Assembly (NCBI GenBank): GCA_012033015.1
Contig: JAAUPS010000003.1
Span: 1 to 64,000 of the forward strand
Direction of reading: 5' to 3'
Length of the DNA: 64,000 nt
Source of the DNA: Phormidesmis sp. RL_2_1
GTDB taxonomy: Bacteria; Cyanobacteriota; Cyanobacteriia; Phormidesmidales; Phormidesmidaceae
The notes under the pieces: generated by a model
The model's input: only the letters and a program-made list of their open reading frames with translations
Told to the model about the DNA's origin: nothing
The model's database searches: none
Shown: positions 1-64,000 of the stretch, piece after piece
Layout: the number at the start of each line of letters is the position of its first letter
Numbering within the stretch: position 1 is the first letter of the stretch
Program-made: the position numbers and the translations under genes

Positions 1-2
1 CC

Positions 3-542
3 TTCTTCCATCTCCCTCTTCTCCCTCCCCTTTTCTCCCATCTCCCTCCTTCTCCATCTCCCTCTTCTCCATCTCCCTCTTCTCCATCTCCCTCTTCTCC
101 CTCCCCCTCTTCTCCCTCTCCCTCTTCTCCATCCGCTGCGCCAGATCCCCCGATGGTCAATCCACCGTCGAGTCCATCGGCTTTAGCTAGCGATCACATT
201 CAGCCGGATAACACTTCTAGCGGACATTCAGCCCATGACCAAAACAGTCCGCAGAATCAGCATTCTGCCCACTACCAATCGTCTTCAGCAGAACCACCGT
301 ATGCTTCAACCCCACCGCCATCGCTACCGTCCGAGTCCACTGGTTTAGAGCCTGCTGATTCAAAGTCGCCTGCCCATCATTGGGAAGTGAATCAAGATCT
401 CAACAACATCAAGCGGTTTGCCCAATTTTTCAATGGTCAAATTGTTGATTTAGATGACGATCTCGCAGCGCCACCCAGTGGAATGGAGCCACAAAAGCCT
501 TCTGCCCCTGGTTCTGATCCTGGGCCAGACGTGCCTTTCTAA
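3..542 (+). CDS. C-terminal part of a Pro/Ser-rich protein, possibly DNA polymerase III gamma/tau (partial)
   Basis: The frame is open to the left edge, so the 5' end lies outside the window. About 40 residues at the left are a Ser/Pro repeat encoded by 15-bp units, followed by a low-complexity Ser/Pro/His linker, a short conserved-looking block (KRFAQFFNGQIVDLDDD, near residue 150) and the tail DPGPDVPF. From memory, an (A/K)xxFFNGxVVxLD block occurs at the C-terminus of cyanobacterial DnaX, so a clamp-loader subunit is the best guess. The tail also resembles the DxDIPF tip of SSB. The first 15 codons read the same repeat in another phase, so an indel in the repeat is likely. Convergent with pheT, 22 bp apart. 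Confidence 0.5.
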   Translation, partial: FFHLPLLPPLFSHLPPSPSPSSPSPSSPSPSSPSPSSPSPSSPSAAPDPPMVNPPSSPSALASDHIQPDNTSSGHSAHDQNSPQNQHSAHYQSSSAEPPYASTPPPSLPSESTGLEPADSKSPAHHWEVNQDLNNIKRFAQFFNGQIVDLDDDLAAPPSGMEPQKPSAPGSDPGPDVPF

Positions 543-564
543 TCCGCCTAGCCCACGCTATCGC

Positions 565-3039
565 CTAGCTACGCAAGTTCACTTGGTAGGTTTTCTCCAG
601 GCTAGCCCTGATCTTTTGATGCACCGGTTCAATGTCTTTGTCGGTCAGGGTGCGATCGCTCGCCCGATATACCAACCTAAAGGCCAAAGATCGCTGTCCG
701 GCTGGCACACTTTCCCCGCGATACTGATCAAACAGTACGACTGACTCCAGCAGCTTACCGCCAGCCTTGTTCATCACTTTTTGCAAATCAGCCACCGAAA
801 TGGCTATCGGTGCAAAGAAGGCCAAATCGCGATCCGACGATGGATAGGTCGAATAGCTCGCAAACTTCACTGCCTGACGACCCTTGCCCGTCAGGCACAT
901 CACCAGCACCGACCATTCCAGCTCAAATACATACACTGACTCTGGCAAGCCACGCTGCTGACGGAGCTGCGGATGAAGCTGGCCAAACTTACCCAAATTT
1001 GTCCGCCCCCTGACCCAAAGCGAAGCAGTGCGCCCCGGATGCAGTCGCTCATCGCTATCATCCGCGCGATACTCTACCGCCAAATCCAAATTGTCGAACA
1101 CCCGCTGCAAAATGCCCTTAGCCTCGAACCAACTCAGCGGCTGTGCTTGATTGCTAGTGACCCAGCGGCCCCGCCGCCCATCGCCACCTACAATCCCTGC
1201 CACCTTAGTCGATTCAATCGGAGCGCCCTCAAGGTTATCAGCCGGTTTATTAAACACATTGCCCATTTCAAACCCGTTCATCGGCTCATTGCCGTTATCC
1301 AAGTTGAACTGAAAAGCCTCAATCAAGCCGTCAATCAAATCCAGCCTCAGGGCCGAATACTCCTTGAATAATGGATTCGCTAGCACCACCTGATGTTCAG
1401 AATGGGTACTGGTGAGCGAATAGTGAATGGTCTCTGTCAGGCCCGCTGCGCGAAAGGCAGCGCGGACTTGGCGGGTCAAGGCAGCCTCTTGCGAGAGATA
1501 GCCCCTTGCCGTTTGAGTGGGCAGGGTATTATCAAAGCGATCATAGCCATATAGGCGCGCCACTTCTTCAATCAGGTCAATCTCTCTTTCCAAATCTTGG
1601 TAGCGATAAGGCGGCACAGTGACGAGCCAAGTATCTGCTTCAGGTGCTGATATCACTTCACAGCCGAGTTTTGTCAGCAGATCAACGACCGTGGCATGAT
1701 CAAGCGTGCTGGTTTGGCCCTCTGCGATTTTTATGCGTCCCAAAATTTGGTTGATGCGGCTCAGGCGCAAAGAGATTTGGCGCGTGGGCGTGATCCGACC
1801 GATTTCTGTACGATCTTCACTTTGGCCGATCAGGGTAGCTCCGGTGATGTCTTGCAAGAGAGCCAAGGCGCGATCGCTAGCCAAACTCAGCTCAGCCGGA
1901 TTCACCCCCCGCTCATAACGGGCAGATGCTTCTGTGCGTAATCCTTGCGACCTGGCCGATTTGCGAATCGCCGCCGGAGAAAAATAAGCCGCCTCTAAAA
2001 AGACCTTTTGAGTGGTCTCAACCACTTCTGTTTCAGCTCCACCCATCACCCCAGCTAAGGCAACGGGCACATCATTAGCCGTAATCAGTAAGGTTTGTGC
2101 CGCTAGCGCTCTGGTTTGATCATCGAGGGTGACTAGGGTTTCATCGGACTGCGCTAAACGCACACCGACTGTCACCGCATCGCCTTGGCCAGCAGCACTG
2201 AGCCGGTCAAAGTCAAAGGCGTGCAGCGGTTGGCCCCACTCCAACAGCACGTAGTTGGTCACATCTACCACGTTGTTAATCGCCCGAGTGCCCGCCGCCA
2301 CTAGCCGCTGCTGTAGCCAAGCCGGAGAGGGGGCAATTTGAATATTGTCTAAAACGCTGCCGATATAAATTGGGCAGGCTTTAGGGTCGCTCAGTTGGAT
2401 AGTAATGCCCTGGGGCAGCTCTTTTGCCTTGGCCGCGACCTGCGAAACCGGCAGCTTGAGCGGATTGCCCGTAATCGCCGAAATTTCGCGGGCAATGCCG
2501 ATCATACTCAACGCATCGGCCCGATTCGCCGTAGAGGTCACATCCAGCACAACGTCATTGAGCCCTAAGAGCGATCGCACATCCTGCCCCGGCACGATCT
2601 CACCGCGCTCAAAGCTGGCTTCATCAAAAATATAGATCCCCTCAGAATCTTTCTCTAGTCCCAATTCTGCCAATGAGCAAATCATGCCAGATGAAGGCAC
2701 TCCCCGTAGCTCGCGGGGCTTAATTTTAAGATCGACCTTAGGCAGGTAGCTGCCTACCGTAGCCACCGGCACACACATCTGCTGATCGACATTGGCCGCC
2801 CCGCACACAATCGTTGAGTACGCCGACGCGCCAATATCCACCGTACAAACGCTCAGCTTTTCAGCATCAGGGTGGGGCCGCCTATCCAAGACGCGGCCGA
2901 CCACTACGCCATCGGCCCAGCTTTGGCGATCTTCAATATCTTCCACCTCAAAGCCTGCCATCGTCAGCACCTCGGCTAGTGCCTCAGGAGAAAAATCAAA
3001 CTCGACAAGTTCTTTAAGCCAGTTAACAGAAACACGCAT
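565..3039 (-). CDS. pheT: phenylalanyl-tRNA synthetase beta subunit
   Basis: Large subunit of the alpha2beta2 enzyme that charges tRNA-Phe in the cytoplasm. The chosen ATG gives 824 residues, normal for cyanobacterial PheT, and starts [16 protein letters not shown], the usual family N-terminus; an upstream in-frame ATG would only add a non-conserved 42-residue extension. In order: the N-terminal B1 region, a tRNA-binding OB-fold ([18 protein letters not shown]), the B3/B4 region, the B5 domain, the catalytic-like core ([12 protein letters not shown]) and the C-terminal ferredoxin-like anticodon-binding domain ([17 protein letters not shown]). Divergent from the kinase gene with a 141-bp shared promoter region; pheS is not in the window. 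Confidence 0.97.
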
Positions 3040-3180
3040 GGGGAAATTGGCGCTCGCCACCATAACAAAAATAAAGGCCAAATGGCCTCGACTTATCGTA
3101 CTATGGCTGACTGTTTTTGCGGGGGAGCAGCGACAAAGATAGGGGAACACTGAACCTACGGCCATGCCAAGCGGATAATA

Positions 3181-4695
3181 ATGACTTATTGCACAGCCAC
3201 TGGCTGCCCCAAACCTAAAAATGCGCCCAATGCCCGTATCTGTGAAACCTGTGGCAGTAAGCTCTGGCTGCGCGATCGCTACCGAGTGTTAGGGGCTTTG
3301 GGGCGAGGCGGCTTTGGGGCCACCTTTCTCGCCCGAGATCAGTCTTTACCGGGCTATCCATCCTGCGTCATCAAGCAGTTACGGCCCACCACCTCAGCCC
3401 CTAATTTACTCGAAATGGCCCGCGAGCTATTTCAGCGCGAAGCCAACATCCTCGGCAAAATCGGCAATCATCCACAGCTCCCCCGCCTGCTCGACTATTT
3501 TGAAATCGCCCAAGAATTTTACTTGGTACAAGAATATGTCAGCGGCTCCACCCTCCAGAAAGAAGTCAAACATGGTGGGCCATTCACCGAAGTCGGAGTC
3601 AAACAGTTTTTAAGCGAAATTTTACCTGTTGTTCAATACATTCATAGCCACAAAATCATCCATCGCGATATCAAGCCTGCCAATCTCATCCGCCGTGAAC
3701 AGGACAAACAGCTCGTGATGATCGATTTCGGTGCAGTTAAAGACAAAGTCAATCCGCCACAAGTCAACCCCTCTGACCAAACTGCCCTGACCGCCTATGC
3801 CATTGGCACACCGGGCTATGCTCCGCCTGAGCAAATGGCCATGCGCCCAGTCTATGCCAGCGATTTGTATGCCATTGGCGTCACCTGTGTCTTTTTACTC
3901 ACCGGGCGATCGCCCAAAGACCTACCCTATGATCCACGCACGGGTGAACTGCGCTGGCAAAACCACGCCATCGTCAGCGATCACTTCGCCACCATTATGC
4001 ACAAACTGCTAGATATCTCAGTGCATAGCCGCTATCAAATGGCTGAAGATGTTTTACGCGATCTCGACATGGAGCCTTACTTGGAGAGCCTGTCGCAAAA
4101 CTTGGCATTTGCCACCATCGAACCCGTTGCCGTCACCGCGACAACCAACAGCGAAAACCGTATTTCTCCCTCTTCGCGCATGGCTGAGGCCATTCGGGCC
4201 CGTAAAGATCGCCGCTCCCACAAAAACACCTCTGCCTACAAAGGTGTAGAACGCCGAAAAAACCATAAATTCACCCCCCAATCTGTCAAGGAGTCCTACG
4301 AAAAAGGCCGTCGGGATTTTTCCGCTCAAAACCTCAGCAACCTCGACTTGCATAAACAAGTTTTAGCCGGTGCCCGCTTCACTAAAGCTGATTTGCATGG
4401 CACTAACCTGCTCGGAGCCGATCTGTCCCATGCTAATTTGAGCCGCACAAACTTAACCCAGGCAACCCTCAAAAATGCCAAACTGCAAAACGCTTACTTA
4501 GGGGACGCAAATTTGACCGGGGCTGATTTACGTGGCGCTAACTTGACCAAAGCCAGCTTAGAAACCGCTAAACTCACCGATGCCAATCTCTGTGGTGCTG
4601 ACTTAACTGGAGCCACAATTAGTGAGGAACAAATCGCTGCCGCCCGTACCAATTGGTCAACAGTGCATCCCAACGGTCGCAGACAGTTTCTTTAG
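3181..4695 (+). CDS. spkB: SpkB-like Ser/Thr protein kinase with Zn ribbon and pentapeptide repeats
   Basis: A 504-residue eukaryotic-type kinase. Seen: an N-terminal four-cysteine Zn-ribbon (C4, C9, C21, C24); a kinase domain with glycine loop GRGGFGATF (about 41-49), catalytic-loop HRDIKPAN (161-168), IDFG (181-184) and APPE (about 214-217); a basic linker (about 330-375); and A(D/N)Lxx pentapeptide repeats from about 385 to 480. This order matches SpkB of Synechocystis, which is linked to oxidative-stress resistance, so the symbol is by analogy. A pentapeptide tail usually forms a quadrilateral beta-helix used for protein contacts. All key kinase residues are present, so activity is expected. 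Confidence 0.85.
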
Positions 4696-4753
4696 CAAGC
4701 CATTTCGCCAGACTACCAAAGCTCCATTTTGGCCGCTAAACTAGTGATCGCAT

Positions 4754-4798
4754 AACCTGATCACAGATAGCCTGATCACAGATAACCTGATCACAGAG
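4754..4798. repeat. 15-bp tandem repeat, 3 copies
   Basis: Three head-to-tail copies of the unit aacctgatcacagat with single-base differences, between the kinase gene and the small gene at 4874. It probably arose by slippage; no function is evident. Confidence 0.85.
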
Positions 4799-4873
4799 CC
4801 CGCAGATGTCATCTGTATGCTAGTGATGGTCACTTTGCCTTTAGTGTTGCCTTTAGTGAGGAAAGCGTAAATT

Positions 4874-5092
4874 ATGTTTGTCGATGAGCTCACCCCATTT
4901 TTACAAGAGCTAGCCCGTCAGCCTGTGGCCTTTTGCGGCGGCTTTTTCTCAGGACTTTTTCGCCTAGATTTGGCAGAAGATCCGGTTAAAAGCTGGTTGA
5001 GCAAACAAGGGGCCGAACCGACGAATGCTGGTGTGCAAACCACTAACAATTCATCTGCCTCTCAAGGGCCACAGTCTATTGATATCGAATGA
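4874..5092 (+). CDS. small conserved cyanobacterial hypothetical protein
   Basis: 72 residues. The first 47 (MFVDELTPFLQELARQPVAF onward, then GGFFSGLFRLDLAEDPVKSWL) look like a conserved cyanobacterial small protein; a Gly/Phe-rich central stretch could be a short amphipathic or membrane-touching helix. The last 25 residues are Asn/Ser/Gln-rich and unstructured. The spacer gaggaaagcgtaaatt ahead of the ATG carries a gagga element that can act as a ribosome binding site. I recognise the pattern but know no function. Confidence 0.7.
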   Translation: MFVDELTPFLQELARQPVAFCGGFFSGLFRLDLAEDPVKSWLSKQGAEPTNAGVQTTNNSSASQGPQSIDIE

Positions 5093-5126
5093 GCGATATT
5101 GAAGTAGGTGACTGCTCACTAGTCAC

Positions 5127-5915
5127 CTACTCAATATCACCATCACCCTCGCCATCACCCTCGCCACAGGTATAGCCAAAGCTCCCCATCCACTTGAGAA
5201 CACGACGATTCACCTGATTTAGCTGCTCGCGATCGGCGCTGCTGGTATCGGCAGCGAGGTCTAGCGCTTGGCTATAGTCTGTGATTGCGCAGTTCCAATC
5301 CCCTTGAAGATGGTAAACCCGGCCTCTTTCGGCATAGAGCGTGGCGCTTTGGGGTTTAAAAAACATGGCGATATCTAAACAAACAAGTGCCTCTTCGTAC
5401 TCACCCATTTCGCGCAACGTAATCGCTTGATTTAGTCGAGCGCGAATATTAAGCGGATTGAGATCAATCGCCTCATCGTAGTCTGCCATCGCCGCTAACC
5501 ACTGCCTTTGGCTGGCGTAAAGGTTGGCCCGATTGCTGTAAGCTTTACCCAACCTAGGGTTAAGTTCAATAGCATGGTCATAGTCGCTCAGTGCCTGGGC
5601 CCACTGGCGTTGGTTGTAGTACATCAGCCCGCGATTGACATAATGCCCCGCATTGTCAGGTTCGTAGGCCATCAGGCGCGTTAGGATCTCAATCGCGCTG
5701 GTGTATTGTTTACGTTTAGCTTCTAAGCTCGCCCGCTTATTGAGCAACAAATTAGCATCGCTCACAGAAAGCCAACTATCGGGCCTGAAGCGGTAACGGC
5801 AGATGGTTTTGCGGTGATTTTTTGCCCTATAGCCCGTTTTAAGCTGATTTTTAAGCGAATGATTTATACAATCCGGATGTATAGAATCAGAGCCAGTAGA
5901 TGTTAAAGAGTGCAT
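5127..5915 (-). CDS. tetratricopeptide-repeat protein
   Basis: 262 residues. From about residue 60 to 240 there are at least four TPR units (for example ALSDYDHAIELNPRLGKAY, then AMADYDEAIDLNPLNIRARL), with the usual small residues at helix contacts. TPR arrays bind partner proteins. The first 45 residues are basic, not TPR-like, and have no clear signal peptide, so the true start could be internal. The C-terminus ends with a GEGDGEGDGD repeat encoded by a short tandem repeat. Its partner cannot be told from the context. Confidence 0.85.
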   Translation of the reverse strand: MHSLTSTGSDSIHPDCINHSLKNQLKTGYRAKNHRKTICRYRFRPDSWLSVSDANLLLNKRASLEAKRKQYTSAIEILTRLMAYEPDNAGHYVNRGLMYYNQRQWAQALSDYDHAIELNPRLGKAYSNRANLYASQRQWLAAMADYDEAIDLNPLNIRARLNQAITLREMGEYEEALVCLDIAMFFKPQSATLYAERGRVYHLQGDWNCAITDYSQALDLAADTSSADREQLNQVNRRVLKWMGSFGYTCGEGDGEGDGDIE

Positions 5916-5986
5916 GGCCTAAATATCCTAAATATCTTAAAGATGCTGTAGCACTGGCAGGGGCAAGTGATTGCCAAAGTATTAAT

Positions 5987-6030
5987 CGATTGGTCAGCGA
6001 TTGGTCAGCGATTGGTCAGCGATTGGTCAG
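5987..6030. repeat. 11-bp tandem repeat, 4 perfect copies
   Basis: Four exact copies of cgattggtcag upstream of the TPR gene. Perfect identity suggests recent expansion. An 11-bp period is close to one DNA helical turn, so stacked protein binding is conceivable but unproven. Confidence 0.9.
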
Positions 6031-6366
6031 AAAGTATTTTTACAGCTTAAAAAAGTAGACCGAAAAAGTAATTGGGGCTGAACGCAACAATTTAATTTGC
6101 ATATAGCGTTCTTGATGAAATCCTCTCACGAAGATTAAGCCAAGCTAAACCGAAAAAGAACGTAGGAATTGGTGACTTACCCGCAAAAGAAAGTTGATAT
6201 GTAAGTACAAATGCCGAAAAAATCTGAGAAAGTATCGTCGTTTTTGAGGCTGAATCAAACAGATCTCAAGAAAGTTACGGATTACACCTTAAAAAGCGCC
6301 AACAAACCTGAATTAAGAAACTTGAAAAGATCCCATTAGGAGGTTGGATGGAGAAGCTCTAGTGTA

Positions 6367-6433
6367 TCTGTCGAGTTGCTCAGGACAGTCTCATCGGCTC
6401 TAGGCGTTATCGGACAACAGGCAACTCGACAGA
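6367..6433. repeat. dispersed inverted repeat (aactcgacagaggctatagca family)
   Basis: Arms at 6367-6379 and 6421-6433 are perfectly complementary over 13 bp (tctgtcgagttgc / gcaactcgacaga). The right arm plus flank reads aactcgacagaggctatagca, and the same 21 bases recur at 36136-36156 next to another cgagtta inverted repeat. It behaves like a small non-coding dispersed element. Confidence 0.7.
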
Positions 6434-6460
6434 GGCTATAGCATCAAAAACAAGCCATAA

Positions 6461-6504
6461 AAAAATGCGACTGTCCACTATAGTTTGGGGACAGTCGCAT
6501 TTTT
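6461..6504. terminator. bidirectional hairpin terminator downstream of psbK
   Basis: A perfect 16-bp stem (6461-6476 pairs with 6489-6504) with a 12-base loop. The stem starts with five A and ends with five T, so it can work on both strands. It lies about 70 bp past the psbK stop and probably ends the tgt-psbK transcript. Confidence 0.9.
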
Positions 6505-6574
6505 GCCTTTTGTAGAGAATGCAGGCGGCTGAGATATTTTGTTAGGGCCTCTGCTACAGCATATTTGGAACGCC

Positions 6575-6712
6575 TTACTTGAAGCCAACAGAAGCCTGCC
6601 AGACAAAGGCCAGCAGTAAAAAGAAGATAGGAAGTATGGGCAAAACATCGATTAAGGGGCCAAAAGCGCGGTAAGCCTCAGGCAAAGTCGCTACCAGCAT
6701 TGCTGCGTCCAT
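6575..6712 (-). CDS. psbK: photosystem II reaction-centre protein PsbK
   Basis: A 45-residue product of a short gene. It starts [20 protein letters not shown]; the mature protein normally begins at the KLPEAY-like site after a short cleaved leader. A single membrane helix follows ([18 protein letters not shown]) and the C-terminus is QASVGFK, the PsbK signature. PsbK is a low-mass thylakoid subunit at the edge of PSII near CP43 and stabilises the dimer and a bound plastoquinone. It is 100 bp downstream of tgt on the same strand, a gene order I believe recurs in cyanobacteria, and is followed by a strong terminator. Confidence 0.96.
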
Positions 6713-6812
6713 AAATCCAGTGTCTCCAAATGTTTATGTAATAGTTTAATCAGCATTTTATCACGATCTGTTCAGCACACTGTCGCTCACCTGCAAGACA
6801 CGGCACGGAATT

Positions 6813-7913
6813 TCAGCCCAGCCAATCGGCAAAGGTTTCAGCAAAATGATCGTTCAAAATAGCGTCGCGAATGGCGGTAGTAAAGCGAATGAGTTCAGTG
6901 ATGTTGTGAATGGAGAGCAGGGTATAGGCTAAGAGTTCTTTAGCGTGAATCAGGTGGCAGAGGTAAGCGCGGGTAAAGTTTTCACAGGTGTAACAGGGAC
7001 AGTCGGCATCAATCGGTGTTAAATCACGGCGAAAACGAGTATTCTTCAAGTTCCAACGTTCGCCTTGGGTTAAGGCGGCACCGTGGCGGGCCAATCGAGT
7101 CGGAATGACGCAGTCAAATAGGTCAATGCCAGATGCGATCGCCTGAGCCATTTCTTGATAAGTGCCTACCCCCATCAGATAGCGAGGCTTATGCTCTGGC
7201 AGTAGTGGGGTGGTTGCCTGGACAATTTTTTCAATGAGTTCTGGGGGTTCTCCTACACTGACGCCACCAATCGCATATCCGGGCAAATCAAGTTCAGCCA
7301 GTTCTTGGGCAGCGACTGCCCGTAAGTCTAAGTAGGTACCGCCTTGAACAATACCAAAAAGGGCTTGATCAGAACGCCCATGGGCATTCATGCAGCGTTT
7401 TAGCCAGCGATAGGTGCGCTCAGTCGCAGCGACGATAGCCTCTCGGGGGGCCGGATAGGGCGGACATTCATCGAAGGCCATAATCACATCGGCCCCCAAT
7501 AGATTTTGAATTTCTATAGAGCGCTCAGGGGGCATGGCAATAATGCGGCCATCTCGAGGTGAGCGAAAGGTGGCCCCCTCATCAGTCACGGTGCGCATTT
7601 CACTGAGGCTAAAAACCTGGAATCCGCCAGAATCGGTGAGTATGGGGCCAGACCAACCCATAAATTGATGGATGCCGCCAGCTTCAGCAACCAAGTCCTC
7701 GCCCGGCTGAAGGTGGAGGTGATAGGTATTGGCCAACACCATTTCCGCTTGACAGTGCTTGAGCTGAGCCGGGGTGACCGTTTTGACGTTAGCCAGCGTC
7801 CCGACGGGCATAAATCGTGGCGTATGAACAGTTCCATGGGGCGTATGGAAGATACCCGCGCGGGCTTTGGTCAGGCTACACTGCGCCTGAAGCTGATAGG
7901 TAAATGACGACAT
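6813..7913 (-). CDS. tgt: tRNA-guanine transglycosylase
   Basis: Exchanges guanine-34 of tRNAs with GUN anticodons for preQ1 in queuosine synthesis. The 366-residue length is typical. Seen: [12 protein letters not shown] with the acid/base Asp94; substrate-pocket GIVQGG (188-192) and GVSVGE (217-222); the nucleophile region [15 protein letters not shown] (Asp267); and the C-terminal zinc site [18 protein letters not shown]. An ATG preceded by a short spacer starts the gene 11 bp after the stop of the upstream hypothetical gene at 7925, so the two are probably one transcript with psbK. Confidence 0.98.
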
Positions 7914-7924
7914 TCTATCCTTAA

Positions 7925-8368
7925 TTACGGGATATAACGGTCATCGTCAAGCGAGGCATCCCAGCTAGCAGAAAGCGCTTCTGTGACGATTGCTTCCAAA
8001 GCCGCAGCATCTATAGAGCGGCCTAAAGAATCTTCTAATGGGGATGCAATGGGCGTGAGGCACAAACAGCGATCGTCTTGCACTAGGGCAAAGGTTGTTT
8101 GTTCACCTGTTGTAACGAGTTCTAAATAGTCGAAGCTGTGGACGTTGAGATACAGACTGCGATTGGCAACAAGGGTCGCTTGAGCTGGATCAGCAAAGGC
8201 TTCCATGACGCAGCCTTCGCCCGTATTCGCAATATCGTTGCCTTGCTTATGGACGTAGTGGACGCGCCGAAGACCTCGCAGTAGTCGAAGCATGTCGGCT
8301 TTGTGCACAACAATGCCATTGTCAACAATGCATGGTGCTGGCAAATTGCTTGAGTTGGGGTGGTTCAT
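7925..8368 (-). CDS. conserved cyanobacterial hypothetical protein upstream of tgt
   Basis: About 147 residues from the ATG at 8368; a longer version from a TTG at 8404 adds 12 residues with little support. No transmembrane segment or signal peptide. Visible blocks are [34 protein letters not shown] and [16 protein letters not shown], with an acidic Ala-rich C-terminal half. I do not recognise a named family. It is 11 bp upstream of tgt in the same direction, suggesting co-transcription. Confidence 0.7.
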
Positions 8369-8404
8369 TGGAGGGGCTGCACGTTGACCAATAGCACTGG
8401 CCAA

Positions 8405-8831
8405 TAAACAATTTTGCGAAAGTAGAACCTTGTATGAGCGAACGTATGAGCGAACTCAACATCAAGATGCACTCTACAAAGTTTGAGAATATACCCTCAC
8501 AATATACGAATTCTATAAGTTTGCAATGTCAGATCCGTAAGATCTTGAAATACTTCATCAGGAGAATTTTGCCTGTGTAAACTCATTACTTGAGGCGGAA
8601 CTGAAATTTTGCATCATAGTCATTACGTAATGGCATTCATCCAGAAAAACTTTGTTTTAATTGTCAATTATGCGCTATGAGAAAGCGCGTAATTGACTCT
8701 GCAAACTCTTTCAGTTTTAGCGTCTTTTAATTGATGAAAGTTTAGATGATTTATCCCTGGTAATAGATTTATAGCAAAGTTAAGGATGCATTCTGACGAT
8801 ACATGAAGGATTTACTCTGGAGCGTTTTTAC
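8405..8831. other. divergent spacer before cobS with a stem-loop and a hairpin-family copy
   Basis: Serves the leftward tgt group and rightward cobS. It contains a direct repeat (tatgagcgaac twice near 8432), a 14-bp stem-loop at 8663-8697 and a half copy of the GGATGCATTCT hairpin family at 8772-8796. I looked for a cobalamin riboswitch ahead of cobS and did not see its conserved B12-box pattern. Confidence 0.5.
8663..8697. promoter_or_regulatory. stem-loop in the cobS upstream spacer
   Basis: gtcaattatgcgct (8663-8676) pairs with agcgcgtaattgac (8684-8697), 14 bp including one T-G wobble, with a 7-base loop. There is no clean T-run on either side, so an operator or RNA element is as likely as a terminator. 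Confidence 0.5.
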
Positions 8832-9638
8832 GTGGTGAAGCCCGTTCAGTGGCTAAAGATTAACTGCCTAGCGGTTTGGGCAAGTTGGCACAGCGCGCTG
8901 ATGTTTTATACGTGTTTGCCAGTCTCTAAAATTTGGCCGCAAAGCTGGCCGCTGGAGTTTCGTTGGATTGCTCGCTGGGTGCCTTGGGTGGGGTTGGTGG
9001 TGGGTGGGGTGCTAGCGCTAGCAGATGGCATTCTAGCCGCTGTACACATGCCTACGTTAGTGCGTAGTGCGATCGTTGTGGCCGTGGCGATTGGGCTAAC
9101 TGGTGGGCTGCATTTAGACGGCGTGATAGATACAGCAGATGGTTTGGCGCTGCCACAGCACGCGCGCGCTAGGCGCTTGGCGGCGATGGCGGATAGCCGT
9201 ATGGGAGCGTTTGGCGGGATGGCTGCGATCGTCCTCATTTTATTAAAGGTAACGGCGATCGCCGCACTTATCAGTCACAGAGCCTTCGTACTGATTGCTG
9301 TTTCAATTTGGGGCCGTTGGGGACAGCAGTGGGCGATCGCCCGCTATCCCTATTTAAAAAAAGAGGGCAAAGGGGCTTTTCATAAGGCGGCGCTGCCTTC
9401 TGTGCGCTACACGTTGCCTAGTTTAATCGCCATGGTGATGCTCAGTTTGCTGGTGGGTAACTGTGGCATAGTGCCTTGGTCTGTCGTGTGGCGTACAATA
9501 TTGGGCGGGTTTTCTCTATCGCTGTTAACCAGTGCCTACTTTTATCAGCAGTTGGGGGGGCATACCGGAGATACCTATGGTGCAGTCGTCGAATGGACAG
9601 AAGCGCTATTGCTTTGCAGTCTCACGATAGGCCAGTAA
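8832..9638 (+). CDS. cobS: adenosylcobinamide-GDP ribazoletransferase (cobalamin synthase)
   Basis: Joins adenosylcobinamide-GDP and alpha-ribazole to give cobalamin, in the inner membrane. 268 residues with several hydrophobic helices and the CobS signatures GLTGGLHLDGVIDTADGLA (about 97-115) and RLAAMADSRMGAFG (about 125-138), which carry the Asp/Glu metal-binding residues. The start is a GTG at 8832 after ctctggag; a second GTG follows directly. It is a stand-alone gene here; cobK at 57 kb belongs to the same pathway. Confidence 0.96.
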   Translation: MVKPVQWLKINCLAVWASWHSALMFYTCLPVSKIWPQSWPLEFRWIARWVPWVGLVVGGVLALADGILAAVHMPTLVRSAIVVAVAIGLTGGLHLDGVIDTADGLALPQHARARRLAAMADSRMGAFGGMAAIVLILLKVTAIAALISHRAFVLIAVSIWGRWGQQWAIARYPYLKKEGKGAFHKAALPSVRYTLPSLIAMVMLSLLVGNCGIVPWSVVWRTILGGFSLSLLTSAYFYQQLGGHTGDTYGAVVEWTEALLLCSLTIGQ

Positions 9639-9754
9639 TATAAGTACCTGCCCATGTATATCTGTCCTTGTATATCTGGTAGATAGCGGGATAATTGCAA
9701 CTCCTAGCGTCTATTTTTAACCTTAAGACACTCTCTTTTTTTGACCTGATTGAG

Positions 9755-9794
9755 CCCCTAAATGCTCCTAAATGCCCTTAAATACTCCTAAATG
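9755..9794. repeat. short degenerate repeat before leuD
   Basis: Four degenerate copies of ctcctaaatg-like units just upstream of the leuD ribosome binding site (gagg at about 9798). Possibly slippage-derived. Confidence 0.6.
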
Positions 9795-9809
9795 TTGTTG
9801 AGGTAAGCG

Positions 9810-10415
9810 ATGATAAGCAGTTCTTCTGAGGTTCATGCGATTTCTGGCCGAGGGCTGCCCTTAGTCGGCAACGATATCGATACCGATCGAATTATTCCGG
9901 CTCGTTTTTTGCGGGCCATTACGTTTGACGGACTTGGCGAGCAGGTCTTTGCCGACGATCGTCAGCAGTTGGCCTCCCATCCTTTCAACCAGCCCCAATA
10001 TCAAGGGGCTAGCGTGCTGGTGGTCAATCGAAATTTTGGCTGCGGCTCTTCTCGCGAACATGCTCCTCAAGCGATCGCTCGTTGGGGCATTCAAGCTTTG
10101 GTTGGCGAAAGCTTTGCCGAAATATTTTTTGGCAACTGTGTGGCCATGGGCGTACCTTGTCTGAGTGCCGACAGTGCCGGGGTGGCGGCTTTGCAACAGC
10201 TCATTACCCATACACCTGCGATCGCGCTCAAGATTGATTTAGATGAAATGACGCTGCAAGCTGGAGATTTTTCGCTACCGGTGACTATGGCTGCTGGCCC
10301 TCGGCAGATGTTTGTCAAAGGGACATGGGATGCTTGCGGTCAGCTAGTGGCGCAGGCCGATACGATCGCCCAAACGGCTGCCCAGCTCCCCTATATCCAT
10401 TGGGCAGCAGGATAG
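9810..10415 (+). CDS. leuD: 3-isopropylmalate dehydratase small subunit
   Basis: The swivelling subunit of the LeuCD isomerase in leucine synthesis; it forms the active site with the Fe-S large subunit LeuC, which is not in the window. 201 residues. Seen: [14 protein letters not shown] (about 22-35) and the substrate-recognition loop [13 protein letters not shown] (about 76-88), followed by the conserved AEIFFGNC. The ATG has gagg 8 bases upstream. The last 20 residues ([11 protein letters not shown]) are extra but common in cyanobacterial LeuD. Confidence 0.97.
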
Positions 10416-10447
10416 TTTCAAAGAGGGTAGAAAGGGTCATGGCATAA

Positions 10448-10933
10448 CTAGGGGGTTGGCCACTGGGAATAGGGATATTTCACCAAACTGGCATTGTAAT
10501 ATTGGGGTTTGCCTGAGACTTCCTCACCCAGCCATTCGGGCCGCTCAAAGGGCTGATCCTCACAGTGCAGTTCGACTTCTGCCACAATCAGCCCGGCATT
10601 TTCCCCTGCAAATTCATCAATGTCCCAAATGACATCGCCCAAGGGTAATCGATAACGCGTTTTTTCAATCAGCGGTTTGGCGCACAAGGTTTCTAGCATT
10701 TGTTGCGCATCACCCAAGGGAATTTCATATTCAAACTCAGAGCGGGTGAGTCCTTGGGTGCCTCGAATCGGCCCTTTAAGGGTGAGATACCCTCGGGTGC
10801 CAGCCGTGCGTACCCGGACACTTCGACCTGATTGAACGGTAGGAATATAGCCCTGGCAGTAAGCTAAACCCGTAGCGAGTGCTTTCCAGTTGTTATTTTT
10901 GACCAAAAACTTTCGTTCAATTTCTTGGGCCAT
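10448..10933 (-). CDS. CYTH-domain protein (probable inorganic triphosphatase)
   Basis: 161 residues covering a full CYTH fold. The N-terminal EIERKFLV is the metal-binding ExExK motif, followed by RVRTAGTRGYLTLKGP and, near the C-terminus, DIDEFAGENAGLIVAEVEL, together giving the charged residues of the triphosphate tunnel. Short bacterial CYTH proteins of this type usually hydrolyse inorganic triphosphate with Mg or Mn; adenylate cyclase or thiamine triphosphatase activity is possible but less likely at this length. Confidence 0.9.
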   Translation of the reverse strand: MAQEIERKFLVKNNNWKALATGLAYCQGYIPTVQSGRSVRVRTAGTRGYLTLKGPIRGTQGLTRSEFEYEIPLGDAQQMLETLCAKPLIEKTRYRLPLGDVIWDIDEFAGENAGLIVAEVELHCEDQPFERPEWLGEEVSGKPQYYNASLVKYPYSQWPTP

Positions 10934-10999
10934 CGGCTTAAATAGGGATTAAATCGGGAGAAATGGTAATCGGTTTGAGCTGAGCCAGTTGAAGAAACA

Positions 11000-12016
11000 T
11001 CAGTTGAGATACAAAAATACCTCTACTTCTTTGGGCGAAGGCAGCGCTGCGATCGCCCCTGGTCGAGTAGTTGTCAAAGCGCCTACCGCACTGGCGTAGG
11101 TAACGATCTCGCGAACAATATTGGCATCTTTTAAGCAGCCTGGGCCTTTTTGCATGAGCCGATGAATAAACCCAGCGGTAAAGGCATCACCGGCCCCTGT
11201 GATCTCTTCTACATCTACTTTAAATTCGGGAACATGACCAGAAATTTGCCGAAAGCAATAGGTGCACCCTTGCGCTTCGGCCATGACTAAAACACCCTTC
11301 AAATGAGGAAATTGTTGGGCAATTGCTTGGGGCGAGTGCGTTCCAAATAACCACTCAGCCTCGTCGTCAGAGACCTTTAAATAGTGCACCTGTTTAAGTA
11401 AGTCATACACCCGGCCAGGTGCTTCTGCCGGGTTTGGCCAAAACATAGGCTGCCAATTGACATCTACTAAAATCGATAGCTGATTCGCTTTCGCCAGGCT
11501 CAGGGCCTTTTCGACCGATTGGCGAGTATCGCTGTAGGCCATCGCTACAGTGCCCAATACTAAAAAATCAGCACCAATGAATAGGTCATCTTCAAGGCCA
11601 TCAGCAAATAAGTGGGCATCGGCAAACACCGTCGGATCGCTTTCGCTAAAACCGGCAAAAGTGTGATGGCTATGCCCCAATGCAGACGACAGGCTGTCGG
11701 TCTGGCTGGTGGTATACAATACCTGACGCGTAGGCGCTTTGAGCCTGCGCTGTACGCCGCGATGGCCAACGCCCATATCAGTGAGCAATTGCATCAGGGC
11801 ATCGCCCCAGTGGTCACTGCCCACCGCACCGACAAAATCAGCGCGATCGCCCAACTTAGAGATCGCACAAGCCACATTCGCAGGTGCCCCGCCCGGTAGC
11901 GGCAGCCAGCGCGTCACTTCACTACGAGGCACCCCAGGGCGCTCAGCAAAGCAGTCAATCAAGATCTCTCCTAGACAGATAGCACGCTTCACAGGCCCTT
12001 TCAGTGACGACTTCAA
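11000..12016 (-). CDS. PfkB-family sugar kinase (fructokinase-like)
   Basis: 338 residues, ribokinase fold. The N-terminal block GEILIDCFAERPG is followed by the PfkB signature LPGGAPANVACAISKLG (about 41-57), VGSDHWGDAL and, near the C-terminus, the second signature EEITGAGDAFTAGF with the catalytic Asp and anion hole GAGD. Fructokinase is the closest match by motif spacing; another sugar substrate cannot be excluded. The frame starts with TTG; a GTG eight codons in (11992), after aaaggg, is a good alternative start. Confidence 0.88.
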   Translation of the reverse strand: MKSSLKGPVKRAICLGEILIDCFAERPGVPRSEVTRWLPLPGGAPANVACAISKLGDRADFVGAVGSDHWGDALMQLLTDMGVGHRGVQRRLKAPTRQVLYTTSQTDSLSSALGHSHHTFAGFSESDPTVFADAHLFADGLEDDLFIGADFLVLGTVAMAYSDTRQSVEKALSLAKANQLSILVDVNWQPMFWPNPAEAPGRVYDLLKQVHYLKVSDDEAEWLFGTHSPQAIAQQFPHLKGVLVMAEAQGCTYCFRQISGHVPEFKVDVEEITGAGDAFTAGFIHRLMQKGPGCLKDANIVREIVTYASAVGALTTTRPGAIAALPSPKEVEVFLYLN

Positions 12017-12040
12017 TGGTTAACGCTCTTTAAGCATGTG

Positions 12041-13012
12041 TTATTTTAAGCGTCGCAGCACATATTTCGAAATATCTTCCAGCGCCTGACGAGACTCTGA
12101 CGGCCGTAGTTCACCCAGACAATCAAGCGCGTGCTCCACATGATGCATCGCCAAATCGCGCGAGCGGCCAATGCCTTGGCTAGAATGTACCCATTCAATC
12201 GCCTGTTCAAAGTCGTCGGGCTGAGAAAACTTGCGATCAATCAAAGCCTTGAGGTAAGGCATCTCTTCCATGGCATAGAGCACCGGGGCCGTGAGATTAC
12301 CGCTCAAGAGATCTGAGCCTGCTGGCTTGCCCAAGACCTCGCTCGAGCCCGTGAAATCTAGAATGTCATCGACCACTTGATATGCCAAGCCCAGACTACG
12401 ACCAAACTGATAAAGATTTTCAGCCATCGCTTCTGGAACGTTACTCAGCACCCCTACCGCCTTAGCGCTGTTGGCAATGAGCGTTGCCGTTTTGTAATAG
12501 CTTTTCTCTAGATAAGCATCAATCGATAGCGTCGTGTCAAAATGCTTCAGCCCTTGCCGAATTTCACCTTCTGCCAAGTCCATAATCACCCTCGAGAGCA
12601 GCTTAACGACTGCCAGATTATCCAGGTTGGCTAAGTACCAAGATGATTGGGCAAAGAGAAAATCACCAGCAAGTACCGCCACCCGGTTATCAAAGAGGCT
12701 ATGAACAGTAGGCACGCCTCGTCGAGTAGCTGACTCATCGACGACATCGTCGTGAACCAGACTAGCCGTATGAATCATTTCAGTAATTTCGGCCAAACGA
12801 CGGTGCCGTGAGGTAATGGCACCGTCAGGTTGGGTGGCTCTAGCGAGCAGCAACACGATAGCCGGACGGATGCGCTTACCCCCTGCACCAAATAAGTGCT
12901 CGGCAGCAGCATACAGAATCTTGTGGCGGGCACCCACAAGATTTTTCAGATTATCAGTAAGGAGCGCTAAATCGGCTTCTACGGGCGAAAAAAGGGAGGT
13001 TGCTGAGGTCAT
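12041..13012 (-). CDS. sds: solanesyl/all-trans polyprenyl diphosphate synthase
   Basis: A 323-residue trans-prenyltransferase that extends allylic diphosphates with IPP to make the plastoquinone side chain. Seen: GGKRIRP (44-50), the first Asp-rich motif HDDVVDESATRRG (87-99) and the second YQVVDDILDFTG (about 215-226). The residues before the first Asp motif (HTASLVHDD) are small, which fits a long-chain rather than C15/C20 product. Its ATG lies in a divergent, gene-poor region. Just downstream on the same strand (25 bp) is the sugar-kinase gene. Confidence 0.93.
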   Translation of the reverse strand: MTSATSLFSPVEADLALLTDNLKNLVGARHKILYAAAEHLFGAGGKRIRPAIVLLLARATQPDGAITSRHRRLAEITEMIHTASLVHDDVVDESATRRGVPTVHSLFDNRVAVLAGDFLFAQSSWYLANLDNLAVVKLLSRVIMDLAEGEIRQGLKHFDTTLSIDAYLEKSYYKTATLIANSAKAVGVLSNVPEAMAENLYQFGRSLGLAYQVVDDILDFTGSSEVLGKPAGSDLLSGNLTAPVLYAMEEMPYLKALIDRKFSQPDDFEQAIEWVHSSQGIGRSRDLAMHHVEHALDCLGELRPSESRQALEDISKYVLRRLK

Positions 13013-13100
13013 GGAGTACGCGACTCAGGCGGATTAGGTTACGAAATTTTAAGCTGTCTTTCTTTATTCTAAGCTATCGTGCTGGCAAAGGGACTTTTCC

Positions 13101-13220
13101 ATGAATGAGTCCAAGCGAGTTAGCCCCAAAATGCTGCTCAATAGGCGATATGCGGATAGCTTTTGGCCGGACTTGGATACCCAAAAGCCAATGAATCAGG
13201 CTGATGGCTGGGCTCATTGA
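13101..13220 (+). CDS. candidate small ORF, unknown
   Basis: 39 codons beginning MNESKRVSPKMLL, preceded by an aaaggga element 6 bases before the ATG. The product is hydrophilic with no recognisable motif. Support is only the start context and the absence of any other gene here, so this may be chance. Confidence 0.25.
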   Translation: MNESKRVSPKMLLNRRYADSFWPDLDTQKPMNQADGWAH

Positions 13221-13943
13221 GGCGTTCATCGCTGGGCTGAAAGGGATCATCTAAGGCAAAAGCTAAAAACATTCTAAAACGCCTAAAAATGTGAAAAAAA
13301 ATTCAATCAAAACCTTTCAGATAATTAATCCTTATGATAGTATTGAAATACAGAAGACTTATGTGACAGCTTTAGTTCCTAATGTTTTTTGCACGTTTTG
13401 CTGAGTTACTCATCTTATCTCTTTGATAAGAGACTCGTCAGAAAGAGACCCGTCAGAGATCAGTTTGATATTTTCATTCTTACATCCATATTTTGTTTTG
13501 GATGGAGAGACAAATATCTCAAAAGCGTGCTTTAGGTTTAACGCTTCTGCAAAATCCTGTACCAAACTTCGATCACAGCACACCTTTTTTAGGTTGCCTG
13601 ATCGTAATAACTTTAAGTCTTAGGTTGTGTATACCAAAGACGGATAGCTTGGGGTAGGTTCGCAGCTCTGCGACACAGAACTGTTTACGCTACAACACTA
13701 ACGTTTCAACATGGTTTCCCATGGGTGATGAAGTGCTTCAGCTTCGTCGATTTCTTGGGTGATACTTGTTACGTAAGTGAACCGCTGAGTAATCAGAGTT
13801 TGTGGTGCCGGTTTAGATATTAGGAAGTTACGTGAGCAATCATTTGCCTGTGGTTGCTTAGGTGGAGCTTTTGATAAGACTTTTTGGCTAGGTGGTGGAG
13901 TTTTTTGTACGTGCTTTAGTCCGTTTTTAGCTTGTTGTTTGCC

Positions 13944-14060
13944 ATGTCAACCCTTTCTTTTAATGCCAGTCCGATTGCGATTGTTTTGCCTGCTTTAGGA
14001 TATTTGCTGACGGTTTATTTTGTGATGATGTGGATGAGTTCGAAGACATCAGACTTTTAG
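13944..14060 (+). CDS. candidate small single-helix membrane protein
   Basis: 38 residues beginning MSTLSFNASPIAIVLPALGY, with one hydrophobic helix (about residues 10-32) and a hydrophilic end MSSKTSDF, the layout of small photosynthetic or respiratory subunits. It does not match PsbI/J/K/L/M/T/X/Y, PsaI/J/M, PetG/L/M/N or Ycf12 as I remember them. A perfect intrinsic terminator follows 139 bp downstream on the same strand, which supports a transcript here. The ribosome binding site is weak. Function unknown. Confidence 0.45.
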   Translation: MSTLSFNASPIAIVLPALGYLLTVYFVMMWMSSKTSDF

Positions 14061-14198
14061 TGATTATTTTGATCCTAAAATGATGAGCTAAGCTGCCTTT
14101 AATCTCAGTCTTTAATGCACCATCTTTAACCGTTTTGTGACTCGTTTTTGTAATTTGCTTAGATACCTATATTGCTTAGATACCTAATTGCTTAAAGA

Positions 14199-14229
14199 AG
14201 CTCTCACGTCATCTGTGAGGGCTTTTTTT
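14199..14229 (+). terminator. intrinsic terminator
   Basis: agctctcac (14199-14207) pairs with gtgagggct (14215-14223) around a 7-base loop, followed by a run of seven T. There is no annotated gene upstream on this strand other than the 38-residue ORF, so it marks an otherwise hidden rightward transcript. Confidence 0.9.
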
Positions 14230-14272
14230 ATGCGATGGCTTTGGTGCGATGGCTTTGGGGTTTGAGGAGGCT

Positions 14273-14333
14273 GTTAGCCAAGTGTAAAGGCATTCACACT
14301 TGGCTAACTCGACCAAAGCTATAGCTTTGGTCG
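14273..14333. repeat. double palindrome element
   Basis: A 13-bp hairpin (14273-14285 with 14296-14308, arms gttagccaagtgt / acacttggctaac) is followed one base later by a 24-bp perfect palindrome (14310-14333, cgaccaaagcta then its mirror). The sequence tggctaactcga also echoes the inverted-repeat family at 6367 and 36083. Confidence 0.75.
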
Positions 14334-14463
14334 CTTGGCTGAGGTACAGCGCGCTGGCGTAGCCTCGCCGTCGGCGTTATGCATCCGGGTACCGCTATAT
14401 AGCGTTTCTCACTTGGCCTGATGGTCCATTGGAGGTAAGGGTTTCATCACCGCGTTCAGCAGA

Positions 14464-15393
14464 CTAAACCTCTGGAGAAGAGGCCCCGCTCATGCTGAGT
14501 GATGCCCTAGTTGATGCCGGACTCTGCATTGTTTCTAATGTGGCCACGGGCACTTGTGCCACGTCTGGACGATATCCTAGCCACTGTTGCGAAACATGGG
14601 CAAATTGCTCTGGCTCACCACTGACATAAAACTGTGTTTTTTGGGGCAGCTTTGGATGATTTTTAGGTTGGGTGTGCTCTAGGGAGGGCAGTCGGTTGAG
14701 TCTCAAAATAGCTAGCTCTTGAGCTGCCGCAATGGTTAGGTGCTTGGCTGGATCAACTAAGGTGATGGACTTAGGCAAAAATTGCTTGAGGACAGGTGCT
14801 AGGTGGGGGTAATGGGTACAGCCGTAGACCAGGGTGTCAATGCCTGTTTCTACCAGCGGCTGGATGTACCTTTTGGCAACAGCTAAGGTGTACGGATCGT
14901 GGATGCGATCGCCCTCAATCAACGGGACAAATTCCTGACAGCCCACCTGCCAAACTTCAGCAGTGGGATTAATTTCTAAAATGGCTTGTTGATAAGCATT
15001 ACTCTTCGCCGTTGCCTGGGTTGAAATCACGCCAATTTTTTTGCCATTTTTGACCGCAGCACGAGCACCAGGCAAAATAATGCCCAAAATAGGAATCGGA
15101 AATTCTGAGCGCACTTCTTCTAGGACTAAGGCTGAACTGGTATTACAAGCCATAATGATCATCTTCACCTCGAGCCCCATCATCCAAGCAATGATTTCCC
15201 GCACAAAACGTAAAATCTCACCCTTGGAGCGATTGCCATAGGGCACTCTGGCCGTATCCCCAAAGTAAATGACTGACTCATGGGGAAGTTGAATGAGCAT
15301 CTCGCGTAATACGGTAAGACCACCCACGCCACTGTCGAAGACACCAATCTTGAAATTGGAGCGCAATTGGCTGGACAGGGCTGGAATGCTCAT
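14464..15393 (-). CDS. murI: glutamate racemase
   Basis: Makes D-glutamate for peptidoglycan. 309 residues. Seen: KIGVFDSGVGGLTVLRE (15-31), YFGDTARVPYGNRS (43-56), the first catalytic cysteine MACNTSSA (Cys83) and the second in LVYGCTHYPHLAPVL, so both acid/base cysteines are present. The last 60 residues after PKTQFYVSGEPEQFAH are a low-complexity tail. The ATG is the only sensible start. Nothing adjacent belongs to cell-wall synthesis. Confidence 0.97.
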   Translation of the reverse strand: MSIPALSSQLRSNFKIGVFDSGVGGLTVLREMLIQLPHESVIYFGDTARVPYGNRSKGEILRFVREIIAWMMGLEVKMIIMACNTSSALVLEEVRSEFPIPILGIILPGARAAVKNGKKIGVISTQATAKSNAYQQAILEINPTAEVWQVGCQEFVPLIEGDRIHDPYTLAVAKRYIQPLVETGIDTLVYGCTHYPHLAPVLKQFLPKSITLVDPAKHLTIAAAQELAILRLNRLPSLEHTQPKNHPKLPQKTQFYVSGEPEQFAHVSQQWLGYRPDVAQVPVATLETMQSPASTRASLSMSGASSPEV

Positions 15394-15797
15394 AGGTAAA
15401 TATGCTCACTTTATGAAGCGCGTGAATGTTGTATAGAGTTTAGTCGGATTTGGAAATTTTACAAGCCTTAATTTTTACGTTTCGAGCAGCCCATGTACCA
15501 AAATGGGCCTGCGAGCGTTAAAAGCAAAGCTAAATAATTCCTACAAGGCTTACTGATGAAAATACGGAACTTTTTCTCAAAAGATGTGTAAAAAATGATC
15601 AACATGCATTTGATCCCACTGGTTATTGGATTGCCCATAGGGCTGCTGGGCAACCGCAACGGGCAAAGCGATTGAAATAACTAGCTGAATAATCAGTGGA
15701 ATAGCCAGTGAAATAACCAGTTATTCAGCGCGATTAGGGGGATCGCGCTGAATCCATTGACAAGTTTTTTACATCACAAAGGCTTCACGCCGTAAAT
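15394..15797. other. spacer between murI and the antiporter gene
   Basis: Contains the upstream region of murI and, at 15723-15753, a 12-bp perfect stem. A short frame at 15468-15659 lacks any family-like feature and is not called. Weak taactagctgaataa-like repeats occur near 15680. Confidence 0.5.
15723..15753. terminator. hairpin after the antiporter gene
   Basis: attcagcgcgat pairs perfectly with atcgcgctgaat around a 7-base loop, about 45 bp past the stop of the leftward antiporter gene. There is no long T-run, so termination is probable but not certain. Confidence 0.55.
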
Positions 15798-17330
15798 TCA
15801 CTCAGTAGCAGATTCAGTGGCCGCGATTACCTCAGCAGTGGCAGTCGTTGCGCCTTCTGTCGCCCCAGCTATTTCAGCAGATACGGCATCATCTAGGTCA
15901 TCGTCGCTATCAAAGACGAGTCGCAACAAAGGCGGGGCAATAAACGTGGTAACAATCACCATAACGATAATAGCGGCATCTAGCGATTCTGAAAGCACGC
16001 CACTAGCAGCACCAACCCCTGCAAAGACTAAGCCAACTTCTCCCCTCGGAATCATGCCGAAGCCGACTGCCAGCCGATTAATACCAGGTTGGCCGAAGAC
16101 CGCATAGCCTGTAATAGTTTTCCCAATAATGGCCACAACCACTAGAAAAGAGGCAATAATCAGCCCCTCACGATTAGCGGGCACCAGTGGGTTGAGCACG
16201 CTGATATCGGTGCGAGCCCCCACCGTGACAAAGAAAACCGGCACGAGCATATCAGCAATCGGTGTAATTTGCTCTTCTAGCTCTTTGCGCTTAGAGGTTT
16301 CTGCGAGAACCAACCCAGCGGCAAACGCGCCTAGGATAGTTTCTAGCTGAATAGCCGCCGCAATGTAGGACAGCACAAACGCAAATATCAGTGAGGTAAT
16401 AATGAGCTGCCCGCGCGTTTGTAGCTGATCGACTAGGAAAACAAATAGCGGGCTGAGGAGGCGACCAATGAAAATAGAGCCAATCAGAAAAGCAGCGGCT
16501 CCAAGCACTAGGTAAACAACGTTTGCAATTTCGATTTCGCCTGTTTTCGCCAAGCTGGCAACAACAGCTAAAACGATAATCCCGAGGACATCGTCCAGCA
16601 CGGCTGCACCGATGATAATTTGCCCTTCTCGGGAACTGAGCTGCTGCATTTCAGCCAGCACTTTAGCAGTGATGCCAATGCTGGTAGCTGTTAGGGCCGC
16701 ACCGGCAAAGACAGCAGGAATAGTGCTGATGTTGAAGAAAAAGATCAGCCCGGCTGTGCCTGCAATAAACGGGGCCAGTACACCAACAACCGCGACAACC
16801 GCAGCCTGTGGCCCAACACGAATGAGTTCTTTGAGATCGGATTCTAGGCCAATCTCGAACAGCAGGATAATGACGCCGAGTTCGGCCAATACGGAGAGTG
16901 CTTCGCTTTCCCCACTAAAAACCTTGAGCAGCCCCTCAGGCTCTATGCCAGCCGTCATTTGAACCATGTCCATCAAGGCAGAGTGAGGAATATTCGCGCC
17001 TTCTGGAAAGACAATCAGATGTAGAGCAGAGATGCCAACGACGACACCGCCAACGAGTTCTCCTAAAACAGAGGGTAGGTTGAGGCGAGCGCAGATCTCA
17101 CCGCCTACTTTTGCCGCAATAAAAACGGTAATTAGGCTAAGTAAGACACCCGCTAGCACTAGCGAGCCGACTTCGGCTTCATCTACTTCGGCGAGCAAAG
17201 GGGATAATTCCGCCAGGAAGCTTGAGTCAACAGGCTGAGGCCATAGGCTGATTAAGCAACCTCCTAAGAAAAAATGACTTAATGAATCTGTAAAATGGTC
17301 TGTCAAACCGAGCCATCCGAGGTCAATCAT
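15798..17330 (-). CDS. cation:proton antiporter (NhaS3-like, CPA2)
   Basis: 510 residues with about a dozen hydrophobic helices. Seen: an N-terminal extension of about 60 residues, then LPSVLGELVGGVVVG, GVIILLFEIGLESDLKEL (the membrane Glu/Asp region), AALTATSIGITAKVL and AAVLDDVLGIIVLA carrying the conserved DD pair needed for Na+/H+ exchange in CPA2 proteins. The closest known relative is Synechocystis NhaS3, a thylakoid Na+/H+ antiporter. The C-terminal 35 residues are Ala/Thr/Glu-rich and disordered. Confidence 0.9.
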   Translation of the reverse strand: MIDLGWLGLTDHFTDSLSHFFLGGCLISLWPQPVDSSFLAELSPLLAEVDEAEVGSLVLAGVLLSLITVFIAAKVGGEICARLNLPSVLGELVGGVVVGISALHLIVFPEGANIPHSALMDMVQMTAGIEPEGLLKVFSGESEALSVLAELGVIILLFEIGLESDLKELIRVGPQAAVVAVVGVLAPFIAGTAGLIFFFNISTIPAVFAGAALTATSIGITAKVLAEMQQLSSREGQIIIGAAVLDDVLGIIVLAVVASLAKTGEIEIANVVYLVLGAAAFLIGSIFIGRLLSPLFVFLVDQLQTRGQLIITSLIFAFVLSYIAAAIQLETILGAFAAGLVLAETSKRKELEEQITPIADMLVPVFFVTVGARTDISVLNPLVPANREGLIIASFLVVVAIIGKTITGYAVFGQPGINRLAVGFGMIPRGEVGLVFAGVGAASGVLSESLDAAIIVMVIVTTFIAPPLLRLVFDSDDDLDDAVSAEIAGATEGATTATAEVIAATESATE

Positions 17331-17672
17331 GCTGTTTGCGGCTACTCATCGTTGTCTAATGTACATGAGTTGCCGGGGTATGGTGTGTTCATTTGGTCAT
17401 AAGTCAAAGCCTAAAATTGACTTACTATTAAGGGTTTGGGCAAATGATTGACGTCAAACGGACGCAAATATATCGGCTGCTTTTCTATCCGAATCTTGAA
17501 GTAGCGTTGCCCAAAGTTTCAAAGTTTCATGAATAATTTTTATTCATGGATAATTTTTATGACCTCATCAAAGCCCATCCCAAAACAGAATCTAGCTAAA
17601 CGAAATCTAGCTCAACAAATCTAGGGCTCAACGAAATCTAGGCTTAGCGAGTCTAGGCTAGCTCATAAACCC
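17331..17672. other. promoter region of the antiporter gene with hairpin and repeats
   Basis: Upstream of the leftward antiporter gene and downstream of the amidase gene. It contains a perfect 9-bp hairpin with a 3-base loop (17528-17548, catgaataa / ttattcatg) and several degenerate aacgaaatctag repeats at 17585-17660. No gene seen. Confidence 0.5.
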
Positions 17673-18485
17673 CTATCCAAAAACACGATGCTTGAGCGAG
17701 GGCATTTGGCGGCGTACCTGCTCTAACCTAGATGGGTTAATCTCTGCGATCGCCATGCCTACATTGTCGCCTGCATCGGCTAGGGTAATGCCCCACGGAT
17801 CGATAATCATGGCATGGCCATGGGTTTGGCGGCGGGCATTGTGAAAGCCGGTTTGCGCCGGAGCGATCATATAGCAGGTGTTTTCGATGGCCCTAGCTTG
17901 TAATAAAACCTGCCAATGATCTTTACCGGTGAAGGCTGTAAAGGCAGCCGGGACAATCAGCACTTCAGCGCCATCTTTTGAGAGCTGGCGGTACAGCTCA
18001 GGAAAGCGGACATCGTAGCAGACTGAAATGCCGATATTGCCTAATCTGGGGGAACTGTACACTTTGGGCAAAGCGCTGCCGGAAGTGACATCTGCAGATT
18101 CTTGATAGGTATTGCCGTCAGGGAGATTAACGTCAAACAAATGAACTTTGTCATACCGAGTAAGTTCTTCCCCATTGTCATTGACCAGCAAAGCCCGGTT
18201 GTAGGTGCGGCCATCAGGGGACGGGACTGGGTAGCCGCCGCCTAGGAGGGTAATGCGGTAGCGCTGGGCCATGGTTTTGATAAACTTTTCGCTCGCTTTG
18301 CAGATTTCTTCGGCTCGTTTGAATTTGGCATTTTCGTCACCGAGGAAAGAAAAGTTTTCAGGTAGGGTAATGAGTTCGGCACCACGACGGGTGGCAAGGT
18401 CAATTAATTCTTCGGCTTGAGCTAGATTGTGATCTAAATCAGGCACGCTGGTCATTTGTAACGCCGCCGCTAGATAGGGCTTCAT
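17673..18485 (-). CDS. carbon-nitrogen hydrolase (Nit1-like amidase)
   Basis: 270 residues, nitrilase superfamily. The catalytic triad is visible: Glu43 (LPENFSF), Lys113 (RYDKVHLFD) and Cys156 (GISVCYDVRFPE). The YDKVHLFDV and CYDVRFPELYR motifs fit the Nit1/Nit2-type branch, so deaminated-glutathione amidase (metabolite repair) is a likely role; omega-amidase is the alternative. The ATG starts in the divergent region shared with rplU. Confidence 0.92.
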   Translation of the reverse strand: MKPYLAAALQMTSVPDLDHNLAQAEELIDLATRRGAELITLPENFSFLGDENAKFKRAEEICKASEKFIKTMAQRYRITLLGGGYPVPSPDGRTYNRALLVNDNGEELTRYDKVHLFDVNLPDGNTYQESADVTSGSALPKVYSSPRLGNIGISVCYDVRFPELYRQLSKDGAEVLIVPAAFTAFTGKDHWQVLLQARAIENTCYMIAPAQTGFHNARRQTHGHAMIIDPWGITLADAGDNVGMAIAEINPSRLEQVRRQMPSLKHRVFG

Positions 18486-19024
18486 AGGTCTCGCAAATGC
18501 TTTTTTAGGACAGACAAATTTTCGCAGGCAGATAGGTTCGATCAGCAGATTCCATCAGCAGAAAAGCAGGACTTATTTTGCTAACGCTATAGTCAGGGCC
18601 TTACAGGCTGTGCACTGCAGGCTTTATTGTACGGGCTAACTGTACGGGATGGATGATTTCTTGTTGAAAGGCCCCCTTGACATTGAGGGGGGATTACTCA
18701 GACAATGTTAGCCTTGTGAAAAATGCTCGGATCAGGTGAAAAGGCGATCAGTTAAAGGATGAGCAGTTGAAAAGGTAGTTGAATAAGGCATTGTCTGCAA
18801 AGGCAATATTTCAATTATCGTCAATTATCGTCTTAGCTGATATGGTCTCAACTGTCTCAGTAGCAGTTATTCGATTTGACACTTGATTTGAAGGTCATCC
18901 GACTAAAGATCATTTGACTGATGGGCGCTTGCAAGTCGCTCTTGATGGCTGCTTTTCATGGTTGTTGATGCCAGTTAGTGTTGGCTTTGCCTACCTGTAC
19001 GGCAAAAGGAAAAGATAAGGAATT
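18486..19024. other. divergent spacer, long leader of rplU
   Basis: No gene seen. A short hairpin (about 18669-18690, ccccct / aggggg) and a doubled tcaattatcg lie here. The 540-bp length ahead of a ribosomal operon leaves room for an autoregulatory leader, but I see no defined RNA motif. The rplU ribosome binding site aagga is at about 19017. Confidence 0.4.
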
Positions 19025-19366
19025 ATGGCTTACGCGATTATTGCAGCGGGCGGCACCCAATTGCGGGTTGAGCCAGGTCGCTTTTATGATATCAACCGCT
19101 TGCCGGTTGAGCCCGAGGAAAAGATTACAATTGACAATGTGCTGTTCGTTGAAAATGACGGCGATGTGACGGTTGGTCAGCCTTTGGTTGAGGGGGCAAC
19201 TGTCAGCGGTACGGTGATGAGTCACTTGCGCGCGAAGAAGGTGATTGTCTATAAGATGCAGCCCAAGAAAAAGACTCGTAAGAAGCAGGGTCACCGGCAG
19301 GACTTAACCCGAGTCATGATTGACTCGATTACGGTAGGCGGTAAAACGATTACGGTTGAGGACTAA
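19025..19366 (+). CDS. rplU: 50S ribosomal protein L21
   Basis: 113 residues, a 23S rRNA-binding protein of the large subunit. It starts MAYAIIAAGGTQLRVEPGRF and holds the typical VEPEEKITIDNVLFVEN block and the basic stretch KMQPKKKTRKKQGHRQ, then LTRVMIDSI. Followed 191 bp later by rpmA, the near-universal L21-L27 pair. Confidence 0.98.
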   Translation: MAYAIIAAGGTQLRVEPGRFYDINRLPVEPEEKITIDNVLFVENDGDVTVGQPLVEGATVSGTVMSHLRAKKVIVYKMQPKKKTRKKQGHRQDLTRVMIDSITVGGKTITVED

Positions 19367-19557
19367 CCCGGCTGCCTTAGGCCAGTCGGTGTTGAGCCAG
19401 TCGTTCAGCGTTAGTGCAACCGGTATCCTGCCAACTGATTGCACCGCCAACTGATTGCACCGCCAAATGACTATATGATTTGCTTGCAATGCTCGTGACT
19501 TGCAAGCAGCCGGTACTAAGAGATTATTACAAGTATTACAAGGAGCATATTGAGAAG

Positions 19558-19818
19558 ATGGCACATAAGAAGGGCACAGGAAGTACTCGTAACGGTCGCG
19601 ATTCTAACGCTCAACGGTTGGGCGTGAAAAAGTACGGTGGTGAACAGGTCATTGCAGGCAATATTCTTATTCGCCAACGGGGGACTAAGTATCACGTGGG
19701 TGAAAATGTAGGCCGTGGTGGTGATGACACGCTGTTTGCATTGATTGATGGCGTCGTGAAGTTTGAGCGCAAGGGTAAGAGTCGTAAGAAGGTCAGCGTT
19801 TATCCATTGTCTGTATAG
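19558..19818 (+). CDS. rpmA: 50S ribosomal protein L27
   Basis: 86 residues starting [20 protein letters not shown], whose N-terminus reaches the peptidyl-transferase centre. The start is fixed by the family N-terminus and by aaggag 13 bases upstream; an upstream in-frame ATG at 19480 would add 26 unrelated residues. The core [12 protein letters not shown] and [15 protein letters not shown] is intact. Same operon as rplU. Confidence 0.98.
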
Positions 19819-19827
19819 TTTTGATGC

Positions 19828-19925
19828 TAGTGGTCTTTGAGGCCAGTAGTCTTTGAGGCCAGTAGTCTTTGAGGCCAGTAGTTCTTGAGTCTAGTGGTCT
19901 TTGAGGCTAGTAGTTTTTGAGTCAA
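19828..19925. repeat. imperfect tandem repeat after rpmA
   Basis: Five to six copies of a 17-18 bp unit resembling gtctttgaggccagta between the convergent rpmA and rsmB genes. No hairpin; probably slippage. Confidence 0.85.
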
Positions 19926-19953
19926 TGCTGTTGGTTGACTACTGCTGCTGTTG

Positions 19954-21357
19954 TTAACTTTGTTTAAGCTTTACCAGCTTTACCATAAAAAAACCGTCCA
20001 TATGTTGTTGGTGCGGCCAAACTTTGATCCAACCTTGTGCTGTCTGTGGCATACCAAAAGTTGAATCGGGGGGCTGTATTGCCCAGCCTTTGTGCTCGCT
20101 CAAAAACCACTGAATTTGTGCTTCATTTTCGGCAGGATGTAACGTGCAGGTTGCGTAAACCATCACACCGCCGGGTTTTACCCAGGTAGATACATGGCTA
20201 AGTAGCTCTCTTTGCAAGGTGACGAGTCCTTCGACTGTTTCAGGTGTCTGTCGCCAGCGGGCGTCGGCATGGCGGTTTAAGGTGCCTAGGCCAGAACAAG
20301 GGACATCTAGCAGTACGCGATCAGCTTTGCCTACAAAAGCGGGCTGGTTGCGGCTGTCGCATGTGATGGGGCGAACCGTGGTTGCGCCTAGGCGGTCGAT
20401 GTTTTGTTGAATTTTTTGGGTGCGGGCGGCTGTGCGATCGCAGCTCCACACAGTCCCTTTGTCTCCCATTAGTTCAGCCATATGCAAGCTTTTGCCGCCC
20501 GGTGCACCACAGGCATCAATAATCATTTCTTCTGGCTGCGGATCTAGCAAATAGCTCACGAGCTGAGCGCTGCTGTCTTGCACAGCCCACCAGCCATCGG
20601 CGTAGCCCGGAAGATGGGTGATCGCACCTGTATGACCTTTGAGCCGTAATGCTGAAGGTAACGCTGCGGCTACAGGTACAGCCTCAAGTCCGGCTGCGGC
20701 GAAAATCTCTATGGCTTCAGTCAAAGACTTTCGCCGCAAACTAATGCGTAAATCCAACTGAGGCGTTTGGTTAAACCATTCACAGAGCGCCGCTACTTGA
20801 TCGTCTGGCAACATTGAACGCCAAACTTGAATGATCCAATCTGGGTAGCTATGGAATATGCCCAATCGTTGAACGGGCTCTGCTGGCAGCGGTAGCGGGT
20901 CAGCAGACGGTTGAACAGACGGTTGAGCAGATGGTTGAGCAGATGGGTTGGTTTGACGGATGTACCGACGCAACATGCCATTGACCACACCGCTAAGCTT
21001 ACCGAGGCGCTGGGCTTTGGCCAACTGCACGGTAGTATCGACAACCGCATGATCCGGCACATGGCTAAGGTAGCGAAGCTGATAAAAGCCCAACCGCAAA
21101 ATTTGCAGTAAGTCGGCTTGCTGTTGATGAACTGCTCGGTTGCCAAAGTGCTCAATCAGCGCGTCTAGCGTACGGCGTCTTCTGACGGTGCCGTACACCA
21201 ATTCGGTCACAAAGCCTTTGTCTTGCAAGCTGAGAGCAGATTGATTGAGTTTGCGATCTAATACCACATCAGCAAAAGCGCCCCGATCAATCTGTCGGAG
21301 CGCTTCGAATGCAATTTGCCTGGCTGTATTGTTTTGACTCAACGTAGTTTGATTCAA
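19954..21357 (-). CDS. rsmB: 16S rRNA (cytosine967-C5)-methyltransferase
   Basis: 467 residues. An N-terminal NusB-like RNA-binding domain (ARQIAFEALRQIDRGAFADV to about residue 140), then the SAM-dependent Sun/RsmB domain with DACGAPGGKSLHMAEL (SAM binding), CDRTAARTQKI, VLLDVPCSGLGTL (Pro-Cys motif IV) and YATCTLHPAENE (catalytic Cys motif VI). Between the domains is a QPSAQPS repeat encoded by 12-bp tandem units (about 20905-20945). The frame opens with TTG; the exact start is uncertain. Confidence 0.95.
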   Translation of the reverse strand: MNQTTLSQNNTARQIAFEALRQIDRGAFADVVLDRKLNQSALSLQDKGFVTELVYGTVRRRRTLDALIEHFGNRAVHQQQADLLQILRLGFYQLRYLSHVPDHAVVDTTVQLAKAQRLGKLSGVVNGMLRRYIRQTNPSAQPSAQPSVQPSADPLPLPAEPVQRLGIFHSYPDWIIQVWRSMLPDDQVAALCEWFNQTPQLDLRISLRRKSLTEAIEIFAAAGLEAVPVAAALPSALRLKGHTGAITHLPGYADGWWAVQDSSAQLVSYLLDPQPEEMIIDACGAPGGKSLHMAELMGDKGTVWSCDRTAARTQKIQQNIDRLGATTVRPITCDSRNQPAFVGKADRVLLDVPCSGLGTLNRHADARWRQTPETVEGLVTLQRELLSHVSTWVKPGGVMVYATCTLHPAENEAQIQWFLSEHKGWAIQPPDSTFGMPQTAQGWIKVWPHQQHMDGFFMVKLVKLKQS

Positions 21358-21369
21358 TTCCCTGATCGG

Positions 21370-21558
21370 TTATTTTTTGCGGCTACCTTTCAGACTGGGC
21401 ATGGCATCTATGTCTCTGCCTCGCCTGCGGCGATCACGCCATTCCACCGCCGTCAGGTAAGCGACGCCAGAGGTGACAACAACCAACAGCAAAAAAGCCA
21501 GTATGGCTAAAACAAGCAGCACTTGGCTCTGCGATGCTAAATCCAAAAAAGAATTCAA
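21370..21558 (-). CDS. small single-helix membrane protein
   Basis: 62 residues: one hydrophobic helix (about 12-34) and then a basic tail EWRDRRRRGRDIDAMP, which by the positive-inside rule faces the cytoplasm. It looks conserved among cyanobacteria but I know no function. It starts with TTG (the family N-terminus MNSFLDL suits it) and is 12 bp upstream of rsmB on the same strand, so co-transcription is likely. Confidence 0.65.
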   Translation of the reverse strand: MNSFLDLASQSQVLLVLAILAFLLLVVVTSGVAYLTAVEWRDRRRRGRDIDAMPSLKGSRKK

Positions 21559-21692
21559 AGCCTATTACTCAAAACTCGACAGCGAAAACTGAATCAATCT
21601 CGACCTAGAAGGTGTTCTCTCAAAAACTGGCGCTAGAGGCCGTGTTCTTCTAAAAGCTATGTTGCTGTTCTAGAAGTCTTGTCCTATAGGCT

Positions 21693-21750
21693 CTTTTCTA
21701 AAAGCCCCATTCTAGAAGTCCCATTCTAGAAGCCCCATTCTAGAAGCCGT
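21693..21750. repeat. 14-bp tandem repeat overlapping the petN stop
   Basis: About four copies of a ccccattctagaag-like unit. Read on the minus strand the first unit contains the final Gly-Phe-stop codons of petN, so the array starts from the gene end and extends downstream. Confidence 0.85.
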
Positions 21751-21829
21751 TCCGTCCCCAAATAACCATAGAGATAGAAAAGGTAAAACAAGCAAATAGT
21801 GAAACCCAACCCAGTGTCAAAATGTCCAT
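21740..21829 (-). CDS. petN: cytochrome b6f complex subunit PetN
   Basis: 29 residues, the exact usual size of PetN, beginning [20 protein letters not shown] and ending with the diagnostic VIWGRNGF. PetN (subunit VIII) is a single membrane helix needed for assembly and stability of the b6f dimer in the thylakoid. The gene is too short to be called by length alone and is identified by the WGRNGF tail and GWVSL start. It is monocistronic here. Confidence 0.95.
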
Positions 21830-21973
21830 AAGAAAAAGTTTTCAAGCCAAAGTTATTCCCCCTCTATCCTACGGTAAAGTCAGGGCGAAGAGATGTTTTT
21901 TTAAAAATTGCAACGCCTCCTAAAATGATGTCAATGTCTCTAAAATAGCGTCAATGTATCAACGAGGCTTAGC

Positions 21974-22441
21974 GTGATCGGCTCCAAGGTATCCCATGCA
22001 GAACCCTCATCTGCAGAACTTTCGATAGCAGCTATGCGGCAAGAATCCATCAAAGCTGGGCTCTTGGGTTCGATTGCGATTACGTTTGCGGCCAGCTTGG
22101 CTTGGGCTATCACCTTTGTCCTTGCTTTGCCATTAGCGCTGCCAAACACACCTTTAGAATGGCTGGTTAATCTGGCGGTCGCTTTATCTTCTGGTTTTTT
22201 CTTCGGTGTTACCTATCGCTACATTGTGCGACAAGATGACAATTTGCATTTAGGCAGTGGCGCGGTAGGAGCGTTTGCTTTGGTGCGATCGCTCGCCCAG
22301 ATCGAAGCCACTTGGCACGATACTTTCACTATCCTCCCTTGGCTGCTGCTCACTGGCGAAAGCTTCTTGTGGTTTGCCACCGCTCGTTACACCCTCGACT
22401 GGGCTACCCGCAAACAGATGCTTCAGCCCCTCGATTCGTAG
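21974..22441 (+). CDS. conserved membrane protein, unknown function
   Basis: 155 residues from a GTG; an in-frame ATG at codon 21 (22034, MRQESIKAGLLGSI) is an equally good start. Hydrophobic helices lie at about 30-50, 58-80, 92-105 and 118-135, so probably four membrane passes. YRYIVRQDDNLHLGSGAVGAF is a conserved-looking loop. No named family recognised. Confidence 0.7.
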   Translation: MIGSKVSHAEPSSAELSIAAMRQESIKAGLLGSIAITFAASLAWAITFVLALPLALPNTPLEWLVNLAVALSSGFFFGVTYRYIVRQDDNLHLGSGAVGAFALVRSLAQIEATWHDTFTILPWLLLTGESFLWFATARYTLDWATRKQMLQPLDS

Positions 22442-22459
22442 TCCTGGCGCATATAAACG

Positions 22460-23230
22460 CTATATGCGCCGAGCATATTCTTTTGCCGAGCATATCCTCG
22501 AGCAGATTCTACAGATCAAACACCTCAACCACTGCTGCCGTGCGCTGCATCGATAAATCAATGGCTGAAAAATCTTGTTAACGGCCTTGTCACTACCAAG
22601 ACATCGCACGGTTAGGGTTGCCACAGCCGCCCGAGGAATAGAACCTGCTACGGTTACATCTTCTGTTAAGATTTCTTGGCCCGTCGCTGGCTCCGACAGT
22701 AATCCGCCGGGACGAATAACCGTATAGGCTAGTCCGCTGGCTGCTAAATAAGCCTCTGCTTGAGCCTTTTCCTTCAACACCGGCCCCAAGGTCTCAATCA
22801 CATTGGGTGGCAGCGCTACTACACTGTTGCCGCTACCGATAGAGCTAATCAAAATAAAGCGCGGGACTTTGGCACCAACTGCAGCATCGATTAAATGCTT
22901 ATTGCCCAAAAAATCGGCCCGCACACCGCCATCGCTGGGCAATCCGCCAATAGTGCTAATGACCGCGTCTAGCGATCGCTCCCCCATTGCCTGTGCCATA
23001 GCATCTGCATCGAGCGCATCTCCTTTGACGACGATGACACCTAGTGCATTCAAGTCAGCTTCGGCTGGCGCACTGCGCAGCAAAGCCACAACGCTATTGC
23101 CACTCGCCCCATTGCCACTCGCCCCATTGCCATTCGCCCCATTGCCATTCGCCCCATTGCCATTCGCCATGAGCTGCTGCGCAATTTCATAGCCCACGCC
23201 TCTACTGGCACCCGCTAGGAAAATATTCAT
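22460..23230 (-). CDS. NmrA-like NAD(P)-binding SDR oxidoreductase, frameshifted near its end
   Basis: The N-terminus MNIFLAGASRGVGYEIAQQL is a Rossmann dinucleotide fold; YTVIRPGGL and ISSIGS are typical of the atypical SDR/NmrA group. Two oddities are seen. First, five 15-bp tandem units insert NGNGAN/S repeats after the first helix (about residues 23-46). Second, the last 35 residues as read are unlike the family: one extra T in the five-T run (22568-22572) would give KIFSAIDLSMQ...EVFDL and a stop at 22509, as expected. Substrate unknown. Confidence 0.85.
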   Translation of the reverse strand: MNIFLAGASRGVGYEIAQQLMANGNGANGNGANGNGASGNGASGNSVVALLRSAPAEADLNALGVIVVKGDALDADAMAQAMGERSLDAVISTIGGLPSDGGVRADFLGNKHLIDAAVGAKVPRFILISSIGSGNSVVALPPNVIETLGPVLKEKAQAEAYLAASGLAYTVIRPGGLLSEPATGQEILTEDVTVAGSIPRAAVATLTVRCLGSDKAVNKIFQPLIYRCSARQQWLRCLICRICSRICSAKEYARRI

Positions 23231-23402
23231 CGAAAATACAGCTCCCCATTATGAAAATTTGAAAATTTGAAAATTTGAATCGCTAGCTTGGATCGTTCCT
23301 TACAACACTCTTCGGGTTATCCACACCTTATCAAAGCCCGACAAAGTTGAAGCCAAGTCTGTACAATCAAATGAACGAATATACTGATCAAGAAGCTTCT
23401 AA

Positions 23403-24008
23403 ATGATTCCAACCGTTATTGAGCAATCGGGTCGCGGCGAACGCGCCTTCGACATTTACTCACGCCTGCTCAGAGAGCGCATTATCTTTCTTCATGGGCA
23501 GGTTACCGCTGATTCCATGAATCTGATTGTTGCTCAAATGCTCTTCCTAGAAGCTGACGACCCCGATAAAGATATCTATCTCTACATCAACTCTCCGGGT
23601 GGTTCTGTTTCTGCAGGTTTGGGCCTGTACGATACCATGAATCACATCCGCCCGGATGTGGCCACAATTTGCATGGGATTGGCGGCTAGTATGGGCGCGT
23701 TTTTGCTCAGCGCTGGGGCTAAAGGCAAGCGCATGATTTTGCCCAACGCTCGGGTGATGATTCACCAACCTTCTGGTGGTGCACAAGGTCAAGCGACAGA
23801 TATTGAAATTCAGGCCAAAGAAATTCTGTATCTCAAAACGATGTTGAATCAGGCGATGGCGAGCCACACGGGTCAAACCCTAGACAAAATTAAAGAAGAC
23901 ACCGAGCGTGATTTCTTTATGTCGCCAGCAGAAGCGGTGGAGTATGGTCTTGTAGATAAAGTGATTGACCGCCATGCTGTAGGCTCTCGTCCTTTATCTG
24001 TCGATTGA
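23403..24008 (+). CDS. clpP: ATP-dependent Clp protease proteolytic subunit
   Basis: 201 residues. The serine-protease triad is in place: Ser96 (GLAASMGAF), His121 (MIHQPSGG) and Asp170 (DTERDFFM). It forms the tetradecameric chamber fed by ClpC or ClpX. This gene stands alone, without an adjacent clpR or clpX, so it is one of the several ClpP paralogues usual in cyanobacteria. [20 protein letters not shown] at the N-terminus is canonical. Confidence 0.98.
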
Positions 24009-24032
24009 GCCGCCGATTCGTCTGGGCTGATC

Positions 24033-24434
24033 CTATTCACCTCGATCAAAAGAGCACTCAACTGTAATGCTGAGGTTGCTTTCAGCCGCGCCTTTGGTCA
24101 CGTACGGAATTCCGGCTTCGCCGCCAACTCGAATGCCAAACTGCAGGGTGACTTTGTCGATGTTGGCATCGGACATATCTTTGAAGGCATTGAGTGTGTG
24201 GCTGGTGTAGGTTCGGATGGTACCTTCAATGGCTTTGAAGCTTTGAGCTGCCATTGCGGCTGCATTGCGCTGGCCGCTTTGGGACCAGCCTTTGGCACTT
24301 CGGGTTGTTCCTTCTTCTGCTTCTAAGTCTTCATGGTCAGTGGAGGTGGCTGTAGGGGAGACATCCACATCTTCGGTGGCCTCAATGTATAGAGTGGTGC
24401 CATCTTCGAGCGTGATCGGAACAAGCTGAGCCAT
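24033..24434 (-). CDS. CU044_2847-family (trypsin-co-occurring domain 1) protein
   Basis: 133 residues from the ATG at 24434 (MAQLVPITLEDGTTLYIEAT). The C-terminal half FGIRVGGEAGIPYVTKGAAE plus an N-terminal beta strand matches the small CU044_2847/Trypsco1 domain, which in many bacteria is next to or fused with trypsin-like proteases in proposed conflict systems. Here it faces clpP convergently, 24 bp apart, with no trypsin gene nearby. An upstream TTG frame adds 22 residues without support. Confidence 0.75.
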   Translation of the reverse strand: MAQLVPITLEDGTTLYIEATEDVDVSPTATSTDHEDLEAEEGTTRSAKGWSQSGQRNAAAMAAQSFKAIEGTIRTYTSHTLNAFKDMSDANIDKVTLQFGIRVGGEAGIPYVTKGAAESNLSITVECSFDRGE

Positions 24435-24806
24435 GATCGGTAAGTCTCTTTGGGGAGATGCGTTGTGGGACGTGGGGCATCTGGGCGTCGTTACAGACAA
24501 TTACGAATGCCGAACAGATGCCGAAAAGTAGGTTTAAGATGCCCAACGCAAAACACCAAATATCAAGTTCTGCTGTTGTCTTCGGTTTTCTCTAGCTGGT
24601 TTTCCTCCTCTAGCTGGTTTTCCTCACTGTGCAACCACTCAAAAGTTGGCTATAAGATAGAGGTAGGATTTTTTGCTTTTCATGCCTTTCATTATTTAGT
24701 TTTGGCTTGAGTCTAGCTGCATTCAGTCTGGCTGTTGTTGACTATTTTTTAAGTCTGACTATACTGATTGATCTAAATCTATTGACTATCTAGCCCCGAC
24801 GCACCC
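24435..24806. other. divergent spacer with a tandem repeat
   Basis: Contains a doubled tctagctggttttcctc unit at about 24590-24626 and AT-rich sequence near 24650-24790 that may hold promoters for both flanking genes. No gene seen. Confidence 0.5.
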
Positions 24807-25271
24807 ATGGCCGACCTCTACGCTAGTGAAGACGCTCAGCAGATATTGCAGATCGCGATCGCAAAAGAAACCGAGTCAGGCGATCTTACCCGCACCCAAC
24901 TCGCTGAGATCGCGGCTGAATTAAACATCGCACCAGAAACGCTGTGGTCAGCCGAACGGGAATGGATTAATTTGAAAAGCGAATCCACCCAGCAAATGCT
25001 GTTTAATCAGCAGCGCCGCCAAAAGTTTCAACACCACCTCATCCGCTACGGCATCTTTAATAGCTTTTTACTCTTGCTAAATTTATTGGCAGGCGGCTAT
25101 GGCTTTGCCCTTTTTGTCGCACTTGCTTGGGCAATTCCCCTGGTGCTCCATGGTTGGAGAGCCTATCAATCTTCTGGATTTCGCTATCAAAAAGACTTTG
25201 AAAACTGGCAGCGGCGTCAACAAGTCAAGCAATCGATGAGCAATTTCTTTAATCGCTTGTTGAAAGCTTAG
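24807..25271 (+). CDS. 2TM-domain protein
   Basis: 154 residues. An N-terminal helical domain (residues 8-50; TRTQLAEIAAELNIAPETL resembles a winged-helix-like segment) precedes a charged linker and two closely spaced hydrophobic helices (about 85-105, 110-125), then a basic tail. This matches the 2TM domain. It may act as a small membrane-anchored regulator; no function is established. Confidence 0.75.
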   Translation: MADLYASEDAQQILQIAIAKETESGDLTRTQLAEIAAELNIAPETLWSAEREWINLKSESTQQMLFNQQRRQKFQHHLIRYGIFNSFLLLLNLLAGGYGFALFVALAWAIPLVLHGWRAYQSSGFRYQKDFENWQRRQQVKQSMSNFFNRLLKA

Positions 25272-25282
25272 CTTGATGTCTA

Positions 25283-25336
25283 TAGAGTCTATAGATCAGA
25301 CACATCAGATCAGACACATCAGATCAGGCACATAGG
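25283..25336. repeat. short tandem repeat between the 2TM gene and purF
   Basis: Repeats of about 14 bp resembling atcagacacatcag between two convergent genes. No hairpin was seen, so termination is not obvious. Confidence 0.75.
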
Positions 25337-25425
25337 CACATACCAGGCATATAGAGCGCTCCTATATTGAAGGATGAGCGAGCCTACATAAGGATCGATT
25401 TAGTATAAGGATCGATTTAGGCAGC

Positions 25426-27072
25426 TTAGCCAACTTCTGCCGGAATTTTCTCTAGCATGAGCTTAGAACTCTTGACCTGTGCTGGAATATCAATCGGATA
25501 ATCACCCGTAAAACAGGCTGAGCAAAAGCTATTGGTCGCGACCCCCGTTGCTTGCAACATGCCTTCCCAACTGAGGTAGGCCAAGGAATCTGCGCCGAGC
25601 TGTGCTTCTATTTCCTTGACAGATTTGGTGGCTGCAATCAAGTGATCCTGGCTGTCGGTATCAATGCCGTAAAAGCAGGGATGGGTCACTGGGGGCGATG
25701 AAATGCGCATGTGCACTTCGGTAGCACCAGCGGCATAGAGCATTTGTATCAGCTTGCGGCTGGTCGTGCCTCGCACAATGGAGTCATCGACGATCAAAAT
25801 TCGCTTGCCTTGGAGCACGTCGCGCATGGGGTTGAGCTTCATTTTAATACCCGCCTCGCGCATGGCTTGGGTCGGCTGAATAAAGGTACGGCCCACGTAG
25901 CGATTTTTAATCAAACCTTCGGCATAGGGAATGCCTGAAACTTCTGAATAGCCAATGGCTGCAGGTACGCCCGAGTCGGGCACGGCCATTACCAAGTCCA
26001 CCTCAACGGGAGATTCTATGGCCAGTTGCTGACCGATGCGCTTGCGATAGCTGTAAAGGCTCTCACCGTGAAATACGCTGTCAGGGCGCGCAAAGTAAAT
26101 CATTTCAAAGACGCATAGCTTGCGTTCGGCCTGGGCCCAATGGATCGATCTGACGCCGTTGCCATCGATCCATACAAGTTCTCCTGGATCGATATCTCTG
26201 AGGTAAGTCGCACCTACAATATCTAGGCCACAGGTCTCTGATGCGACTACAAAGTTTCCGCTTCTGTAGCTTTGATGGTTGGCTGCTGTTGTGTCTGCTG
26301 CTCCGTTGTCTAATCTGCCTCCTAGAGGGGGCGCAGCAGCAGCAGGCGATTCTAGGTAGGACTCAGGGGCTTGATGCCCCATGTAGCCTAAGACTAGGGG
26401 CCGAATGCCATGGGGATCGCGGGCAGCAATAATGCCATCTGGGGTGCCAATGACTAGGCTAAATGCGCCTTCACATCGCTTGAAGGCTGCGATCGCACCT
26501 TCTACCCAGTTCTCGCCATCGTTGATTGCTTCCATCATGGCAAAGGCAATCAGCTCAGAGTCTGAGGTGGTCACCAAGTTGTAAGCCTCTCGCTTGAGTA
26601 AGTCATTGCGTAGGCTATGCACATTCACAATATTGCCGTTGTGGGCCAGTGCCAGTGGCCCCAATCGAGTCTCTAAGACAGCCGGTTGGGCATTGACAAC
26701 GTGACTAGAACCGGTGGTGGAATAACGGGTGTGACCCACCGCTAACTGACCAGGAATCTCTTGCAACGCCTCAGCGGTAAACACCTGAGAGACCAAGCCC
26801 ATCCCCTTTTGCAGGTGTACCTCGCCGTTGTCAAAAGAGGCAATCCCGGCAGCTTCTTGGCCTCGATGCTGCAGCGCATATAGCCCAAAGTAAGCCAGCG
26901 TTGCCACTTCTTCAGTTGGGGCGTACACGCCGAACACACCGCAGGCTTCTTCGGGCTTATCGGGTCGTTCCTCGGTGGGCTGAGTCGCCGTTGGAGAAGG
27001 GTTAATCGGCACTTGACTGGGCTGTTGAGCTGCTTGATTAAGATTCACAGCAGAGTCAGGGGACTGAGACAT
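25426..27072 (-). CDS. purF: amidophosphoribosyltransferase (glutamine PRPP amidotransferase)
   Basis: First committed step of purine synthesis: PRPP plus glutamine gives phosphoribosylamine. From the ATG at 27072 the product is 548 residues. A disordered N-terminus of about 43 residues ends at EEACGVFG, where Cys44 becomes the N-terminal nucleophile after processing. The PRPP site ILIVDDSIVRGTTS and Fe-S ligand regions (HPCFYGIDT, NSFCSACFTG) are present, so this is the Fe-S, Bacillus-like type. A linker of about 28 residues (ESPAAAAPPLGG...) interrupts the glutaminase part. A GTG upstream at 27114 is less likely as start. Confidence 0.97.
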   Translation of the reverse strand: MSQSPDSAVNLNQAAQQPSQVPINPSPTATQPTEERPDKPEEACGVFGVYAPTEEVATLAYFGLYALQHRGQEAAGIASFDNGEVHLQKGMGLVSQVFTAEALQEIPGQLAVGHTRYSTTGSSHVVNAQPAVLETRLGPLALAHNGNIVNVHSLRNDLLKREAYNLVTTSDSELIAFAMMEAINDGENWVEGAIAAFKRCEGAFSLVIGTPDGIIAARDPHGIRPLVLGYMGHQAPESYLESPAAAAPPLGGRLDNGAADTTAANHQSYRSGNFVVASETCGLDIVGATYLRDIDPGELVWIDGNGVRSIHWAQAERKLCVFEMIYFARPDSVFHGESLYSYRKRIGQQLAIESPVEVDLVMAVPDSGVPAAIGYSEVSGIPYAEGLIKNRYVGRTFIQPTQAMREAGIKMKLNPMRDVLQGKRILIVDDSIVRGTTSRKLIQMLYAAGATEVHMRISSPPVTHPCFYGIDTDSQDHLIAATKSVKEIEAQLGADSLAYLSWEGMLQATGVATNSFCSACFTGDYPIDIPAQVKSSKLMLEKIPAEVG

Positions 27073-27435
27073 GCTTGGTTCAAACTCCAATGGAAACCAG
27101 TTTTTATCTACCACTCTTCTAACAAAAATGGCCCGCTATCAACCGTACGCATGGCCTAAAAAGAGCGCCAGAAATGGGTTACTGTTATTGTTCTTTAGAT
27201 TTTAATGTTTTATTAAACATCTTCAAAATCCTATCACTCCCTGTAGTGATGTTCGTGCCAATCCATAGGAATCTAACGTGCTTTTTTATACGCTTGCCTT
27301 GCTCCGGCCAAAGCACGTTGATGATTGTCAGGCTCTGCTGACGATTCCTCTAGATTTGTTGTTGAATGGGGCCAATCGTCAGCATTTCATCTTATCAGTC
27401 TGGTTATCGGTCTAGCGTTTTATCGGTCTGGCGTT
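27073..27435. other. purL-purF spacer
   Basis: No gene seen. A thrice-repeated tatcggtctggcgtt-like unit lies directly after the purL stop (27405-27445). The rest is AT-rich and may hold the purF promoter. Confidence 0.45.
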
Positions 27436-29766
27436 TTATCGGTCTGGCGCTAGCGCTTGATCGATGGCATTGCCCCAAGACTCTGCTAGGGCTGCGACTT
27501 TTAAAGAAATCAAAGGAATGTCATTGTCACTTTTGATCGTCAGTGATGATTCTGCTGCATCCACTGTGCCAATGAGTTGATGGTTTAAGCTGTTTAATTG
27601 ATTTTGTTGACAATAGCCTTCCCAACTCAACTGATGCTCCGGTGCGATTGTGACCAAAATCCGCCCTCCCCCTTCTGCAAACAATAGGGTGTCGGTACGT
27701 AAGGAGCCTTGAGCAAGGGTGACAGTTGCGCCTTTGTTGCCGCTAATACAGCATTCGGATAGCGCGATCGCCATCCCTCCTTCTGAACAATCATGGGCCG
27801 AGCGAATCCATCCCTGCCGGATGCCATCGCGGCAGGCAGCCTGCACCTGTAGCTCCACTGCCACATCAACTTTAGGTGGCTGGCCTGCAACAGTTTGATG
27901 CAACTGCTTGAGATACTCAGATCCACCCAGAGTAACCTTGCCCTCGTCGGTGCGATTGGTGCCGACCCCGAGGAGATAGATCAAGTCACCTTCCGCCTGA
28001 AAAGCTTGCCCACAGACCTTCGTCAAATCGGGAATTAAACCCACCATCCCCACCACTGGCGTCGGATAAATGGGCTGAGGGTTGCCCGCGCTATCGAGCG
28101 TTTCGTTATAGAGCGATACATTACCGCCTGTAACCGGCGTCGAAAACTTGCGACAACCGTCAGCTAACCCGCGACAGGCTTCGGCAAGCTGCCAGTACCC
28201 TACCGGCTTTTCGGGGCTGCCAAAGTTGAGATTATCGGTGACCGCGATGGGCTCTGCACCAACACAGCTCAAGTTACGGGCCGCTTCAGCTACAGCGGCC
28301 AAGGCTCCCTCATAAGGATTTAAATACACATAGCGGGCGTTGCAGTCTACCGTAGCAGCAAGTCCTGCGTTGGCTTGAGGATCGGGCTTAATTTGAGACC
28401 GTAACCGAATCACAGCAGCATCAGCCCCACCGGGCATTATCACCGTATTGTTTTGTACCTGGTGATCATACTGCCGGTATACCCAGCGTTTAGAGGCAAT
28501 CGTTGGTGTTGCGAGTAAATTCAGCAAAACCTGATTCCAAGACTTACCATTGATGCCTTCAGCCGTTGCCTCAGGCAACTCACTCTCCTGCCATGCCCAT
28601 GCCTTTTGCGCATAGTCAGGCGGCTCTTTGAGCAATTCCCGATGGTAAATCGGCGTATTGTCTGACAGGGCTGTCGCCGGAATTTCAGCCGCTATGGCCC
28701 CTTCAAACAAAATCCGCACAATTGGCTCTGCAATAACGGTGCCAGCCACGACCGCCTGTAGCCCCCAGCGATGGAAAATCTCAATCAGCTCCTGTTCACG
28801 CCCTAAATGCGCGACCAACAGCATTCGCTCTTGAGATTCTGAGAGCAAATACTCATAGGGCACCATGCCTGGTTCCCGCTCTGGAATCAAATCTAGATCT
28901 AGCTCAATGCCCACGCCGCCATTGGCAGCCATCTCAGCGGTAGAGCAGGTGATTCCGGCTGCGCCCATATCTTGAGCTGCCGCTACGCCGCCTGTTTTAA
29001 AAGCCTCTAAGCAAGCCTCTACCAAAGATTTTTCTAAAAACGGATCGCCGACTTGCACCGCCGGTCGATTGGCTTCTGATTCGTCGCTGAGTTCGGCGCT
29101 AGCGAAGCTAGCGCCGCCCATGCCATCGCGCCCTGTGGTGGAGCCGACATACAGCACCGGATTACCAATACCTACGGCTCCAGATTTGACAATTTCTTCA
29201 GTTTCCATCAGACCAATGGCCATGGCATTGACCAAGGGGTTGCCGCTGTAGGCTTCATCAAAACAGACTTCGCCGCCGACAGTGGGCACCCCAAAACAAT
29301 TGCCATAGTGGGCAATGCCAGCAACGACACCGGTGAAAATTTGTCGCGTGCGCGCATCTGCCAAATTGCCAAAGCGCAGGGAATTAAGCACGGCGATAGG
29401 GCGAGCCCCCATAGTAAAAATATCTCGCAAAATACCGCCCACACCTGTAGCTGCGCCCTGAAACGGTTCGATGGCAGAAGGGTGGTTGTGAGATTCTATT
29501 TTGAAAGCAACCTGCATCCCATGACCGACATCGATCACTCCTGCATTTTCGCCGGGGCCGACGAGGATGCGCGGCCCTTCTGTCGGAAATTGACTGAGCA
29601 AAGGGCGGGAATTTTTATAGCAGCAGTGCTCCGACCACATTACCCCGAACATACCTAGCTCAGCGCGGTTGGGATGGCGACCTAAGCGACTCACAATCTC
29701 ATCGTATTCATCGGGCTTCAGCCCTTCTGAGGCAATATCTTCAGGCGAACAAGCAGGAGTTGCCAT
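27436..29766 (-). CDS. purL: phosphoribosylformylglycinamidine synthase subunit PurL
   Basis: 776 residues, the small-type PurL that needs PurQ and PurS, converting FGAR to FGAM. Seen: [16 protein letters not shown], the catalytic-His region ([24 protein letters not shown]), [14 protein letters not shown], the substrate loop [12 protein letters not shown] and [14 protein letters not shown]. Lies 363 bp upstream of purF on the same strand, the common purL-purF order, though the gap is wide enough for a separate purF promoter. Confidence 0.98.
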
Positions 29767-29970
29767 ATTTTTTGCGGTTGCTGGATGCAGCGTTGAGAGA
29801 AACAGCTATCAATTCTATCGTTCTATGGAAAACTGCTAGCGGCATTTACCCTGCTAGTAGCCGGTTTCATCCGGGCGGCTATCGGTGTATTGTGATGAAA
29901 GCTTAATTATTTCTGTAATAGTTAACACCAATCAATTTCTCATATCAATTTCTCATCTAGAGGGCTTTCC

Positions 29971-30270
29971 ATGGCGACTTACAAAGTCACACTCATCAAT
30001 GAAGATGAAGGTATTAACCAAACTATCGAATGCGCCGATGATACCTATATCATCGAAGCGGCTGAAGATGCTGGCCTTGATCTGCCTGCCTCCTGTCGTG
30101 CTGGCTCTTGCTCTAGCTGTACGGGCAAACTCATTTCTGGCAGTGTTAACCAGGAAGATCAAGTTTTTCTAGAAGATGATCAAATAGAGGCAGGCTTTGT
30201 GCTGACCTGCGTTGCTTACCCCACCTCTGACTGCACGATTCAAACTCATCAGGAAGAAGCTCTGCTGTAG
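29971..30270 (+). CDS. petF: plant-type 2Fe-2S ferredoxin
   Basis: 99 residues, soluble electron carrier from photosystem I to FNR and other reductases. The cluster ligands are Cys42, Cys47, Cys50 (CRAGSCSSC) and Cys80 (VLTCVAYP), as in photosynthetic ferredoxins. The N-terminus [10 protein letters not shown] and C-terminal HQEEALL are typical of PetF/Fed1. Upstream, an AT-rich stretch with doubled atcaatttctcat near 29932-29958 likely contains the promoter. Confidence 0.96.
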
Positions 30271-30596
30271 TGGCAGCCCGCATTGCAGCCCGTAGCTGCA
30301 GCCTGTAGTGGAATTTGGGGCTATGGGGATGAGCCATTTCGATAGTGCTCTATCGAATAGTAGGTGCTCTATCGAAATAGTCTCATCCAAACAGTCTGCT
30401 CAAGACAAGTCTGCTCAAGACAAGTCTGCTCAAGACAAGTCTGCTCAAGACAGTTTTATCAGAACAGTCTTTTCAGTCTTATCAGAACAGTCTTATCAGA
30501 ACAGTCCTATCAGAGAACGGTATGGCCACAGTGGCCTATCGGTTCGTCTCATTTTGCAGAACAACTCGCCTTGCAGGGCAGGATGACGAATGAGAT
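30271..30596. other. spacer between petF and cpcT with dense tandem repeats
   Basis: Contains four copies of a 15-bp ctgctcaagacaagt unit (about 30398-30455), then several tcagaacagtctta-like units to 30510. These lie between two convergent genes; frames running through them have no family features and are not called. Confidence 0.8.
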
Positions 30597-31187
30597 CTAC
30601 AGGATGATCTCGTCGGCAAAGCGCTGGACTTTATCAAATTCAAAAGGGCCTGCAACTGAGCCCCATTTCAGCTCATCGGTTTCAGGGTCGCGGCCTCGGT
30701 CGTAGCTGGTCATGTGATCTTCGGTGACGATGAATTCGTTGTCGAGGTAGGTGTTCATGCCTTTGCGGACGACCTGGCATTTTTTGCCGGGTTCTACTTT
30801 GCCGCGAAAGCTATTGCCAGTCCACTGCACGATAATATCGCAGCCATCCATGGGTTCTAAGTCGTCGGGTGTGAGGGTGGCTAGTTTGGTGCGATCGCGC
30901 GCCGCCCCGTAAAATTTTTCTTCATCCTTGACTTTATAATTTTCTAGCAGCACATCTGTTTCGCGCTGAATAAAGTGCAGTACCCGCACCCGATAGGGCC
31001 GATTGAGCTGATAGTAGTAAGCCTGCTCTAGGTACAGGCTGATGCCTGACTGAAACCCTTTGGCCAAAGGGCGCATACACACCTGAATGTGAGCAAAGAA
31101 TGGGGGATTGTCGATGGCTTGGGGCTGATTGCTAAAGTCAGCAGCCATCCAGCGGGTGAGCTTTGCTACATCCGTGAATTGAGTCAT
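30597..31187 (-). CDS. cpcT: phycobiliprotein lyase CpcT/CpeT
   Basis: 196 residues, matching the CpcT/CpeT family (a lipocalin-like beta barrel that attaches phycocyanobilin to the Cys153-type site on beta-phycocyanin or related subunits). Conserved blocks: FSNQPQAIDNPPFFAHI, LYLEQAYYYQLNRPYRVRVL, GCDIIVQWTGNSFRG and the C-terminal GSVAGPFEF. Start ATG is at 31187. CpcT versus CpeT cannot be separated by eye. The next genes (HEAT protein, CpcS-like lyase) fit a phycobilisome-assembly neighbourhood. Confidence 0.9.
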   Translation of the reverse strand: MTQFTDVAKLTRWMAADFSNQPQAIDNPPFFAHIQVCMRPLAKGFQSGISLYLEQAYYYQLNRPYRVRVLHFIQRETDVLLENYKVKDEEKFYGAARDRTKLATLTPDDLEPMDGCDIIVQWTGNSFRGKVEPGKKCQVVRKGMNTYLDNEFIVTEDHMTSYDRGRDPETDELKWGSVAGPFEFDKVQRFADEIIL

Positions 31188-31617
31188 GGGTTAAGGGGTG
31201 AAAGGTGAAAGGGTAACAAGGGTGATAAGGAGCAGTGTAGTCTGCGATCTCGCTGTCAGTGCTAGGGCCGAATTATCTGGCTCTGCAAAGGGTGATAGGG
31301 ACTCATCAGCTTTTTGATTGCCCTAGGGTTTTATTGGGGTTAACCACAGGATTTATAAAGGTACTTGTCATGGCAAAGACCATTGATCTTTGAATATCGT
31401 TTATCTTCGGAAGATTGATCTATCTTAGGAAGATTGATCCCCATCAAATTTTAGGAATTGTAAAGCTGACTCGCATTCATCCACTCAAATTCATCCACTC
31501 AAATTCATCCACTCAAATTCATCAAAGCGGGTGCGCAAGCTTACCGTATTTAATCCAGTGCAGCTTGGCTTTTTTGCCGTTGTAGATGGCCAGAATAGAT
31601 GGCCCAGAAAATAGTTA
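31188..31617. other. divergent spacer with tandem repeat
   Basis: Between cpcT and the HEAT-repeat gene. Four copies of the 14-bp unit attcatccactcaa at about 31470-31520, and paired tatcttaggaagattgat units near 31395-31440. No coding sequence seen; it probably holds both promoters. Confidence 0.7.
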
Positions 31618-32304
31618 ATGAATATTTCCGAAATCAAAACCCTGCTCGCTAGCGAAGATCCACAACAGCGGCTGCGTGGGCTTGTCGCCCTAAAAGATCA
31701 CAACAGTGAATCGGCGGTGCCGCTGCTGATTGCTCAGCGGCAGGACGAGGCTTTTTTGGTGCGCTCATTTGTGGCCATGGGACTAGGGCGCAAGCGCAAT
31801 GATGCTGCCTACAAGGCTCTACTAGAGATGCTGCCAACGGAGTCGGATATGAATGTGCAAGCTGAAATTGCTAATTCGCTAGGACTGTATGGCAAGGTTT
31901 CGGTAGCGCGTTTGGTGAGCTTATTTTTTGAGAATCACCATTGGCTGGTGCGCCGAAGTGTTTTGGCGATTATGCCAGAACTAGATAGCCCTGAGCCACT
32001 ATTGACAATTGCCCTAGAAGCCCTTGCAGACAAAGACGAAACGATTGTGCAAGCGGGAATTGCAACCTTGGGAATGTTGGCAGAAACGCATAATGCCTCG
32101 GTGGCGATCGCCGCCCTATTGCCACTGGTCACCGATGAAAATTGGCGATCGCGTATGGCCGTAGCCTACGCGCTTAAACCCTTTAGCGCTCAACGCATAG
32201 ACGTTGGGCTAGCTACTCGCGCCCAAACTGCACTAGTGACGCTTCGCCAAGACACCCACCACCAAGTCGTAGCGGCTGCTTTAGAAGCACTGCTACCGGC
32301 GTAG
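31618..32304 (+). CDS. HEAT-repeat protein (NblB/CpcE-F-like)
   Basis: 228 residues made almost entirely of HEAT-type helical pairs (for example QRLRGLVALKDHNSESAVPLL and WLVRRSVLAIMPELDS). The PBS-lyase HEAT family includes CpcE/CpcF bilin lyase subunits and NblB, which detaches bilins. Its size suits an NblB-like protein and the flanking CpcT and CpcS-like genes agree, but many cyanobacterial HEAT proteins have other roles. Confidence 0.75.
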   Translation: MNISEIKTLLASEDPQQRLRGLVALKDHNSESAVPLLIAQRQDEAFLVRSFVAMGLGRKRNDAAYKALLEMLPTESDMNVQAEIANSLGLYGKVSVARLVSLFFENHHWLVRRSVLAIMPELDSPEPLLTIALEALADKDETIVQAGIATLGMLAETHNASVAIAALLPLVTDENWRSRMAVAYALKPFSAQRIDVGLATRAQTALVTLRQDTHHQVVAAALEALLPA

Positions 32305-32500
32305 CCGTAGCGATGGATACGACTTAATAGCGATATCTATGAGTCAATTGGAACCGGCTTTGTCAATGGCAAGAGCCGCAGCAGGATCCATGGATTGCTG
32401 CTTTGGACTAAATAGATTATCTTGTGATGTGTAAAGAAATGTTTCTTTGCGAAAAATACTGGCTTGCTTATGCATGTCAGCCTTGAGAGGAGTAATTACG

Positions 32501-33040
32501 ATGATACTGACGGCTACGGTACAAGATATTGAAGCGCAGGCAATGGCCTTTTTCACTCACTCGGTCGGGAATTGGCTATCTCGCCGTCGTTACTACACCC
32601 TTGCTAGCGGCGATACCCAAGAAGTGGTCAGTGACATCAATATTGAGTTTTTAAACGCTGATTGCCATGATCTGTGTGAGCTAGCCAAACGTCACGAACT
32701 AGATGAATCACTCGTATGTGGTGCAAAAGTCACATGGGAGAGTACCTACATTAGCCCTAGCCGAAAACCTTCTGTCGGCTCAACCATCTTTGGCATTCGT
32801 GGCGATATTATGTACCGTGATCGCGGATTTGCTACGCCCAAGCCCGTGACGGCACTGTATCAGTTCACAGGCGATCGCACCATGGTGCTACGCACTGAGT
32901 ACAACGGCTCTGCCTTTGAAGAAGAGCTGAAGCTGATTGGTGAAAACTACCGCACCCGGCAAACCATTATCTCCCGTGCAGGGGCAGAAATTATGATTGG
33001 TCAGTACTTGGAAACTCGCTGCTCCGCCCTAGCGGCTTAA
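32501..33040 (+). CDS. phycobiliprotein lyase CpcS/CpeS family
   Basis: 179 residues. The ATG at 32501 has an agaggag ribosome binding site 9 bases upstream; in-frame codons further upstream are not supported. Family marks are AFFTHSVGNWLSRRRYYTL near the N-terminus, then WESTYISPSR and the C-terminal GENYRTRQTIISRAGAEIMI. CpcS/CpeS lyases attach bilins to Cys84-type sites. The exact target (CpcS, CpcU or CpeS) is not decidable. Followed by a strong terminator at 33163. Confidence 0.9.
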   Translation: MILTATVQDIEAQAMAFFTHSVGNWLSRRRYYTLASGDTQEVVSDINIEFLNADCHDLCELAKRHELDESLVCGAKVTWESTYISPSRKPSVGSTIFGIRGDIMYRDRGFATPKPVTALYQFTGDRTMVLRTEYNGSAFEEELKLIGENYRTRQTIISRAGAEIMIGQYLETRCSALAA

Positions 33041-33130
33041 CAACATTACTGGCTTAACAACTGACGACAGCCTCTGTCGAGTGAGTTAGCACATATAGTA
33101 CTAAGGAATAGTGCTAAGGAATGCTCACCA

Positions 33131-33161
33131 AGACAAAGTCAGAAGGCATCTTTACTTTGCC
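33131..33161. repeat. hairpin-family copy (reverse orientation)
   Basis: On the minus strand it reads ggcaaagtaaagatgccttc then tgactttgtc, matching the family at 36051 and 8772. Confidence 0.6.
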
Positions 33162-33162
33162 A

Positions 33163-33209
33163 TAACAAGAAAAATCGTTGAATGATTTGTTCAGCGATTT
33201 TTCTTGTTA
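33163..33209. terminator. strong bidirectional terminator
   Basis: An AT-rich stem of 15 perfect base pairs at its base (33163-33177 with 33195-33209) continues inward to 20 bp with one wobble, leaving a 7-base loop. It separates the rightward bilin-lyase gene from the leftward gene at 33280. Confidence 0.9.
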
Positions 33210-33279
33210 GTCACTTCTGTCGTGCAATATCTGCGCTGCAATATTCTGCTCTATTGCCCTAGCGCTACAGCGCCTAACG

Positions 33280-33663
33280 CTATTGCTCTTGGATAAGACG
33301 CATGTAGTTTTGCTTGATTTGAAGGGTGCTTTTGGCCATTTTCTCAGAGAGACCTGCTTCGGCTTCACTGAGACTTTCGTAAAATCTGGCCGATCGCTGC
33401 ACCGAGAGATATTCTTGCCAAAGCTGCTTTAATAGCTTGCTAGCCATAGGACTTTCGCTGTTGATCTGCGCTAGCAGGGCGTCGAATTGTCCCTTGGCTT
33501 GATCATAGTTTTTGCCGTTTTTCGCTAGGGCGATCGCACCTGAGAGTGTCACCTCTAGCAAACTCTTTTCTGGTGCTTCTGTCATAGCCTGTTCGTTCAA
33601 GTTGGGAGCCTCCAAGTTGGCATCTGGTGAGTGAGATAATGGGGCCGATGATGGGTTGCTCAT
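33280..33663 (-). CDS. conserved hypothetical helical protein
   Basis: 127 residues from the ATG at 33663. A disordered N-terminal 40 residues precede a wholly helical part with heptad-like spacing (LLKQLWQEYLSVQRSARFYE, LSEKMAKSTLQIKQNYMRL). No catalytic motif. Cyanobacterial conserved hypothetical; no function proposed. Confidence 0.65.
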   Translation of the reverse strand: MSNPSSAPLSHSPDANLEAPNLNEQAMTEAPEKSLLEVTLSGAIALAKNGKNYDQAKGQFDALLAQINSESPMASKLLKQLWQEYLSVQRSARFYESLSEAEAGLSEKMAKSTLQIKQNYMRLIQEQ

Positions 33664-33735
33664 AGCAATCAAAGTTTGTAGTTATGTAAAGACTTCTCCA
33701 TCATGAGTCATTTAGCGAATACTTGCCTCTACAAA

Positions 33736-33832
33736 AACGCAGAAGTATAGAGCAACGCAGAAGTATAGAGCAACGCAGAAGTATAGAGCAACGCAGAAGT
33801 ATAGAGCAACGCAGAAGATAGAGCAAAGTCAG
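33736..33832. repeat. 18-bp tandem repeat, about 5 copies
   Basis: Nearly perfect copies of gcagaagtatagagcaac. They run directly into a hairpin-family copy at 33823-33858, which overlaps the end of the phosphatase gene. Confidence 0.9.
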
Positions 33833-33849
33833 AATGCATCCGGGCACTG

Positions 33850-34443
33850 CTATATGCCTTGCCGGCAATAGGTGGTGCAGCCCCAATGCTGACTGCGTGG
33901 TAACATTGGGCCTCGCCAACCCCGCTGGCGAAGCTCATCGGCAATCAGTCGATTGATACCGCCATGGGCCACAAGCACCACCGAGGCAACGGTTTTAGAT
34001 TCATTTTCCAATAGGTTCGCGGCTGCCTGCGCCCGTTGCCGGGTGCGCCTAAACGACTCACAGCGTGAACTGTAGCCAAGTCGCCACAGGGTCAGGGCAA
34101 TCACTGACCACGTCAGCGCCGAAAACCGAAAATGGCGAGAGAAATCGACCGGGAACTCAATTTCGCGAAACTGCGGATCGACCATGGTTGGCGCACTCAC
34201 ACCCAATAGCTCGGCAGTATGCACAGCCCGCGGGCGGTTGCTGGCAAAGACCAAATCAGCGTTTGCCACGACCTGTCGAACGGCCAGCGGTGGCAAAGCC
34301 TGTTGAACGATACGGGCCGCATCATAGCGCTCTACAAACTGCCGAAACTGATGGCCTCGCACTCGCTGACGCAAAGAAACTGCAGGCGGGCCATGGCGAA
34401 TAAGCGTAATCGACTGTTGTCTGTAGGGGAGAATCAAAGTCAT
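33850..34443 (-). CDS. histidine phosphatase superfamily protein
   Basis: 197 residues. The phospho-accepting histidine sits in LIRHGP (about 14-19); FASNRPRAVHTAELL and the second catalytic His in VLVAHGGINR are present, with the acidic REIEFP between them. This is the phosphoglycerate-mutase-like phosphatase branch (CobC/PhoE-like); the substrate cannot be told. Confidence 0.85.
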   Translation of the reverse strand: MTLILPYRQQSITLIRHGPPAVSLRQRVRGHQFRQFVERYDAARIVQQALPPLAVRQVVANADLVFASNRPRAVHTAELLGVSAPTMVDPQFREIEFPVDFSRHFRFSALTWSVIALTLWRLGYSSRCESFRRTRQRAQAAANLLENESKTVASVVLVAHGGINRLIADELRQRGWRGPMLPRSQHWGCTTYCRQGI

Positions 34444-34597
34444 GACAGGCGAGATGACGGGCCTAAATAGCAGGTTGGGATAAAAGAAGCGGCAAGCAAT
34501 AGCGTAAGATTTTTACTGACAGATCTGGTCATCGCCGATCTGGTACTGGTAACTTGTCATTGACAACCTGCACCCGTAAATTAGGTTTAGAGATTCT

Positions 34598-35659
34598 ATG
34601 GTGATTGCGGCTTCCATTCCAACTCCTGCCTCTGTCTCAACGATTGGCTCAGCGCTAGACGTCCCCAACTGGCAGCAGCTAGCAGACAAATCACTAGCCG
34701 GAGAACAACTCACCCACACAGAAGCTTTAGCCGTTTTAACCGCTCCTGATGAGGTCATTTTGGAGCAGCTCGCGGCGGTTTATCGGGTGCGCCGACATCA
34801 TTGGGGTAACCGGGTCAGGTTGCATTTTTTACTGAATGCTCAAAGCGGTCTTTGCCCCGAAGATTGTCACTATTGTTCCCAATCTAAAATTTCGTCGGCA
34901 GATATTGACAAGTACCCGCTGATGGCCAAAGAGTCTATTCTAGCCGCTGCCGATCGTGCCTATCAGATGAATGCCGGTACGTTTTGTATGGCAATTTCTG
35001 GCCGCAGTCCATCACCCAATGTACTTGAAGGCGTTTTGGCGGCGGTACGCAGCGTCAAAGCAAACTATCCCATGCGCGTATGCACAACCTTGGGTTTGCT
35101 GAATGAAGAGCAAGCAAGGCAGTTGGCAGAAGCTGGTGTAGACCGGATCAATCACAACTTAAATACAGCCGAGTCTCATCACGAAGATATTTGCACTACC
35201 CACACCTTTCAAGATCGGCTTTCGACGGTGCAGGCAGTCAAGGCTGCGGGTTTAACCACTTGTTCGGGCGGAATTTTTGGCATGGGTGAGTCCGACCCAG
35301 ATATTGTTGATCTGGCTATGTCTTTGCGTGAGCTAAATGTGACTAGCGTGCCGCTGAATTTTTTGATTCCGATTCCGGGGACGCCATTTGCTGAGAAAAA
35401 TGAGCTAACGCCGCAACGATGCCTGCGAATTTTATGTTTGTTTCGGCTGCTGCTACCCGCCCAAGAAATTCGTATTGCAGGGGGGCGAGAAGTTCATTTG
35501 CGATCGCTTCAACCCCTTGGCCTATACGCAGCTAACTCTATTTTTGTGGGCGACTACCTAACGACCCCTGGTCAATCAGCCCAGCAAGATTTTGAGATGA
35601 TTCGCGATGCTGGCTTTGTTATTGAAGAGCCGGTTATTGAAGAGCCGGTTATCGAATAG
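34598..35659 (+). CDS. bioB: biotin synthase
   Basis: Radical-SAM enzyme inserting sulfur into dethiobiotin. 353 residues. The 4Fe-4S ligands are Cys86, Cys90 and Cys93 (CPEDCHYC) and the 2Fe-2S region CTTLGLL plus [11 protein letters not shown] are intact. The C-terminus [13 protein letters not shown] is not part of the family: it is encoded by a 15-bp tandem repeat that goes past the stop codon, so the natural end is about ten residues earlier. Stand-alone gene. Confidence 0.97.
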
Positions 35660-35672
35660 CCGGTTATCGAAT
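35617..35672. repeat. 15-bp repeat crossing the bioB stop codon
   Basis: Four copies of gttattgaagagccg-like units. In the third and fourth, GAG has become TAG, which supplies the present stop; the array continues beyond it. Confidence 0.9.
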
Positions 35673-35790
35673 AGCTGTGAGTGCCGAACAGTTATTGAAT
35701 GAACCATGACTGTTGAATGAACCTTGAAAAAGGCACTATCGTGATGAGGCTTGCCTGACCTGATGGGGCTTGCCTGAGTTGTTTTGTGTA

Positions 35791-35835
35791 TCCAACAGTT
35801 ATCAACAGTTATCAACAGTTATCAACAGTTATCAA
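35791..35835. repeat. 10-bp tandem repeat, 4 copies
   Basis: Units of caacagttat immediately upstream of the small gene at 35838. They leave no room for a normal ribosome binding site. Confidence 0.9.
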
Positions 35836-35837
35836 TC

Positions 35838-36053
35838 GTGGGTCAATATGGCTTTGAGCCAGACTTAAAGAACCAAGAAGACATTTGGATAAACTGGCAG
35901 GTCGCTGGCCGAACATTTGAAATCCAGGCAAAGGTGACCAGTCGCCGAAAAGAAGTTTATGTGGATGGCAAAAACGTGGTGCTCAATATGAGCGATCGCG
36001 AAAAGACACAATTTTCTGCCATTTATCCCAATGGCCTTGAAGCGTTGTTATAG
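35838..36053 (+). CDS. small hypothetical protein
   Basis: 71 residues from a GTG (VGQYGFEPDLKNQEDIWINW), alternating beta-like with VYVDGKNVVLNMSDREK. A TTG further upstream would read through a tandem repeat and is unlikely. The stop codon lies inside a perfect 12-bp hairpin (36051-36082). No family recognised, but codon use and charge pattern look real. Confidence 0.6.
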   Translation: MGQYGFEPDLKNQEDIWINWQVAGRTFEIQAKVTSRRKEVYVDGKNVVLNMSDREKTQFSAIYPNGLEALL

Positions 36054-36082
36054 CAAAGTAAGGATGCATTCTTACTTTGCTA
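36051..36082. repeat. hairpin-family type copy with 12-bp perfect stem
   Basis: tagcaaagtaag (36051-36062) pairs with cttactttgcta (36071-36082) around gatgcatt. Its first three bases are the stop codon of the preceding gene. Related copies are at 8772, 33131, 33823 and, weaker, 14376. Confidence 0.8.
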
Positions 36083-36156
36083 GTCGAGTTAGCTGCTGCT
36101 AGTCAAGGCTTCTAGCGATTAATATTCTCCTAACTAACTCGACAGAGGCTATAGCA
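36083..36156. repeat. second copy of the aactcgacagaggctatagca element
   Basis: Arms gtcgagttag (36083-36092) and ctaactcgac (36134-36143), followed by the 21-base core shared exactly with 6423-6443. The segment between the arms differs from the 6-kb copy. Confidence 0.75.
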
Positions 36157-36284
36157 GGCGCGAGTCTTTTCCTGATGAGAATATTTTTAGAAGCTACAGA
36201 TAAAGAGGCTCTTTTTAAGATTCAGCAAGCGATTACCCAAGGTGAGAAATTGCTTTGTAGGCAAAAGCACTTGCCTGAACACCG

Positions 36285-37591
36285 CTAAATGAAGCCGCCA
36301 AAGTGTAGCAAAAGGCCGGTGGCTCCGCCTGCAAGTACCAGCCAAGCCGAATTTATCTTAAAGCGAAATACTGCGATCGCACTGACAACCGCCAGCCCAA
36401 TGGTTAACCCATCCACCAAGGCTGCTCGCCCCAGGGTATAGGTGACCCCTGCCATCAGCCCCAAAGCGCCTGCATTAACCCCATCTAAAAAACTGCTGGC
36501 CCAAGGCGATCGCCGCAATTTAGGTACCCAGGGGTTGACTAAACCCACCAGCAAAAAGGCCGGTAAAAAGATACCCACAGTGCCTGCTAGTGCGCCTGCG
36601 TGACCGGCCAGCAGGTAACCTACAAAAGTAGCCGTGGTAAAAACGGGGCCAGGGGTTATTTGGCCAATTGCGATCGCATCTAAAAGCTGCTGTGACGTTA
36701 GCCAGCCATGATGCTCCACCAAGTCTCGCTGGAGAAACGCCAGCAGCACATAGCCACTGCCATAAAGCACACAGCCAATTTTAAGAAAGAACAAAAAGAC
36801 ACTGGCCCAACCCAATGAAGTGGCCGTCGTCGTTGCCGTTATGGCAGTAGAGCCAGCCTGCGCGAGCGTGCTGACAAAAGATCCTGATATTGGTAAAAGT
36901 AACGCGCCTACCGTTGGATTTCTCGACTGCCAGTTTTGACCAGCATGACAGCCAAGCCTGCGAGCAGCAACAGTAAGATTTCATTGAGACCGGTGAAGTA
37001 AGCTGCGATCGCCAACAGCCCTACCACCGTTGTCGGTCTATCTTTCGCGGCTTTTTTACCCAGTTTCCACAGGGCTTGTAGCACCACCGCAATAATCACT
37101 GGCTTGATGCCATACAGCAGCCAGCCCATCTGGGGCACCGTTTGATAGCGTACATAGAGCGCTGCTAGCAGCCAAACCAACACCATCGCTGGCAAAATAA
37201 AACTTGCCCCCGCTACAAAAAGACCGCGCCACCTAGCCCTTTCAAAGCCAATGTGAATGGCCAACTCAGTCGAATTTGGCCCCGGCAACAAATTGGTCAC
37301 CCCAATCAAATCCAAAAGGCTTTCCCGGCTCATCCACTGCCGCCGTTTCACCACCTCATCATCCATCATGGCGATGTGAGCCGCAGGGCCACCGAAGGCC
37401 ACTGTGCCTAAACGAAAAAATACAGTTGCCAGCTCAATCAGCCGATATCGCTGTTGCTCTGGTGGTAGCACTGCATAAGCCATAGAGTCTGCAGCTACAG
37501 AGTCTGCAGCTACAGAGTCTGCAGCTACAGAGTCTGCAGCTACAGAGTCTGCCGAATGTTCTTCTTTGCTTGGATTCGCCTTTGGAGCCAT
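36285..37591 (-). pseudogene. chrA: chromate transporter ChrA, split by a one-base frameshift
   Basis: The N-half (227 residues from 37591) carries the ChrA block FFRLGTVAFGGPAAHIAMM and NLLPGPNSTELAIHIG; the C-half (from 36815) repeats the fold: FLKIGCVLYGSGYVLLAF and QITPGPVFTTATFVGYL. The C-half frame stays open backwards through the whole gap to 36934-36937. Adding one base to that T4 run (AAAA on the coding strand) gives LVKNWQSRNPTVGAL and one 435-residue protein of normal ChrA layout. The first 40 residues contain an AADSV repeat from 15-bp units (about 37480-37555). Proposed role: chromate or related anion transport. Confidence 0.85.
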
Positions 37592-37667
37592 AGTTGTCTT
37601 AGCCGTTAAGCAGCCTAAAGTACTTGACTTTTAAGATATCGCTAATTAGCTGCTGGGTGTGACGAGT

Positions 37668-37720
37668 ATCTAGTGTGGCGGATACCTAGTGTGACGGATA
37701 CCTAGGGTGACGGGTCATGA
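37668..37720. repeat. short tandem repeat before a coiled-coil gene
   Basis: Three degenerate copies of ctagtgtgacggatac-like units, in the downstream spacer of the coiled-coil gene. Confidence 0.75.
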
Positions 37721-37722
37721 TC

Positions 37723-37995
37723 TCAATCGCCCGATAACCGCTTGAGTCGGCTACTAATATCGCTCATCAATTTTTCAAGCGCTTCTTTCAGCTCTTCCCA
37801 AGCATCGCCTGCTGCTGCAGAAAGCCCCTGCATATCAACATTAGCTTGATCTAGATACTTCTCCAAATTTTCTATTTCTTCGTGTTGTGCCGCTAGCAGG
37901 GTTGCTTGCCGCTCAGCTTTCAACTTTTCAAGTGTTGTTTTTGTCGTTGTGATTTTCTCTTCTAGCTGTCGTACATACTCTAGCTGTGCACTCAT
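37723..37995 (-). CDS. small coiled-coil protein
   Basis: 90 residues, nearly all helical with heptad spacing (VRQLEEKITTTKTTLEKLKA, then LEKYLDQANVDMQGL and LKEALEKLMSDISSRLKRL). The ATG has aaggag eight bases upstream, an unusually clear ribosome binding site in this window, so the gene is likely expressed well. Role unknown. Confidence 0.75.
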   Translation of the reverse strand: MSAQLEYVRQLEEKITTTKTTLEKLKAERQATLLAAQHEEIENLEKYLDQANVDMQGLSAAAGDAWEELKEALEKLMSDISSRLKRLSGD

Positions 37996-38080
37996 AGTGA
38001 AAGTCTCCTTGAGGATAATCCGTTTCTAAAACTCAAATTCCAAAAGTAGTGACGAAAAATGTCATTTTCGCGCAATTTCC

Positions 38081-39238
38081 TTAGCTCAGCGCCGTAACCC
38101 CTAGTAGCAGCCCAGGCACCAAGAAAAACACCACGAGAATATATAAGAAAGCTAGATATTTGCGTTCAGAGGCGATCGCAGCCAAAGTCTCGGCACCCAC
38201 AATTGGCAATTGACAGAGAAAAGGAACACCGTAAATGAGGATGACACCCAGTGTGTTGTAAAGCAGGTGTACCATAGCAATCTCTAACGCAGGGACTGCC
38301 TCTGCGCCAGAAACAGCGGTGGCTGCCAGCATGGCCGTAACACAAGTGCCGATGTTGGCACCTAGGGTAAAAGGATAAATTTGCGCCAAACTAAAGACGC
38401 CCGCGCCTGCCAAAGGCACCATCAAACTCGTCGTCGTCGATGAAGATTGCACCAAAATAGTAATCAGCGTACCCGCCAAAATTCCTGCAATTGGGCCACG
38501 ACCAATGGCTGTGTGCAAAATATCTTTGGCACGGCCAACCATGAGTACCTTAAGTAATTTGCCAATGAAGGTAATCGTCAAGAAAATTAGGCCAATACCG
38601 AGAAAAATCAGTACAATCCCATCGAACGGAGCGGGCAAAATCTGCGTAGCTTGTTGGGCCACGTTCACCACTGGCTTGGTCACCGTTCCCACGACGTTAA
38701 GATCTTTCATACTCATCGATCCACCGCCAACCAGCGTGTTTGCCAAAAACAATGCGCTTCTTTCTAGCGGATGGAAGAGAATTTCGAGCGGTAAAAAGAT
38801 CACAACGCTAAGGAGATTAAAAAAATCGTGAACCGTAGCCGCAGCAAAGGCTCTTTTAAACTCTGACTTTTCGGTAATGTGACCTAAGCTCACCAGGGTA
38901 TTTGTGATGGTGGTGCCAATATTAGCGCCCATCACCATCGGGATAGCCGTCATCACAGGCAAGCCGCCAGCGACTAGGCCCACAATAATAGAGGTGACTG
39001 TACTAGACGATTGAATCAGGGCCGTAGCGACTGTGCCGACAATCAGACCTAAAAAAGGATTTGTCGCGAAGGCAAAAAGTTCTTCAGCCCTTTCCCCGGT
39101 TGCAGCTTTAAATCCGGAGCCGATCATGCCAACGGCAACAATTAAGAGATAAACGAGTAATATAACGCCTAGCCATTTGAGCAACGGGAGCTTTTGGTTG
39201 CGGGTAGCTGGCTGCAGTTGATTAGCGGCTTGAGTCAT
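38081..39238 (-). CDS. Na/Pi-cotransporter family protein
   Basis: 385 residues, about nine hydrophobic helices, with two inverted half-repeats each carrying a QSSS motif: TALIQSSSTVTSIIVGL (first half) and TILVQSSSTTTSLMVPL (second half). Each half also has a GANIGT element. This defines the NptA/SLC34-like phosphate:sodium symporter family. It lacks the PhoU-like C-terminal domain of some bacterial members. Confidence 0.92.
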   Translation of the reverse strand: MTQAANQLQPATRNQKLPLLKWLGVILLVYLLIVAVGMIGSGFKAATGERAEELFAFATNPFLGLIVGTVATALIQSSSTVTSIIVGLVAGGLPVMTAIPMVMGANIGTTITNTLVSLGHITEKSEFKRAFAAATVHDFFNLLSVVIFLPLEILFHPLERSALFLANTLVGGGSMSMKDLNVVGTVTKPVVNVAQQATQILPAPFDGIVLIFLGIGLIFLTITFIGKLLKVLMVGRAKDILHTAIGRGPIAGILAGTLITILVQSSSTTTSLMVPLAGAGVFSLAQIYPFTLGANIGTCVTAMLAATAVSGAEAVPALEIAMVHLLYNTLGVILIYGVPFLCQLPIVGAETLAAIASERKYLAFLYILVVFFLVPGLLLGVTALS

Positions 39239-39559
39239 CGTAAGTGAATTTTCCTCAGCTCGGTTAACATAAGAGACCCAATATAGGGCCGCAATGACAA
39301 GCAGAAGTTAATTAACGCACCTTAAGCTCAACCGATGATTCGATTAAGCTTTGCCTAAGCTGAAATCCTGATATTTGCCGTAAATGATCTTACCCTATGC
39401 CCATTTTCGCTCATTGAGCCCAGTTGATGGAACTTAACTTAGGTGATGACATAGTCTGAGCTATTGGCCAATAGTCTGAACCAGTAGATGATCTTGTCCG
39501 GTAGATGATCTTGTCCGGTAGATAGTCTGAGCGTGAGACCACGGCCAAAATTGGAGCGG
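39239..39559. other. spacer with tandem repeat
   Basis: Holds the promoter of the Na/Pi gene at its left end and a doubled ccggtagatgatcttgt unit at about 39490-39530. No gene seen. Confidence 0.5.
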
Positions 39560-40074
39560 TTAGCGATCGTAAAGGTTGGGCAATAACGCTATGCAAGGTA
39601 AGCCACTCAGGCGCGATCGCACCACAAATTCCCACGTATCGGCTTCAACCACACCACTGGCGACTAGACCCATCTTGCGCTGATAGTCCATGACGGCTTG
39701 CTGGGTTAGTTTACCGAAATGACTATCTAGCGCTAGCTGAATATTTTCTGTAAATAGAAGCATTTGCTGAATGGCCAGTACCCCCGTACCGCGACTCCCT
39801 AAATCTAGCGTTTCTAGGCCAGCTAGCCATGGGCGACAAAAGCCTGGGTGCGCTCGTCAGCATGGCCATTGACGGGCAATCCGCCGATGCACTGCACATA
39901 CTTTAAGCTGAGCATAGTTTCTTTACCAAAGAGGCCATCGACCAGTACAAACATATCTGCAATCGCATTTACAGATTGCAGCAGTCGATTAAGATCGCGC
40001 TGAAATTGTCGAACAGCAGGGCCTTGAGAACCAAGAGTAAGCAATTTTAGGTCGTTAGAAACAGCAACAGACAT
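39560..40074 (-). pseudogene. peptidoglycan-binding (PGRP_1-like) two-domain protein, frameshifted
   Basis: The first part (from ATG 40074, 83 residues) has LTLGSQGPAVRQFQRDLNRL and VDGLFGKETMLSLKYVQ; the second has GSRGTGVLAIQQMLLFTENI and DSHFGKLTQQAVMDYQRK. Each is one peptidoglycan-binding helical unit. They read in two frames that join if the GGG at 39831-39833 (CCC on the coding strand) is four long, giving a 171-residue protein with two tandem domains. No catalytic domain or signal peptide is seen. Confidence 0.8.
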
Positions 40075-40129
40075 AAGGGAAAGTTCCTAGCGTGTAGGAT
40101 AACGTTGAGCACTGAATGGGGTGAACATT

Positions 40130-40185
40130 GAATGGCTAAACCAGCATGACTAAACCAGCATGACTAAACCAGCATGACTAAGTCA
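40130..40185. repeat. 14-bp tandem repeat
   Basis: Three to four copies of a ctaaaccagcatga unit and two of actaaatcagtagctttt, upstream of the rhodanese gene. Confidence 0.8.
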
Positions 40186-40314
40186 GTAGCTTTAATGACT
40201 AAATCAGTAGCTTTTTGTACACGCTTAAATGATCTATCAGGGATACGCACAGATGTTATGCCGGTTTTAGCTGTTTTTTAGATTTTTAGAGGGTGAAGCG
40301 AGCAGCCCTTGGCG

Positions 40315-40911
40315 ATGAATTTGCCTAGCCGTCCTCAAACCGGCAGCCTTCAAACCAACCGCCTTCAAACCAACCGCTTTCAAACCAACCGCCTTCAAAA
40401 TGGTTTTGCAGCTCGCTATATTGAAGGAAAGACAGCACTTTGCGCACCTATGTTCCGATCTCTCCAGAGTCTGGCAATTTTCGCTCTCAAAGACTGCGCG
40501 ATTGTGCTAAGACTCGGCCTTCAGCTCATCATTTGCCTTCAGCTTGTCGCCTGTCATCCCATCCAAACCTATGAACATATTTCCCATAGACCTATTTCAG
40601 CAGAGACACTAGCTGCATCTATAGAGCAGGGTACGGCACCTTTGATTTTAGATGTGCGATCGCGCGCTGAGTACGCCGCTGGTCATATTCCTGGAGCCAT
40701 CCATATTCACTATCACGATATTCCTCAGCAAATCGAGAGCATCTACCGCTTCAAAAATGACGACATTATCGTTTACTGTGAACGGGGTATCCGTGCAGGC
40801 ATTGCTGAAAAACTGTTGAGCGAGGCTGGTATTTTCTCTGTTATTCGGCTCACAGGGATATGCCAGCATGGCGAGCAGCTCATTTTGCAATCGAGTTCTC
40901 AATCGAAATAG
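40315..40911 (+). CDS. rhodanese-domain protein, frameshifted near its end
   Basis: The N-terminal repeat NRLQTNRFQTNRLQ comes from 15-bp tandem units (40340-40400). A hydrophobic stretch ends LQLVACHP, a possible lipobox, so translation may really begin at the ATG at 40450 and the protein be membrane-anchored. The rhodanese domain has LILDVRSRAEYAAGHIPGA and the active-site Cys in VYCERGIRAG. Adding one G to GGG at 40855-40857 changes the end to LTGDMPAWRAAHFAIEF, the expected rhodanese motif, with a stop at 40943. Confidence 0.8.
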   Translation: MNLPSRPQTGSLQTNRLQTNRFQTNRLQNGFAARYIEGKTALCAPMFRSLQSLAIFALKDCAIVLRLGLQLIICLQLVACHPIQTYEHISHRPISAETLAASIEQGTAPLILDVRSRAEYAAGHIPGAIHIHYHDIPQQIESIYRFKNDDIIVYCERGIRAGIAEKLLSEAGIFSVIRLTGICQHGEQLILQSSSQSK

Positions 40912-41049
40912 GCGAGCATCGTGAATTAGGTCTGACTCTATAGGTTTAATGGTGCTCGCCTCGTTAAAAACCATTTCACCAGTAGCCTCAATCCAGCAGC
41001 CTCAATCCAGCAGGCCTCAATCCAGCAGCCTCAATCCAGCTAGTCAGAC

Positions 41050-42042
41050 TTATTTCAAATGGTGATCAAAAAATGTCATGGTCTGAGCCATGATTTCGGG
41101 TGCGATCGCTTCTTGATGGTCGCCTTTCGTGTCATGCCCTCGCTGTTCATCCCGATAAAACTCTACTGGAACATTTTGCGCCTGTAGCGCTTCTACTAAC
41201 AGCTCACTTTGGCTGATGGGCACGACCGTATCTTTTGTGCCATGCAATATCCAAAATGGTGGATCATCGGGTGTGATAAAGCTAATCGGATTGGCTAATG
41301 CCACTGGCTCCGGGTTGTCTGCCACTGTGCCACCGATGAGCTGGGTGACCACTCGGGTCAAATGGGCCCAAGGGCGATCTTTGAGGGTTTGAAATTCTTC
41401 TGGGGTCGGAATGCCCTCATAGGCCAAGGGGATTTGCGAAAAGTCTGTTGGCCCAAACCAATCGACGACTGCCTGTACCTCGCTTGAAAATTCATCATAC
41501 CCATGCTCACCCTCTAGCGCCAAAACGCCAGCGGATGTGCCTAGTAGTGCGCTCAAGTGTCCGCCCGCCGACAGCCCCATGGCTCCAATTTTGTCAGGAT
41601 TTAGGTGATAGATATTGGCGTTGGCCCGCAGCCAACGCACCGCCGCTTTTACGTCATGAATTTGAGCGGGAAAGCGTGCCTCTTGGCTGTAGCGATAGCT
41701 GATGCAGGCGACTGTGTAGTCATATTGGGCGATGGCTTCTCCCGGACAACTTTTGCGGGTGAACTCTTCCCAGCCACCGCCATGGATATACACGATCACA
41801 GGCCAGCTTTCTAGCTGCGATCGCACAGGTTGATAGAGATCTAACTGTAGCGACTGACGTTTCGCCTCACCGGTCTGTTGATCTATCTGCTCATAGGTCG
41901 CGAATTCGATATCTGCTGATACCGTGACATTGGATGAAACAGCAGATAAATCTTGAACAGAACTGCATCCTGAAAGGAGGCCCCCAGTCACTATCAGCGA
42001 CAGGAAGCCGCGTTGATATCGCGGTGATAGGGGGCTGTGCAA
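41050..42042 (-). CDS. alpha/beta-hydrolase, putative lipoprotein esterase
   Basis: 330 residues. The N-terminus RGFLSLIVTGGLLSGCSS is a signal peptide with a lipobox (LLSGC), predicting a lipid-anchored exported protein. The hydrolase has oxyanion HGGGW, nucleophile GLSAGGHLSAL, Asp in HGTKDTVVP and His in RGHDTKGDH. This matches the hormone-sensitive-lipase/BD-FAE type of carboxylesterase. The frame starts with TTG and no ATG is available before a stop. Confidence 0.85.
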   Translation of the reverse strand: MHSPLSPRYQRGFLSLIVTGGLLSGCSSVQDLSAVSSNVTVSADIEFATYEQIDQQTGEAKRQSLQLDLYQPVRSQLESWPVIVYIHGGGWEEFTRKSCPGEAIAQYDYTVACISYRYSQEARFPAQIHDVKAAVRWLRANANIYHLNPDKIGAMGLSAGGHLSALLGTSAGVLALEGEHGYDEFSSEVQAVVDWFGPTDFSQIPLAYEGIPTPEEFQTLKDRPWAHLTRVVTQLIGGTVADNPEPVALANPISFITPDDPPFWILHGTKDTVVPISQSELLVEALQAQNVPVEFYRDEQRGHDTKGDHQEAIAPEIMAQTMTFFDHHLK

Positions 42043-42156
42043 TTTCTGGGCCTTGCCTGTGTCAATAGATTCTGTATCAGTAGCCCATTATGCTATTGAA
42101 TACGGTGTAAGGTGCTGCCGCGCTGCCTTTGATTTATAGAAATTTTATGAGCCGCT

Positions 42157-43086
42157 TTGACTAATTTTCCTGTTGTTTATCATCCGGCCTACGTCACGCC
42201 GTTACCCGCTGGCCATCGTTTCCCGATGCCCAAGTTTCAGCGCTTAAAAGAGCTGCTGGTGCGCGATCGCATTATTCAGGCGAGTCAAATTTATCAGCCC
42301 GGTACCCCACCCTACGAATGGCTAGAGCTGGTGCATCACCACGACTATGTTCGCGCATACTGCGAGGGAACTTTGGATGCAAAAGCCCAGCGGCGCATCG
42401 GCCTGCCGTGGAGTGCAGCGCTAGTGCAGCGCACCTGTACGGCGGTCGGCGGTACGATTTTAACGGCGAAGCTCGCTTTGCAGCATGGCTTAGCCTGTAA
42501 TACTGCAGGGGGAACCCACCATGCTTTTCCCGACTACGGCTCAGGGTTTTGTATTTTTAATGATTTGGCGATCGCAATCAAAGTTCTACAGCAACAAAAG
42601 CTGATCCGCACGGCGCTAATTGTTGATCTCGATGTGCATCAAGGCGATGGCAGCGCCTTCATTTTTAACCACGATGCTAGTGTGTTTACCTTTTCTATGC
42701 ACTGCGACACTAACTTTCCTGCCCGTAAGCAGCAGAGCGATTTGGATGTGTCTTTGGCTGAAAATACAGGGGATGAAGCGTATTTAGCTATACTGCGATC
42801 GCACCTTTTGCCTTTGCTCACGCGCCTTCAGCCCGACATTGTTCTCTACGATGCAGGAGTAGATGTGCACCAAGATGATCGGTTGGGCAAATTGGCGCTG
42901 ACCAATCAAGGCATCTTTGAGCGCGATCGCACCGTCCTTCAAGCCTGTAAAACCGGTGGCTACCCCGTGGCCTGCGTCATTGGAGGTGGCTACAGCGACG
43001 ATATGGATGCCCTAATTTATCGCCATTCACTCCTCCACCGAGCCGCCAAAGCCATCCTCACCCAATCATGCCAAAATGATGGATAA
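42157..43086 (+). CDS. histone-deacetylase-family protein
   Basis: 309 residues. Metal and charge-relay residues are visible: AGGTHHAFPDYGSGFCIFND, IVDLDVHQGDGSAF and YDAGVDVHQDDRLGK; so zinc-dependent deacetylase chemistry (acetylpolyamine or similar) is likely. The only start in frame is a TTG. An ATG at 42148 would give MSRFLTNFPVVYHP if the TTT at 42156-42158 had one more T, so the N-terminus may be affected by a missing base. Confidence 0.88.
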   Translation: MTNFPVVYHPAYVTPLPAGHRFPMPKFQRLKELLVRDRIIQASQIYQPGTPPYEWLELVHHHDYVRAYCEGTLDAKAQRRIGLPWSAALVQRTCTAVGGTILTAKLALQHGLACNTAGGTHHAFPDYGSGFCIFNDLAIAIKVLQQQKLIRTALIVDLDVHQGDGSAFIFNHDASVFTFSMHCDTNFPARKQQSDLDVSLAENTGDEAYLAILRSHLLPLLTRLQPDIVLYDAGVDVHQDDRLGKLALTNQGIFERDRTVLQACKTGGYPVACVIGGGYSDDMDALIYRHSLLHRAAKAILTQSCQNDG

Positions 43087-43109
43087 ACTGATCTTCTCCT
43101 GATTTGCCC

Positions 43110-43165
43110 AAACTTCTTCGCCAGACTTCTTCGCCAGACTTCTTCGCCAGACTTCTTCGCCAGAT
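43110..43165. repeat. 13-bp tandem repeat, 4 copies
   Basis: Units of ttcttcgccagac, just upstream of trhO. Confidence 0.9.
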
Positions 43166-43185
43166 TTATCGACCAGACTATCGAC

Positions 43186-44070
43186 ATGTCATTCACCGTT
43201 GCAACCTTTTACAAATTTGTAGAGCTGACTGACTACGCCGACTTGCAGCAGCCCCTCAAAGACATTTGCCAAGCTCAGCAGGTCAAAGGCACAATTCTAC
43301 TGGCTGCAGAAGGGATTAACGGCACGATTGCAGGCCCGAAACAAAACATCGACACCGTGTTTAACCACATCAGGGCAGACAACCGGCTCACAGATATTGA
43401 CATCAAAGAATCTCCTGCCCACACCCCTCCCTTTGAAAAGCTAAAAGTCCGCCTTAAACAAGAGATCGTCACGCTTGGCCTTCCTGAGATCAGCCCAACT
43501 CAACAAGTCGGAACCTATGTATCCGCCGCTCAATGGAACAGAATTATTTGCGATCCAAATGTCACCGTCATCGATACCCGCAACCACTACGAAGTGAGTA
43601 TGGGCACCTTTCAGGGAGCACAAAACCCTGACACCAAAACCTTCACCGAATTTCCTGAGTACGCTAAAAACAACTTAGACCAAGCCAAGAACCAAAAAAT
43701 CGCTATGTTTTGCACAGGCGGTATCCGCTGCGAGAAAGCTTCCTCCTATTTGCTTTCTCAAGGTTTCAAAGAGGTTTACCATCTCAAAGGCGGCATTTTA
43801 AAATATCTCGAAGAAGTTCCTAAAGAACAAAGTTTATGGCAAGGTGAGTGTTTTGTTTTTGATGAACGCGTAGCCATTAAGCACGGCCTCGAAACCGGCT
43901 CATATGGAATGTGCTACGCCTGCGGCCATCCCGTTTCCCCAGCAGATCAAGCCAGCAGCCAGTATGAAAGTGAGGTGTCTTGTCCGCACTGTTGTGATGA
44001 CTTAACTGAAGCGCGGCGAAATATCTTGCGCGAACGGAAACGCCAGCGTCACTTGAATTCAACGCACTAA
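43186..44070 (+). CDS. trhO: tRNA uridine-34 hydroxylase (rhodanese-related)
   Basis: 294 residues, YceA/TrhO family, which hydroxylates wobble uridine-34 in an O2-dependent way. An N-terminal acylphosphatase-like domain (CQAQQVKGTILLAAEGINGT) precedes the rhodanese domain with VIDTRNHYEVSMGTF and catalytic Cys in MFCTGGIRCEKASS. The C-terminal CYACGHPVSP ... CPHC is a two-cysteine-pair, zinc-binding-like end. The ATG gives the usual MSFTVATFYKF start. Confidence 0.95.
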   Translation: MSFTVATFYKFVELTDYADLQQPLKDICQAQQVKGTILLAAEGINGTIAGPKQNIDTVFNHIRADNRLTDIDIKESPAHTPPFEKLKVRLKQEIVTLGLPEISPTQQVGTYVSAAQWNRIICDPNVTVIDTRNHYEVSMGTFQGAQNPDTKTFTEFPEYAKNNLDQAKNQKIAMFCTGGIRCEKASSYLLSQGFKEVYHLKGGILKYLEEVPKEQSLWQGECFVFDERVAIKHGLETGSYGMCYACGHPVSPADQASSQYESEVSCPHCCDDLTEARRNILRERKRQRHLNSTH

Positions 44071-44149
44071 GCACTATTTTCAAAACCCTCCTTGTCCCCA
44101 AAACCCTCCTAGGCTTGGGCTAGGAGGTTATTTCTGCTGCGCAACCCCC

Positions 44150-44812
44150 TTACTGCTTGAGTGCCAATAGTAATCCATCTCCGATCGGTACTAAGCTCAT
44201 CATTACACGCTTATCATCGCGAACTTTTTCATTTAAAGCGCGAATGCACTGGGTTCTATTATCTTGCACGTCAAGGTCGGCGACGCGGCCGTACCAAAGG
44301 GTGTTGTCTACCGCGATGAGGCCGCCGGGGCGGATGAGCTGAAGGGCGCGCTCGTAATAGTTGTCGTAATTGCTTTTATCGGCATCGATAAAGGCGAAGT
44401 CGAAGGTGCCGCTTTCACCCATGGCGATCAAGTCGTCTAAGGTCTCTAGGGCAGGGGCAATGCGTAGATCAATTTTGTGAGCGACGTTGGCTTTTTGCCA
44501 GTAAGACAGTGCGATCGCCGTAAACGCCTCACTGATATCACAAGCGACCACCCGCCCTGCTGCTGGCAAAGCCATTGCTACACTCAAGGTACTGTAGCCC
44601 GTGAATACACCCACTTCCAAGGTTTTTCGAGCGCCCATGAGCTGTACTAATAAAGCCATGAACTGCCCTTGTTCCGGCGAAATCTGCATCCTTGCTTGGG
44701 GATGCTGCATCGTTTCATGGCGTAGCTCAGCGAGTACGTCAGCTTCTCGTAACGTCGCCTTCAGCAAATAATCGTACAGCCGATCATCTAAACCAATGGT
44801 TTGATTGGACAT
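44150..44812 (-). CDS. class I O-methyltransferase (caffeoyl-CoA OMT-like)
   Basis: 220 residues from ATG 44812. The SAM-binding VGVFTGYSTLSVAMALP, DISEAFTAIAL and FDFAFIDADKSNYDNYYE (metal-binding Asp) with the later VDNTLWYGRV fit the small bacterial OMT family that includes MdmC and cyanobacterial SynOMT, which methylates catechol-type phenolics with Mg. Substrate in this organism unknown. Confidence 0.92.
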   Translation of the reverse strand: MSNQTIGLDDRLYDYLLKATLREADVLAELRHETMQHPQARMQISPEQGQFMALLVQLMGARKTLEVGVFTGYSTLSVAMALPAAGRVVACDISEAFTAIALSYWQKANVAHKIDLRIAPALETLDDLIAMGESGTFDFAFIDADKSNYDNYYERALQLIRPGGLIAVDNTLWYGRVADLDVQDNRTQCIRALNEKVRDDKRVMMSLVPIGDGLLLALKQ

Positions 44813-44827
44813 GTTCTGAGGCAAGAT

Positions 44828-44925
44828 ATCTTACTTGCGTGAGATATTTGGCTTGCGTGAGATATTTGGCTTGCGTGAGATATTTGGCTTGCGTGAGATA
44901 TTTGGCTTGCGTGAGATATGTTGGT
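44828..44925. repeat. 18-bp tandem repeat, 5 copies
   Basis: Exact or near-exact copies of cttgcgtgagatatttgg upstream of the methyltransferase gene. This is among the longest and cleanest arrays here. Confidence 0.95.
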
Positions 44926-44929
44926 GTGA

Positions 44930-45514
44930 TTATGCTGCACACATGACCTGGCGCATGGTTTTCATATTTCCGGGCAAATCATGGCGGATGGCCTGTTCAA
45001 TCAAGAAGCTAGGTACCGGGATCAAAGGGGTTGCTTTGACAGAATAGATAATGAGCGTACCTTGTCCGTAGTCTTCTAAGGTTAAATCTGCTGAAAAGTC
45101 TGAAAAGGTGCCGCGCTCAAAGCGAAATTGAATCTTTTGGTGAAGCGTTTCAATCACCTGTAGATAAATTTCGACCTGGGCTGAAAACATTAAAAAGGCT
45201 TTGCGAGCGACCTGATACAGACGGCGGGTCATCGGATGCGTTTTAGACTGCCGTTTGACCTCTAGCACTTGGCTTTGAACAATATCAGGAAAGTAGTGAA
45301 CCCATTTGCTGTAGTCAGTGAGCTTTTGCCAAGTTTGCGATCGCACCATCGGCACATACATGGTGGCTGTCACTGCGGCAGAGCCCGAAACTGTTGCTGT
45401 TGTCGAAATCAAAACATCGCCCTGCAAAAGGGACTTCTCCTGCTGAGACGTCATGCTCGTTTGCGTAGATATCAGATCAACAGACTCTATAGAGACACTC
45501 AGGGAAGCAACCAT
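44930..45514 (-). CDS. SRPBCC-fold (START-like) protein
   Basis: 194 residues from the ATG at 45514. GSAAVTATMYVPMVRSQTWQ, then TDYSKWVHYFPDIVQSQVLE and VKATPLIPVPSFLIEQ give the helix-grip outline of coenzyme-Q-binding/START proteins, a fold that holds hydrophobic ligands. No catalytic residues evident. Ligand unknown. Confidence 0.85.
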   Translation of the reverse strand: MVASLSVSIESVDLISTQTSMTSQQEKSLLQGDVLISTTATVSGSAAVTATMYVPMVRSQTWQKLTDYSKWVHYFPDIVQSQVLEVKRQSKTHPMTRRLYQVARKAFLMFSAQVEIYLQVIETLHQKIQFRFERGTFSDFSADLTLEDYGQGTLIIYSVKATPLIPVPSFLIEQAIRHDLPGNMKTMRQVMCAA

Positions 45515-46155
45515 AGACAAAAAACTATTTTTAGGACTGTTCGGTAAGCGTTGGAATGAAATCAGGTGCTCAAAGATTCAAGCTGGGAAGTATCCATTCC
45601 CTTGGTCTAAACGGCAGAATTCTTAAGAAAACCTTACATAACTGCTGTCATTATTACTTGATCCCACGGAGGTAGGGTTAAGCCTATGCCACTTCTCAGT
45701 AAATTTTCAGTGAACTTATGCCATAGATTTTCCACAGGTCACATTGTTTAAATCCGCGTTTAAATCCGGTTTAAATCCGCTTTCATGGGCTGAAAGCCCT
45801 GCAGGACCATGGATAGAGTTATAAGCGAAGGGCGCAGAACTGCATTTTTTATGTCTGGTGCTATATCCGTTAAATTACGAATGCAGCGATGCTCCGCTAA
45901 GCTAGGTGGACTTAAATTAGGTGCGCTTAAATCAAATGCGCTTAAATCAAGTGCGCTCAAATCAAATTTGACAGCTTGATAATGCCCCGTTTTCTTCTCG
46001 GACGTTGCATCATCTTTAAGTGTTCCGACGAAAATGCCAGCTCAAACCTATCAGCCTAGATTCACTCAAAGCGTATTCAATAGAACCAAACCTGTATCAA
46101 GATAAAGATTTATCCGTTTCAGGCGCTGCATGTACGGCCCATTACCCTAACCACC
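45515..46155. other. gene-free spacer with repeats
   Basis: Two repeat sets: gtttaaatccg (45745-45782) and cgcttaaatcaa (45903-45968). A short frame with a good ggaggt ribosome binding site (ATG at 45686, 21 codons) is noted but weak. No other gene seen. Confidence 0.5.
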
Positions 46156-46341
46156 ATGGCTAAGCCCTTTCAACTCAAACCCGGATCTCAGCTACTCCTG
46201 TTTTTAATCTGCTTTACGTTGGGCATTTGGGTCCTCCGTGGCCTGACGCTGCTATCTTTTCTCCCTGGCATTGTGCTGTATCTGCTGATATTGGCCTGCT
46301 TGGCAGTTTTTGTCATCAACAGTGTGCGCTCCATGCGCTAG
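46156..46341 (+). CDS. small two-helix membrane protein
   Basis: 61 residues with two hydrophobic helices (about 11-29 and 34-54) and a short basic C-terminus. ATG after ccaccatgg. Unknown function; it is 20 bp from the convergent YihY gene end. Confidence 0.6.
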   Translation: MAKPFQLKPGSQLLLFLICFTLGIWVLRGLTLLSFLPGIVLYLLILACLAVFVINSVRSMR

Positions 46342-46361
46342 ATGCGAAGACTGGCGAGGAC

Positions 46362-47333
46362 TTACCTCACGCTGATGGCGGTAGCCCTTTCAACCATGGC
46401 CTTGCCCACTGTCAGGTTGAGCAAATCTCCAATGAGCATGACTAAAGCGGTGATCCACAGCCACAGCAGTAGCACAATTACCGTTGCCACTGCGCTATAT
46501 ACAAAGTTGCCAAAGTGAGAAACGTACAGTCGAAATAATCCAGAAATCACTGCCCACGAGAGTGCGGCCAACACGGCCCCTGGCATCAGTGGCTTGCCTG
46601 AATTCCATTGGCTAGGGCCAAATCGGTATACAAAGGCAAAGGCTGTTGACATTACACTTAACGCTAATGGCCAACGAAATAGGCTCCAAATTTTTGAGAC
46701 CCAGTGACTCACCTCGCCACTGCTGCGCAGCACCAACTGCTGCACGATTAAATCACTGACAAATACGAGACTAGAGGCCGTAATCAAAAGGGCAATTGTT
46801 CCCAAGGTCAGAGCAATTGAAACCAGTCGAGCCTTCCAAAAGGGGCGTCTCAGCTTAGGTGGAATTTGATGCATTTGATCTAGGGAGCGCATTGCTGCGC
46901 TGATGGCTCCGGATGAGGCCCACAGGGCAAAGGCAAAACTCACCGAAAATAATCCCCGGCTTTGGTTTTCAGTGACGACGTTTTCAAAGCCGTTGATCAA
47001 TTCGGGGACGCCAGCCGGGGCGACTTCACTCAGGCTAGCTGCCAAATTGATGAAGGTAGATTTTAGCGGGCTGAATAGTCCGATGGCGGTGAGAAAGGCC
47101 AAGATTGCCGGAAAAAGTCCCAGCATTGCGTTATAGGCCATTTCTGAAGCGAGGCTAGGCAGCCGCTGACGAAAGGTGCCTTGCACCACTAGCCGTAACG
47201 TTTGCAGGTTGATGTAGCCCAAAAATCTGGCAAATTCAAGGGGCGAAAGCAGACGCCAAATTCTTCGCAGCGGCTTTTGCTGACGATAAGACGCGTATAT
47301 TTTTTTGGAAAGGGTGCGGGGACGTTCGGACAA
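46362..47333 (-). CDS. YihY/virulence-factor BrkB family membrane protein
   Basis: 323 residues with about six hydrophobic helices. LPSLASEMAYNAMLGLFPAI and FRWPLALSVMSTAFAFVYRF match the family, formerly called RNase BN by mistake. Function is not settled; members are inner-membrane proteins. The frame opens with TTG. Confidence 0.88.
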   Translation of the reverse strand: MSERPRTLSKKIYASYRQQKPLRRIWRLLSPLEFARFLGYINLQTLRLVVQGTFRQRLPSLASEMAYNAMLGLFPAILAFLTAIGLFSPLKSTFINLAASLSEVAPAGVPELINGFENVVTENQSRGLFSVSFAFALWASSGAISAAMRSLDQMHQIPPKLRRPFWKARLVSIALTLGTIALLITASSLVFVSDLIVQQLVLRSSGEVSHWVSKIWSLFRWPLALSVMSTAFAFVYRFGPSQWNSGKPLMPGAVLAALSWAVISGLFRLYVSHFGNFVYSAVATVIVLLLWLWITALVMLIGDLLNLTVGKAMVERATAISVR

Positions 47334-47645
47334 AAGGGCTACTGAATAATGTCTGTACGCTACCTGTATAGCCTACTTTGTTACGGGAGTAGCAATCTGT
47401 GTTCAACTCGATCAAAAAGCCTCTTCAGCTTGAAAAGCCCTGATGAAAAAAGTCTTAGAAAAGCTGTGTTGACTCGACTTTGCAGTACTGAAAATCTCAG
47501 CTTTGCGCCTACAAACTTGCCCACCTTTGTCCGTCGGGCGATTCAATAGGGCGGCAATACCTACTTATTTGAGCCGTGAACACCGAATCGTGAAAGTGTT
47601 TGTGGTTTTCTACAATACAGGCATCACAAGTAGGGGGGGAAACCG
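47334..47645. other. divergent spacer before clpB
   Basis: I looked for a CIRCE (HrcA) inverted repeat and did not find one. The clpB ribosome binding site is the gggggga just before 47640. The stretch is otherwise unremarkable. Confidence 0.45.
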
Positions 47646-50267
47646 ATGCAACCAAATGATCCTAACCAATTTACTGAGAAGGCTTGGCGTGCGATCGCCC
47701 TTACCCCAGATATCGTTAAGCAGGCCGGTCAGCAACAGCTAGAGCCCGAACACCTGATGCAGGCGCTATTAGAGCAAGGCGGGCTCGCTGCCAGCATTTT
47801 TCAAAAGGTGGGCGCACCGGTACAGGAAGTGCGCGATCGCACTATCGCCTTTATCCACAAACAGCCTAAAGTCAGTGGTAGCAGTGATTCGGTGTATCTA
47901 GGCAGCGCCCTCAACACCCTATTGGATCGGGCCGACAACTACCGCAAAAGCTTTGATGACGACTACATTTCGATTGAGCACATCGTGCTGGGCTACGCCC
48001 AAGATCAGCGCTTTGGGCGAGACTTATTAAAATCGTTCAGCATTACCGAAAAAGATTTAAAACAAGCCATTGAGCAAATAAGAGGCAACCAAAAAGTGAG
48101 TGATCAAAACCCCGAAGGCAAATACGAAGCGCTAGAGAAATATGGCCGTGACCTCACTGCCTATGCCCGTGAGGGCAAGTTAGATCCAGTTATTGGCCGC
48201 GACGACGAAATTCGCCGCACCATTCAAATTTTGTCACGTCGGACGAAAAACAACCCGGTGTTGATTGGTGAACCTGGAGTCGGAAAAACTGCGATCGCAG
48301 AAGGACTCGCCCAGCGCATTGTCCGCGGCGATGTGCCCCAATCTTTGCAAGATCGCACCTTGATTTCACTCGATATGGGATCGTTAATCGCCGGGGCCAA
48401 ATATCGCGGCGAATTTGAAGAGCGGCTGAAAGCCGTGCTCAAAGAAGTCACCGAATCCAGCGGCCAAATTGTTCTGTTTATCGACGAAATTCACACCGTT
48501 GTCGGGGCCGGAGCGACTCAGGGAGCCATGGATGCAGGCAACTTACTCAAGCCCATGCTGGCCAGAGGCGAACTGCGCTGCATCGGTGCCACCACCCTCG
48601 ATGAATACCGTCAGCACATTGAAAAAGACGCCGCCCTAGAACGTCGCTTCCAACAGGTCTACGTCGATCAACCCTCCGTAGCCGACACCGTCTCCATTTT
48701 GCGCGGCCTCAAAGAACGCTATGAAGTGCACCATGGCGTCAAGATTGCCGACAGCGCGCTGGTTGCCGCTGCTACGCTCTCAACCCGATACATCAGCGAT
48801 CGCTTTTTGCCAGACAAAGCCATCGACCTTGTCGACGAAGCTGCCGCCAAGCTCAAAATGGAGATTACCTCCAAGCCCGAAGAGCTAGACGAAGTCGATC
48901 GCAAAATTCTTCAGCTAGAGATGGAGCGGCTCTCCCTGCAAAAAGAAAGTGACAGCGCCTCTATCGACCGGCTCGAAAAACTGGAAAAAGAGCTAGCCGA
49001 TCTCAAAGAAGAGCAAGGCGAACTCAGCGCTCAGTGGCAGTCAGAAAAGGACACCATCGGCAACATTCAAACCATCAAAGAAGAAATCGATCGGGTGAAT
49101 GTAGAAATAGAGCAAGCTGAGCGCGGCTACGACCTCAACAAAGCTGCAGAGCTAAAATATGGCAAACTCACCGAGCTGCAGCGCAATCTCAAATCTGCCG
49201 AAGACGCGCTGAGTGAAACCCAAGTCAGCGGTAAAACCCTGCTGCGCGAAGAAGTCACAGAAGCCGACATCGCCGAAATCATCTCAAAATGGACAGGTAT
49301 TCCGCTCAGTAAGCTGGTCGCTTCTGAAATGCAAAAGCTGCTGAACTTAGAAGATGAGCTGCATCAGCGGGTGATTGGTCAAGACGAAGCCGTGACCGCC
49401 GTAGCCGATTCTATTCAAAGGTCTCGCGCCGGACTTGCCGATCCCGATCGTCCCATGGCCAGCTTCATTTTCCTGGGCCCTACGGGTGTCGGTAAAACCG
49501 AACTCGGCAAAGCCCTCGCCAGCTACCTGTTTGACACCGAACATGCAATCGTTCGCATCGATATGTCCGAATACATGGAGAAACACTCGGTCTCTCGCTT
49601 GGTCGGCGCGCCTCCTGGATATGTCGGCTACGACGAAGGCGGTCAGCTCACTGAAGCCATCCGCCGCCGTCCCTATTCAGTCGTGCTATTCGATGAAATC
49701 GAAAAAGCCCATCCCGATGTGTTCAACATTCTGCTGCAAGTGCTCGACGATGGTCGCATCACCGACTCCCAAGGCCGCACGGTGGACTTCACCAACACCA
49801 TCATCATTATGACCAGCAATATTGGCTCTCAGTTTATCCTCGACATTGCTGGCGACGATACCAAATACGACGAGATGAATGCCCGCGTCACCGACGCTTT
49901 GCGCGCTAGCTTCCGTCCTGAGTTTCTCAACCGCATTGATGAAATCATCATCTTCCATGCCCTCATGAAATCTCAGCTTCGCGACATCGTCAAAATCCAA
50001 ATCAAGCGCTTAGAGAACCGCTTAGCAGATCGCAAAATGACCCTCAAACTCTCTGACGATGCCCTCGATTTCATTGCCGACATTGGTTACGATCCCACCT
50101 ACGGCGCTCGTCCTCTCAAGAGGGCGATCCAGCGCGAAGTCGAAACCCCCATTGCCAAAGCCATTCTCCGCAGCGAATTCGCCCCTGACGATACCATCTT
50201 TGTCGATGTCGAGAACGAACGCTTGGCCTTCAAGCGACTTCCTGCCGAGCTGATTACCGCCTCGTAG
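47646..50267 (+). CDS. clpB: ATP-dependent chaperone ClpB
   Basis: 873 residues, Hsp100 disaggregase working with DnaK. In order: the N-domain ([20 protein letters not shown]), AAA1 with GEPGVGKT and DEIH, the long coiled-coil middle domain (about 410-520) that marks ClpB rather than ClpC, and AAA2 with [24 protein letters not shown] and [10 protein letters not shown]-terminal [12 protein letters not shown] present. Length fits cyanobacterial ClpB. The region is fully in frame over 2.6 kb. Confidence 0.98.
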
Positions 50268-50484
50268 TTGCTCGCAGGTTCTAATAGCCGTTGCACGGAT
50301 ACATCCGACGACGGCTATATGTCATTTTCTTGACATCTTTTTCCCTCCTGTTACGCAGACCAAACCTGATGGGTAACTTATGCCAAGAGCCCACCTTAAG
50401 TTGGCCTAATCCGCTGCCAAAGGATTCAAAAAATCCCTACCACCAGCTGCATCTTTCCGCCATCACTAACAGGTTTTCAAGCTT

Positions 50485-51090
50485 ATGAGCACCTCCTTCC
50501 TATCAGCTGAGCGGGCCTATACCAACGTCATGGAGCGACTGGTGGCCGAGGAAGTTGAACGCCAAAAAACAAAACTGCCGCCTAAACTTCGAGAATATAT
50601 CAAAACCGTTGAGGTTGAAACCTACGCCCTCAATCGCCTGCCCGCTTTATACGCCTCCAGCGAAAAAGGCTGGCAAATGCAGTACGAAAAAGCGTCTAAA
50701 ACTCACGCCGAAACAGTCTATAAAGCCGTTCGCCAAGGGATTGCTGCTGTTCAAGTTGATCCTTTAAGGGCCTCTCAGCCCCTTTCGGTGCGCAACCATG
50801 ACGAATCGGAAGCGATTTTAACCAGCTTTCGCAATATGCTCAATCAGCCCGATTTGACCTGGGATGACATTTTGTATAAGTGCAAGCGCATTTTGCTTCC
50901 CCGCAACCACCCCGACCGGCCGCCTTTGAAAGATGAATCCCAGCACAGGGCCTATTGGCAGCCCAGCGCCCATGGTGGTAGTGAACCTTGGGAAAAGAAA
51001 CGGGTGAGTGCCCAAAGAAGCAGTGGGCCCTTGAATCCGAGCAGCACAGTGCAGAAAAAATCTTGGTCAGATCCTCAGTATCAACGGTAG
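50485..51090 (+). CDS. ComFB-family (late competence) protein
   Basis: 201 residues. The N-terminal 95 hold the ComFB core: NVMERLVAEEVERQ and VEVETYALNRLPALYASSEK. In cyanobacteria ComFB-type proteins have been linked to c-di-AMP or cyclic nucleotide signalling and competence. The C-terminal half is longer than usual, polar and without recognised domain. Starts 217 bp after clpB. Confidence 0.8.
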   Translation: MSTSFLSAERAYTNVMERLVAEEVERQKTKLPPKLREYIKTVEVETYALNRLPALYASSEKGWQMQYEKASKTHAETVYKAVRQGIAAVQVDPLRASQPLSVRNHDESEAILTSFRNMLNQPDLTWDDILYKCKRILLPRNHPDRPPLKDESQHRAYWQPSAHGGSEPWEKKRVSAQRSSGPLNPSSTVQKKSWSDPQYQR

Positions 51091-51132
51091 TCTAGGGCGT
51101 TGGGGGCTGGCGCGAAAATAACAAACATCCCA

Positions 51133-52368
51133 TTATCCAAGGCTATCGAGACCCAGCTCATGCATACCCTGACGAATGCGATCGCACTCGCCAGGATCTA
51201 TGTTTTTCAACAAGTCGAGTGCCCGCTCAAAGGCCCGCTTGCTTTCCGGCAGCTTACCTAGCTTAAATAGTACCACCGCCAAATTTTGATAGGCCGCCGC
51301 ATAGTTGGGATCTAGGACTATGGCATATTCATAGGCCCGCAGCGCTGGCTCCAAGTACCCCCGCGCCCGATGCACCACCCCCAAGTTGAAATAAATCGTT
51401 GGCGATTGAGGATCAATTCGAGAGGCTGCCTCATACTGGGCTATGGCCCCTGCTAAGTCACCCTTGAGCTTGAGCAGTGCGCCTAGGTTGAGATAAGCGC
51501 CTAGCTTTAGTTTTCCAGAAATTGGCACAGCAACCGCCGCGCGATAAGCAGCCTCAGCGGCCTCCATTTGTCCTGCCATGGGGATCAAGTGCCTGTGGGC
51601 GATCCCCAAGTGATAGTGCAGTTCATACTGAGTCATCGGGTCAAAATTACCCGAACCCAACGCCCGGTTCAAAATGGTGAGTGCTTTATCCCATTCATCA
51701 TTTTGGGTGTATAGCGCCCCTAGTTTATTGGCGATGTAGGTGTCTTCAGGATGTCGGCTCAAGTGGGCTGACATAATTCGCTGCGCCCGCGAAAATTTAT
51801 CCTTGGCGGCGATCGCATCCACGCTATAGCCCGTATGGGCTATAGCCACCTGCTCAAAATGGGCAATCTGCCAGTGTTCTTCGGCAGCCATCAGCGCTTC
51901 TACGCTCTCATCTACACCCTCGTGATAGGGCCGCACATACTTGATTTGGGGCAAGTTGCGAAACAGCCGAGAGACCTGGGTATAGGGTGCTTGCTGCGCA
52001 CCGATTTCCTGGCGCAGCATCGTAATCAGTAGCACATCTGCCGTTTTCGTTTGGCCCAAAGGCTGGTCTGCCTTGAGGGTCAAAATCAGTTGCCTACCCT
52101 GCGGCGTCAGTGTTTCATCCGCATCCAATACCAAGATCCAATCTTGAGTGGCCTGATCGAGCGATACATTGCGGGCATGGGCAAAGTCATCGCCCCACAT
52201 CAAAAAGTTTACCTTTGCCCCAGCGGCTTCGGCTAACATCGGCGTATTGTCTCCTGAGCCAGTGTCAATCACGACGATTTCATCCACCAAATCCTTCACG
52301 CTTGCTAAGCAGCGAGGTAGATTCACCGCTTCATCTTTAACAATCATGCAAAGGCTTAAAGTCGCCAT
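51133..52368 (-). CDS. glycosyltransferase family 2 with TPR tail
   Basis: 411 residues. The N-terminal domain LSLCMIVKDEAVNLPRCLAS, VDEIVVIDTGSGDNT and WILVLDADE (the metal-binding DxD-like site) is GT2 of the glycosyl-transferase-with-TPR type. From about residue 200 to 400 there are TPR units (AYLNLGALLKLKGDLAGAI, YFNLGVVHRARGYLEPAL, AYQNLAVVLFKLGKLPESK). Cytosolic; acceptor unknown. Confidence 0.9.
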   Translation of the reverse strand: MATLSLCMIVKDEAVNLPRCLASVKDLVDEIVVIDTGSGDNTPMLAEAAGAKVNFLMWGDDFAHARNVSLDQATQDWILVLDADETLTPQGRQLILTLKADQPLGQTKTADVLLITMLRQEIGAQQAPYTQVSRLFRNLPQIKYVRPYHEGVDESVEALMAAEEHWQIAHFEQVAIAHTGYSVDAIAAKDKFSRAQRIMSAHLSRHPEDTYIANKLGALYTQNDEWDKALTILNRALGSGNFDPMTQYELHYHLGIAHRHLIPMAGQMEAAEAAYRAAVAVPISGKLKLGAYLNLGALLKLKGDLAGAIAQYEAASRIDPQSPTIYFNLGVVHRARGYLEPALRAYEYAIVLDPNYAAAYQNLAVVLFKLGKLPESKRAFERALDLLKNIDPGECDRIRQGMHELGLDSLG

Positions 52369-52436
52369 GGGTAATGATGATATTTTGTCTTACAGGGCGT
52401 TGTGCTCATCAGCATGGACGCTGAAAGAGGGCTGAA

Positions 52437-52540
52437 ATATGGCTGATGAATATGACTTAAGTTGAGTATGACTTAAGTTGAGTATGACTTAAGTTGAGTA
52501 TGACTTGAGTTGAGTATGACTGAAGTACGACTGATGTGAT
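52437..52540. repeat. 16-bp tandem repeat, about 5 copies
   Basis: Units of gagtatgacttaagtt lie between the glycosyltransferase and argH genes, ending at the argH stop region. Confidence 0.9.
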
Positions 52541-54038
52541 TAGGCTGCTAATTGTAGCAAAGACTGAGCGCGGCTTAAGGCAATTCGGACTTGCTCAAAG
52601 CCAGTGCCGCCTGCACTATTGCGTGCCGAAACAACAGTAGCAGGGGCGATCGCCGCATAAATGTCTGCCTCAAAGGCCGGATGTAGCGCTTTCCACTCTT
52701 CCATAGACAGATCCTTCAGCAGCTTGCCTGCCGCCAAAGACGTTTTTACCACCTTGCCGACCAAGTTATACGCTTCTCTAAAAGGTACGTCTTTCGTGAC
52801 CAAATAATCGGCGACATCTGTCGCGTTGGAAAAATCTTCTGCCACGGCCTGATTCAGCCTATCTGTGCGGAAAGTGATGCCCTCTTGCAACAGAATAGTC
52901 ATTGCCTCTAAGCAGCCCGATACTGTGGCCACGGTATCGAAAATCGCTTCCTTGTCCTCTTGTAAGTCTTTGTTGTAGGCCAGCGGTAGACCCTTCATCA
53001 TCACCAGCAAGCCCTGGAGGTGGCCAAAAGTCCGCCCTGTTTTGCCGCGTACTAACTCAGGCACATCCGGATTTTTTTTCTGAGGCATAATGCTTGAACC
53101 AGTTGAGCAGGTGTCGCCCAAGGTGACAAAGCGAAACTCTTCCGAAGCCCAAAAGATAATCTCTTCGGAAAGGCGCGAGAGGTGCACCATAATTAGGCTG
53201 GCTGCGCTAGCAAACTCAATTGCAAAATCGCGATCGCTCACCCCGTCTAGGCTATTGTGATAAATGTCATCAAAGCCAAGCAATGAGGCTGAATACTGCC
53301 GATCAATGGGAAATGTTGTCCCTGCCAACGCGCCACAGCCTAATGGCGAAATATTGACCCGCTTAAGCACATCTCCTAAGCGCTCCCAGTCTCGTTGACT
53401 CATTTCAAAGTAGGCCAACAGGTGATGGGCCAAGCTCAAAGGCTGCGCCCGCTGTAAATGCGTATAGCCCGGTATCAAGGTCTCGACGTTTTGCTCGGCA
53501 AGCTCGACAATCGCCTGCTGAAATGCTTTTATTTTTTGTCGAATATCTATGATTTGCCCGCGTAGGTATAGCCGCAGATCTGTGCCGACTTGATCATTAC
53601 GCGAGCGGGCCGTGTGTAGTTTTTACCCACTGCGCCCACTAACTCAATCAGGCGATGCTCTACGGCAAAGTGCACATCTTCTTCTGCTACACCGGGCGTG
53701 AACTTGCCCTGATGATAGGCCTGGCGGATGGCCTCTAGCCCTGAGACAATTTGCTCGCATTCGGCAAGAGAAAGGATGCCGACTTTTGCCAGCATTTGAG
53801 CATGGGCGATAGAGCCTGTAAGGTCACAGTCTAAAAGCTGAATGTCGAAGCCAATACTGGCATTAAACTGTGCGATCGCAGGATGCAAAGCTGACTCAAA
53901 TCGCTGGCTCCAAGTCTGTTGCTCTGGACTGTTGTAAGGGCCTGTACTGGTCGCCTGCTCCGATGTGTTAGCCACGATGTTGTATGCGCTCCCGCTGGTT
54001 CTCCGGTAAATGCATACTTGCCTGCACAAATGACACAT
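52540..54038 (-). pseudogene. argH: argininosuccinate lyase, split by a one-base frameshift
   Basis: Last step of arginine synthesis. The N-part (from 54038; a likely true start is the GTG at 53975) has [20 protein letters not shown] and [15 protein letters not shown]; the C-part has [20 protein letters not shown] and the signature [16 protein letters not shown]. At 53620-53624 the reading frame breaks: one more base in this T5 (AAAAA on the coding strand) restores [20 protein letters not shown], the invariant ArgH block. The repaired protein is about 478 residues. An essential housekeeping gene is unlikely to be truly broken. Confidence 0.92.
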
Positions 54039-54114
54039 CCATCACTCAGTACATGCAAGTAAGCTCACCATACATTAACAGCTTGTGAGCTAGGCGCGAT
54101 CGCTCATCAAGCAC

Positions 54115-54160
54115 TTATCGGGCACTTGTCTATATCGGGCACTTGTCTATATCGGGCACT
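54115..54160. repeat. 17-bp tandem repeat
   Basis: Three copies of tatcgggcacttgtcta-like units ahead of argH. Confidence 0.85.
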
Positions 54161-54363
54161 TATCCATAAGAAAACATCGATTTGAAGGTGTAGCCCAAAA
54201 CCACACCAATCAGCAGTGCCCACAATTGCCCCGAAGCATAAAATCCATGCAGCATCGTACCTGTAGAGCCAATCAAATCTTGATCAAAATAGGTTGCAAC
54301 GACCAAAAGTTCGGCTGTAGCAGAAGTCTCTGAAGGCTCAGCATAAAAGTCAAAAGAATCCAT
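54160..54363 (-). CDS. small hypothetical membrane protein
   Basis: 67 residues from the ATG at 54363 (MDSFDFYAEPSETSATAELL). A probable membrane helix is at residues 44-62 (GQLWALLIGVVLGYTFKS), ending MFSYG. The upstream extension in frame has no support. Role unknown. Confidence 0.6.
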   Translation of the reverse strand: MDSFDFYAEPSETSATAELLVVATYFDQDLIGSTGTMLHGFYASGQLWALLIGVVLGYTFKSMFSYG

Positions 54364-54589
54364 AGCGTCCACAAAGAAGTATGCAAATGAGTACCGTCTA
54401 ATGCATAGACACCTCAAACATGCCCAAGCCACTGAGCCATCCAACAGATCCTTACCGCCTGTAAAATTTTTCCTTTGTTTGCTGGTGTTTGCTGGTGTTT
54501 GCTGACCTTACCCCTTTTCCTTTTTCCCTGACTCCTTTTTCCCCTAACTTCTTCTATCCAAATAGCTTGTGCTCAACCGCTTAATCCAG

Positions 54590-56172
54590 TCAGGACAACG
54601 TTGAAAGCTGCCTAAATTCTGCCGGTTGAGTAATTCGCATGACGACTAACGTCGTATCGTCTTCTGCCTCGCGATCGGTTCCAATAAAACGTTGCAGCGT
54701 CTTAAACAAATAATTCAAAATCTCATCGGAGTTGGGCAAATTGCGACAGGCCCAGCAAAAAGACTCGATTAAATTTTCTTCGTCAAACCGATGACCGCTA
54801 CGATCAGAAGCCTCTGTAAAGCCGTCGGTGTAGTAAATGACCGTATCCCCAGGCTGCAACTGGATCTGATTTTCCTGATAGTGGGTATCCATATCTAGGC
54901 CCAGCAGCATACCATCCGCATCTAAGCGTTTCACCTGCCCGGTTTCTGCCTGCCATAGCAGGGGCGGATTGTGCGCCGCATTGCCGTAAGAGAGCATTTG
55001 AGTGCGTGGATCATACTGGGCACAAAACAGCGTAACAAAGCGATTGGAGCTTTCTAAATCAGTCCGCATGACCCAATTGAGATGCTGCAGCAGATGGCCC
55101 GGAGAATGGCTGTTCAGCACTTCTGCTCGCAGCATTCCTCGCAGCAATGTCATCATTAGCCCTGCAGGCACACCCTTGCCCATGACATCGCCAATTGCAA
55201 AATTCCATGGTTTTTCTTGAGATGCAGGCGAATGAGGCTCTCTGAGCTGATCATAGGTCGTCGGAATAAAATCGTAATAGTCACCGCCGACTTTGTTAGC
55301 GGTATTGCATCTAGCCGCCAAGTCTACCCCTTCAATGGTGGGACACTGCCGAGGTAACAGTTGAGCCTGAATCTCAGCACCTAGCTCAAGCTCACGGTCT
55401 AAGCGCTCCTTGTGGCGAACCTCGTGAGTGAGCTGGTTGTTTTCAATCGCAACCGCAGTTTGATCGGCTACTAAACGCACTAGCTTTTGGCGGGTGTCGC
55501 TCCAGGTGTAATCCCCTTCGTAGCTAAAAACGTATAGCCGACCTCGCTCTACATTTTGCACAATAATGGCGGTGCCAAAAATTTGGCAGTCAGCCCCTAA
55601 ATATCGACTGGCTTGTCTATCCAGTGACACCATAGTGGTTTCGCTGATGGTAGCTGGTGCACCGGCGGCAGCTTCTGCAGCCGCGATAGAGGCTGTAATT
55701 TGCCGCGTGGCCATTTCTAAGGCTAGGCGAACACTCTGACAGTCGTCATCGTCTGTACAGTGAAGCTGCTCTAGCCGCAGTTGCCCGTCCGGCTGAAACA
55801 TGACTAGCGCACCACCCGAGGCGTCAGTCACCCGGCTAGCGATCATGGGAATCAGCTCTAAAATTGACTGAGGTTGTTGAGGCTACGAAGGGCAAACCCC
55901 AACGAACTCAGCAAATCTTGAATTTTGGCCTGTTCTCTTTGCAGCCGAGAGACTAGCTCTCTGAGCGCATATACAGACGCCCCATTGGCGACAGTGGCGT
56001 TCGCTACAGCCGTACTAGGAGCATTACTCCCAGACAATGACACCGTGTTTGCGGCTGTATTTGCGCCTGCATTCCCAACGGTTGCATCAGCGGGCATAGC
56101 AGCCCCGCTAGAAACAGCACGACGACTTCCCTTTGGCGACGAATTGATTGGTGGAGTCGGCCTAGATTGCAT
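54590..56172 (-). pseudogene. SpoIIE/RsbU-type PP2C phosphatase with GAF-like region, frameshifted
   Basis: A leading part (from ATG 56172) is disordered then LRELVSRLQREQAKIQDLLS; the rest has a GAF-like sensor (AVAIENNQLTHEVRH end), then the PPM phosphatase: DYYDFIPTT, IGDVMGKGVPAGLMM, GDTVIYYTDGFTEA and EDDTTLVVMR with the metal-binding Asp residues. One extra base in A4 at 55860-55863 (TTTT on the coding strand) joins SLNNLSQF to LELIPMIASRV, giving 527 residues. Such phosphatases act on STAS anti-anti-sigma proteins; the STAS gene at 62 kb is a possible partner. Confidence 0.85.
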
Positions 56173-56537
56173 AAGGGGTGGCTAGGGGCATTTATAGAAC
56201 GGATAGCTCAGAACGGATAGCTCAGAACGGATAGTCGGCAAAACGCGGGTTGGCGAGCCAAAAGTAGGTTGGGCGGGGGCAAAGGAAAAATATGGTAAAT
56301 AGGTAATGATAGTAGCGATCGCAGGTATTAACCCAGTCACGTTTCGACTTTAGGCACAATTTCATCCAGTAAGCCCAACTGACTTGTATAAATGCCAAAA
56401 GTAGCCATCACGATATCACTTTTGAGATCATAGTCAAGCCAAGCAGAGGACAAACTATTTTGACAACGCCAAGTTGGACAACGTCAGACTTAGGTTCAAA
56501 CGAATAGGTTCAAATAGGTTCAAACTAAAGGGATAGC
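56173..56537. other. spacer downstream of cobK with tandem repeat
   Basis: Three copies of gaacggatagctca near 56193-56235 and degenerate taggttcaaa repeats near 56490-56525. No gene seen. Confidence 0.6.
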
Positions 56538-57367
56538 CTAGTATAAGCTCAGTGTTTCTACACAAAATTTAATAGCCTCCCCTATTGAACTTGTGCAATT
56601 GGGATAGCTCATCGGTGGTCTGCCCAGTAGTACCAATTGAATGCCCAGTGCTGCCGCTGCTTGCCGCTTGATGGCCTCACCGCTCGGCTGCCCCGAAGCT
56701 TTAGCTACGACCACAGAAATATTCCACTGCTGCCATAGGGCTTTTTCGAGCGCCAAAGAAATGGGCGGACGCAGGGCAATGATTTGCTCTGCTGTAAAGC
56801 CAGCCGCTGTTGCCCCTGCTAGGGCTGTTGCAGAGGGCAGTATCCTAGCAAATAGTTTGGCCGTTGGGTGCAGATGTGAAAACCGTAATAAATTCCGATA
56901 GCCCAGTGCAAAAACACGCGTTGATTGCGAAGCATTTCGCTGGCCAAAATAGCTTCGATGGACTCGACAACCATGACTGAGCTGTGATTTTGGGCTGCTA
57001 GTGCTTGATTTTGGGCTGCTTGAAGAGTAGGTCGCTCATAGCGTAGGTAAGCTTTCTTTAAACTAGCCGCTACCAGCATTGCCTGACGAGAAATGTCACA
57101 GGCAAATGGGTGCGAAGCATCTAAAATGCAGCCTATCTGTCGCTCTCGAATAAACCCTGGCATTGCCTTTAAGGTTAACTTTCCCACCACGACTTGAGTG
57201 GTGGGTGAGTATAGTGTTTGAGCCTTAGCAGTGGTGATAGTGACGACGTAGGGTACATTTTGGGCTGACAGCGCCTGGGCCAGTTGACTGCTCTCGCTGG
57301 TCCCGCCAATGAGCCATACCCGAGCAGTTGTCATGGCAGGCTGAGATGGCACGCTGAGATGGCACAT
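56538..57367 (-). pseudogene. cobK: precorrin-6A reductase (CobK), split by a one-base frameshift
   Basis: NADPH reduction of precorrin-6A (or its Co form) in the corrin pathway. The N-part has VWLIGGTSESSQLAQALSAQ and ILDASHPFACDISRQA; the C-part has LEKALWQQWNISVVVAKASG and ALGIQLVLLGRPP. Adding one base to A5 at 56910-56914 (TTTTT on the coding strand) gives VFFALGYRNLLRFSH ... EQIIALRPPISLALEKAL, a continuous 276-residue protein. A start at 57334 (MTTARVW) is equally possible. It lies 6 bp after the upstream methyltransferase stop. Confidence 0.88.
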
Positions 57368-57373
57368 TGAGCT

Positions 57374-58162
57374 TTAAGACCAACGCACTTTATAGAGATG
57401 AAAGAGTTCGCCGGGCTGCTGTTTGACCACTCGGGCATTAACCGTTTTAATCAGCGATTGCCACTGACTTAAGCTTTCTAAAAAGACATCTGCGCCCAAA
57501 TATGTTTCCAAAATTGCCCAATTCTCAGCAATGGCTTGCGCAGGATCAATCACATCAAAAACCAAAAAACCACCGGGTTTTAGCAAGGGCCTCACCGCCT
57601 CCATCACGGCCTGCCAATAGTCCATCGGGTAGTAACAGCTAAAGCCTGTCGCCAATACCAAATCAAAGCTAGCCGGGGCGTAGTCGAGCTTATGCGCTGG
57701 GCCCTGTCTGACCTCTTTAAAGAGCTTGGAATCGAGCTGAGGGCCTCGCTGGTGCAGTGTTTTCGTCGCAAATTCACTGATATCTTGACCATGAAACAGC
57801 GCCTGCCAGCTTTTCCACTCGTAGATCAAAAAACTAAAGCCGCAGCCTAAATCTAAACAGTGCTGATTTTTCTTGGGCTGGGCAATCTCCCAAAACGGGG
57901 AGGCAATCCGGGAATTGAGCGAACCTGCTGCCCAATCTCGGAACACCGGCATCGCCTCTACCTCTTCTGGTAAGTCAAATGCTTGGCCTTCGTACTCTGC
58001 GTCAAACCGTTTGGCAACCGCGTTGATCATCGGTTGCCAAGGGACCGATTTGGCCTGCAATACTTCTCCCAATGCCCCTCTAGAAGCGGATGGCGATGAA
58101 GATGAAGATACGTTTTTGGGGTGCTGACTCTTCTGGCTCTGCTGACTTTTTTTCTGGCCCAT
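57374..58162 (-). CDS. class I SAM-dependent methyltransferase
   Basis: 262 residues. A disordered N-terminal 45 residues precede the Rossmann domain: CLDLGCGFSFLIYEWKS (motif I), DLVLATGFSCYYPMDYWQ and VRPLLKPGGFLVFDVIDPA. Substrate unknown. It is 6 bp upstream of cobK on the same strand, so a cobalamin-related role is possible but the domain does not resemble CobJ, CobI or CobM. Confidence 0.88.
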   Translation of the reverse strand: MGQKKSQQSQKSQHPKNVSSSSSPSASRGALGEVLQAKSVPWQPMINAVAKRFDAEYEGQAFDLPEEVEAMPVFRDWAAGSLNSRIASPFWEIAQPKKNQHCLDLGCGFSFLIYEWKSWQALFHGQDISEFATKTLHQRGPQLDSKLFKEVRQGPAHKLDYAPASFDLVLATGFSCYYPMDYWQAVMEAVRPLLKPGGFLVFDVIDPAQAIAENWAILETYLGADVFLESLSQWQSLIKTVNARVVKQQPGELFHLYKVRWS

Positions 58163-58179
58163 GCGATGTGTGTCCTTAA

Positions 58180-58215
58180 GTTAATAGCAGTTAAGAGCAG
58201 TTAAGAGCAGTTAAG
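58180..58215. repeat. 10-bp tandem repeat, 3 copies
   Basis: agttaagagc units running over the end of the small gene at 58211 and into its downstream flank. Confidence 0.85.
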
Positions 58216-58396
58216 AGCCTTTAATGGCCTTATTAAAATTGCGGCGATAAGACTTATTTCCAATCAAAAGCACGGGCCACATCAACGTCAGGTACATTTT
58301 GCTGGAGCTGAAATCAGTGCGGCTAAAGCCTGCCCAAAACTTCCAAGCTCCGATGCCGTAAATACCTAGCAAAATAATGCCAATTAAAGTACTCAT
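58211..58396 (-). CDS. small cyanobacterial membrane protein
   Basis: 61 residues with two hydrophobic helices (about 3-24 and 34-47) linked by GFSRTDFSSSKMYLTL, basic C-terminus NKSYRRNFNKAIKGS. This pattern recurs among cyanobacterial small hypothetical proteins. ATG start, no function known. Confidence 0.65.
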   Translation of the reverse strand: MSTLIGIILLGIYGIGAWKFWAGFSRTDFSSSKMYLTLMWPVLLIGNKSYRRNFNKAIKGS

Positions 58397-58784
58397 TAAC
58401 GCCTTCCTAGCGTAGTTTTGTCATCACTATACTAGTGATTTACTTGTGATTTTTGGGTGATTTTTCGAGAATTGTTGCGTTTGCTTTTGCGACCTTATCT
58501 CGTCAAGTGCTGGGGCCGGAAGTATCTGTAAACATCTATGTCAAGCATGGTGTTGAGCATAATATCTCCCCCTTCACTGAGCAGCGGTTTTTGCTGCCGT
58601 ATTTTCAGCGCTCTTATAAAATGTCTGTCAGTGATTCTGGAATGTCGGTGATTCCAGCTAAATGAGCCGCCAAGCTTCCATATCCCAACTTCCATATATT
58701 GAGTAAGCACAGCCTGACAAAAATAGTTCCAATGATCAGCACTAAAAGATACCTCCGATAAAACTTCTTAGGAAAATCACTACT
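58397..58784. other. spacer before the nucleotidyltransferase gene
   Basis: A 70-codon rightward frame beginning with TTG at 58453 has no family features and no ribosome binding site, so it is not called. A doubled catatcccaacttccatat near 58678 is seen. It likely contains the promoter of the downstream gene. Confidence 0.45.
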
Positions 58785-61418
58785 ATGCGTGCAGTCCTTA
58801 TGGCTGGTGGTTCGGGTACGAGGCTAAGGCCATTGACCTGTGACTTGCCTAAGCCGATGGTGCCTTTGCTCAACCGTCCGATTGCTGAGCACATTATTAA
58901 TCTTCTCAAGCGCCATGGCATTACCGAGATTATTGCCACGCTGTTTTACTTGCCCGATGTGATGCGGGACTACTTTCAAGATGGCAAGGATTTTGGTGTC
59001 CAAATGACTTATGCCGTTGAGGAAGATCAGCCCCTAGGTACGGCAGGCTGTGTCAAAAATGTTGCCGAACTGCTGCATGACACTTTTGTGGTTATCAGTG
59101 GCGATAGCCTGACTGATTTTAATCTGACTGAGGCGATTGCCTTTCACCGGGCTAAAGGCGCAAAAGCGACACTAGTGCTCAAGCGCGTTCGTAACCCGAT
59201 TGAGTTTGGGGTTGTTATCACAGATAAAACCGATAGAATTGTTCGGTTTTTGGAGAAGCCTTCCACCAGCGAAATTTTCTCAGATACGGCAAATACGGGG
59301 ACGTATATTCTTGAGCCAGAAGTCCTTAGCTATATCCCGGCAGGTCAGTCACAAGATTTTTCGAAGGATTTGTTTCCGCGGTTGCTAGCAGAAGGTGAAC
59401 CGATGTATGGCTATGTGGCTGAGGGGTATTGGTGTGATGTGGGCCACTTAGATGCCTATCGCGAAGCACAGTACGATGCCTTGCATGGCAAGGTACATAT
59501 CGATTATGCCTATGGTGAAACCACTCACGGACTGCGTGTGGGTAAAAATACATTTATCCATTCCAGTGCCAAGCTTCAGCCGCCAGTGCTGATTGGTGAC
59601 AACTGTCGGATTGGCCCTAGGGCAACCCTATCACCGGGAACGGTCGTGGGCGATAATGTCACTATTGGCAGCGATGCTAACCTCAAAAGACCGATTATTG
59701 GCAATGGTGCAGTGATTGGGGACGATACCCACTTGCGGGCTTGCATCATTGCTCGGGGTACCCGTGCTGCTCGTCGTGCCCATGTGTTGGAAGGGGCTGT
59801 GGTCGGTTCGCTTTCGACTATTGGTGAAGAGGCTCAAATTAGTCCAGGGGTTAGGGTTTGGCCTAGTAAGCTGATCGAAGCTGGAGCCACGCTGAATATT
59901 AATTTGATCTGGGGTCAAACGGCTCAGCGCAATCTGTTCGGTCAGCGGGGGGTTTCGGGCTTAGCCAATATTGATATTACGCCTGAGTTTGCTGTGAAGC
60001 TAGGCGCTGCCTACGGTTCGACGCTTAAAGCGGGTGACCATGTGACGGTTTCGCGCGATCAGCGCAGTATTTCACGAATGGTGACGCGATCGCTCATTGC
60101 CGGACTGATGTCTGTGGGCGTGAATGTAGAGAACCTAGACGCGGTTGCTATTCCTATGGCCAGAAATGTCCTGCCCACGCTCAATGTTGTTGGGGGCATT
60201 CATGTTAGGTTGCACCCTACTCGCTCCAATCATATTTTGATTGAGTTTTTTGATATCCAAGGCATAGACATTTCTAAAAGCCAAGAAAAGAAAATTGAAG
60301 GTGCCTATTTTAAAGAGGATCTGCGGCGAGCCCAAATTCATGAAATTGGCACAGTGACCTATCCCAGTAGTGCGGTTGATATCTATACCACTGCTTTTGA
60401 GAAGCATCTCAACGTCGCTTCGATTCGCAATAGTAAGTCGAAGGTGGTCATTGACTATGCCTACGCGGTATCCGGCGCAGTGCTACCGCAGCTTTTGGCA
60501 AAGTTTGGCTGTGATGCGGTGGTACTCAATGCTAGCTTAAGCGCGGCGGCACCCTCACTCGATGAAAGAGATGTGCTGCTAAGTCAGTTAGGTCAGGTCG
60601 TACAGGCGTTGCACGCCACTTTTGGGGTACAGGTTTCAGCCAATGGTGAGCAAATGGTGCTAGTCGATGAGGTCGGCTCCCCCATTCGCGGTGAAATGCT
60701 GACAGCGCTGATGGCCCATATGATTTTGACGGCGAATCCTCGGGGGGTGATTGTGGTGCCGGTACATGCATCGGGCGCAGTTGATGAAATTGCCCGTCGG
60801 CATGATGGTTGGGTGCTACGGACTAAGGCCAACCCGACAGCTTTAATGGAAGCCTGTGCGACCCATCAAGATGTGGTGCTAGGGGGCAGTGGAGATATGG
60901 GATTTATTTTCCCTCAACTGCATCCTGGGTTTGATGCGATGTTTTGTATTGCTAAGCTCATCGAGATGCTGTTGATCCAAGAGCGCTCTTTAGGCCAAAT
61001 TTGGGAGGAGTTACCGCGAATTTCGCACCGTTTACAAACGATCCGCTGCCCTTGGACGGTTAAGGGGGCGCTCATGCGCTATCTTGTAGAAACCCATTCG
61101 GCAGATAGCTTGGAGCTGATCGATGGTGTTAAGATTATCGATCCTGAAGCGTTTGCAAATCAATCGGTTAATCAGCCGGTTAATCAGCCGCCCGATAGTC
61201 AGCCGCCTGTTAATCTAAGTAGTATGGGTTCGTCGGTTCATCGGCAACGCAATCCACAAAACTGGGTGTTGATTTTACCGGATGCGAGTGAGCCGTTGGT
61301 ACATATTTTTGCCAACAGCGAGGATCGTAGCTGGGTTGATGGGCAACTCCAAAACTACCGGCAGCGTGTTCAGCACTTTATTGAATCAGAGCAGGGAATT
61401 AAGGAACAGATCGTATGA
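58785..61418 (+). CDS. nucleotidyltransferase-phosphomutase fusion (mannose-1-P guanylyltransferase-like)
   Basis: 877 residues. Residues 1-230 are a sugar-nucleotide pyrophosphorylase: [30 protein letters not shown] and IVRFLEKPS. Residues about 255-380 are left-handed beta-helix hexapeptides ([30 protein letters not shown]). Residues about 400-790 resemble phosphoglucomutase/phosphomannomutase, but the usual serine loop TASHNP is not clear ([10 protein letters not shown] is in its place), so mutase activity is uncertain. Such fusions are known in cyanobacteria. [17 protein letters not shown] linker is near 800. Confidence 0.9.
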
Positions 61419-61915
61419 ATAACTGCATCTTGATGGCGGAAATTATCCAGGCTCCCCAACTGCGTTATACCGCTGATACCCAAACGCCAATTGCGGAATT
61501 TGTGGTTAAGTTTCCGGGGTTGCGAGAGCAAGATGCATCAGGTCAGCTCAAGGTATTAGGCTGGGGCAATTTGGCTCAGGAAATTCAGGAGCGTTACCAA
61601 GCAGGCGATCGCGTTTTACTCGAAGGCCGACTGGGCACTCACACCGTAGAGCGCCCCGAAGGCTTTAAAGAGAAACGTGTGGAAATGACCGTACAGCGGG
61701 TTAGCCCGATCGATGAGTTGCAGTCAGTGGCCATTGCCGAGCCTACTCCGATAGCCACAGGCAAATTTGTGGCCACAGGGACAGGGGCGTCGTCGTCGTC
61801 ACCGGTTGCCTCAACGCCTTCAGCCGCTACTGCCGCCACTGCCGCCACTGGAGCATCAGCGTCTTCTGCTAACGCTGAGACTCCTGGCCTAGACTATGAC
61901 GATATTCCGTTTTAG
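61415..61915 (+). CDS. ssb: single-stranded DNA-binding protein
   Basis: 166 residues: an OB fold (residues 1-100; [33 protein letters not shown]) and an Ala/Ser-rich linker ending in the acidic tip LDYDDIPF that recruits replication and repair proteins. The gene overlaps the fusion gene by 4 bp (ATGA), so translational coupling is likely. Its N-terminus resembles the main cyanobacterial SSB. Confidence 0.95.
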
Positions 61916-62028
61916 CCCTAGGGGCATAGGGTTGATTGTTTGACTGACCGATTACCTGACTGAGTGCCGCTGAGTTGATTGTCGCCGACCTGGGCGTTAC
62001 TAAGTAAATCCCATTGACTCAAGGTGAT

Positions 62029-62343
62029 TTACTGGGCTGCTTCGAAGGCTTCGCGGTTTTCAAAAATGGTGAAAACGCGATCCATACTGGTGAGTTCAAA
62101 CAGCATTTTGACCTGGGGATTAATTGAGCATACGTACATTTCACAGCTATTTGAGCGCACCTTTTTCAGCACAGAAACCAAGGTGCCTAGGCCAGAGCTA
62201 TCTACAAATGTGGTGTCTTTTAAGTCCATTAGCAGGGTTTTGGTGCCATTGGCAATGGCAATCTCTACTTGAGCACGAATTTCTTCAGTCTTAGTACTAT
62301 CTAAAATGCCAGCGGGTGCCAATACCTGAACAGTCGTGTCCAT
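62029..62343 (-). CDS. STAS-domain anti-sigma factor antagonist
   Basis: 104 residues from ATG 62343. The motif FVDSSGLGTL (about 47-56) carries the serine normally phosphorylated by an anti-sigma kinase and dephosphorylated by an RsbU-type phosphatase. Fits SpoIIAA/RsbV. Its possible phosphatase partner is the PP2C gene at 54.6 kb; no anti-sigma kinase is in the window. Confidence 0.9.
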   Translation of the reverse strand: MDTTVQVLAPAGILDSTKTEEIRAQVEIAIANGTKTLLMDLKDTTFVDSSGLGTLVSVLKKVRSNSCEMYVCSINPQVKMLFELTSMDRVFTIFENREAFEAAQ

Positions 62344-62454
62344 ATTCACCGAGATTCCTTTATCTACTGAGGCCTTTATCTACTGAAGATAGTTTACTGG
62401 TTTGTGCTATCAGTGCAGTGATCGCTCTAGCTATGCGTTACGGGCTGGCTATAT

Positions 62455-63660
62455 CTATAATTGACTATATCCATAATCTAGACCCGGTGAGTATAGTTTA
62501 CCGAGGCTATGATCTGGGCGAATATTGACCACTAGGCTAGTTTGGGCGCTAACTGTTAGGGGGGTAATGAAAAGCTCGGGATGCAAGGCTTTCCAAAAGT
62601 AGGTGACAAAGTCAGCAATGTCTTGTTCACAAAGACCTGGTTTCCCTTGGGCTTGCATGGCTCGCTCAGCGTGCTGACGCCACTGCTGTGACAATCGATA
62701 GTCTTCTGGGTAAAGCACGATGAGGCTGTCTAAAAATTCCCATAGGGGGAGGTAGGCTTGCAGGCGGTGGTTGCAGTCTCGGGCAAATTGCCGATCGCTT
62801 GCGGTTATGATGGGCGCTGGTAGGGTGGTGTTTTCGTGAGTAAAGAGGCTATCTGCCACTGGGCGTGCGCCGACAAACCACCCTTCAAACAGGGTAATGG
62901 TGGGGGCAGGATGGAGGCTCGAAGGGATGCGATCGCCCTGCCCTGCTTGTAAAGACTTATCGAATCGCGGCACCTGTATCTGAGGTGATTCTGCAGGCGT
63001 ATCTGTAGGACTGCAGGGAGCAGTCTGTTTGATTCGTTTTAATGTTTGCACGCCTAGGTCAATATCGTGAGTGCCAGGTGGCCCCCGCCAAACCAAGCGC
63101 GGATCTGCCTGCTGCAATTGGCAGCGCTGAGCATAGGTAAGATACAGATCATCAATGGAAAATGCGACACTTTGGTGCCCTAACTGTTCTAGGAGCAGGC
63201 ACAGAATTTGTGTGAGTGTGGTTTTACCTGTGCCCTGAGCGCCCAAAATACCTTGAATGAAGGGTGCACCTAGTGCTCGCTGCTGACGATCTAGCTTATC
63301 AGCGAGCGGCAGCCAATAGGTCCAAAGCGGCACTATCCAATCTGTCCACTGACCCGGTAACGGTAACCCAGGATCTAATAGCGTCCCTGACTGGCAGAGT
63401 GATTGCAGTAGCTTTGCTCGACGCTCGATTGCTTCACCAACAAGGCTATGAGAGATTTGATGATCATAGATTTGATAATCATAGATTTGATGATCACAGA
63501 TCTGATGATCATCAAATCTATGATCACAGATTTGCCAAGCCATTACCCGAGGTAGAACGCTCAGCTCCCAGTCAATTAACTGCTGTCGCTGGCTGGCAGA
63601 AGGTATTTGCCCTTGGCCTAAAGCTGTGACAATCGTGTTGAGAGGGTTTAGTGCATTCAT
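62455..63660 (-). CDS. D-glycerate 3-kinase-like protein (plant GLYK type)
   Basis: 401 residues. The P-loop is GAQGTGKTTLTQ (about 139-150); FSIDDLYLTYAQR and VWRGPPGTHDIDLG follow; VNIRPDHSLGKLYSPGLDYG ends the protein. This matches the GLYK family of photorespiration. A HQIYDYQIYDHQI insertion (residues about 45-70) comes from 15-bp tandem units at 63450-63535 and sits before the kinase core. Confidence 0.87.
   Translation of the reverse strand: MNALNPLNTIVTALGQGQIPSASQRQQLIDWELSVLPRVMAWQICDHRFDDHQICDHQIYDYQIYDHQISHSLVGEAIERRAKLLQSLCQSGTLLDPGLPLPGQWTDWIVPLWTYWLPLADKLDRQQRALGAPFIQGILGAQGTGKTTLTQILCLLLEQLGHQSVAFSIDDLYLTYAQRCQLQQADPRLVWRGPPGTHDIDLGVQTLKRIKQTAPCSPTDTPAESPQIQVPRFDKSLQAGQGDRIPSSLHPAPTITLFEGWFVGARPVADSLFTHENTTLPAPIITASDRQFARDCNHRLQAYLPLWEFLDSLIVLYPEDYRLSQQWRQHAERAMQAQGKPGLCEQDIADFVTYFWKALHPELFITPLTVSAQTSLVVNIRPDHSLGKLYSPGLDYGYSQL
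63450..63535. repeat. 15-bp in-frame tandem repeat inside the glycerate kinase gene
   Basis: Units of gatttgatgatcata-type give a His/Gln/Ile/Tyr/Asp repeat in the protein; one unit is inverted by its palindromic gatc/atgatcat core. Confidence 0.85.
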
Positions 63661-63662
63661 GG

Positions 63663-63977
63663 CTAAGGCCTGTTGACGCGAGCCGCTGCTGACTTAAGCC
63701 GGATAAAAAAGCTAACATTAACGCCGTCATTAGCGCCGTCATTAGCGCCGTGGCGCGTCACTGCTAGGGTATCTACCCGCGAGAGTAAAGGGCGAGCTGT
63801 CGTCTGAATTTTGTTAAAGGCCGGTACGGTTTGGCCAGCAATAGCCGCGATTGCCGAACCGTCTATATATAAATAGCCGTCATCGGCATTGTCTGGGTTC
63901 TTTAGGCTATCGGTGGACTGCAGGGGTGCGATCGCTTGCATAAAGTGCTCTGTGCTCAGCAGTGACGTTTGATTCAT
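63663..63977 (-). CDS. hypothetical protein (start possibly outside the window)
   Basis: 105 residues from the ATG at 63977 (MNQTSLLSTEHFMQAIAPLQ). The frame remains open to the right edge, so it may be longer. Features: GYLYIDGSAIAAIAGQTVPA and a HGANDGANDGVN repeat from 12-bp units, then a short basic end. It ends 2 bp upstream of the glycerate kinase start, suggesting one transcript. No family recognised. Confidence 0.5.
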   Translation of the reverse strand: MNQTSLLSTEHFMQAIAPLQSTDSLKNPDNADDGYLYIDGSAIAAIAGQTVPAFNKIQTTARPLLSRVDTLAVTRHGANDGANDGVNVSFFIRLKSAAARVNRP

Positions 63978-64000
63978 CTCTTGCAAGCAGGTGGTGCATT

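Follow-up and report, generated by a model that had tools for sequence, protein, structure and literature searches.

Small membrane proteins adjust how photosynthetic and respiratory complexes work. Gene callers miss them, and the catalogues of small proteins rest mainly on a few model strains. NdhP and NdhQ are single-helix subunits of the cyanobacterial NDH-1L complex (PMC4131877, PMC7021789), and both were discovered in Thermosynechococcus elongatus (PMC4131877). SliP4 (HliR1) is a 37-aa high-light protein of Synechocystis that was first taken for a non-coding RNA (PMC5126843, PMC12850537). The SliP4 gene is located upstream of sodB, and no homologues outside Synechocystis have been reported (PMC5126843). 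Norf4 is a conserved single-helix u-protein of 31 aa whose gene overlaps gap1 in antisense (PMC5126843).

The microprotein described here is encoded in the window, that is, the whole stretch of 64,000 nucleotides of Phormidesmis sp. RL_2_1 that was analysed. Its 38-codon ORF (13944-14060, plus strand) begins with ATG at 13944 and ends with TAG at 14058-14060, and the product is MSTLSFNASPIAIVLPALGYLLTVYFVMMWMSSKTSDF. An upstream TTG at 13932 is an alternative start that would add four residues; relatives keep the ATG at 13944 instead. On one side lies sds (12041-13012, minus strand), encoding a long-chain polyprenyl (solanesyl-type) diphosphate synthase, and on the other murI (14464-15393, minus strand), encoding glutamate racemase; both products are presumed from the translations. 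AlphaFold, supplied with 40 relatives, modelled the peptide as a single helix at residues 10-37 (mean pLDDT 79), and the 1451-bp gap from the sds start (13012) to the murI end (14464) contains no other convincing ORF. A preliminary description of this DNA, which had reported a 38-residue single-helix ORF in an otherwise empty region of about 1.4 kb, was accurate on both points.

The preliminary description had also proposed a protein-level search of related genomes. In a whole-genome protein search, each of the six remaining genomes in the genus yielded the microprotein (E 1e-14 to 4e-4), so that seven of seven searched genomes, including that of the window, carry it, and there were hints of matches outside the genus too. 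A DNA-level search gave matches in just 2 other genomes of 58. In the nearest relative the DNA match ran from about 13915 to 14059, which is essentially the ORF alone; thus, the peptide is conserved where the surrounding DNA is not. Profiles built from 16 and then 40 relatives gave one strong match per genome in dozens of genomes across the class at E <= 1e-12. The second profile matched 109 of 386 high-completeness genomes of the phylum, a denominator that takes in many picocyanobacteria and genomes from other classes, and 65 of 140 genera (E <= 0.01; best E 2e-18). When the family labels of the two profile searches are summed, about 30 cyanobacterial families carry the microprotein, with carriers such as Trichodesmium, Okeania, Oscillatoria, Microcoleus, Tychonema, Laspinema, Trichocoleus, Phormidium and one member of the Chroococcidiopsidaceae. 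A lone match outside the class (G475, locus L218) adjoins neither sds nor murI and was taken as a false positive.

Pooled pN/pS values (Nei-Gojobori) were 0.38 for the genus, whose synonymous sites are close to saturation, 0.22 in family f24 and 0.06 in f1 g13. Single pairs of close relatives gave about 0.02-0.1, and the closest pairs had 1-3 nonsynonymous differences versus 11-19 synonymous ones. Judged from these alignments, purifying selection acts on the encoded protein. A lack of synonymous-biased conservation, which the preliminary description had named as the sign to watch for against the peptide, did not materialise.

The position of the gene is also conserved. Among 136 distinct members, sds is upstream and divergent in all 117 that have sds in reach, and murI is convergent with the microprotein gene in 77 of the 79 that have murI in reach. 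The spacing between the microprotein gene and sds is usually 0.35-1.4 kb. Of twenty weaker matches chosen by sequence score alone, 19 have sds and/or murI next to them in the expected orientation; the remaining one is from another class. In f31 g130 the gene adjoins murI and sds is distant. In the genomes compared, the microprotein gene occupies one position across the class, divergent to sds and usually convergent with murI; this conserved neighbourhood could be passive. A chance ORF is rejected by the homologues in the genus, the class-wide profile matches, the pN/pS values and the fixed position. The ORF at 13944-14060 is almost certainly a true gene that encodes a single-pass membrane microprotein conserved among cyanobacteria, and the early suspicion of a real, easily overlooked peptide was well founded. 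The peptide has what characterizes cyanobacterial single-transmembrane microproteins as a broad kind, namely a short conserved ORF, purifying selection and one hydrophobic helix.

Several sequence elements were noted around the gene. Of the 136 loci, 45 have an HLR1-like (RpaB-type) box, GTTACGAAATTTTACATA, some 20-40 bp before the sds start, against 0 shuffled sets; the second half of the copy in the window (13038-13055) is degenerate, GTTACGAAATTTTAAGCT. These boxes raise RpaB control of sds as a candidate regulation, and a literature search found no paper connecting RpaB/HLR1 with solanesyl synthase. In close relatives of Microcoleus/Tychonema (L155-L161, L078), the stretch from sds to the small ORF contains strongly conserved non-coding blocks such as CCCTATTGTATCGAATTGTTAAGGA and AGGCTGTTAAAGCATC, which are possible promoters or an RNA. 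NtcA boxes upstream of the ORF were no commoner than in shuffles, and a sigma-70 promoter scan of the gap found 2 against 2.3 expected by chance.

An intrinsic terminator, composed of a 14-pair hairpin and a following U run, lies at 14195-14229 on the plus strand, between the microprotein gene and the convergent murI. The hairpin has a folding energy of -17.2 kcal/mol versus -5.2 +/- 2.0 for shuffles (z -6.0), and 0 of 200 shuffles were as stable; the reverse strand folds too, less strongly. Other members of the genus have non-homologous hairpins in the same sds-murI gap, several with T runs after them, which fits a terminator kept between convergent genes and not one private to the microprotein. 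The hairpin may serve both the microprotein gene and murI. The preliminary description had spoken of the ORF's own terminator: the strong hairpin and U run were confirmed, whereas exclusive ownership was not, since the microprotein gene converges on murI. Just past the terminator (14273-14333) are two palindromes, GTTAGCCAAGTGT...ACACTTGGCTAAC and CGACCAAAGCTATAGCTTTGGTCG, which resemble dispersed repeat elements.

Members share the motif I-x3-A-x2-YL-x2-[VI]Y, with a basic tail after it, and the consensus is M-T-Y-x-x-I-P-L-I-I-P-x-L-A-x-G-Y-L-L-x-V-Y-L-L-L-x-L-A-Q-R. In 40 sequences, A17 and Y20 are invariant, I13 and Y25 are near-invariant, and position 34 is R/K in 36; in the genus of the window, the C-terminus has diverged from the family consensus. 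Relatives are typically 32-41 residues long, and several families carry C-terminal extensions to 50-117 residues (L181, L052, L080, L184-L202). In one extended group the C-terminal end is a conserved VTEVVNSQ-like motif, which may hint at a partner in the cytoplasm. Conservation along the helix has a periodicity that peaks at 100 degrees, a modest signal (p about 0.02, gap columns left out), and I13, A17, Y20, L21, V24 and L28 lie within 60 degrees of one direction on the helix. The peptide is predicted, with high confidence, to span the membrane once. The positive-inside rule is the basis for reading its topology: applied to helix 10-37 and the basic C-terminal tail, it places the C-terminus, with its Arg/Lys residues, probably on the cytoplasmic side and the short N-terminus outside, in the thylakoid lumen or periplasm.

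The microprotein was not found in all lineages. In Thermosynechococcus, to which f26/g41 was assigned by a T. elongatus PsaX query that was 100% identical in four of its genomes, the whole-genome profile gave nothing better than E 0.2, and there was no related ORF at sds or murI. Neither the profile nor the sds/murI anchors detected the microprotein in the genomes that, by size and gene order, are S. elongatus-like (f12) and picocyanobacterial (f2); where murI and sds occur together in these lineages, the gaps are about 5-240 bp with no related ORF. At L089, L090, L107, L108, L110, L240, L241, L251 and L252, all from these lineages, murI and sds are co-directional and almost touching. In microprotein carriers the murI-sds pair is split by about 1-2 kb, with the small gene in antisense orientation. 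The 38 genomes sampled from f23 gave only weak or stop-broken matches, and one weak match with two stops (L254, G282:C144:11125-11187) is possibly a remnant. No microprotein was detected in the five f13 genomes, from which psaJ is missing as well; f13 may be the thylakoid-less Gloeobacter, which the missing psaJ and the size of the genomes fit. Because whole lineages are without it, the microprotein does not belong to any universal core complex. The assembly of the window itself has two psaJ-like genes (G000:C368:5582-5689 and G000:C146:16735-16842), one much weaker than the other (45.9 vs 77.6 bits); they may stem from a second set of photosystem I genes or from contamination, and the assembly is rated 7% contaminated.

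Searches of Pfam, NCBIfam and PDB with single members or profiles gave no significant match, and those in Pfam were at chance level only, in agreement with the earlier remark that the peptide matches no known small photosynthesis subunit. No PDB chain, including those of NDH-1L, was found at E <= 10, a search whose sensitivity is limited by very short queries. The small subunits of PSI, PSII and cytochrome b6f had no Pfam, NCBIfam or PDB match to the microprotein family. PetL, PsbX, PsaX and PsaI resemble the microprotein in size and architecture but differ in having no profile or PDB match to it, and the known Psa, Psb and Pet peptides were rejected on the absent matches in these databases. 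NdhQ and NdhP are also smaller than 5 kDa, have one transmembrane helix and easily stay unannotated. However, they occur in Thermosynechococcus, which is without the microprotein both at the two anchor loci and by whole-genome profile, so identity with either is very unlikely; this exclusion comes from distribution and the absent PDB match, not from direct comparison with the NdhQ sequence. SliP4 is similar in length (37 aa) and in its one helix, but identity was rejected because the microprotein gene has sds and murI as neighbours, versus sodB for SliP4. Norf4 is likewise widely conserved, with one helix and no assigned function, but its near-invariant sequence starts with MTADQLL and its gene overlaps gap1 in antisense; identity was rejected by the differing sequence and locus. 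CydX and KdpF were excluded since the window genome has neither CydA nor KdpA, and CydA showed no association with the microprotein (23 of 34 carriers vs 14 of 25 non-carriers).

In the most likely reading, which we regard as probable on comparative sequence grounds, the microprotein serves a larger membrane complex as a small accessory subunit, stabiliser or assembly aid. The gene occurs as a single copy at a single locus, and the peptide combines a conserved helix face with a basic tail predicted to be cytoplasmic; this combination suggests such a role and is a pattern not expected of a toxin or a leader peptide. The helix would span the membrane with the N-terminus outside and the basic C-terminus in the cytoplasm, and the face formed by I13, A17, Y20, L21, V24 and L28 would pack against an integral membrane partner. 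The peptide would then act as an accessory subunit, stabiliser or assembly aid in the manner of PetL, PsbX, NdhQ or SliP4. Binding to a membrane partner is predicted with reasonable confidence; that this partner is photosynthetic or plastoquinone-linked is conceivable, and we put it at less than even. Sds makes the prenyl side chain of plastoquinone, and the kept placement beside sds weakly suggests a plastoquinone-using or plastoquinone-making partner. The preliminary description had raised a new small subunit: as a new conserved membrane microprotein it stands, by its homologues and selection, whereas photosynthetic subunit is only a candidate role.

It is possible, but unlikely, that in carrier lineages the microprotein is a missing small subunit of PSI, PSII, cytochrome b6f or NDH-1. 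Its size, single helix, inferred N-out/C-in topology, single copy and deep conservation resemble PetL, PsbX, PsaX and NdhQ, and it is present in many thylakoid-bearing families and undetected in f13, which is without psaJ too. However, Thermosynechococcus and S. elongatus-like genomes are without the microprotein and have full photosynthetic complexes, the gene is not encoded alongside photosystem genes, and the absence of a matching PDB chain disfavours a stoichiometric subunit of already solved complexes.

A role in polyprenyl or plastoquinone synthesis, for example as a membrane tether or regulator of Sds or a prenyltransferase, is doubtful. The gene is divergent next to sds wherever sds is in reach, including genomes without murI in reach, but many genomes have sds without the microprotein, and in f31 g130 it is murI, not sds, that the gene accompanies. 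At the usual spacing of 0.35-1.4 kb, neither overlap nor a shared promoter is evident.

We consider a small hydrophobic toxin of a type I toxin-antitoxin pair very improbable. Such toxins typically have this length and a single helix, but they are usually patchy and multicopy, whereas the microprotein gene has one fixed chromosomal locus, vertical conservation in about 30 families and strong purifying selection. If the ORF were incidental to a regulatory leader peptide or to a non-coding RNA that stops at the terminator, the long upstream gap and the hairpin and U run at 14195-14229 would make sense, but this reading, including the RNA from 13380 onwards of the preliminary description, is largely refuted and hardly credible, since no co-directional gene lies downstream of the ORF, murI being convergent, selection acts on the protein, even the nearest relative shows no DNA conservation before about 13915, and Rfam gave no credible match.

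In conclusion, the accessory subunit, stabiliser or assembly aid proposed here belongs to a microprotein family with about 30 families of carriers, a fixed locus and protein-level selection, yet with no Pfam or NCBIfam model. Thermosynechococcus and S. elongatus-like genomes are without the microprotein, so studies of these strains had no way to uncover it. In filamentous cyanobacteria it offers a defined target that is easily deleted and tagged. We tentatively suggest that it may be an ancient membrane subunit or assembly factor of plastoquinone-linked electron transport, located beside sds in most thylakoid-bearing lineages and lost in several model-strain lineages. If this is true, such a subunit would have been overlooked because it was lost in several of the lineages behind the usual model strains.
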